The translations under genes were made by a program, and so were the position numbers. The notes below the pieces were generated by a model. That model was not told the DNA's origin and did no database searches. It saw nothing but the letters and a program-made list of their open reading frames with translations. Positions 1 through 28,832 of a stretch of DNA of 28,832 bases are shown piece by piece; the stretch's first letter is position 1, and every line of letters starts with the position of its first letter. Source of the stretch: a virus; the IMG/VR virus record IMGVR_UViG_3300048836_000061, positions 1 to 28,832 of that record. The stretch is one strand, 5' to 3'.

Positions 1-582
1 GCCGAGACGGAGTTCAACGGGGCATTGAACCGCGCGCAGGCCGGCGTCGGCCGGGTTGCCACGGACGCTTCAAACCCGCAGACGAAAAGCCGGTACGCCA
101 GCTACGCCGCCCTGGATCGTGCGCTGCGGCCGGTCTACATCGATCAGGGGCTATCCCTGAGCTTCGACACGACCGACAGCCCAACGCCGGATTGTATCCG
201 CGTGCTGTGCCACGTCTCGCACGTCGGCGGGCATACCCGCACTTATCACGTCGATATGCCGAACGACGGCAAGGGCGCGAAGGGCGGCGACGTAATGACG
301 AAGACGCACGCGACTGGGGCCGCGATGTCCTACGGGATGCGCTACCTGCTGAAGATGATCTTCAACGTGGCGATTGGCGAGGATGACACGGACGGCAACG
401 CGCCGGCCGATGTGGCGCGCGTGACCGCGGAGCAAGCTGCGAACATCGAAGCGTTGCTGACCGAGGTTGGCGCGGATCGCAAGTTGTTCCTGCGTTACAT
501 GAAAGCCGACAGCGTGGAAGGGATCTACGCCCGCCACTACGCAAACGCGATTGCCGCGCTCGAGCGCAAGAGGAAAGCATGA
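1..582 (+). CDS. erf: ERF-family single-strand annealing protein (5' truncated)
   Basis: Single-strand DNA annealing recombinase of the ERF (P22 Erf-like) family, which pairs complementary strands during phage recombination and genome circularisation. The frame is open from base 1, so the N-terminus lies outside the window; the TTG at 25 is internal to the conserved domain and is unlikely to be the start. Family features are the N-terminal FNxAxxxAQ stretch, the SRYASYAALDRALRPVY segment, a CxVSHVGGHT beta-strand region, and TxxTHATGAAMSYGMRYLL followed by FNVAIGEDDTDGN. The C-terminal helices (AEQAANIEALL to the end) are the usual poorly conserved tail. The stop overlaps the exonuclease start by ATGA, so annealase and nuclease are translationally coupled as an ssDNA-annealing pair. 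Identification rests on remembered family motifs and is confident. Confidence 0.9.
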   Translation, partial: AETEFNGALNRAQAGVGRVATDASNPQTKSRYASYAALDRALRPVYIDQGLSLSFDTTDSPTPDCIRVLCHVSHVGGHTRTYHVDMPNDGKGAKGGDVMTKTHATGAAMSYGMRYLLKMIFNVAIGEDDTDGNAPADVARVTAEQAANIEALLTEVGADRKLFLRYMKADSVEGIYARHYANAIAALERKRKA

Positions 583-1202
583 TTCAGGGAAGCGATGAAT
601 GGAAAGCCGCCCGCTGCGGCAAGGTGACGGCATCGCGGGTTGCCGACGTGGTGGCGCGAACGAAGACCGGCTGGGGCGCGGGGCGTGCTAACTACATGGG
701 CGAATTGATCGCGGAGCGGCTGACCGGCATTCCTGCGGATAGCTACACGAACGCGGCGATGCAATGGGGGATCGATCACGAAGGGGAGGCCCGCGATGCC
801 TACGCCTTCCTGATCGGCCAGGAAATCGAAGAGGTCGGGCTCGTGGCGCATCCGACGATTGCGGATACGGGCGCGTCACCGGACGGGCTGGTTGGCGACG
901 ACGGGTTGGTTGAAATCAAATGCCCGAACACCGCCACGCATATCGAGACGCTACTCGGCCAGTCCGTGCCGGCCAAATACGTCACGCAGATGCAATGGCA
1001 GATGGCTTGCACGGGCCGGGAGTGGTGCGACTTCGTGAGCTATGACCCTCGGATGCCCGAGGCGCTGCGGCTGTTTGTGAAGCGCCTCGAACGCGACGAC
1101 GATCGGGTGAACGAGTTGGAGGCCGAAGTGCAGTTATTCCTGCGCGAGCTTGACGACAAACTGGCCGCGCTGACTGCGCTGACGCTGAAGGTGGCCGCAT
1201 GA
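579..1202 (+). CDS. YqaJ-like recombination exonuclease
   Basis: Lambda-exonuclease/YqaJ-type alkaline nuclease of the PD-(D/E)XK fold, 207 residues, the usual size. It would degrade one strand of double-stranded ends and hand single strands to the ERF protein encoded immediately upstream. Visible motifs are an N-terminal GSDEWKAARCGKVTASR (the typical 'W...R.g.iTAS' entry of the family), HEGEARDAY, the catalytic core GASPDGLVGDDGLVEIKCP with the D...EIK metal-binding and catalytic residues, and a following YVTQMQWQMACTGREWCDFV helix-strand segment with the Q..Q..M pattern. The start ATG overlaps the ERF stop and the stop overlaps the next start (ATGA). Function is inferred from motifs and the pairing with ERF. 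Confidence 0.92.
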   Translation: MIQGSDEWKAARCGKVTASRVADVVARTKTGWGAGRANYMGELIAERLTGIPADSYTNAAMQWGIDHEGEARDAYAFLIGQEIEEVGLVAHPTIADTGASPDGLVGDDGLVEIKCPNTATHIETLLGQSVPAKYVTQMQWQMACTGREWCDFVSYDPRMPEALRLFVKRLERDDDRVNELEAEVQLFLRELDDKLAALTALTLKVAA

Positions 1203-1372
1203 CAACTCGCTGGGTCGGTCGCCCGCCGAAGCTCCCGCCCGAAACCGTGCGCCGCATCCGTGAATGGGCGGCGCTCGGCCAGTCGCAGCGCGAAGTGGCG
1301 CGGACGCTGGGCGTGGACCCGAAGACGGTCAGCAACTACATCCGGCAGACGCACAAGCGCAAGGTGGAGTGA
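1199..1372 (+). CDS. Small helix-turn-helix protein
   Basis: 57-residue basic protein made almost entirely of a homeodomain-like helix-turn-helix. Residues 8-23 (RPPKLPPETVRRIREW) form the first helix, and the segment from GQSQREVARTLGVDP through KTVSNYIRQ is a canonical HTH with the A..LGV turn, as in Hin/resolvase-type or transposase N-terminal DNA-binding domains. There is room for nothing else, so it is either a small DNA-binding regulator or an accessory of the recombination module. It starts in the ATGA overlap with the exonuclease stop and ends in a TGATGG overlap with ninB, so it belongs to the operon. Specific target unknown. Confidence 0.8.
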   Translation: MTTRWVGRPPKLPPETVRRIREWAALGQSQREVARTLGVDPKTVSNYIRQTHKRKVE

Positions 1373-1791
1373 TGGCCGAGAGCATCTTCACTCTGCCGAA
1401 GATGCTGCCGCGCGAGCGTGCGATCGAGCGCGTGGCGGGATTCCTCGCGCGGCTGCCCGTCGAAAAGGCGTGGCGCGTGAGCGTGCAGGAACAGAAACGG
1501 ACGCGCACCCAGCAGCAGAACCGCTACCTGTGGGGCGTGGCGTATCCGGCGATCTTGGCCGGCGGTGGCGAAGCCCTGGGCGGCTGGACCGCCGAGGATC
1601 TGCACGAATACTTCCTCGGTGAACACTTCGGCTGGGAAACGCTGGAAGGGTTCGGCCGCAAGCGCATCAAGCCGCTGCGCCGTTCCGCCAAGCTATCCAC
1701 GCTGGAATTCTCTGACTTCGTGGCATTTATCCAGCGCAAGGCTGCGGAGTTCGGCGTGTACGTGCCGGATCCGAATGAGGGGGCGCTGTGA
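1372..1791 (+). CDS. ninB: NinB-like recombination protein
   Basis: 139-residue homologue of lambda NinB (Orf), a recombination mediator that binds single-stranded DNA and SSB and can replace RecFOR functions in phage recombination. Recognisable family features are the central KRTRTQQQNRYLWG motif (the R(S/T)..QN..yW signature), the EDLHEYF segment followed by a WETLEGFGRK hairpin region, and the C-terminal STLEFSDFVAFIQRKAAEFGVYVPDP helix and tail; the family ends similarly with 'GV.lpdP'. Length matches NinB (about 140-150). The ATG shares its first base with the upstream stop. The neighbouring genes (ERF, exonuclease, Ref-like nuclease) support a recombination role. Confidence 0.88.
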   Translation: MAESIFTLPKMLPRERAIERVAGFLARLPVEKAWRVSVQEQKRTRTQQQNRYLWGVAYPAILAGGGEALGGWTAEDLHEYFLGEHFGWETLEGFGRKRIKPLRRSAKLSTLEFSDFVAFIQRKAAEFGVYVPDPNEGAL

Positions 1792-2108
1792 CGACAAAGG
1801 CCGACCTGGCCCGGTTCCGCGCGTTCCAGCAAATAGGCTGCATCGCGTGCCGGTCGCGGGGCGTGTACTCGCAAGCCGACGTGCATCATCTGCTGTCGGG
1901 CGGGCGCAGGCGCGGGCACCAGTTCACGATCCCGTTGTGCCCGTGGCATCACCGGGGGCTGCAACAGGATCGGTGGGTCTCTGGTCCGCAGCTCGACAAG
2001 TATCTCGGCCCATCGCTGGCCCGTGCGCCAAAGTCATTCCGTGCCGAGTTCGGGGATGACGAAACGCTGCTGGCGACGGTCAATAAGCTGATCGAGAGGT
2101 TGACGTGA
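1788..2108 (+). CDS. Ref-like HNH nuclease (RecA-dependent nuclease family)
   Basis: 106-residue protein with the compact zinc-bound HNH core of phage Ref-like nucleases. Residues near 18-21 (CIAC) and a later CPWHH provide cysteine and histidine ligands; VHHLLSGGRRRGH and TIPLCPWHHRGLQ form the beta-beta-alpha metal-binding region. P1 Ref cuts DNA at RecA-bound D-loops. NinG/Rap-type proteins occupy the same position after ninB in lambda-like phages, so a junction- or D-loop-processing role is the natural inference. The start is GTG in a GTGA overlap with the ninB stop. It is shorter than P1 Ref, which carries an extra N-terminal RecA-interacting region, so only the nuclease domain is present here. 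Confidence 0.82.
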   Translation: MTTKADLARFRAFQQIGCIACRSRGVYSQADVHHLLSGGRRRGHQFTIPLCPWHHRGLQQDRWVSGPQLDKYLGPSLARAPKSFRAEFGDDETLLATVNKLIERLT

Positions 2109-2890
2109 AGTGCGAGTCCTGGATCTCTTTTCGGGCATCGGCGGATTCTCCCTCGGCCTTGAGCGAGCCGGGATGCGAACCGTCGCGTTCTGCGAGAAGG
2201 ACGAATACTGCCAGCGAGTCCTCCGCAAGCGCTGGCCCGACATCCCAATTCACCCTGACGTTAGAACACTGCCCAACATCGGAGGCATCGATCTCGTCTG
2301 TGGTGGCTTCCCGTGTCAGCCCTGGTCACACGCCGGGCAGCAGTTGGGCGCGGAGGATGACCGCCACCTCTGGCCGGCAATGCTTGAAGTCATCAAGCGA
2401 GAGCGGCCCGCTTGGGTGCTTGGAGAGAATGTTGTTGGACTCGTCAATCTGGGGCTCGACGCGGTGCTTTCTGACCTGGAGGCGAATGCATACGCCTGCC
2501 GGGCGTTTGATATTCCGGCTGGCGCTGTCGACGCCCCGCACATCCGGCGGCGAATCTGGATCGTGGCTCGCGACACCCACCGAGACGAACAACCAGAATT
2601 GCCCGTCCATGCAGAAGTGGCCGGGGTGCGCCCGCCTCACGGAAATGCTGCCGACCCCAACGGCTCGAGACTACAAGGACGGGACGAGCGTGCAGAACGT
2701 ACCGGAGAACGGGTTGTTGGGCCGGGTGTATGCGAACGCCACTGGCCGAGCCCTGACACCTGGATTCACGGAATGGATGATGGGATTCCCGCCCGGTCAC
2801 ACCGACTTAGGGCGCTCGGCAACAGCGTCGTCCCAGCGATCCCCGAAATCATCGGCCGCGCGATCCTCGAAGCGGAGCGACAATGAGTAA
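2105..2890 (+). CDS. Overlapping +1-frame ORF with methyltransferase-family motifs
   Basis: A 261-codon frame fully overlaps the methyltransferase gene. It is rich in Ser, Thr and Arg at its N-terminus, as expected of an out-of-frame reading, but its second half resembles sequences I recall from long phage cytosine-methylase proteins and stand-alone phage ORFs: CFLTWRRMHTPAGRLIFRLA (121-140), TPRTSGGE, LPTPTARDYKDGT (182-194), and LTPGFTEWMMGFPPGHTDL (217-235) followed by a Ser-rich SSQRSPKSS tail. Its GTG start is 5 bases from GAGAGG, a better spacing than the 10 bases for the in-frame enzyme start. It could be a real dual-coded protein, a relic of an ancestral in-frame recognition domain, or a reproducible shadow of methylase codon use. 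I cannot separate these by eye. Confidence 0.4.
   Translation: MKCESWISFRASADSPSALSEPGCEPSRSARRTNTASESSASAGPTSQFTLTLEHCPTSEASISSVVASRVSPGHTPGSSWARRMTATSGRQCLKSSSESGPLGCLERMLLDSSIWGSTRCFLTWRRMHTPAGRLIFRLALSTPRTSGGESGSWLATPTETNNQNCPSMQKWPGCARLTEMLPTPTARDYKDGTSVQNVPENGLLGRVYANATGRALTPGFTEWMMGFPPGHTDLGRSATASSQRSPKSSAARSSKRSDNE
2110..2886 (+). CDS. C5-cytosine DNA methyltransferase
   Basis: Transfers a methyl group from S-adenosylmethionine to cytosine C5 in DNA, most likely to protect phage DNA from host restriction or to mark it. All key motifs are in one frame: motif I DLFSGIGGFSLG (residues 5-16), motif IV FPCQPW with catalytic Cys69, motif VI ENV (106-108), motif VIII RRRIWIV (146-152), and motif X RALGNSVVPAIPEIIGRAI (234-252). 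At 258 residues it is short, with a small target-recognition region (about 155-225). The start is GTG at 2110; another GTG at 2105 in the +1 frame lies closer to the GAGAGG ribosome-binding site at 2094-2099. No cognate restriction enzyme is adjacent, so this is an orphan enzyme. The whole gene is overlapped by a second open frame (see next entry). Confidence 0.93.
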   Translation: MRVLDLFSGIGGFSLGLERAGMRTVAFCEKDEYCQRVLRKRWPDIPIHPDVRTLPNIGGIDLVCGGFPCQPWSHAGQQLGAEDDRHLWPAMLEVIKRERPAWVLGENVVGLVNLGLDAVLSDLEANAYACRAFDIPAGAVDAPHIRRRIWIVARDTHRDEQPELPVHAEVAGVRPPHGNAADPNGSRLQGRDERAERTGERVVGPGVCERHWPSPDTWIHGMDDGIPARSHRLRALGNSVVPAIPEIIGRAILEAERQ

Positions 2891-3017
2891 TCCTCCAATG
2901 TGGTTCTCCCCCGACTGGCGCGCGATCTACGCCGCCGCGCTGCGGCAGATCATGGCGGTGGAGAAACTCGCTAAGGCGGTTGGGCGGGAAATCAGGCCGA
3001 GAAAGGAGAAGCCATGA
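2883..3017 (+). CDS. Small hypothetical protein (44 aa)
   Basis: Short ORF starting in the ATGA overlap with the methyltransferase stop and ending in an ATGA overlap with the next gene. The protein begins MSNPPMWFSPDWRAIYAAA, then forms one amphipathic helix (LRQIMAVEKLAKAVG) and ends in a Lys/Arg-rich tail (REIRPRKEKP). There is no membrane segment or recognisable domain. The perfect head-and-tail coupling and the AAAGGAGAAG stretch at its 3' end, which serves as the ribosome-binding site of the next gene, are the main reasons to believe it is translated. Function unknown. Confidence 0.6.
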   Translation: MSNPPMWFSPDWRAIYAAALRQIMAVEKLAKAVGREIRPRKEKP

Positions 3018-3478
3018 GTGACATCGTAGAGAGGCTGCGCGTGGTGCCAGTTTTCGGCTTGCGTCCACCAGTTCACGGCCGGTTACGGAATGAAGCCGCC
3101 GACGAGATTGAGTCCCTCCGCTCGCGGCTGGCCAAATTACAAGGCGGTGAAGCCTGCTGCGTCACCCACGGCGAGGGCGCGTGTCAACTGACGTGTGTGA
3201 AATGCAACGATGAACTCCGCTCGCGGCTGGCCTCAACGCAACTGGAATTGACACACGCGGCGAACACTTGCGCCGATCAACAGCGCAGAGCGGAGAACGC
3301 GGAGGCGGCGTTTGAAGGTTCCTGTGACATGAACAAAATGATTCTGGAAAGGCTGGCCGCTGCGGACGCGCTGCTGCGGGACATCGCGGAAATGCGGGTT
3401 CCTGTCCTGCCGTCGAGGTTCATGGACGAGTCAATGGCGGAAGCTGCCCGCGCCTTCCTTGCGGGGGAGCAGAAATGA
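3014..3478 (+). CDS. Coiled-coil early protein with Cys-rich insert
   Basis: 154-residue hypothetical protein of the kind common in the small-gene arrays of phage early operons. It begins MSDIVERLR and has AADEIESLRSRLAKLQ as a first coiled-coil, then a cysteine cluster (ACCVTHGEGACQLTCVKC, about 47-64) that could bind a metal, then a second coil (ELRSRLASTQLELTHAANT). It ends in a RAENAEAAFE...RLAAADALLRDIAEM segment that recurs in the gene at 3555-3962. The strong AAAGGAG site precedes the start, which overlaps the upstream stop. No enzymatic motif is visible; it is likely a small regulatory or host-interaction protein, but this is only inference from position. Confidence 0.7.
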   Translation: MSDIVERLRVVPVFGLRPPVHGRLRNEAADEIESLRSRLAKLQGGEACCVTHGEGACQLTCVKCNDELRSRLASTQLELTHAANTCADQQRRAENAEAAFEGSCDMNKMILERLAAADALLRDIAEMRVPVLPSRFMDESMAEAARAFLAGEQK

Positions 3479-3689
3479 CCCCCGCGCAATGGCTCGCCAT
3501 GATTGCGATGGCCGCCGCGCTGGTGGTGGTGTACGTGGTGCTGACGGAGGAACGATGAGCATTAACCACTATCTCGGCATAGTCGATGGCGTTATGAACT
3601 TCTACTGTGTCAGGCCCGACCACTCTGAAAGCGTCAGGGACGAGCACGTTCTACGCCGCGACTACGATGCGTTGCGCTCGCGGCTGGCC
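3117..3689 (+). repeat. Short direct repeats shared by two early genes
   Basis: The 15-base word CGCTCGCGGCTGGCC, encoding part of LRSRLA, occurs three times, at about 3119-3133, 3218-3232 and 3675-3689. A separate 21-base identity (3290-3310 and 3780-3800) encodes AENAEAA in both coiled-coil genes, and GACGCGCTGCTGCGGGA also appears in each. The repeats are in frame and encode the same residues, so they are best read as duplicated coiled-coil modules, not as a regulatory array. Confidence 0.75.
3475..3558 (+). CDS. 27-residue single-helix membrane peptide
   Basis: Tiny ORF between two overlapping stops and starts (ATGA on both sides). The product is essentially one transmembrane helix: MTPAQWLAMIAMAAALVVVY followed by VVLTEER. 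Charged residues occur only at the C-terminus. The preceding gene ends in GGGGGAGCAGAA, a good ribosome-binding site for this ATG. Such one-helix peptides are frequent in phage early operons. Function unknown; existence is supported by the exact fit between its neighbours. Confidence 0.6.
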   Translation: MTPAQWLAMIAMAAALVVVYVVLTEER

Positions 3690-3962
3690 GCTGCGGAAAC
3701 CGTGCTCAAGATGCGTCCAACGATGAACATGGATCAGTGCGAGACGTATTGCGAAACAGCGAAGCTGCTCGTGGCTCGTGCGGAGAACGCGGAGGCGGCG
3801 CTAGCGGAGAGTGACGCGCTGCTGCGGGAGATCAATCAGCGGGCTCAGTGCGTGACATGGTACGACTACAGCGACGACGATGAGGATGTGCAGACCGACA
3901 TTGCTCAGTTAATGGTCGTGTGCAAGCGCATCGACGCCCACCTGGCGAGGAAGGACGCATGA
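3555..3962 (+). CDS. Coiled-coil early protein, partial paralogue of the 3014-3478 product
   Basis: 135-residue protein starting MSINHYLGIVDGVMNFY at the ATG that overlaps the stop of the membrane peptide; the longer upstream in-frame extension lies across that peptide gene and is not credible. The middle (DYDALRSRLAAAETVLK) and the segment RAENAEAALAESDALLREI repeat the coiled-coil modules of the 3014-3478 product, down to a 21-base identical stretch. The C-terminal part is different: an acidic YDYSDDDEDVQTD patch and a final helix. This looks like module duplication or shuffling between neighbouring early genes. No known domain; function unknown. Confidence 0.7.
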   Translation: MSINHYLGIVDGVMNFYCVRPDHSESVRDEHVLRRDYDALRSRLAAAETVLKMRPTMNMDQCETYCETAKLLVARAENAEAALAESDALLREINQRAQCVTWYDYSDDDEDVQTDIAQLMVVCKRIDAHLARKDA

Positions 3963-4141
3963 AATCTGGCAAGCAATTCTATGTCTGGATGATGAGGGGT
4001 CCGACCGGTAGCGTCGCGCCGTTCTACGGCTTCTGCTTCACACGGAAATGCCTGCTTGCGGACATCGCAAAACGCGGCCTGAAGCCTGACGGCGATTACA
4101 AGCCGATTCTCGTGTTGGTAACGCAATGGAAGGACGCATGA
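3959..4141 (+). CDS. Small hypothetical protein (60 aa)
   Basis: Starts at the ATG overlapping the upstream stop (MKSGKQFYVWMMRG...), preferred over the longer in-frame opening at 3920 because of the ATGA coupling and the GAGGAAGGA ribosome-binding site at 3946-3954. The product is a mixed aromatic and basic protein with a probable beta-hairpin N-terminus and a central helix (RKCLLADIAKRGLK), ending in PILVLVTQWKDA. It has no signal peptide or membrane segment. I do not recognise the family. Confidence 0.6.
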   Translation: MKSGKQFYVWMMRGPTGSVAPFYGFCFTRKCLLADIAKRGLKPDGDYKPILVLVTQWKDA

Positions 4142-4239
4142 AACGCCCACGCAAGCTCACCGACATCATCGGCCTCGCCCTGTTCGTCGCAGTCGCTCTA
4201 GGCGTGGTCTATCTGCTGGGCTGGGTGCTGGTGTTTTGA
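4138..4239 (+). CDS. 33-residue single-helix membrane peptide
   Basis: Last gene of the plus-strand operon, coupled by ATGA to the gene before it and preceded by GGAAGGACGC. A positively charged N-terminus (MKRPRKL) is followed by one long hydrophobic helix (IIGLALFVAVALGVVYLLGW), so an N-in membrane orientation is likely. The stop lies 30 bases inside the 3' end of the convergent Rz gene, leaving no room for a separate intergenic terminator. Function unknown. Confidence 0.6.
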   Translation: MKRPRKLTDIIGLALFVAVALGVVYLLGWVLVF

Positions 4240-4736
4240 GGCGCCGCCAGCGCCTCGTCCCTAGCCCGCAGCGCCCGGTACGCCGCCGCTACTTCGTCGG
4301 CTTGGCGGGCAAGCTCTCGTAGGGGGCCAGTATCGAATTCATCTGATCCGAGAACCAGCCCGGTTCCGGGGGCGGTGGCAGTTCCGCCGGGACCGGGGGC
4401 ATCACGCACGTTACCCGGACTTCCCTGACGGCACACGCGGATGACGCGAGTAGGCACAGGCCGATTGCGCAGATCCTCAAGCTCTTTTTCATACCCTGCC
4501 ACCGTATCCGCTGTGATCTGTTCCTGACGCACTGTAAGGGCCGCCACGCGGTCGTAGCACTTGGACCCATCCAAGCACGCCTCTTCCCGTTCGAGGGCGT
4601 CACGGACGCCGGGTAAGGCTTCGTGGGCATCTTTCCAGACGCTGATGCGCCAACCCATCGCCATGACCGCCACGACCGCCATGCCGGCGCCTACCGCTTT
4701 CCACGGCACGAGCTTGAGCCATGCGAGCGGGATCAT
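4209..4736 (-). CDS. Rz: Rz-like inner-membrane spanin
   Basis: 175-residue i-spanin candidate. An N-terminal membrane anchor (about residues 12-30, VPWKAVGAGMAVVAVMAMGW) is followed by a periplasmic helical domain with several coiled-coil stretches (HEALPGVRDALEREEACL, QEQITADTVAGYEKELEDLRNRP, LRELARQADEVAAAYRALRARDEAL). Rz proteins bridge to the Rz1 lipoprotein and fuse inner and outer membranes in the last step of lysis. The identification is strengthened by the Rz1-type gene wholly nested in another frame. The start overlaps the stop of the gene upstream (ATGA). The middle contains a Gly/Pro linker (about 104-125) where the nested Rz1 Pro-rich region is encoded, which explains its low-complexity composition. 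Confidence 0.85.
   Translation of the reverse strand: MIPLAWLKLVPWKAVGAGMAVVAVMAMGWRISVWKDAHEALPGVRDALEREEACLDGSKCYDRVAALTVRQEQITADTVAGYEKELEDLRNRPVPTRVIRVCRQGSPGNVRDAPGPGGTATAPGTGLVLGSDEFDTGPLRELARQADEVAAAYRALRARDEALAAPQNTSTQPSR
4289..4492 (-). CDS. Rz1: Rz1-like outer-membrane spanin lipoprotein (nested in Rz)
   Basis: 67-residue lipoprotein read in a different frame inside Rz, the classical nested arrangement. MKKSLRICAIGLCLLASSAC is a signal peptide with the lipidated Cys at residue 20; the lipobox SSAC is slightly unusual because Ser replaces Leu at -3. The mature part is proline-rich (PPVPAELPPPPEPGW) and ends with a WFSDQMNSILAPYE-like tail, closely matching lambda Rz1's PPPPPAW...W...L..I layout. 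The o-spanin sits in the outer membrane and contacts Rz across the periplasm. The start chosen is the ATG at 4492, preceded by GGCAGGG; the frame is open further upstream but that part lacks any signal. Confidence 0.85.
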   Translation of the reverse strand: MKKSLRICAIGLCLLASSACAVREVRVTCVMPPVPAELPPPPEPGWFSDQMNSILAPYESLPAKPTK

Positions 4737-4960
4737 GCCCAGACCGTTGTCGTATTGATGTCGGTCAGCGATCCGCCGCTAACGCAGGTTGATGGCGTCC
4801 CGACATACCACGGGTTTTCCCAAGGCTGCCGATACGGTCCAATCGGCCATAACGGCAGGACGGGAGTGTAGGGAATCGGGACGTAGACCGGACGCGCTTC
4901 AAGGTCACGGACGCGCCGTTCCAGTTCGTCGATCCGCTTCAACAGGTCGGCTTGTTTCAT
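4733..4960 (-). CDS. Small coiled-coil protein of the lysis region
   Basis: 75-residue protein with an N-terminal heptad helix (MKQADLLKRIDELERRVRDL) followed by a Pro/Tyr/Trp-rich tail (VYVPIPYTPVLPLWPIGPY and onward). An upstream in-frame GTG at 4972 is possible, but the ATG at 4960 has AGGAAAG 5 bases before it and is preferred. It overlaps the Rz start by ATGA. Short coil-plus-proline proteins of this kind are common between endolysin and spanin genes; no function is established and none is visible here. Confidence 0.6.
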   Translation of the reverse strand: MKQADLLKRIDELERRVRDLEARPVYVPIPYTPVLPLWPIGPYRQPWENPWYVGTPSTCVSGGSLTDINTTTVWA

Positions 4961-4968
4961 GGCTTTCC

Positions 4969-5151
4969 TCACTCGACCCGCTCCGCGATAAGCCCGATGA
5001 CGTGCGCGATGCTTTTCTCGGCCTCGACCAGCGCGTGCAGGGCCGCTTCACGGTGCCGCACGGGGTTGTCGCGCATGGCTTCACGCGCCAGGTTGAGCCG
5101 GTACAGTGCCTCGGCCAGATGATCGCTCAAGAGGTACGGTTCGACCTTCAT
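4969..5151 (-). CDS. Small helical protein of the lysis region
   Basis: 60-residue protein from the ATG at 5151 (MKVEPYLLSDHLAEALYRLN...), which overlaps the stop of the holin-like gene. The longer frame extending to 5271 is discarded because it reads across that gene with arginine- and histidine-rich nonsense. The product is predicted all-helical with amphipathic repeats (LNLAREAMRDNPVRHREAALHALVEAEKSIAHVI). It has no transmembrane segment and no recognised domain. Confidence 0.55.
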   Translation of the reverse strand: MKVEPYLLSDHLAEALYRLNLAREAMRDNPVRHREAALHALVEAEKSIAHVIGLIAERVE

Positions 5152-5345
5152 GCGTCTGCCTGCTCCTTGTTGGCGGCCTTCACCTTCTGCACGGTGTTGC
5201 CCGCGATGTAGACCGCGACCGTGGCGATGATGATGTCCCGAAAGATGGCCCCGTCGATCTTCGCGAACCACACCAGCACCGTGCAGGCCATCCCGCAGCC
5301 CATCGTCATCAGGAACCGCCGGCCGCCGAAGGTGGACAGGTTCAC
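5148..5345 (-). CDS. Holin-like small membrane protein
   Basis: 65 residues from a GTG start that overlaps the endolysin stop by GTGA. Two hydrophobic helices are visible: about residues 11-28 (FLMTMGCGMACTVLVWFA) and 35-51 (FRDIIIATVAVYIAGNT). They are separated by a short KIDGA turn and followed by a charged Lys/Ala tail. The GGRRFLMT opening and the VAVYIAGNT motif recur in small phage membrane proteins adjacent to endolysins. Position directly after the endolysin and the class II-like topology suggest a holin that permeabilises the inner membrane, but sequence alone cannot prove it; the 144-residue membrane protein next door is an alternative candidate. Confidence 0.65.
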   Translation of the reverse strand: MNLSTFGGRRFLMTMGCGMACTVLVWFAKIDGAIFRDIIIATVAVYIAGNTVQKVKAANKEQADA

Positions 5346-5797
5346 GGATACATCCCCGCCGGCAGCTCCCAATGCGGAGCGTCTATGAACGCCTTCTTCC
5401 CCGCCAACCTGCGCGACGCCACGTAGTCCGCGACCAGTTGCGCCGGGGTCTTCGTGGCCGTGTCCAGCCGCACCCAGGCGCCACCCCATCGCACCGGGAT
5501 CGCCGTGAGCCGGGACGCCTTCTGCATCGCCCCGGCGATCTGGTAGTACAGGCCCATGTCCCAGCGGATCTCACCCACCCACGCGGCCAGGTCAACGGCG
5601 TGGCCGGTGATGTGCCGGCTGTTCATGGTCTGCGATGCGCCGGACTGTACGAGTTCCTGCTGGCGCTTCATGGTGCGCAGCCCTTCGATCACCACGAAGT
5701 CGATCGGGGTCAGCTCGAGCGCGTGCCTGACGACGCGCACGAGGTCAGGGTGAACCCCCTTCAGGTTGCGCAGCGAGCGGGCGGATAGCGTGTACAC
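5342..5797 (-). CDS. M15-type peptidoglycan endopeptidase (endolysin)
   Basis: 151-residue zinc peptidase of the VanY/L-alanyl-D-glutamate peptidase group used as endolysin by many phages; it cleaves the peptide part of murein at lysis. The zinc-site signature NSRHITGHAVDL supplies the His and Asp ligands, and the terminal DAPHWELP supplies the second His, with the catalytic acid expected just before it. The N-terminal SLRNLKGVHPDLVRVVRHAL and EGLRTMKRQQELV segments are typical of the phage subfamily. The start is GTG at 5797 in a tight TGACGTG junction, with AAGGA upstream; the longer opening to 5836 overlaps the preceding gene and reads as nonsense. No signal peptide is seen, so release depends on a holin. 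Confidence 0.9.
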   Translation of the reverse strand: MYTLSARSLRNLKGVHPDLVRVVRHALELTPIDFVVIEGLRTMKRQQELVQSGASQTMNSRHITGHAVDLAAWVGEIRWDMGLYYQIAGAMQKASRLTAIPVRWGGAWVRLDTATKTPAQLVADYVASRRLAGKKAFIDAPHWELPAGMYP

Positions 5798-5798
5798 G

Positions 5799-6233
5799 TC
5801 ACAAGTCCTTGCACGCCGGCAGCGGGTAGCGCTCACCCGTGAGCGCCTTGTATTCCTGCTCGCCCTCTTCGATATCCTTCTCCATCCGCGAGCGCATGTC
5901 GTGGTCGGTCGTCGAGCAGCGCAGCCGGTTCAGGTCGCGAAGCTGCGAGGCGATCTGTCCGACCAGAATCCGTTTGCTGATCGCCTCAGTGCGCGCCACC
6001 TTCTCGGACACCTGCCCGAGCTCGGCGCGGATCGGCTCCACCGCGCTCTGGATCTTGTCGTCCACCTCGCCCGCGAACACGAACCCCGACAGCCCCCACG
6101 GCGCGAGCAGCCCGCACGCCCAGGCAATGTGAACCGTCACGACGATGCGGAACCCGAGGCGCAGCATGTGCGCGCGTTCCTCGGGCGTGGCATCGACCAT
6201 GAACGCGCTGAAGAAATCTTTCAGGAAGCCCAT
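5799..6233 (-). CDS. Membrane protein with C-terminal coiled coil, lysis-associated
   Basis: 144 residues. A short cytoplasmic N-terminus (MGFLKDFFSAFMVDATPEER) precedes a hydrophobic stretch at about 27-52 (GFRIVVTVHIAWACGLL and WGLSGFVFAG), which may be one long or two short membrane helices. The rest is a helical, charged domain (VDDKIQSAVEPIRAELGQVSEKVARTEAIS, then LRDLNRLRCSTTDHDMRSRMEKDIEEGEQEY). The gene is first in the lysis group, with AAGGAA before its ATG, and abuts the endolysin gene. It could act as a holin, an antiholin or a virion-associated membrane protein; I do not recognise a specific family. Confidence 0.65.
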   Translation of the reverse strand: MGFLKDFFSAFMVDATPEERAHMLRLGFRIVVTVHIAWACGLLAPWGLSGFVFAGEVDDKIQSAVEPIRAELGQVSEKVARTEAISKRILVGQIASQLRDLNRLRCSTTDHDMRSRMEKDIEEGEQEYKALTGERYPLPACKDL

Positions 6234-6309
6234 TGGTTGTTGTTCCTTAGAGCGAGTAGCTGACGGAAATTACAGCGCATAATTGCAATGCCTTTGTTAT
6301 TCTTAATCT

Positions 6310-7101
6310 ATGAAATATGCCGCCGACTTGACCGGAAAGACCTTTACACGCTGGACCGTAATTGAGCGTGCCGCTAATCGTCGCGGAAAGGACGTAAAGG
6401 GCGCGGGCTGGCCAATGTGGGTTTGCGCATGCGCCTGCGGAACGGTTAGAAAAGTATCTGGGGCGAGCCTCCGCCGAGGTACTTCCAGAAGCTGCGGGTG
6501 TCTCGCTAAAGAGGTCACAAGCAGGACTAAGAAAGTTCACGGGCAATCCCATACGTCGCTGTATAAATCCTGGGCATCGATACGGCAACGGTGCATGAAT
6601 CCGAATAACCGGGCTTTTGCTGCGTATGGCGGACGAGGGATTAAAATTTGCGCCCGATGGGATTCTTTTGAAAAATTCGCGGCGGACATGGGAAATCGCC
6701 CGCGCGGAGCATCGATTGATCGCATCGATAATGACGGTGGCTACTTTCCTGAAAATTGCCGATGGGCAACAAAACGTCAACAAGCGAATAACCGCCGATC
6801 TAACCGAATTGTCGCGCTGGAAGACGGGACGCGAACCACGTTCGCCGAATTGATTCGCAGGCTGGGGTCTACTGAAAAACAGCTTCGCTACTATTCCAAA
6901 AAATTCGGCAGTGATGCCGCCGCCGCGAAGCATCTGAAAGACCACGGTGTTAAGCGCGTTATTACTCACTGCCCGCACGGTCATGAGTACACCGCTGAAA
7001 ATACCCGGATTTATAAGCAGCGACGTTTTTGCAGGGCTTGCGACCGCAAAAAAAATCAAAGGAGGCGTGACGAGAAAAGGGATCATCTAAAACTTCAGTG
7101 A
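6310..7101 (+). CDS. HNH homing-endonuclease-type protein, inserted moron
   Basis: 263-residue protein typical of free-standing phage HNH/AP2-type homing endonucleases. An N-terminal zinc knuckle (CACACG at 39-44 and SCGC at 61-64) is followed by the nuclease-like region [30 protein letters not shown], and [20 protein letters not shown] (135-154), then a helical DNA-contact segment and a second zinc motif ([15 protein letters not shown]...CRACDRK). Such enzymes cut a specific site and spread their own gene. It lies on the opposite strand to its neighbours, is visibly more AT-rich, has no obvious ribosome-binding site, and its 3' end overlaps the convergent PagL-like gene by 15 bases. All of this points to recent acquisition. 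The start [12 protein letters not shown] fits the family N-terminus. Confidence 0.85.
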
Positions 7102-7494
7102 AATTCCGACGATGTTCCACCCCTGATTGGGCCGGCATGAGTTCGCGCTCGAGGCGTGTCGCCACTGCGCGGCCCATCGTTCGGTGAATCGCCAGCGCGC
7201 GAGCAGCGCGAACGTGAACTGGCAACTCTCGCGGCTCTCGACGTTCCACCACTGGAAGCCGAGCCCTGCCTCGGCTTTGCCCCAGCCTTTCACCAGCATT
7301 GCACGGGGGCCGATCGCGTTCGGGCTGCTCTCGTAGTCGTGCGAATCCCCAACCAGGTCGAACCCGAACTCGTAGTGCGTCCCAACCGGACCCGCAATGC
7401 CGCCCACCGTCGCGCCCAGCGCCGGCACCTCGCCCGTCGCGATGCCCGCTTCGAGCATGAGCGTCTGGGCGAGCAGTATGGCGAGGATCGACAT
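7087..7494 (-). CDS. PagL-like outer-membrane beta-barrel protein
   Basis: 135-residue protein with a weak hydrophobic N-terminus ([14 protein letters not shown]) followed by alternating strands ([44 protein letters not shown]), typical of a small beta-barrel. The C-terminus [20 protein letters not shown] ending in LKF resembles the active-site strand of lipid A 3-O-deacylases (PagL): His and Ser spaced H-x-S, the PNxGxN turn, and a terminal Phe. In Pseudomonas PagL the catalytic set is His126, Ser128 and Glu140; here the position 12 after the Ser appears to be Asn, so activity is uncertain. The ATG overlaps the fibre stop (TGATG). It could modify lipid A or be a structural barrel; assignment is tentative. 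Confidence 0.55.
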
Positions 7495-8141
7495 CAGTCC
7501 GAAATCTGGTACGTGATCGTCGGCCCGTAACCACCGAGCTTGCCGATGCCTTTCTCGTTGTCCGAGGTGTTGAACGTCGCCGACGCGCCCGACAGTTCCC
7601 AGTAAGTCGTTTCCGAAACGCCGATCAGCACGATCCCCGGCGCGCTATTGACGACGCCCTGACACATGAACGTCTGCACGTAAGTGCCAGTCAGGCTCGG
7701 GATGATGTCCGCCGGGATATTTCTCAGGTACGGCACGTTGTCGGTCGTGCTCGCCGCCAGATATGGCAGGCGCACGCAGACGATATTGCCGTGCTTCGTC
7801 CAGTACGCCGTGCCAGAAGCAAGTAGCGTGCCGCCGCTCGCTGCCGTGGCGAGTTCAAGCGTGAAGTTGCCGCTCGACTTCACCCCGTAGCGCGCGTCGG
7901 CGGTCTGCCGGTTGAGCGCGTCGGTCGCGGCTGCTGCATCGGCGAGGCCGGTGATCTTCTTGTCGTTCCACGGCGTGTCGGCCGTGGGCACGCCGTTGCC
8001 GTTCCTGAGCACGCACAACGACAGGCCCGTGGCGATGCCCGCCATCTCGGTGTCGAGCTTCGAGATCGCGATCGGCGGGCTGGCCGCTTCGGCCGCCCAG
8101 GTGTAGGTGAGGCTATAGACACCGGAACCATCGAAACTCAT
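7494..8141 (-). CDS. Short tail-fibre-like protein
   Basis: 215 residues starting at the ATG at 8141 (MSFDGSGVYSLTYTWAAEAA), preceded by AGGAG 8 bases upstream; the longer frame to 8306 overlaps the plus-strand membrane gene and is rejected. The N-terminus SPPIAISKLDTEMAGIATGL, and the following PWNDKKITGLADAAAATDALNRQTAD, are familiar as the virion-anchoring and trimerisation region of short phage fibres. The C-terminal 110 residues are beta-rich (GNFTLELATAASGGTLLASGTAYW and onward) and probably form the receptor- or solvent-facing domain. Its place at the end of the structural block fits a host-recognition fibre. Receptor unknown. Confidence 0.75.
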   Translation of the reverse strand: MSFDGSGVYSLTYTWAAEAASPPIAISKLDTEMAGIATGLSLCVLRNGNGVPTADTPWNDKKITGLADAAAATDALNRQTADARYGVKSSGNFTLELATAASGGTLLASGTAYWTKHGNIVCVRLPYLAASTTDNVPYLRNIPADIIPSLTGTYVQTFMCQGVVNSAPGIVLIGVSETTYWELSGASATFNTSDNEKGIGKLGGYGPTITYQISD

Positions 8142-8174
8142 GGCAAAGCTCCTGAATATGCTAGATTCGCGGAC

Positions 8175-8414
8175 GTGGACGGCCTCGCCATCGTTCTGCG
8201 GCCCTTCGCGGCCGTGCTGCTGTTCGTCGGCGCGGTACTCCTCGGCAGGCTCATCACGCGAGCCCTGCCCGCCGGCCGGCTGAAGCGCTGGCTCACGACC
8301 CCGCACGCACTCATCCCGCGCAGCGACGCCGAGCGGCGCGACCTCACGGCCCCGCTCGTGCTGATCGTCGGTACGCTCGCGGTGCTGGCGTGGGCGCTCT
8401 GGTACACGTCCTAG
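8175..8414 (+). CDS. Plus-strand two-helix membrane protein
   Basis: 79-residue ORF starting at GTG 8175 on the strand opposite to both neighbours and filling the 270-base gap between them; its stop overlaps the 3' end of the ejection-type gene. It encodes two clear hydrophobic helices, LAIVLRPFAAVLLFVGAVLL and APLVLIVGTLAVLAWALW, separated by a basic loop (RALPAGRLKRWLT) and a hydrophilic segment. There is no evident ribosome-binding site. The clean two-helix pattern and the lack of any minus-strand gene in the gap favour a real gene, perhaps a late-acquired membrane or superinfection-exclusion protein. The alternative is a chance high-GC ORF. Confidence 0.5.
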   Translation: MDGLAIVLRPFAAVLLFVGAVLLGRLITRALPAGRLKRWLTTPHALIPRSDAERRDLTAPLVLIVGTLAVLAWALWYTS

Positions 8415-10081
8415 TTCCCCAGCAATCCAGCGACACTCGCGCGACGCAGGTACTGCGCGGCGACGTTGCGGTACGGCTCGCCCACCCGCTGCTTGGCGGC
8501 TTCCTCGAGCGCCTGCGCGAGCTTCTGGGCGGGTAACTGCCCCGCGGCCGCACGCCGGCCGGTCTGCGTTCCCACCATGCCGAGCAGCGCGGCCCCAGCC
8601 GGGACGGCGACTCCCGGTGCAGCCCCCGAGGCGGCGAGCGGCAGGCCAATGGCCGCGAGCCGTTGACCCGTGGGCGGGCTGCGCACGTTCATCGTCGCCG
8701 TCCCGGCCTCGCTCAGGTCGCGCAGCGGTCCACCCCCACCACGCGCATACGAACCCTTCCCCAAGCCGCGATTAGCGCCCGCCACGGCCTCGGAGAGCTT
8801 CGAGGGCGTGAACCCCCCGGGCATGTCCTTCGAGCGCGCCACGGCGTCCTCCAGTGTCTTGTAGATGCCGTAGCGGCTGTCCGCGGTCCTGAGCGCCTGC
8901 AATGCGTCGGGTGGTAGCTGTGACTCGAGCGTGTCGGTGAGCGCCCGCTCGCCGTTCTTGAGCAGATCGGCGGCGGCATCGTCGCCCTGCGTGGCCGCCC
9001 TGCGGGCCTCGGCGCGGATGTTCGATCGCAGGTTGAGCAGATCGTCGCTCGAGATCTGCGCGCGACCCTTACCGGGAAGTTGCGTGATCTGATTGTCGAG
9101 CCACCGGCCCACCGAGCGGCGCGTAGCGTCGTCGGCGCGCACGTTGCGATCGAGTGCTGCGCGCACGAGCAGACCCGGGCGGTTGCCGAAGCTCGCGAGC
9201 GGGATGTCGCCGCCCGCCTGACGCATCACACCCGGGTAGAGCGGGAAGCCCTTCGCCTGGTCGTAGAGCGGCTCGAAGGACTTGTAGGCCGCCTCGAGCA
9301 TCTCGTCCGCCGGTCCCTGCGCAATGCGTGCGCCCGGCGCCGCGGCGGTCTGGGTGGCCGCACGCTGGAACGAGTTCTGGGCGTTCTCACGCGCCCCGCG
9401 GATCACCGGACCCACGAGCGGCACGGACTGCCACGACTCTTCCATCTGGTTCAGGATCCCGCCGGGGTTCATCTGGCCGGGGGTGAGATCCACGCCCTGA
9501 GCGAGCAGCCGCTCGGCCTCGGGCGTGCGCTTGACGCCGTGCGCGAGCTTGCCGAGCCCGGCGCCGGCCGCCGGCAGCGCGCCACCGAACGCGCCGCCCA
9601 TGATCGCCCCGGCGCCCTTCTCGCCAGGATCGGCCATCAGCGCGCCCTGCGCGGCACCTTCGACCACGCCGCGCGCGATCGGGTTCGAGAGCACCTTCGC
9701 GCCCATGCCGACGCGCCCCACCACCCCGGCACCGCCCATCATCAGCGGCGCCGTCGCGGCCACTTCGCCGATCAGCGCGCCCGTCTTGCCCGCCCCCGTG
9801 GCGAGCAGCGGAGCGTCGAGTTGCTTCGCGTCGGCGAGTTGCTGGTCGCTCTGCAGGCCCACGAGGTTCGCGGCGTGCCGTCCGACGTTCATCATGCCCT
9901 GCCCGATGCCGGCCAATACCCGCTCCCCGGTGCCCATGTCGGCCGTTGGATCGTACTGTTCGACGGGTGCCTGCTCTGCAGCCATGCGATACGAGATCAG
10001 CGACAGCCGCTCGTAGGCTTCCATGTTCCCAGCGCGCTTCGCGTTGTCGCGCGCCTGCCGTACCTGCTCAAGCGTGTACAC
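8411..10081 (-). CDS. Large internal/ejection-type virion protein
   Basis: 556 residues, GTG start, one base from the stop of the gene upstream (TAA-C-GTG). The N-terminus is helical (MYTLEQVRQARDNAKRAGN), followed by long Gly/Ala-rich hydrophobic stretches (GALIGEVAATAPLMMGGAGV, GAGAIMGGAFGGALPAAGAG) of the kind seen in phage ejection proteins that insert into the cell envelope. The central part is helical (SSDDLLNLRSNIRAEARRA, AADLLKNGERALTDTL), with a short C-terminal basic helix. Position after the tail genes fits an injected DNA-channel protein as in P22- and BPP-1-like phages. Assigned by composition and context, not by a specific domain. Confidence 0.7.
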   Translation of the reverse strand: MYTLEQVRQARDNAKRAGNMEAYERLSLISYRMAAEQAPVEQYDPTADMGTGERVLAGIGQGMMNVGRHAANLVGLQSDQQLADAKQLDAPLLATGAGKTGALIGEVAATAPLMMGGAGVVGRVGMGAKVLSNPIARGVVEGAAQGALMADPGEKGAGAIMGGAFGGALPAAGAGLGKLAHGVKRTPEAERLLAQGVDLTPGQMNPGGILNQMEESWQSVPLVGPVIRGARENAQNSFQRAATQTAAAPGARIAQGPADEMLEAAYKSFEPLYDQAKGFPLYPGVMRQAGGDIPLASFGNRPGLLVRAALDRNVRADDATRRSVGRWLDNQITQLPGKGRAQISSDDLLNLRSNIRAEARRAATQGDDAAADLLKNGERALTDTLESQLPPDALQALRTADSRYGIYKTLEDAVARSKDMPGGFTPSKLSEAVAGANRGLGKGSYARGGGGPLRDLSEAGTATMNVRSPPTGQRLAAIGLPLAASGAAPGVAVPAGAALLGMVGTQTGRRAAAGQLPAQKLAQALEEAAKQRVGEPYRNVAAQYLRRASVAGLLGN

Positions 10082-10082
10082 G

Positions 10083-11414
10083 TTATTGCCCCTGTCCGAG
10101 GAACTGCCCGATCAATGCTTCGTCGGCTGGCGGCAGACCAAACTGCCCCACGCCCGGGTTTTGCCCGCCCGCGGCTTCGAGCGGCGGCGGCATCTGGCCC
10201 TGCGTGGTCATCAGCCAGCGCCCGTAGTGCGTCTTGACCTTCTCGAGGTTCTTCTTGAGCACGTCCGCTGGCAGGTTCGGGTCGAGGTTCGCGATGGTGG
10301 CGCGCAGCGCCACGAGTTCCTGCACCGCGACCTGTCCGAGCGCGCCGCCCGTGGGCGATTCCTGGCGCATCTTCGCCAGTTCATCGAAACCGAGATTCGC
10401 CTGAATCGTCTCGACCGTCGCGGCGAGCGTGCGCGCGTCGGTGCCTGCACCCTCGAACGGCGCCATGTTGCGCGTCGCCGCGCCCATGAGTCCGGCCGTG
10501 CGCGGGCTCACGATCCCGAGCGCCTTGTCGATTTCGCCGATCACGCCCTGCGCCTTGATCGTCTGCGATTCGCGGCGCGCCTGGTCCTTCTCGCGCGTCT
10601 GCTGCGACTCGAGCGCCGCCGGCCCGCCGGGCATCTGCGCGACGTTCGGCTGCGCCGGGTCGGGTCGGTAGTAGCCCGGAGGCGGCGCGCCGTAGCGGTT
10701 GCTGCCATCCGGGTCGTAGGTGATGTTCGTGCTCGAGCGCCCTGCAGCGGCGAGCCGTTCCTTCGCCTCGAGGTAGCCCGGAATCCACTCGGGCTGACCC
10801 GTCTGCGGGTTCATGCGCATGCCCTCGGGCAGGCCGGGCTGCTTGGCCTCGGTGGGCCGCTCGGCGATCACGCGATCGCCTTGGTAGCGCGCAGACCCCG
10901 GCGTGAGCGTGTACGCCTCCTCGGCCTCGGGGTCCGCGAGCAGGCGCTGCAGCGAGACACCAGACAGCGCCGCATTCGCCGTGCCGGGATCCATGCCCGC
11001 AATCGCCGCGGCGAGCTTCTCGGCCTTGTCGGTCGGCACGCGCATGTCCTCGGGTAGATCGATCGGCGCCCCCGTGGGCTGGCCGAAGTTCGCCATCGGG
11101 GCGCGGTCCTCGATCCTGCGTGGCGCGTCCTTGTAGCCGCCCAACTGGCCGACCAACTGCTCGTTCGCGGCGCGCAGGCGCTCCTGATCGGCCTCGGCAA
11201 GCTTGCGCGCGTACTTCTGCGAACTCGCGGCAATGGCCGCCTCGCCCAACTGCGCCACTCCCTCCCACGGGCTCATCGTGACCTGCACCGGGCCGCGCTG
11301 ATCCGGTCCCCGCGGGCGCAGCGAGCGCGCCATCAGGGCATCCGCAAACTCCTGCGCGCGCTCGATCTCGCCTGTCGGTCGGGGTCCAGTGACGACTCGG
11401 ACGTTGCGTGCCAT
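10083..11414 (-). CDS. Helical internal virion protein
   Basis: 443-residue predominantly helical protein. The start MARNVRVVTGPRPTGEIERA follows GAGGGG and lies one base after the upstream stop. Stretches such as AAIAASSQKYARKLAEADQERLRAANEQLVGQLG suggest a coiled-coil N-terminal third, then a Gly/Pro linker region (MRMNPQTGQPEWIPGYLEAK) and a second helical domain (QTREKDQARRESQTIKAQGVIGEIDKAL; LRATIANLDPNLPADVLKKNLEKV). The C-terminal helix-loop profile resembles phage proteins that act as DNA-ejection or internal core proteins. Neighbours on both sides are of similar type. No enzymatic motif is seen. Confidence 0.7.
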   Translation of the reverse strand: MARNVRVVTGPRPTGEIERAQEFADALMARSLRPRGPDQRGPVQVTMSPWEGVAQLGEAAIAASSQKYARKLAEADQERLRAANEQLVGQLGGYKDAPRRIEDRAPMANFGQPTGAPIDLPEDMRVPTDKAEKLAAAIAGMDPGTANAALSGVSLQRLLADPEAEEAYTLTPGSARYQGDRVIAERPTEAKQPGLPEGMRMNPQTGQPEWIPGYLEAKERLAAAGRSSTNITYDPDGSNRYGAPPPGYYRPDPAQPNVAQMPGGPAALESQQTREKDQARRESQTIKAQGVIGEIDKALGIVSPRTAGLMGAATRNMAPFEGAGTDARTLAATVETIQANLGFDELAKMRQESPTGGALGQVAVQELVALRATIANLDPNLPADVLKKNLEKVKTHYGRWLMTTQGQMPPPLEAAGGQNPGVGQFGLPPADEALIGQFLGQGQ

Positions 11415-11415
11415 A

Positions 11416-12390
11416 TCAGCCCCTCATGCCCCATGCGCCGATGCCCGCCGAGCCGAGCCCGAACAGGCCCGACATGATCGCGTTCGACTGCGCCTGCTGG
11501 GCGTTGTAGCGGTCGAGTTGCGCCTGGTAGGCGTTCCACATGTTCCCGCTCACGTCGGTGTTCGCGGAGTTGACGTTCGCAGCACCCTCGAACTGCGGCA
11601 TGTCCACCTGAGAGCTTGAACGCAGCGCGTTGAACTCGTTCAGCGGCAGCGCGCGGTTCGCGTACAGTTCCTGCATCGTCTGCGCCCGCTGGCGGCCCGA
11701 GATGTCGGCGAGCATTCCGGTCTCGGCCGCACCCGCGCCAATGGCCGCATCGCGCGCCTGACCGTAGTCGAAGCTGCGCGCGCGGTCCTCATCGAATTTC
11801 GCGTTCTGCCACGCCTCGTTGCCCTCGGTGATGCCCTGGTTCGCCATGCGCGTGCGAAACGCTTCCTCGCGCTGCTGCCATTGCGGGTCGAGGTAGGCCG
11901 TCTGGCGGTTGTAGAGCGCGTCCTGCGCCTGCTGGCGCGCGGCGAGCAAGTCATCCGCCCCGTAGAGTTTCGGCGCGCTCGAGGTGTCGAGCGGCTGCGC
12001 GTAGTTCTCGCCGACGCGGTTCATCATCCCCTGCGCGACGTTGCCGAGTTCGCGCGACTGCGCGAGCTGCTGGTCGTAGAGCGCCTGCGCATCGGGCGCG
12101 AGCTTCACGTCCTGCCGGTAGATCGGCGCACCGCTTGGATCGGTTCCGGTCACGGTGAACTCGCTCGACCCCGCGGGGGTGTAGGTGTTCGTGCGGTTCA
12201 GGGCCGCGTTGTAGGCTGCGGTGTCCTGATTGCTGCGCGTCTGCGCGGCAGACACCACGTTCGGGTCGGGGGCTTTCGGTGCCTTGCCGCCCTTCTTGCA
12301 CTCAGCGATGGGGCCGTCGTACTCGTAACTGTCGGCCTCGAGCACTTCGCTCGTCGCCATGTCGATCACGACGCGGGTATAGATTTTCAT
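11416..12390 (-). CDS. Virion structural protein, podovirus tail/internal type
   Basis: 324 residues. The N-terminus KIYTRVVIDMATSEVLEADS and the next SYEYDGPIAECK is a segment I recall from several podovirus structural proteins. It is followed by KGGKAPKAPDPNVVSAAQTRSNQDTAAYN and a helix-rich, Gln- and Ala-rich body (QALYDQQLAQSRELGNVAQG; AYLDPQWQQREEAFRTRMANQGITEG). The C-terminus SNAIMSGLFGLGSAGIGAWG is short, hydrophobic and glycine-rich, as in proteins that enter membranes during ejection. The ATG overlaps the GNAT stop. I place it in the internal/ejection group with moderate confidence. Confidence 0.7.
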   Translation of the reverse strand: MKIYTRVVIDMATSEVLEADSYEYDGPIAECKKGGKAPKAPDPNVVSAAQTRSNQDTAAYNAALNRTNTYTPAGSSEFTVTGTDPSGAPIYRQDVKLAPDAQALYDQQLAQSRELGNVAQGMMNRVGENYAQPLDTSSAPKLYGADDLLAARQQAQDALYNRQTAYLDPQWQQREEAFRTRMANQGITEGNEAWQNAKFDEDRARSFDYGQARDAAIGAGAAETGMLADISGRQRAQTMQELYANRALPLNEFNALRSSSQVDMPQFEGAANVNSANTDVSGNMWNAYQAQLDRYNAQQAQSNAIMSGLFGLGSAGIGAWGMRG

Positions 12391-12803
12391 AGGAACCTAC
12401 ATTCAGATTTCAGCATTCCGAGCACCACCACATCTTCCCCAGTCACCAGCGCTTCTCTCAGCAAGCCCTCGCGCACGAATCCCAAGTGGAGATCGAACCG
12501 CAGCGCGTCGGCATTCGACGCCGGCACGTAGCCCGACACGCGCCGGCAGCCCAACTGCACGAACGGGTAGCGGAATGCCACGCGCAGGAATTCGCGGGTC
12601 ATCCAGCGTCGCCCTGGCACCGCCGCAATGTGCATCGCAATATCTGCCCCGCTGTAGAGGTTGAATACGACCACCGCCAGCAGTTCGCCGTCGTCCTCGA
12701 GCCCGATCGCTTCGCACCACTCGCCCCACGACTCCACATGCGGGATCCGCTGCCGCGCCCATTCGGCACAGCGGTCGCGCTCGTTGAGGATGACGCGGCG
12801 CAC
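12387..12803 (-). CDS. GNAT-family acetyltransferase-like protein
   Basis: 138 residues with the compact GNAT profile: GELLAVVVFNLYSGADIAMHI as strands beta2-4, VPGRRWMTREFLRVAFRYPF as the acetyl-CoA loop and helix region (the usual Q/R-x-x-G-x-G/A is degenerate here as PGRRW), and RVSGYVPASNADALRFDLHLGFVREGLLREA as the beta5-alpha4 segment with the N..(A)..F...lGF..EG signature. Small GNAT proteins occur in the structural modules of many short-tailed phages; their substrate is not known. GTG start, with only a weak ribosome-binding site after the upstream TAG. It overlaps the next gene by ATGA. Confidence 0.85.
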   Translation of the reverse strand: MRRVILNERDRCAEWARQRIPHVESWGEWCEAIGLEDDGELLAVVVFNLYSGADIAMHIAAVPGRRWMTREFLRVAFRYPFVQLGCRRVSGYVPASNADALRFDLHLGFVREGLLREALVTGEDVVVLGMLKSECRFL

Positions 12804-12807
12804 TCAC

Positions 12808-14379
12808 CTAAAGCCTCCCGCCGGCTTCGTAAACCACGTCCGTGGCACTCCACGTCACCTCGACGCCATCGGTGATGGTCTTGAGACGCGGCGCGAGGGC
12901 GAACCCCTCACCCGCCACGCCGAACCAACTGCGATACACCGCAGCGGCCTGCGCCCATGCGGCGGACCACACGCCACCCCACGGATCGCCCGCCCCGCCC
13001 TGGATGGTCTGCAGCGCCAGCGTGGCGTTCGCGCCGTAGTCGGTATCGACGCCCACAGCCACCTCGGCGGCCCCGGTGATCGACAGGATCGGGCGCATCA
13101 GGCTCAGTTGCTTCGTCTGTCCACGCGCCCCGAAGTAGTTGAACGCCTGCCGGCAGTCGGTCGAGATCGAGTCCCCGCCGTCTTCGCTGCCGCTGTCGGC
13201 GATCACGAGAATCCCCGCCCCGCCCATGTAGAGCGTGTCCTTTGCGACCCCGAAGCAGAACGCATCCCAGCCCGTGTAGCGGCACCACGCGCCGGTCTGG
13301 GTGTTCATCACGTACTGGCGCGAGGTGGAGTTCTCGAGCGTCGGCACGTTGCAGATGAGCTTCGAGCCCGTTGGATGGACTTCGATCTGCCAGCCGAAGC
13401 GCGTCCCATGCACGGCCACGTCGGCGTTGATGAGGTCGCGGATCTTGTCGCTGATCGAGGATGCGTTCTCAGCCCGATCACTGGCAATCGCACGTCTCAG
13501 CGACACGATGCCGTCTGCGCAGGTAATCAGCGCATCGGCGCCGAGCTTGCACCAGGCTCGTTGACCCTTGCAGACCGGGCGGCCGATGCGGAAGTGCGCC
13601 GCGCGCACCCAGTCGGCCGGCGTCGCAGGATCCGTTCCCGCGTAGGCGATCACCTCGCCCTCGGTCGAAACGAAGGCGATGTAGTCGGTGAGCGCGTCGG
13701 CCGCGTCGGTGACGGTCACGATCGAATTGAGCGACCCGCCCAGCTTGAAGAACGAGCCCACGTTGAGCTTCGTCATCGCGCCGGACTTCGTGCGCACGGG
13801 CAGGTAGTACACGTTGAACGTGTTCTTCTCCCCGTACCAGATCCGCTCGGCATAGACCGCGTTCGTGAACAGGTCGTCGGTGCTGGCGAGGTCGGCGTGC
13901 GTGAGCGTCGCCGTGCTCCACGTCGTGCCGTCGTACTCGAGCGCCGTGTCGGTGCCGTTCACCATCGACAGGAACATGCCCCCGGCCGTTCCATAGTTCA
14001 CGTAGTCCCAGCGCGAGTTCGTGATCGCCTGCACGGTCGGGCCGCTGCTACCCACCACGGCCGTCGAGATCGCACCCGCCGTCGTGGCGTCGATGATGAG
14101 GTCAACGGTCGTGTTGACCGCGACGAAGATCTTGGTGGCCGCGTGGCCGGTGTAGACCACCACCGTCTCGCAGTTGCCCGTGAACGTGCAGTGCGCCGTG
14201 TAGCCGTTCCGTACCGCCACGTCGGTCGTGCGCGGGAACCAGTTGTCGAGCACGAGCGCGTCCTCGGGCTCCATGTTCGCGACCGAATCGCGCGCATTGA
14301 GTCCGCCGATCGGCGGCGGCAGCGATACCGAGCGTGAGCGCGGTGCGCCGCGGGGCTTTTGGAGGAGGGCCTGTCTCAC
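12808..14379 (-). CDS. Large tail nozzle/stabilisation-type protein (P22 gp10-like position)
   Basis: 523 residues. After a basic N-terminus the sequence PPIGGLNARDSVANMEPEDALVLDNWFPRTTDVAVRNGY is the entry motif of a widespread family of phage proteins with WD/kelch-like propeller repeats that plug or extend the tail channel. The body is beta-rich with repeated strands (TKIFVAVNTTVDLIID, RIWYGEKNTFNVYYLPV, DTLYMGGAGILVIAD). It sits directly after the gp4-like adaptor, as the P22 gp10/nozzle protein does. GTG start in a GTGA overlap with the adaptor stop. The family is recognised from its N-terminus; the exact structural role is inferred from order. Confidence 0.75.
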   Translation of the reverse strand: MRQALLQKPRGAPRSRSVSLPPPIGGLNARDSVANMEPEDALVLDNWFPRTTDVAVRNGYTAHCTFTGNCETVVVYTGHAATKIFVAVNTTVDLIIDATTAGAISTAVVGSSGPTVQAITNSRWDYVNYGTAGGMFLSMVNGTDTALEYDGTTWSTATLTHADLASTDDLFTNAVYAERIWYGEKNTFNVYYLPVRTKSGAMTKLNVGSFFKLGGSLNSIVTVTDAADALTDYIAFVSTEGEVIAYAGTDPATPADWVRAAHFRIGRPVCKGQRAWCKLGADALITCADGIVSLRRAIASDRAENASSISDKIRDLINADVAVHGTRFGWQIEVHPTGSKLICNVPTLENSTSRQYVMNTQTGAWCRYTGWDAFCFGVAKDTLYMGGAGILVIADSGSEDGGDSISTDCRQAFNYFGARGQTKQLSLMRPILSITGAAEVAVGVDTDYGANATLALQTIQGGAGDPWGGVWSAAWAQAAAVYRSWFGVAGEGFALAPRLKTITDGVEVTWSATDVVYEAGGRL

Positions 14380-15080
14380 GAACCAATCACCCGCGGAATG
14401 GCGGTCGGCAGATCACTGCGCGTCTCGTGCAGCGTGAGGATCGGCTTCGTGCCGTCGCGCGCCATCGCATCGGCGACCTGCCGCTCGTGGTGCATGTGCT
14501 CCTCGGCGTAGTCGAACCCCTTCGCCTTGCGCCAGCGCCACAGCAGGCCCGAGAGCAGCAGTTCGTCGTCCACGAGCCCGAGGTCGGTATCGGCCGCGAA
14601 CGCATCGCGGTAGGTCGCCCCGGTGACATCGGTACACCAGTACCGACTCACGTACTCGAACGCGCACGTATGCCCCGCCGTGGGCGTCGGGATGAACAGC
14701 AACTCGTTGCCGCGCAGACGGTACTCGTAGAACGGACTCGCGAACGTGACCGCCTTGTATCCCTGCCAGATCCGGCCGGGACGCGGACCGAGCACCGGCT
14801 CCCCGGTGGTGCGGTTCCAGATCGTGTCGTTGACGATGTAGCGCACCAACTGGCCGCTCACGATGTCCTCGAGCGCGCCCTGCGATTCCGTGGCAACCGT
14901 GGTGAACGTCGCCTCGTAGGTGAGCGCCTGCCACGCATACCTGCGCGCCAGATCCCGGCCCTCGCTGTTCGCCAGCGCCAGCATCAGCACCGAGGTCTGG
15001 TCCGTTGCCCCCACCACCGCGGATGGCTGCGGGAGCGACAGCTCGGCGCACGCCGCTCGGACGATGGCGAGCAGGTTCAT
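14376..15080 (-). CDS. Head-tail adaptor protein (P22 gp4-like)
   Basis: 234-residue protein starting MNLLAIVRAACAELSLPQPS, a helix-turn pattern typical of gp4-like head-completion proteins. The NSEGRDLARRYAWQALTYEATF segment and RPGRIWQGYKAVTFASPFYEYRLRGNELLFIPTPTAGHT region are characteristic of the podovirus adaptor family, followed by a helical C-terminus (LVDDELLLSGLLWRWRKAKGFDYAEE) that probably packs against the portal. It would form a ring below the portal and receive the nozzle protein encoded next. ATGA overlap with the upstream gene. Identification by pattern and position; the portal itself is outside the window. Confidence 0.78.
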   Translation of the reverse strand: MNLLAIVRAACAELSLPQPSAVVGATDQTSVLMLALANSEGRDLARRYAWQALTYEATFTTVATESQGALEDIVSGQLVRYIVNDTIWNRTTGEPVLGPRPGRIWQGYKAVTFASPFYEYRLRGNELLFIPTPTAGHTCAFEYVSRYWCTDVTGATYRDAFAADTDLGLVDDELLLSGLLWRWRKAKGFDYAEEHMHHERQVADAMARDGTKPILTLHETRSDLPTAIPRVIGS

Positions 15081-15661
15081 GCGCGCTTCTTGCTACCCGC
15101 TTCAAGAGCGGCCAGCCGAGTCTCGAGCGTCTCGATGCGCGTGTCGCGGTCGTTCAACTGCGCCTGCAGGGCCGTGATCTGCTCGGCGGCCTTGTTCGCG
15201 TCGCGGCTCTCGAGGTACGCCTTCGCCTTCTGCTTCAGTTCGCGCGCACCCATGCCGACGCGCTGCATGGTGGGCTCGTTCATGGCCGCGATGTCCTCGA
15301 CCGTGCGCACCCCGGCAGCGATGCAGTTCTCGGCCTGCGCCTTCGACAGCGACGGCCACTGGCGCACCGACAGGCCCAACTCGGGTTCGGCCTGACCGGC
15401 CTTGAATGCGAGGTACTTCTCGCGGAAGTGCCGCGCCCACTCGCCCGGGTAGGTGTTGCTCATCGCGGCCTTGTCGATGTCCGCGAGCCACGCCTCGGCT
15501 TCCTTCTCGACGGTGTCCTTGCAGCCAACCTGGCGCACGATCACGTAATCGACATCGCGCATCACGAGGCCGCCGGCCTTGATGGTGGCGTTGCGGTCTT
15601 CAATGGCGCGCTGCTCGAAGGTGACGAAGGGCGGGCGCTGGGGCATCAATGCGATGGGCAT
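15077..15661 (-). CDS. Phage head-region protein with helix-hairpin-helix-like middle and C-terminal coil
   Basis: 194 residues from ATG 15661 (MPIALMPQRPPFVTFEQRAI), preceded by GAGG 8 bases upstream; the in-frame extension to 15700 runs into the terminator hairpin and is rejected. The N-terminal half (ATIKAGGLVMRDVDYVIVRQ, EAEAWLADIDKAAMSNTYPG, WARHFREKYLAFKAGQ) is of the kind found next to coat genes in related phages. The middle, AQAENCIAAGVRTVEDIAAM then MGARELKQKAKAYLE, resembles a helix-hairpin-helix. The C-terminus is a coiled coil (ITALQAQLNDRDTRIETLET). It is the first gene after the coat-region terminator. Function unknown. Confidence 0.7.
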   Translation of the reverse strand: MPIALMPQRPPFVTFEQRAIEDRNATIKAGGLVMRDVDYVIVRQVGCKDTVEKEAEAWLADIDKAAMSNTYPGEWARHFREKYLAFKAGQAEPELGLSVRQWPSLSKAQAENCIAAGVRTVEDIAAMNEPTMQRVGMGARELKQKAKAYLESRDANKAAEQITALQAQLNDRDTRIETLETRLAALEAGSKKRA

Positions 15662-15680
15662 GAGGGTTACCTCAGTGATT

Positions 15681-15731
15681 GAAAAAGAAAACCCCGCCAC
15701 GAGGGCTCCGTGTGGATCCGTCGTGGCGGGG
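15681..15731 (-). terminator. Intrinsic terminator downstream of the coat/decoration genes
   Basis: A perfect 11-base inverted repeat, CCCCGCCACGA at 15692-15702 and its complement at 15721-15731, encloses an 18-base loop. On the minus strand the stem is followed by TTTTCTTTTTC (15691-15681). This is a strong rho-independent terminator placed between the decoration gene and the next late gene. It probably limits read-through so that scaffold, coat and decoration transcripts exceed those of the downstream tail genes. Confidence 0.9.
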
Positions 15732-15745
15732 CAAGGGGGAGTCCC

Positions 15746-16237
15746 TTACGCTGCGGTCGCGTCGTCCATGAACGGACGGGCGATTTCGAACTCCGCGTAG
15801 CCGGTGGACGGCGTGTCAACCGCCGAGGCGCCCTTCGCGTTCTTCACGCGATCACCAGCAACCACCGTGTCGTCCACCGTGCCGGCCGTCGCCGTGGCGT
15901 ACACCAGACCGTTGTCGGCATAGCCGCTCGCCGCGAGGCCGACAGCCTTGCCGTTGATCTGATACCAGCCGTACTCGCCCGTCACGCACGCGGACATCGC
16001 CACAGCGACCGGGCCAATGGCGTTCGCCGCCAGCAGCGTGGTGCTGAAGTCGTCCGTGTTGTACGTGACCCACTCGCCGATCGCGGTCGAGTTAAGGCCC
16101 TTCAGGTAGATGAACTCGCCGCCGCCGTAGGTCGGATCCACCGCGCGGACGATCGTACCGAGCGGATGGTTCTGAGTGGTGCTGTTCGTCGCGATGGGCT
16201 GCGAGCCGAGCACCTGATCGATGATACGAAATGCCAT
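15746..16237 (-). CDS. Capsid decoration-like protein
   Basis: 163-residue beta-rich protein immediately after the major capsid gene. MAFRIIDQVLGSQPIATNST and HPLGTIVRAVDPTYGGGEFI are followed by alternating strands (WVTYNTDDFSTTLLAANAIG, YGWYQINGKAVGLAASGYAD). The pattern matches small capsid-associated proteins that in other phages sit next to this coat family and cap the outside of the shell. It has its own GGGAGC ribosome-binding site and ends 14 bases before the terminator stem, so it is probably made in amounts similar to coat protein. The decoration role is inferred. Confidence 0.75.
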   Translation of the reverse strand: MAFRIIDQVLGSQPIATNSTTQNHPLGTIVRAVDPTYGGGEFIYLKGLNSTAIGEWVTYNTDDFSTTLLAANAIGPVAVAMSACVTGEYGWYQINGKAVGLAASGYADNGLVYATATAGTVDDTVVAGDRVKNAKGASAVDTPSTGYAEFEIARPFMDDATAA

Positions 16238-16249
16238 GTGTGTGCTCCC

Positions 16250-17239
16250 TTATGCCTTCATCACGCCCTGGAGCTTCCGGTTCGAGCAGCAGAGATTTCC
16301 CTGCCAGATTACCGGAACCACCACCGCGTCCTGGTTGATCGAGCGCAGCTCGGGCATGATCTCCATGTCGGCGTCCTGATGCACCACCATCGACAGGTAG
16401 TCGGTGTTGATGAAGTAGCCGTGCGCGGAGGAAATGCCGCTCGCCGAACTGTCGTGGAACACGTCGGCGTTCTTGTACTTCATCGCCAGCATGCCCGCCT
16501 GACCGTCGTCATCCGGCGCGTAGCGCTTGAGGCTCGTCTGCGACTGCTCGAAGAACGTGAAGTACGTTTCATCCATGACAATCAAATCAGGATGGTCCGC
16601 ACCGCGCGTCAGGCGCAGGTACAGGGGCAGCATCAGCGACTCGATCGTGGTCGATCCCGGCGTGATCGCCGAGCCGCCCTGCAGCGGTGCCGCTGCGGAC
16701 TGCACGACGTTCTGCCAGAACGTGAACGTGGACGAGTCGATGCCGCCCACCGTGCCCGTGCCAGCGTCGGCGATGATCGACTGCAGGCCGCCGATCTGGT
16801 TCGACAGGGAGCCCGCCGAGTACAGATCCTCGGCCAGTCCGTTCGCCATCGACTTCTGCGCGTTCTTGATCTTCGTCTTGACGAGGTTGACGATGCGGTT
16901 CTCGCCGCTGTTCGAGCGGATCTCGAGGCCCGAGGCCGCGACGTTCACGCTCACCTGGCGCCACGGGTATTCCGCAGCCGACAGCACGTCCACCGCCTCG
17001 ACGTTGAGCGGGTCATAGCCGCTGTAGCGGGTGTACGTCGAGTTCTCGGCGTACTCCAGACCCTCAACGATCGACAGGCCGCCGTCTTCGCGACGGATCT
17101 TGCCCTTCTGCGTCAGGCGCCGGAACAGCGCGTTGTGGTTCGAGACGTTGTCCGCAACTTCCTTCTTGTGGTTGCGGTAGGTCGTGGTCACGAGTTCGGT
17201 GAACGTCGTGAACAGACTGGACTGACCGGGTGATGCCAT
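16250..17239 (-). CDS. Major capsid protein
   Basis: 329-residue coat protein of a family I recognise from short-tailed and some myo-type phages. The motifs are NALFRRLTQKGKIRREDGG, IVEGLEYAENSTYTRYSGYD, VSVNVAASGLEIRSNSGENR, and SLSNQIGGLQSIIADAGTGT followed by VGGIDSSTFTFWQNVVQ, with DLIVMDETYFTFFEQSQTSL in the C-terminal half; the overall layout suggests an HK97-type fold. It has the best ribosome-binding site in the late region (AAGGAGATC, 8 bases before ATG), lies directly after the scaffold gene and before the decoration gene, and is upstream of a strong terminator. Its function as shell subunit is secure; the precise family name is not given because no search was possible. Confidence 0.92.
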   Translation of the reverse strand: MASPGQSSLFTTFTELVTTTYRNHKKEVADNVSNHNALFRRLTQKGKIRREDGGLSIVEGLEYAENSTYTRYSGYDPLNVEAVDVLSAAEYPWRQVSVNVAASGLEIRSNSGENRIVNLVKTKIKNAQKSMANGLAEDLYSAGSLSNQIGGLQSIIADAGTGTVGGIDSSTFTFWQNVVQSAAAPLQGGSAITPGSTTIESLMLPLYLRLTRGADHPDLIVMDETYFTFFEQSQTSLKRYAPDDDGQAGMLAMKYKNADVFHDSSASGISSAHGYFINTDYLSMVVHQDADMEIMPELRSINQDAVVVPVIWQGNLCCSNRKLQGVMKA

Positions 17240-17287
17240 CTGGCGATCTCCTTGGATGCGTTGTTACGTGGCACCACCCGGTGACGA

Positions 17288-18343
17288 TCAGCCGTTGTGC
17301 AGGCTGCGGTACGTCTCGCGAATGGTGTCCTCCATCGAGCCGGGCTTGGCGGCGACCGGGGGTGTCCCGCGGCGCTGCACGTTGACGGCGGCGGCCTTTC
17401 TGGCGGCGGCGGCCTCGGCCGCTTCACGCGCACGTCGCTCGGCGTCTTGTTTCGCCATCAGCTTCGCGCGCGTTTCAGGGTGCGCCCAGATCGCCTGTTC
17501 GTAGGCTTTCTCGGGATCGCGTCCAGCCCTGACCAGTGCCACCACGTCCTCGAAGACGGCGTCCATGTACTCGTGCTTGGGGTCGCTCAGGAACTTCTGG
17601 GCGGCCGAGACACGTTCGGCATGCTCCGCTTCCTCGCGGGCGCGTTGGCTTTCGGTAATCGTCTGCTCGAGCTGCCCGAGGCGTTGTAGAACGGGGGCAA
17701 GTTCGGGAGCCGGCTGCTCGCCGCGGTGACGCGGGTCGGCCAGTTCGTTGAGACTGATACCGTAGCCCTGCGCGAGTTGCAACAAAGTGGACCGTTTCTG
17801 TTCAGGGCTGCCAGTCGCGAGCGCGCGCCAGGCGCCCATCACCTCGCGCACCACTTCCTTCGGCGTGCCGCCCAGTTGGCGGATCGTGTCGAAGTGCGGG
17901 CTGATGTCCTCGAACATCGAATGCCCGAACGCGGCGGCGTCCCGGTACTGTGCGATGCCCTTGTGGAAGTCCTCCTCGCGGCGGTGGATCTCCTGCTTCA
18001 CCGGCTCGGGGAGCGCGGCGAACTGGGCCGCGGTTTCCTTCTTCCAGGTATTCGGGGGCTGTTCCCACGGTTTCGGCTCGGGAGGCGGGGCGGCGGCAAT
18101 TTCAGGCGCCTCCGCCACCCCGTCCGTGTCGCCGGGCGCTGCGGCTGGTTCGGTGCGCAGGAACTTACCATCGGGGCCGCGGACGCGCTCGGGAGCGGGG
18201 TTCGTGAGCTTCTGGTACGTGTCGCGGATCGTGTCTTCCATCGACGGTTCGGCCTGAACCGGTGCGACGGGCTCAGGCGTAACGGTGGCCGGCGTGATGT
18301 CGGTCGGGGTAGCGTCAACAGGGGCGAGGGTTTCCTCGGTCAT
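17288..18343 (-). CDS. Scaffolding protein
   Basis: 351-residue acidic, Pro/Ala-rich and helical protein directly upstream of the coat gene, the standard place for a scaffold that shapes the procapsid and then leaves. The N-terminus is disordered (TEETLAPVDATPTDITPATV), then APPPEPKPWEQPPNTWKKE leads into a helical core (FAALPEPVKQEIHRREEDFH, FDTIRQLGGTPKEVVREVM) and a long coiled region (EQTITESQRAREEAEHAE; AERRAREAAEAAAARKAAA). The motif SMEDTIR[DE]TY occurs twice, at 34-43 and at 336-345 near the extreme C-terminus, the end that binds coat in other scaffolds. No protease is visible. It overlaps the zinc-ribbon gene by ATGA. Confidence 0.87.
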   Translation of the reverse strand: MTEETLAPVDATPTDITPATVTPEPVAPVQAEPSMEDTIRDTYQKLTNPAPERVRGPDGKFLRTEPAAAPGDTDGVAEAPEIAAAPPPEPKPWEQPPNTWKKETAAQFAALPEPVKQEIHRREEDFHKGIAQYRDAAAFGHSMFEDISPHFDTIRQLGGTPKEVVREVMGAWRALATGSPEQKRSTLLQLAQGYGISLNELADPRHRGEQPAPELAPVLQRLGQLEQTITESQRAREEAEHAERVSAAQKFLSDPKHEYMDAVFEDVVALVRAGRDPEKAYEQAIWAHPETRAKLMAKQDAERRAREAAEAAAARKAAAVNVQRRGTPPVAAKPGSMEDTIRETYRSLHNG

Positions 18344-18717
18344 GGCGTCTCCAGTGCCCGTCGTTTGGCGGGCGGCAGTTGGTGGTACGTCTCTCTGATC
18401 ACTTTCTCGAGCTTCGCGTCGGACTTCGCCTCACGCTCGGCGAGGCGTTTCTGCGCCTCCTGTTTCTCAGCAGCAAACCCTTCCCACGGGCGCGCTCCTG
18501 AGCGCTTCAGGTCATCCCGGCGCGCAGCCCGCCCCTCGATCCAGCGCCCCGTGGTGGGGCTCTGGTAGCCGGGGAGGTCGGCCTGCACGCCCGCGACCGA
18601 GATCACGATCCCCATGCGCTGCCCGTGGCAGGTGGGCGAATCGTGCCGCTCGGCGACCGTCCTGAAACCGTCTTCGCGCCGGCCGCACGTCGCGCAGGAC
18701 CACTCGTAAATCGGCAT
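18340..18717 (-). CDS. FmdB-type zinc-ribbon protein with scaffold-like tail
   Basis: 125 residues from ATG 18717 (TGATG overlap with the upstream gene); the longer frame to 19020 is out of frame with the upstream gene and is rejected. MPIYEWSCATCGRREDGF begins with the CxxC knuckle of FmdB-like zinc ribbons; the second knuckle is reduced to SPTCHG, so only three cysteines are clear. The middle (QSPTTGRWIEGRAARRDDL) is basic. The C-terminal part is a coil (AEKQEAQKRLAEREAKSDAK) ending EKVIRETYHQL, the same motif found twice in the adjacent scaffold. Similar zinc-ribbon genes precede scaffold genes in related phages. It may assist capsid assembly; the role is not known. Confidence 0.75.
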   Translation of the reverse strand: MPIYEWSCATCGRREDGFRTVAERHDSPTCHGQRMGIVISVAGVQADLPGYQSPTTGRWIEGRAARRDDLKRSGARPWEGFAAEKQEAQKRLAEREAKSDAKLEKVIRETYHQLPPAKRRALETP

Positions 18718-18953
18718 CAGGGCTTGGCGAGCGCCGCCCGGATGGCCGTGTTCTTGTCGGCGTCCGTATCGGCCGCGGCCACCTCGACCCAGCGCGAACG
18801 GCCTGCATACGGACCCACCTGCGGGGTGACGTAGTAGTGCGCCAGCACGGCCGAGTCGGCGACCCGTACCGTGTCGATGCCGCGTGAGGTAATCATGATC
18901 CCGGTCCCGTTCCCGCTCGCGTCGAGCAGGGCTTGCAGTGCAGCGTCGGCCAT
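18717..18953 (-). CDS. Small hypothetical protein (78 aa)
   Basis: 78 residues, MADAALQALLDASGNGTGIM then ITSRGIDTVRVADSAVLAHY, a helix followed by beta-strands (YYVTPQVGPYAGRSRWVEVA) and a final helix. It has a strong GAGGAGA ribosome-binding site and overlaps the zinc-ribbon start. No membrane segment or known motif is seen. Position between the repeat protein and the head genes suggests a virion or assembly role. Function unknown. Confidence 0.65.
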   Translation of the reverse strand: MADAALQALLDASGNGTGIMITSRGIDTVRVADSAVLAHYYVTPQVGPYAGRSRWVEVAAADTDADKNTAIRAALAKP

Positions 18954-18970
18954 CGTCGTATCTCCTCGGT

Positions 18971-21640
18971 TTAGAGCACTTCAGGGAGCAGCGCCTCGAT
19001 CGCTGCCCAGTCGTCGGCAATCATCTGCTCGCGCAGTTGTCGGTACAGCACGCGCAGCGCAATTTCAGCCTCGATCGCCCGCGCGTCCATCGCATCGGCC
19101 CGACGGCGTAGCGCCTCGGCGCGTGCCTCGATCGCTTCCACCCGCGCCGCTTCAGTCTCGCCAGTCGCGGGCGTGGGCGGGATCACGGGTGCGAGGATCG
19201 TTTCGGCCTGCGCGGCGGTTTCCGGGTCCGCGGTCAGTTCGCGGTAGATGTCGCGGATCTGCTCGGTGAGTTCTCGCTCGCGCTTGAGCTTCAGCGTCGC
19301 GCGCTTTTTGCTCCAGCCGGGATGGCGCGGGCGATCGTCGCCGCCGACCTTGCCGGTTTGCGGACCATTGCCTGCGCCGGTCAGCGCTGAGATGGTGCCG
19401 GCGCCGCTGCCGGCGTGCGGGCGAGCGCCAGTGCCACTGCCGACCACGATCCCGAGCGCGGCCGCGCCCGTGCCGATCCACGTCGTCGTGTAATCGCCCG
19501 TGCCCGTACCCGTGACGGCGATCGTGCCGGTGCCCGATCCTTTCGCACCACGGAGGCCCGTACCGCTGCCGGTGAGCGCCGGGAACGTGCCGGTGCCCGA
19601 ACCCACCCACGTCTGCGGCCCTTCGCTGGTGCCCGTCCCAGACCCAGTAGCGGCTGCAATCGTGCCCGCACCCGTGCTGGCGTGCGAGCGCAGGCCCGTA
19701 CCAGACCCGGTGAGCTCCGCAACTGTGCCAGCGCCCGAGCCTGTAAAGCCCTGCGTGACATCCCACGCAATCGCGCCGATCTCGACCTGGCTCACGCCAT
19801 TCGAGTGGCCGTAGACGTAGCACTCGACATCGGCCCCGGTCGGGTCGGACAGCAGGGCCGCGTCCCACGTCGCGGTGACGGTCTGCCCGGTGTCGCTGGT
19901 AACGGATGTGCCGCTGACCAGCGTTGCAACGAACGACCCGGCTTCGTACAGGGCGATATCGACGGTCGGGTTCGCGGTGTCGGTCTTGCGGACCAGCACC
20001 CGGAACGCTTGCAGGTCCGTGCCGGGGGTCGGGTTGGTCGTCGGCGTGGCGAAGCTGACAAGGATCCAAGTGTCCTCGACCCCGGTGCCGCTGCCCGTCA
20101 GGGCGGCAATCGTCCCGGCACCGCTGCCGGTGAATTCCTCTGGTGCGCCGACCGACGTACCCGTGCCAGAGCCGGTCAGGGCGGCAATCGTCCCCGTCCC
20201 GATGCCGTCCGTCATCAGCGGCGCGCACTGCCATGCACCACTCGCCCACGCACCCGGTGCCCATGCCCCGTGATCCCACGCACAGACCATTTCGACGCTT
20301 GAGCCGGTGCCGCTTCCGGTGAGCGCGGTGATCGTGCCGGCACCGCTGCCGGTGAATACGCCAGCCGACGTGCCGGTGCCAGCGCCAGTCAGGGCCGCGA
20401 TGACGCCTGCGCCCGTCCCGGCGCGTTCCTTTAGGCCCGTACCAGACCCGGTGGACGCGGCAATCGTGCCCGCGCCCGTCCCGTAGAACTGCCCAGCCGC
20501 CGCACCTGTACCCGAACCCGTCAGCGCCGTCAGCGTGCCTGCGCCGAGGCCCGAGCGAGCCTTCAGGCCCGTCCCGCTACCGGTCAGTGCAGCGAGGTCG
20601 CCCGCACCCGACCCGTAGAACTGGCTGTAGAACGTGCCGGTGCCGATGCCCGTCGCTGCGGTGACGGTTCCCGCACCCGTACCGCTACGGGCTTTGAGTC
20701 CAGTACCGCTGCCAGTCGAAGCGGCGAGTGTTCCAGCGCCTGTACCGGCGCGAGCCTTAGTGCCTGTGCCTGCGCCCGTTGAGGCAGCAATCGTGCCCGC
20801 ACCGCTGCCGGAATGCGTTGTGGCCGTAACCTCCCACGCGCCCGCAGCCCACGCGCCCGAGGCCCACGCACCCGGCATCCAGGCGTTGCCCTGATAGACC
20901 GACACGCTCGTGCCGGTTCCTGCGCCAGTTAGCGCGGAAAGCGTGCCGCTGCCAGATGCAAGGTTTGGCGACCCCCGCACGACATACGAAATGCCGCCCC
21001 ACGAATCGCCGGCAATGCCCCACGTCGTCTCAGCAACCGTTTCGCTGTTGGTCGTCTGCGCGTCACGGGTCGCAATACCGTGCGCGACCGCGCCCAAGTC
21101 CTGCGCCTGCCGGATCGTCCAGCCGGACGGGTTCGTGCCGCTGAGTGCGTCCGCATCCACGAACGCAAACCAGACCAGTCTGCCGCCGCCGTCATTGGAC
21201 GCGAGATCCCCAACGGGATTCTCGACCGTCGTATCGGTCGTGTTCGCACTCGATCTGGTGAGTACGTTCCCGATCGGGTCCGCAGCGTCGAATTCCCCGG
21301 CGGGAACTCGGATCACCGTCGAAGTCCACGATTCCGTGGCGGACGGGGTAAAGGTCAGCGTGCCTTGAGTCCACGCCCCGGTGCAGATCGTCCACCAGCA
21401 CTTACCGCCGACTTCCGTGCTGTTGGAATAGATCGGCGTGGCATTGATTTCAGACAGCGTTTCGCCGTTCGCCCCGGACGGCTCCGTAACGTCCGTGACG
21501 CTGGTGGAATCGTCCCATGCGATGTTCCAGATCAGCAGATCGCCGGTACTGGCTGCGGGATGCGGGACAGCCCAAGTCGCCCCTGCGGTATTACTACCGC
21601 CAACGGTACAGTCGCCAGCTTCGATCAGAGGCGCGGTCAC
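18971..21640 (-). CDS. Giant glycine-repeat surface protein with C-terminal coiled-coil module
   Basis: 889 residues with GTG start and a strong GGAGGTAAATC ribosome-binding site. Residues 1-227 form a beta-sandwich-like domain (ASTGDLLIWNIAWDDSTSV; WTSTVIRVPAGEFDAADPIG). Residues 229-761 are about 17 imperfect copies of a 20-26-residue unit, GSGAGTIAALTGSGTG plus a variable linker, interrupted twice by Trp-rich patches (NAWMPGAWASGAWAAGAWE at 252-270; AWDHGAWAPGAWASGAWQC at 454-472) and once by a beta-sandwich-like insert (521-631). Residues 768-889 are a charged coiled-coil region beginning RHPGWSKKRATLKLKRERE and ending AAIEALLPEVL. No enzyme motif is seen. It is probably a long flexible appendage or capsid/tail-surface spacer for host or glycan contact. 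The array is a likely site of unit gain and loss. Confidence 0.8.
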   Translation of the reverse strand: MTAPLIEAGDCTVGGSNTAGATWAVPHPAASTGDLLIWNIAWDDSTSVTDVTEPSGANGETLSEINATPIYSNSTEVGGKCWWTICTGAWTQGTLTFTPSATESWTSTVIRVPAGEFDAADPIGNVLTRSSANTTDTTVENPVGDLASNDGGGRLVWFAFVDADALSGTNPSGWTIRQAQDLGAVAHGIATRDAQTTNSETVAETTWGIAGDSWGGISYVVRGSPNLASGSGTLSALTGAGTGTSVSVYQGNAWMPGAWASGAWAAGAWEVTATTHSGSGAGTIAASTGAGTGTKARAGTGAGTLAASTGSGTGLKARSGTGAGTVTAATGIGTGTFYSQFYGSGAGDLAALTGSGTGLKARSGLGAGTLTALTGSGTGAAAGQFYGTGAGTIAASTGSGTGLKERAGTGAGVIAALTGAGTGTSAGVFTGSGAGTITALTGSGTGSSVEMVCAWDHGAWAPGAWASGAWQCAPLMTDGIGTGTIAALTGSGTGTSVGAPEEFTGSGAGTIAALTGSGTGVEDTWILVSFATPTTNPTPGTDLQAFRVLVRKTDTANPTVDIALYEAGSFVATLVSGTSVTSDTGQTVTATWDAALLSDPTGADVECYVYGHSNGVSQVEIGAIAWDVTQGFTGSGAGTVAELTGSGTGLRSHASTGAGTIAAATGSGTGTSEGPQTWVGSGTGTFPALTGSGTGLRGAKGSGTGTIAVTGTGTGDYTTTWIGTGAAALGIVVGSGTGARPHAGSGAGTISALTGAGNGPQTGKVGGDDRPRHPGWSKKRATLKLKRERELTEQIRDIYRELTADPETAAQAETILAPVIPPTPATGETEAARVEAIEARAEALRRRADAMDARAIEAEIALRVLYRQLREQMIADDWAAIEALLPEVL
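19358..20956 (-). repeat. Array of about 17 GSGAGTIAALTGSGTG-type coding repeats
   Basis: In-frame tandem repeat region inside the 889-residue protein. Each unit spells G(S/T)GAGT(I/L/V)xA(L/S)TG(S/A)GTG with a linker of 4-9 residues (often LKAR(A/S) or an aromatic such as QFY). The underlying DNA is similar from unit to unit (for example GTGCCGGCACCGCTGCCGG-type words on the plus strand). The array is broken by two Trp-rich patches and by one non-repeat domain at 19748-20080. Confidence 0.9.
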
Positions 21641-21666
21641 GATTTACCTCCGCGCCGAATCAGTCG

Positions 21667-22038
21667 TTAAGCGCCATCCCACGGGGTCGCATCGCCGTCG
21701 CCAACCACCTCGGCGTCGTTGATCGACTGCACGTTCGCGTCCACCTGACCCGCGACGGTGTAGCTGATCTGGTTCGGGTAGACCTGCACCGTGACCGGGA
21801 TCGCGCCCGTGCCCGAGAACGTGAAGGCGACGTGCGAGTAGTTCGTCTCGGCCTGCGCCGGGGCGTAGGTATGGAACCCGCCGCCCTCGTGCGTACAGGC
21901 ACCGGATCCAACCGAACCCGTGGCCTGCGTTCCGCCGTCGCCCGTAACCGCAACCGTGACCGATCCGGTGAAGGCGGTGCCGTCCGCAGCAGTAATCATC
22001 TGCGCTCCGACAACCTGAGAGGCTACGTTCTTTCTCAC
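21667..22038 (-). CDS. Small beta-rich virion protein (123 aa)
   Basis: 123 residues from a GTG start that overlaps the upstream stop by GTGA; the longer frame to 22332 reads through that gene as Arg/His-rich nonsense. The sequence VGAQMITAADGTAFTGSVTV followed by AVTGDGGTQATGSVGSGACT, THEGGGFHTYAPAQAETNYS and HVAFTFSGTGAIPVTVQVY is a pattern I recall from small proteins in phage structural regions, ending in a VDANVQSINDAEVVGDG tail. It is all-beta and probably part of a virion surface assembly with the neighbouring genes. Exact role unknown. Confidence 0.7.
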   Translation of the reverse strand: MRKNVASQVVGAQMITAADGTAFTGSVTVAVTGDGGTQATGSVGSGACTHEGGGFHTYAPAQAETNYSHVAFTFSGTGAIPVTVQVYPNQISYTVAGQVDANVQSINDAEVVGDGDATPWDGA

Positions 22039-22559
22039 GAAATCACCTGATTGATGTATTGAGCCATTGCTTGCGGGACGATGGAGCCGCCGCCAGTCGG
22101 GGTGTAGGTCGCGTACACGCTGATGTCGCGGTCGAGGTCTGTGCCCCAGCCGTCTGTAGTCCATGTGGCCGGGGGCGGGTAACTCTGCCCCGCAGACGCA
22201 TCGTAATAATGCGTCACGGCAGAGTTTGTGTCGAAGTACACCTGGCCGTCGCCCGAGGCGCCATCGGACTGCACGACGATCATAATGTCCGTGATCGAAC
22301 TGACCGTGTATGACAGCGGGATTGTGCGCCACGCGGTCGTCCCTGCGGTCTGTGTCTGAGCCGTCCCGAGGGCAAGCCGGTTGCCGGTTGCCATATCGTA
22401 CAGGGCCGCATTTATCAGCTTATCGACCGTCGTGCAGATCGTGTACGCGGACACGGCTGTGATTTCATCCCCTGCCGTGAACGTCTCGGCACGACCGCAC
22501 AAGCGGCTCTCGATGTTTAGCGCCGTCGCGCCAACATCCGTTCTGCCTTTTGTTGCCAC
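22035..22559 (-). CDS. Beta-sandwich virion protein, possible carbohydrate-binding type
   Basis: 174 residues, GTG start sharing a base with the upstream TAG. The body looks like a jelly-roll: CGRAETFTAGDEITAVSAYT, KLINAALYDMATGNRLALGT, TAWRTIPLSYTVSSITDIMI and QVYFDTNSAVTHYYDASAGQ, ending in a Ser/Val helix (IVPQAMAQYINQVIS). The alternation of YD/W and GxG loops resembles carbohydrate-binding-module sandwiches in phage tail proteins, but no specific family is named here. It lies between the depolymerase candidate and another small beta protein, so a virion-surface role is likely. Confidence 0.65.
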   Translation of the reverse strand: MATKGRTDVGATALNIESRLCGRAETFTAGDEITAVSAYTICTTVDKLINAALYDMATGNRLALGTAQTQTAGTTAWRTIPLSYTVSSITDIMIVVQSDGASGDGQVYFDTNSAVTHYYDASAGQSYPPPATWTTDGWGTDLDRDISVYATYTPTGGGSIVPQAMAQYINQVIS

Positions 22560-24091
22560 TAAGAACGCACTCCAATGGTTTCAGTTCCGGTGATGTACGC
22601 GCCAGCCGGAATGGTTGCGTTCAACGTCCCGTTAAGGCTCAACAGGTCACGCCCGAGCGTCAGGGCAGGGGAACCGGCTTGCAGCGTGTAGTCCCGAGTC
22701 CCTGCGTTTGTGAACAGCGGATCACCAGTCGTGCCGTTCGTCTCGCGTCCGGTCGCCTGGAACGTAGCGAAGTTGCTGCCGTTGAACACGAGCGACGAAC
22801 TTGAATACAAGTTCCGATCGATCACATCGAACGGGTTCACGTCGTTCCCATCAGTCAGGATGCCCGCATAGTTGCTGGCAAAGATGTTGTTCTGAAGCAC
22901 GCAGCCATCGTAGCCGCTGCCTGTGTACGGCTTGAGATAGCACCCGCCATCTCCAGATGCAGACCCGCAATCGACAATCGTGTTGTTCACGAACCGGATA
23001 CTTCTCGGGGTGTCCGCTCCGGGTGGCGCGGCGCTGATGCCAAACCTGCCAGATTCGTACATGACGTTCTGGTAAACATCGACGTATCCCGGCACCGAGT
23101 CTTCGTTCACGCCCATCACGAGGATGTGCCGGACATCGACATCGTGAATGAGGTTGTGGTGAATCGTGCCCGGAGAGTTCTGCGGATACCCGCCCAAGAT
23201 GCCCTTCGGGCAGATGCCGCCATACGTGTCGTAAATCTCGTTATAGGCGATTTCGTAGTTCTCGCCGCCGTACATGAGAATGCCCCAACTATGACTTCCT
23301 CCAGTGTCATAGAAGTTGTAGATGCGGCAATCAATCACGTCGCAGTCGTCGCAGTTCTCGTACCGAACACCGGACCAGTTATCAGACCACTGCGCCTCTG
23401 CGCCACGAATCTCGCACTTGTGGATCTTGACCCCAGTGCATCCGTTCATTGTCACGAGAGCCTTTTCGGTTCTCGGCCCAGACTGGGCTGCGTCCACGCA
23501 AAGCCCGTGCCACTCAATGTAATCCTTATTCAGCGAGCCGAACGTCGAAAGGCCGGACCCGTCGACGGTGCCGGAATAACCGTTTCTCAACTCCGTCCTA
23601 TCGGAGTTTGACCACAGCCCGGCGAGGTGCACCGCTGCGTACTTGGCGACAATCCGAATCGGACTCCCTGATGACCCGGCGTTCGTAGGTTGCCAGCAAG
23701 GCAACCAGCTATCCGTTGACGGTGTGGATGCTGGTGAATACACACCCGGAAGCACCCCGATGATGTCCCCGGCTGTTGCTGTCGCAAGTGCCGTCGGGAA
23801 ATCCATCGCGTTCGCTTCGCTGGACCCGTTACCAGACCCGACATCCGCGGGCGCGGCGTAGATCGTCGGCGTGTAACCGCCGTATTCCGTGCCGATTTCG
23901 CCACTCGTGCCCGCGCCACTCCCCGTCGAAGCGGCAACCGTACCCGCACCGCTACCGGAGTACGCGCTGCCCGACCCGGACACCACGCACCAGTTGCCAT
24001 CCGGCGAAGCAGGATCGTCGTCAATGTCCGTGACCAGCCCCCCCAGCCCGGCCTTAGCGACAATCGCAGTCGGGTAGAGGGTCTGGGCCAT
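22559..24091 (-). CDS. Right-handed beta-helix protein, putative tailspike depolymerase
   Basis: 510 residues. The start MAQTLYPTAIVAKAGLGGLV and TDIDDDPASPDGNW is a familiar phage N-terminal attachment motif. It is followed by one copy of the GSGAGTVAASTGSGAGT repeat (45-61) and then a parallel beta-helix from about residue 75: the AMDFPTALATATAGDIIGVL entry, then coils with repeated N/D/G turns (VTMNGCTGVKIHKCEIRGAE, YENCDDCDVIDCRIYNFYD, PGTIHHNLIHDVDVRHILVM, IRFVNNTIVDCGSASG). The layout resembles pectate-lyase-like and tailspike enzymes that cut capsule or O-antigen. No catalytic residues can be assigned by eye. The ATG overlaps the upstream stop (TAATG). Confidence 0.8.
   Translation of the reverse strand: MAQTLYPTAIVAKAGLGGLVTDIDDDPASPDGNWCVVSGSGSAYSGSGAGTVAASTGSGAGTSGEIGTEYGGYTPTIYAAPADVGSGNGSSEANAMDFPTALATATAGDIIGVLPGVYSPASTPSTDSWLPCWQPTNAGSSGSPIRIVAKYAAVHLAGLWSNSDRTELRNGYSGTVDGSGLSTFGSLNKDYIEWHGLCVDAAQSGPRTEKALVTMNGCTGVKIHKCEIRGAEAQWSDNWSGVRYENCDDCDVIDCRIYNFYDTGGSHSWGILMYGGENYEIAYNEIYDTYGGICPKGILGGYPQNSPGTIHHNLIHDVDVRHILVMGVNEDSVPGYVDVYQNVMYESGRFGISAAPPGADTPRSIRFVNNTIVDCGSASGDGGCYLKPYTGSGYDGCVLQNNIFASNYAGILTDGNDVNPFDVIDRNLYSSSSLVFNGSNFATFQATGRETNGTTGDPLFTNAGTRDYTLQAGSPALTLGRDLLSLNGTLNATIPAGAYITGTETIGVRS
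23903..23959 (-). repeat. Single GSGAGT repeat unit shared with the 889-residue protein
   Basis: Encodes SGSGAGTVAASTGSGAGTS near the N-terminus of the beta-helix protein. It is one unit of the array found in the 889-residue protein (19358-20956), placed between the attachment motif and the beta-helix. Confidence 0.85.
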
Positions 24092-24471
24092 TACGGCATC
24101 GTGATCGTGAATTCGGTCAGCGTCACCGCGTCGCCCGTGCCGAACGTCGTGCCGCCCGCGAAGTTGATCGCTTCGCCGGTCGTGCCAACGGTGCCGGTGA
24201 TCGCGTCCGTCGTGCCGCCGACCTTGATCTTGAACTGCGTCACCGCGCTGGCGTTGCCGGTCGCGCTGGAATCGGTCAGGTCCGGGTTGCAGTCGAGCGC
24301 CATCGCGCCACTCGCGGCGGTTTCAAACGCCGGATTGGTCAGCGTCAGGGTCGCCACTTCCGTGCCACCGGCCGTCTGGAATTCGAGCGTTGCCGTCGAG
24401 CCGACATACGTGTCGAGCGCGTCGAGCATCGCGTTCTTCGCGAGGTCACTGAGCGTCAGAGTCGTTGCCAT
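24091..24471 (-). CDS. Small beta-rich virion protein (126 aa)
   Basis: 126 residues from ATG 24471 (MATTLTLSDLAKNAMLDALD), chosen because GGGAAAGG lies just upstream; the extension to 24492 adds only seven residues and lacks a site. After the helical opening (ALDTYVGSTATLEFQTAGGT) it is all beta: EVATLTLTNPAFETAASGAM, TDAITGTVGTTGEAINFAGG and TGDAVTLTEFTITMP. Proteins with the LSDLAKNAMLDAL opening are common in phage structural clusters and behave as small structural or adhesin-associated subunits. It is the gene before the depolymerase candidate and overlaps its start. Confidence 0.7.
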   Translation of the reverse strand: MATTLTLSDLAKNAMLDALDTYVGSTATLEFQTAGGTEVATLTLTNPAFETAASGAMALDCNPDLTDSSATGNASAVTQFKIKVGGTTDAITGTVGTTGEAINFAGGTTFGTGDAVTLTEFTITMP

Positions 24472-24598
24472 TTGCCTTTCCCTCAAATTCAAAATGGACG
24501 ACGGTGCCGTCCGGTTTGGTCACATACCCGCGTCCGTAAGCACGCAGCTCGAGTACGGGCTTCACGGGCTCCCGGTCGTCCTTCTGTTCGTCGTTCAT
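24446..24598 (-). CDS. Small hypothetical protein (50 aa)
   Basis: Short ORF filling the gap between the 234-residue protein and the 126-residue protein. It starts in an ATGA overlap with the former and overlaps the latter by 26 bases in another frame. MNDEQKDDREPVKPVLELRA then YGRGYVTKPDGTVVHFEFEG reads as an acidic tail followed by a compact beta-hairpin and looks like a genuine coding sequence. Function unknown. Confidence 0.6.
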   Translation of the reverse strand: MNDEQKDDREPVKPVLELRAYGRGYVTKPDGTVVHFEFEGKANGNDSDAQ

Positions 24599-25299
24599 GC
24601 CTGCCTCAGCAATTGCTCGATGGCCCGATAACTCGCCTGCCGCCGCGCCGTCAATAGCGTGGGCTGAAGTCGTTCAATCTCCCGCCGTGCGCGCTGCGCT
24701 TCGATCGCCGCCTCGGTCGCACGCTGCCGGGCCGCCTGCACGCGCTGCGCATTCGCCATCTCGGCGGCCATCTGCGCGGCCGTGCGTTGCGGTGGTGTAT
24801 CGACCCGGAGTGCCGCGGGTTCCTCGCCATTGAGCGCCACGCGAATGCTGCGCTCCATCGCCCGCTCGCGTGCGAGCTGGTCCATCGCCTGCTTGCGCTC
24901 CCAGCCGGGGTGCTTGAGCGGCCGGCGCACAGGTGCGGCCCCCGCCACGTCGAGCGACGGCCCGACCTGCCAGAGCAGGTTCAGCGAGGTCGTGACCGAT
25001 CCACCGCGCTGCCAGAGCAGCACGAGATCGCGCTCGACCGACGTGCCCGCCTCGGTGATGACGTTCCACGTCAGCGTGAGGTCCGACTCGACAGCCGTGA
25101 TCGGGTCCGCTTCGACCTGCCAGAGCAGCGAAAGGTCGGAATGCACGCCGCCGTGAACCGTCCAGAACAGCCCCAGGTCGCGCTCGACCGACGACAGCAC
25201 CTCGGCCGAGCCGTTGATGACGCCTTCGGTCGTGCTGGCCTCTCTCGCACCCCACGAGAGCGAGCCGCCGGTCAGTCTTGGACCCCAGGCTAGACTCAT
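24595..25299 (-). CDS. WQV-repeat virion protein with HPGW coiled-coil tail
   Basis: 234 residues. The N-terminal half contains five copies of an 11-residue strand, Vxx(D/S)LxLLWQV (residues 38-48, 52-62, 70-80, 88-98, 102-112), each separated by a short turn, so it should form a repetitive beta structure. Residues 127-234 are a charged helical tail starting LKHPGWERKQAMDQLARERA and ending YRAIEQLLRQA. The tail resembles the C-terminal part of the 889-residue protein, including the HPGW entry and an AIExLL end. The ATG overlaps the upstream stop and the gene is followed by an ATGA coupling. Function unknown; the shared tail suggests a common partner. Confidence 0.7.
   Translation of the reverse strand: MSLAWGPRLTGGSLSWGAREASTTEGVINGSAEVLSSVERDLGLFWTVHGGVHSDLSLLWQVEADPITAVESDLTLTWNVITEAGTSVERDLVLLWQRGGSVTTSLNLLWQVGPSLDVAGAAPVRRPLKHPGWERKQAMDQLARERAMERSIRVALNGEEPAALRVDTPPQRTAAQMAAEMANAQRVQAARQRATEAAIEAQRARREIERLQPTLLTARRQASYRAIEQLLRQA
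24964..25188 (-). repeat. Five VxxDLxLLWQV coding repeats
   Basis: Five in-frame repeats within the 234-residue protein: VERDLGLFWTV, VHSDLSLLWQV, VESDLTLTWNV, VERDLVLLWQR and VTTSLNLLWQV. Start-to-start spacings are 14, 18, 18 and 14 residues, a symmetrical arrangement. Confidence 0.88.
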
Positions 25300-25793
25300 G
25301 CTGCGGTGTTCGCCTTGACGCGCAAGGTGGCCGTATCGTTCGGGAACGCAACCGTGGTGGCAGCGACGGTGCGCTTGACCCAGACGGCGTGCGCTTCACC
25401 CGGCGCGAGGTTGCCGATCGTGAGCGCGTTCGCTTCGTCCTCGGCATCATCGAAGGTCGGGCCAGTCGGAGCGGTGCCCTCGTTGGCGACCGTCTCGATG
25501 GTGTTCGCGACGCCCTCATCGGCAAGCGCGATCTGCAATGCGGTGGAGGTGGCGATCGTGTTCGACGCGATCCAGATCTTCGTGCCGTAGGCGGTGTCCG
25601 TCGCGTTGGTATTTTTGACGAACAGCGCCCTGTACTCGCTCTCACCCGCTGCCGCTTCGGCCGTGCCGATGTCGTCGAGCAGGTTCGAGGAGGCTTGCGC
25701 GGTGGAGATCGCCCCGCCCAATGCGGCATCGGGATCGGTGTTCGATCCACCGCCGGACAAGTAGAACTTCAGGTCGGTTGCGACGATTGCCAT
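25296..25793 (-). CDS. Conserved-type phage structural protein (165 aa)
   Basis: 165 residues, MAIVATDLKFYLSGGGSNTD then PDAALGGAISTAQASSNLLD, followed by beta-strands (GESEYRALFVKNTNATDTAY, TKIWIASNTIATSTALQIAL) and ending AHAVWVKRTVAATTVAFPND. This N-terminal 'AxDxKxxLSGG' plus 'YRxLFVKN' pattern is one I recall from phage structural clusters, where such proteins are annotated as hypothetical or virion proteins. The ATG directly follows the stop of the gene before it with no gap, and the stop overlaps the next start. Probably a beta-sandwich structural subunit. Confidence 0.7.
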   Translation of the reverse strand: MAIVATDLKFYLSGGGSNTDPDAALGGAISTAQASSNLLDDIGTAEAAAGESEYRALFVKNTNATDTAYGTKIWIASNTIATSTALQIALADEGVANTIETVANEGTAPTGPTFDDAEDEANALTIGNLAPGEAHAVWVKRTVAATTVAFPNDTATLRVKANTAA

Positions 25794-27302
25794 TTAGACC
25801 TCAATCACTGTTGCGGACGCCGGCCCCACGAGGCTGTCGGTCGCGTTGTAGGCAACGACGATCGGCGTGTCGGATGTGGTGAGCGTGTCGCCATCGGGCG
25901 TGATGTCCGCCGTGGGAATCAGCAACACGGCTTCGCCTGACTCGAGCGTGGCCTCGAACGCCTGTCCGCTGAACTCACCGATCACGGTATCGCGTGCGGC
26001 ATTCAGCACTACGCCTTCGACGTCTGTCGCGCTCGCGGCGCTGCTGTGCGCAAGGAGCTTCAGGTACTTGGTGGCTGCTTGAATTCCGAACGCAAGATAT
26101 GGAATCTTGTAAGCGGTGCTGCCTGTCGAATAGTTCAGCGTGATGTCGCTCGAGCCCCATCCGGTTGACGTCTTGACGACAGCTTCGGTCACAACCGAGC
26201 CATCGAAGCCTAGAATGCGCAACGCCTGCGCGGCGGTCGTTTGGCAATGCGTATCCGTTGGGTCAAGCCCTCGATCCGTTGAATCAACGGAACCGCCATG
26301 CTGATACGTCGAGCCTGCTTTCGCTGCGGCAAGTAAACCGTGGCCGCCCGCCGAGTCGTCCGTCACGCCGCCGGTCGCGGTCTGGATGCTCGGCACCAAG
26401 AGTAATGCTTGCGGCGCAACACCGAGCGACAAGCCCATCGCATGATCGCCCGTCGTGTTGTACGAGTCGTAAACACCGCACTTCGCCGTGATGGGTGTCG
26501 TCGTTCCGCGCAGGCAAAGGAAGTGAACCGAGAGCGTCGTACTGGCCGACGCCGTCGCCGTGAACTGCGTCGAGCCGATGCCGCTCAACGTCACCGATGA
26601 GCTGACGCTCGCATCACTCGTACCGCCAACCAGAACACCCGCAATTGCTGACGTGAGAATGTGCCCGGTGAGAAGCTCGCTCGCGTTAGAAAACTGCCGG
26701 ATTTTTGCGGCATAGGCCGAGTTGGCCCAAAACCCGATGCTCTGCCCGAGCGTGCCACCAGCGGACGTGCGCGTGGCCGCAATCGCAATGATGACCTCGG
26801 GCGCGGCGCTCAGTCCGTGCGTGACGGTTTTCGCGCCAGTCTCCGCGCCCCACGATGCCGTGACGACTTTTGCCTCAATATCGCCGCCAATGAGCAGCGC
26901 AGTTATCAGCTCGCCATAGCTGGTCGTGTCGCTGTAGGTGACTTCGATCCCATTCGTGACGCCCGCCGGGTCCCAGTCCGTGACGGTGAATTCCGCGTCA
27001 GACGAGGCATCAGTCAGGCCGACCGAGTAGGCGTCGGCTGTTCGCAACACGACGTAAGGGCCAGCGGCAATGCTGGTGTTGTCAGGGATGTACTCGCCGA
27101 TGGCGACGTTGCCGCCGAGCCTTGCTGCGATGCCAATGGAAAGCTGCGCGCCCGCTGTATCCGTGTGCGTTGCCGTTGCCCGCGAACTGATGAAGATTGC
27201 CGCGTGAACGTCGTTGTTAAACCCGGCATTGGAATCGGTGAAGTTTTGCGTCCCGGTCGACGTGCGGGCCGCTTGCTGCGCAATGGCGACTTTTAATGGC
27301 AT
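25794..27302 (-). CDS. Virion protein with three tandem beta domains
   Basis: 502 residues with AAGGAA before the ATG. The sequence divides into three related domains of about 125-135 residues: 5-140, 143-266 and 274-407. Each begins with a strand after a GF/HGL/LGV turn (DVHAAIFISSRA, APEVIIAIAATR, APQALLLVPSI), carries a G.G/IG..A core, and closes with a hydrophobic strand (ELITALLIGG, LSVHFLCLRG, KIPYLAFGI). A fourth, different domain (409-502: KYLKLLAHSSAASATDVEGV, IGEFSGQAFEATLESGEAVL) is of a kind seen in other phage structural proteins. No catalytic motif is seen. It is likely a tail- or capsid-surface protein. Confidence 0.7.
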   Translation of the reverse strand: MPLKVAIAQQAARTSTGTQNFTDSNAGFNNDVHAAIFISSRATATHTDTAGAQLSIGIAARLGGNVAIGEYIPDNTSIAAGPYVVLRTADAYSVGLTDASSDAEFTVTDWDPAGVTNGIEVTYSDTTSYGELITALLIGGDIEAKVVTASWGAETGAKTVTHGLSAAPEVIIAIAATRTSAGGTLGQSIGFWANSAYAAKIRQFSNASELLTGHILTSAIAGVLVGGTSDASVSSSVTLSGIGSTQFTATASASTTLSVHFLCLRGTTTPITAKCGVYDSYNTTGDHAMGLSLGVAPQALLLVPSIQTATGGVTDDSAGGHGLLAAAKAGSTYQHGGSVDSTDRGLDPTDTHCQTTAAQALRILGFDGSVVTEAVVKTSTGWGSSDITLNYSTGSTAYKIPYLAFGIQAATKYLKLLAHSSAASATDVEGVVLNAARDTVIGEFSGQAFEATLESGEAVLLIPTADITPDGDTLTTSDTPIVVAYNATDSLVGPASATVIEV

Positions 27303-27306
27303 TTCC

Positions 27307-28832
27307 TTAACCTATAGAGGACGGTCGAGTCGCCCACGTTGTCGGGTTGGCTCGCAAGAACGGCAAGATGCCGCTTGACCAGATAACGGCAGCCCGATAC
27401 TGCGTCCACGTCATGTCGGTGCGATCGAATGCCGCCTCGCCGTAGCTAGTGTTCGCAATGGGGTCGTACATGCGCACCCAAGTCATGTGCGTCTGCCGCT
27501 TCTTGACGCCTTCAACGTAGATTTCGGCTGGAATCCAGTAGCCTTCCTTCGACCCGTAGACCGGATCCTGGTTGTCGTTCCAGTACGGGATCACGCCGAG
27601 ATACGACGTGCCGAGTTGGTTCCCCCAGTCGTCTCCGCGACCGAAGTACACGTCGTCCGAGTCTGTCTTCTGCGCTGCACCGGGGTTGCCGGGGTATCCA
27701 TCCGGCCACGGGTACTGATCCGTGCCACCAGCACCGCAACCTAGTGCGGCGAGCGTCGGGAACAACTGCCCGATGTTGTTCAACCACGACAGCGCCCCGT
27801 AGCAAACCGTAGTCGGGAAGTACGGCTTGATCGTCGTGAGCGTGTTCGCGATGGCCGTCCGCAGAGCCGGTTCGTGCGACCCAACAGGCAGACCGACGAC
27901 GCTGAACGACGACTCGCAGAACGGGCGGAAACCCTCGAATGCTGGATGAGAGTCGAACCGCTGACCGATGGCGATGCACAGCGCGTCGAGGCGAGCACGA
28001 ACGATCGGCTCCCACTCGCGATAGACGCCGCCGATTCCGCCATTGACTGACGCTATTCCGTACCCGTAGGTGCCGTTGAGCGCATAGTCCGGGGTCGCGG
28101 TCGTCCGCCATGCATCGCTATAGGTACTCCACCGCCCGAAGAACGGCCAGAAAAGCATTTTCTTGCCGCGAGCGTGCAGATAGTCCAGTTCCGTCTGCAA
28201 CCAGTCGAGGTTGTACACCCCATAGCTCGGCTCCATCAGCCGCCAGCCCCACCGCAGCATCAGGTTCACGCCCTTGATGCACGACTCGCCGGCAATGGCG
28301 TCGTACATCGCAAAGCGTCCAGCCTGTGTGTCCCCACCGCCTGTCCAGTCGTAGACGGTCATGTAGTGGCCGGGTGTGAACTTGACCTCCGACCCCGCCC
28401 CAACGGTCACGGAGGACGCCGCTTCGGCGAAAAGGATCCCATCACTTGCCCGCACGACGATATTGCCCGACGTACCGGCCGCCGCCGCCGTAACCGTTAC
28501 GAGCCCCGTGCTCGCATTGATCGTGATGCCGGCGCGCGTGGTCATGAGGCTGTAGAACACCGACCCGCCCTCGGGGTCCGTGGCCGCAAACTGAATCGTG
28601 CCGCCCGTGCTGGCGATGCTCGCGCTCGTCGGCGCCACCGTGAACACCGGGGCGCTGTTGCCCGCCGCGATGATCGTCGCCGTGCCGATCGTGCCCGTTT
28701 GTGTGGCGGTCCACGTCGCGAGCGACCAGGTGTAGTCCTGACCGCTGTCGGCGAGCCCGAACGAGCCGCGCACCCAGCGTGAGGCGTCCGAGTTCTCGAA
28801 CCGGATGTACCAGTTCGCGTCCGGGGTCGCCG
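27307..28832 (-). CDS. Glycosidase-like virion protein with Ig/cadherin-like domain (5' truncated)
   Basis: The frame stays open to the right edge, beyond the GTG at 28773, so the true N-terminus lies outside the window; the visible start reads ATPDANWYIRFENSDASRWV. Next comes a cadherin-like/putative Ig domain (APVFTVAPTSASIASTGGTI, FAATDPEGGSVFYSLMTTRA, ITINASTGLVTVTAAAAG). The rest looks like a TIM-barrel glycoside hydrolase: KGVNLMLRWGWRLMEPSYGV then YNLDWLQTELDYLHARGKKM, FWPFFGRWS, a GFRPFCESSFSV segment with a candidate catalytic Glu, and a later WIPAEIYVEG. Such enzymes on virions degrade surface glycans. The GH family and substrate cannot be named from the sequence. Confidence 0.75.
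   Translation of the reverse strand, partial: ATPDANWYIRFENSDASRWVRGSFGLADSGQDYTWSLATWTATQTGTIGTATIIAAGNSAPVFTVAPTSASIASTGGTIQFAATDPEGGSVFYSLMTTRAGITINASTGLVTVTAAAAGTSGNIVVRASDGILFAEAASSVTVGAGSEVKFTPGHYMTVYDWTGGGDTQAGRFAMYDAIAGESCIKGVNLMLRWGWRLMEPSYGVYNLDWLQTELDYLHARGKKMLFWPFFGRWSTYSDAWRTTATPDYALNGTYGYGIASVNGGIGGVYREWEPIVRARLDALCIAIGQRFDSHPAFEGFRPFCESSFSVVGLPVGSHEPALRTAIANTLTTIKPYFPTTVCYGALSWLNNIGQLFPTLAALGCGAGGTDQYPWPDGYPGNPGAAQKTDSDDVYFGRGDDWGNQLGTSYLGVIPYWNDNQDPVYGSKEGYWIPAEIYVEGVKKRQTHMTWVRMYDPIANTSYGEAAFDRTDMTWTQYRAAVIWSSGILPFLRANPTTWATRPSSIG

Follow-up and report, generated by a model that had tools for sequence, protein, structure and literature searches.

The scaffolding protein of this phage appears to carry the same short coat-docking helix at both of its ends. 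We give a probability of about 0.83 to the reading in which this motif docks on the major coat protein, the scaffold acts as a single-chain double hook, and a charge pair between helix and coat confers specificity. Scaffolds are mostly disordered in structures, so the way in which they join the coat, and the way in which proteins enter the procapsid interior, are hard to see. Here, sequence co-variation alone, with at least a dozen independent switches, points to a residue-level contact between scaffold and coat. The window analysed is a virus record of 28,832 bases, and all motif sites within it are on the minus strand. Its head genes are as follows:

18340 to 18717, minus strand: small zinc-ribbon protein between the portal region and the scaffold (PF09723-like zinc ribbon, below the Pfam cut-off; position conserved in relatives)
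17288 to 18343, minus strand: candidate scaffolding protein, 351 aa, directly upstream of the coat, homologue of Mx8/MW202489 p47 (gene order, tblastn, AF2)
16250 to 17239, minus strand: major coat protein, 329 aa, HK97 fold (phrog_9953 major head protein, E 8e-81; AF2 and Foldseek)

The window has both the coat match and the gene order (small protein, scaffold p47, coat) of a phrog_9953-type (Mx8-like) head module. The AF2 model of the coat matches solved HK97-fold capsid proteins (best 6j3q, E 3e-11, Foldseek). No match naming a scaffold was returned by PHROG, Pfam or PDB searches; the candidate was identified by its position next to the coat, its all-helical model and its homology to p47, which it matches by tblastn. 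The model has an all-helical core, with pLDDT >90 across most of residues 91 to 320, and low-confidence arms with separate end helices at 35 to 47 and 337 to 350. Apparent scaffold duplication was seen in one relative, L165, which has a scaffold before the coat (SLREEILSHM) and also a second scaffold-like protein (L165:2-1069, ending ...AVWANPGLRRALAQQ...SLRDEILAHAGGF) upstream of a 740-aa portal-sized gene.

A six-frame search of the 28.8 kb window returned exactly four matches to IR[DE]xYxxL. The original prediction had listed these four sites as a docking motif for one shared partner, for example coat or portal, and all four translate as written, at the correct coordinates and on the minus strand. 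Two are in the scaffold; the others are EKVIRETYHQL in the zinc-ribbon protein (18376-18408) and TEQIRDIYREL in an 889-aa protein (19235-19267). With one further candidate, the copies are:

18206 to 18244, minus strand: predicted N-terminal docking helix SMEDTIRDTYQKL, scaffold residues 34-46 (AF2 helix 35-47 between low-confidence linkers)
17300 to 17338, minus strand: predicted C-terminal docking helix SMEDTIRETYRSL, scaffold residues 336-348 (AF2 helix 337-350; charge-complementary to coat 121)
18376 to 18414, minus strand: third copy KLEKVIRETYHQL, near the C-end of the zinc-ribbon protein (score 36 against the scaffold's own motif)
19235 to 19273, minus strand: fourth and less certain copy ELTEQIRDIYREL, within the C-terminal module of the 889-aa protein (score 29)
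24823 to 24861, minus strand: possible fifth copy AMERSIRVALNG, within the module of a 234-aa protein that is homologous to the module of the 889-aa protein (HMM seed member; score only 13)

Scores are for 13-mers compared with the scaffold's own two copies. Among 300 shuffled proteomes, the best score per proteome had a mean of 21.7, a 95th percentile of 27 and a maximum of 35. On this scale the zinc-ribbon copy clearly exceeds chance, the 889-aa copy exceeds it modestly, and the fifth candidate, taken alone, falls within noise. These chance figures are post hoc, because the pattern was derived from the same four sites; the independent test is conservation in relatives. The exact pattern proved to be only the local dialect of a more general form, [STD]-h-x-[DE]-x-[LIVM]-x-x-x-[FYLWA], which describes a capped amphipathic helix. 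Dialects include MEDTIR (the window), SLRD..., DRRxLLxQF, TTRE... and WxDxL. An exact-pattern search of relatives had suggested a motif confined to near-identical phages, a view that was dropped after the general register was recognised.

We find that the two scaffold helices are conserved as a pair. Relatives were gathered through coat searches of viral, prophage and cultured-phage loci, giving 191 scaffolds that formed 135 clusters at 65% identity, of which 130 clades were kept. A motif model of 13 columns was trained only on the last 35 residues of the scaffolds and then tested on the first 90, against shuffles. It found an N-end match in 96 of 130 clades at p≤0.01 and in 109 at p≤0.05; the N copy was undetected at p≤0.05 in 21 clades, some of which have misplaced starts. 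A search of related phages had been suggested as a check on the motif, and in most of their scaffold clades the helix is indeed present at both ends. For example, the N and C copies are SLRESLAAAA and SVRGSLEAAW in Mx8 p47, and SLRGSLEAAM and SLRGTIEAAW in Mx9.

The two copies also co-vary. Similarity between a scaffold's own N and C copies was 23.8, compared with 12.3 for permuted pairs and 18.5 for pairs within a dialect. When each deep coat clade (of 12, 25 or 42) was represented by a single phage drawn from it, N-C similarity was 20-23 versus about 10.7 permuted (p<0.002 in every draw). Motif positions 2, 5, 6, 7, 9 and 10, mostly on one helical face, co-vary; positions 4 and 8 do not. In a nearest-relative control (median 41% identity), a scaffold's own N-C pairing was not better (46 versus 42, not significant), and concerted change is thus visible only on deep branches. 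Recent duplication or gene conversion, rather than shared function, could also make the ends alike, and identical codons at identical residues are in slight excess between copies (42% versus 36% expected). We find this explanation hardly credible. The codon test shows little sign of gene conversion, and the window's two scaffold copies show four synonymous differences at residues that are identical between them. Furthermore, co-variation is limited to part of the helix surface, and copy pairs occur in about 100 divergent clades.

Two residues of the coat emerge as the predicted partners of the helix:

16877 to 16879, minus strand: coat K121, predicted partner of motif position 3 (charge contrasts; within helix 113-139)
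16901 to 16903, minus strand: coat E113, predicted partner of motif positions 7 and 11 (contrasts)

Both lie within helix 113-139 of the AF2 coat model, with K121 at the start of the HK97 spine helix. In a partial-correlation scan that related coat columns to motif similarity while correcting for overall coat identity, K121 ranked first of 308. Arginine at position 3 pairs with E or D at coat 121; where position 3 is acidic, coat 121 is K, A, T, S or Q. There were no same-sign pairs between motif position 3 and coat 121 in 129 phages, and three same-sign cases for the N copy. Charge switching was then counted on edge-disjoint contrasts, using a coat tree computed with the spine helix and N-arm removed: 12 of the 16 independent contrasts were complementary, 4 were unchanged and none was opposite (family-wise P = 0.0002 over all columns). 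The switches include TLEE with K in L117, mixed with Q in L086, acidic with A in L079, L053, ppBj and L200, a pairing with S in BUCT555, and Q with T in L025. For motif positions 7 and 11 the scan selects coat 113 in each case (contrasts of 16 versus 4 and 11 versus 1; family-wise P = 0.008 and 0.028), and no significant coat column was found for positions 4, 8 or 12. Since position 3 pairs with 121 and position 11 with 113, the data fit an antiparallel helix pair. In L124 and L132, which have coat D121, the N copy is SLRD-type and the C copy DRR-type; of the two copies here, the C copy seems to follow the coat more closely.

Coat and portal had both been put forward as the shared partner. Charge switching favours the coat, and portal columns show no comparable signal. 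Motif similarity does correlate with coat identity overall (r 0.59), and the scaffold of P22 also touches its portal (PMC12005531), as might be expected if the helices docked on some other head protein, such as the portal, and coat 121 co-varied by descent only. This is very improbable, because the 12-to-0 result comes from contrasts that remove most of the effect of descent, and because control columns reached only 6 in the portal and 5-7 overall for portal, p50, p51 and p52, whereas on those pairs coat 121 reached 11-12. Alternatively, the end helices could bind each other during scaffold self-assembly and not the coat, N-C co-variation then reflecting mutual fit; P22 scaffold is known to form dimers and tetramers (PMC12005531). 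We consider this improbable, as the charge at position 3 tracks the coat residue and not an opposite charge in the other copy, and both copies usually have the same charge at this position, which would make them repel.

Docking of the end helices on the coat is therefore strongly supported for both scaffold copies, as a prediction from sequence comparison. Judged by fold, the coat 113/121 region would correspond to the SPP1 region in which density for the scaffold touches both the N-arm helix and the spine helix at its amino end; D109N in that region impairs assembly (PMC6813328). In the open-access literature searched, we found no precedent for a twin-ended scaffold motif or for scaffold-coat covariation, which does not imply absence elsewhere.

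The helix may not be exclusive to the scaffold. The small protein encoded upstream of it is a zinc ribbon in the window and of a 'VGNE' type elsewhere. PHROG and Pfam scans left these small proteins unnamed, except for the sub-cut-off zinc ribbon and phrog_21669 (unknown function). In many phages a lineage-matched copy of the motif lies near their C-end (p 0.002 with 30 clades, 0.032 with 17 and 0.09 with 10), the signal fading with deeper clade cuts. Matched copies were found in L098 (TIKRDLLKAWDE versus TIRESLLQTWDE), and also in L079, L135, L090 and L092. When position 3 of the small protein was compared with coat 121 in 40 scored cases, 27 were basic/acidic, none was acidic/acidic and one was basic/basic (L117, R with coat K121). 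In the window's own clade, position 3 of the zinc-ribbon helix is D or E except in L023 (H) and L025 (R; coat T121), and it is acidic in nearly all K121 phages.

The zinc-ribbon copy was judged a coincidence early on, a view revised after the third-copy scan and the lineage test. We would call it unlikely that only the scaffold copies are real and that those of the zinc-ribbon and 889-aa proteins are coincidental amphipathic helices. The patterns were chosen post hoc, several zinc-ribbon relatives (L015, L018, L011) are without the exact motif, and the 889-aa score of 29 is barely above the 95% shuffle level. Against this stand the lineage-matched copies and the zero of 40 cases that pair acidic with acidic. 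Thus, the proposal that the zinc-ribbon copy is a docking motif retains moderate support from matched C-end copies and a position-3 charge compatible with coat 121, and the zinc-ribbon/VGNE protein probably docks at the same kind of coat site.

Other proteins of relatives carry similar stretches. L092 encodes a 208-aa protein (L092:6169-6792) that starts MGSVREELQAAFAEKK, matching its scaffold motif SIREEIEAAR, and is preceded by a zinc-ribbon protein carrying VRESLKAAIAKHT. In L219, two different proteins (L219:6545-7039 and 7736-8521) have a common N-terminal tag, MYNNFNNNEE..ETVRQTLERVMREK. The L219 tags resemble that phage's own scaffold motif and are possible head-targeting tags.

The remaining copies belong to two proteins with related modules:

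18971 to 21640, minus strand: 889-aa glycine-rich repeat protein with a C-terminal GGDD..H.GW.K module (module homologues)
24595 to 25299, minus strand: 234-aa protein with an HPGW module related to the 889-aa module (HMM seed member)

Homologues of the module were found in L011, L012, L015, L018, L022, L023, L025, L027 and L032, and in L015, L018, L022, L023, L025 and L027 the GGDD..H.GW.K module is in proteins at the same place. A search of the phages collection gave no match to the module. The profile of the module matches scaffold motifs as well, with a best E of 0.003 in L007; this overlap is suggestive only. The original claim of a docking motif here has weak support: the module was seen only in the window's clade, position 3 is T in the window and the match is part of a longer helical region. 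Docking by the 889-aa protein is the use of which we are least sure. The 234-aa protein has internal SDLSLLWQV-type repeats, with its HPGW module C-terminal. Repeats of the GSGAGTIAALTGSGTG type occur in the 889-aa protein and near the start of a 510-aa beta-helix-like protein (22559-24091). A possible glycosidase is the open-ended protein at 27307-28830, which matches Glyco_hydro_42 weakly (E 0.018, below cut-off).

We propose that the scaffold consists of a helical core and flexible arms, each arm ending in the same capped amphipathic helix. On the procapsid's inner face, each end helix would pack in antiparallel orientation on the first part of the coat spine helix, with the charge pair between position 3 and coat 121 giving specificity and positions 7 and 11 lying near coat 113. 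The arms would let one scaffold chain bridge two coat subunits. The same helix could place the zinc-ribbon protein on the inner shell, where nucleation beside the portal is the simplest guess at its role, from gene position. More tentatively, a lineage-specific docking code might direct the scaffold, which is tagged twice, and several further proteins to places within the growing procapsid, a single amphipathic helix being read by the coat spine helix via a switchable charge pair. The further tagged proteins would be the zinc-ribbon/VGNE protein, the repeat-protein modules and the N-tagged proteins in L219 and L092; we hold this wider reading to be somewhat doubtful. Our findings lend themselves to a simple test, through two residues, in a cultured phage family (Mx8), and they offer a means of predicting what other gene products are taken into the head.

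Several known systems share parts of this arrangement. In P22, gp8 has a short C-terminal helical element held by charge pairs on the inner shell, as is predicted here, where R293/K296 of a helix-loop-helix pair with coat D14/E15/E18 (PMC9965877, PMC12005531); there, however, it is a single C-terminal element on the coat N-arm, whereas here a single capped helix is present in two copies and linked to the spine helix. Short tags common to more than one protein entering the prohead core are known from the T4 capsid targeting sequence, but that tag is N-terminal, about 10 aa, and found in IPII and IPIII and not on the scaffold (PMC9958956). The RIIK helix-and-hook of 80alpha SP and SaPI1 CpmB is one C-terminal coat-docking motif used by two proteins (PMC5644958). 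In that case a satellite competes with the phage, whereas here the second user seems to be a small protein of the phage itself, and RIIK was not found among the relatives' listed scaffold C-ends. The p46-p47-coat cassette of Mx8 has the same gene order, with the p47 helices given above and E at coat 121; it differs in its R-type dialect, compared with the window's acidic/K121, and in a p46 without a recognisable zinc ribbon. SPP1 gp11-gp13 resembles the contact predicted for the window in its scaffold hook at the coat N-arm helix and amino end of the spine helix, and its dimers have been proposed as double hooks between capsomeres (PMC6813328). In gp11 the hook forms one end of a dimer, whereas here one chain has the same helix at both ends. 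By analogy, the window's scaffold may be a one-chain form of the dimeric double hook proposed for SPP1.
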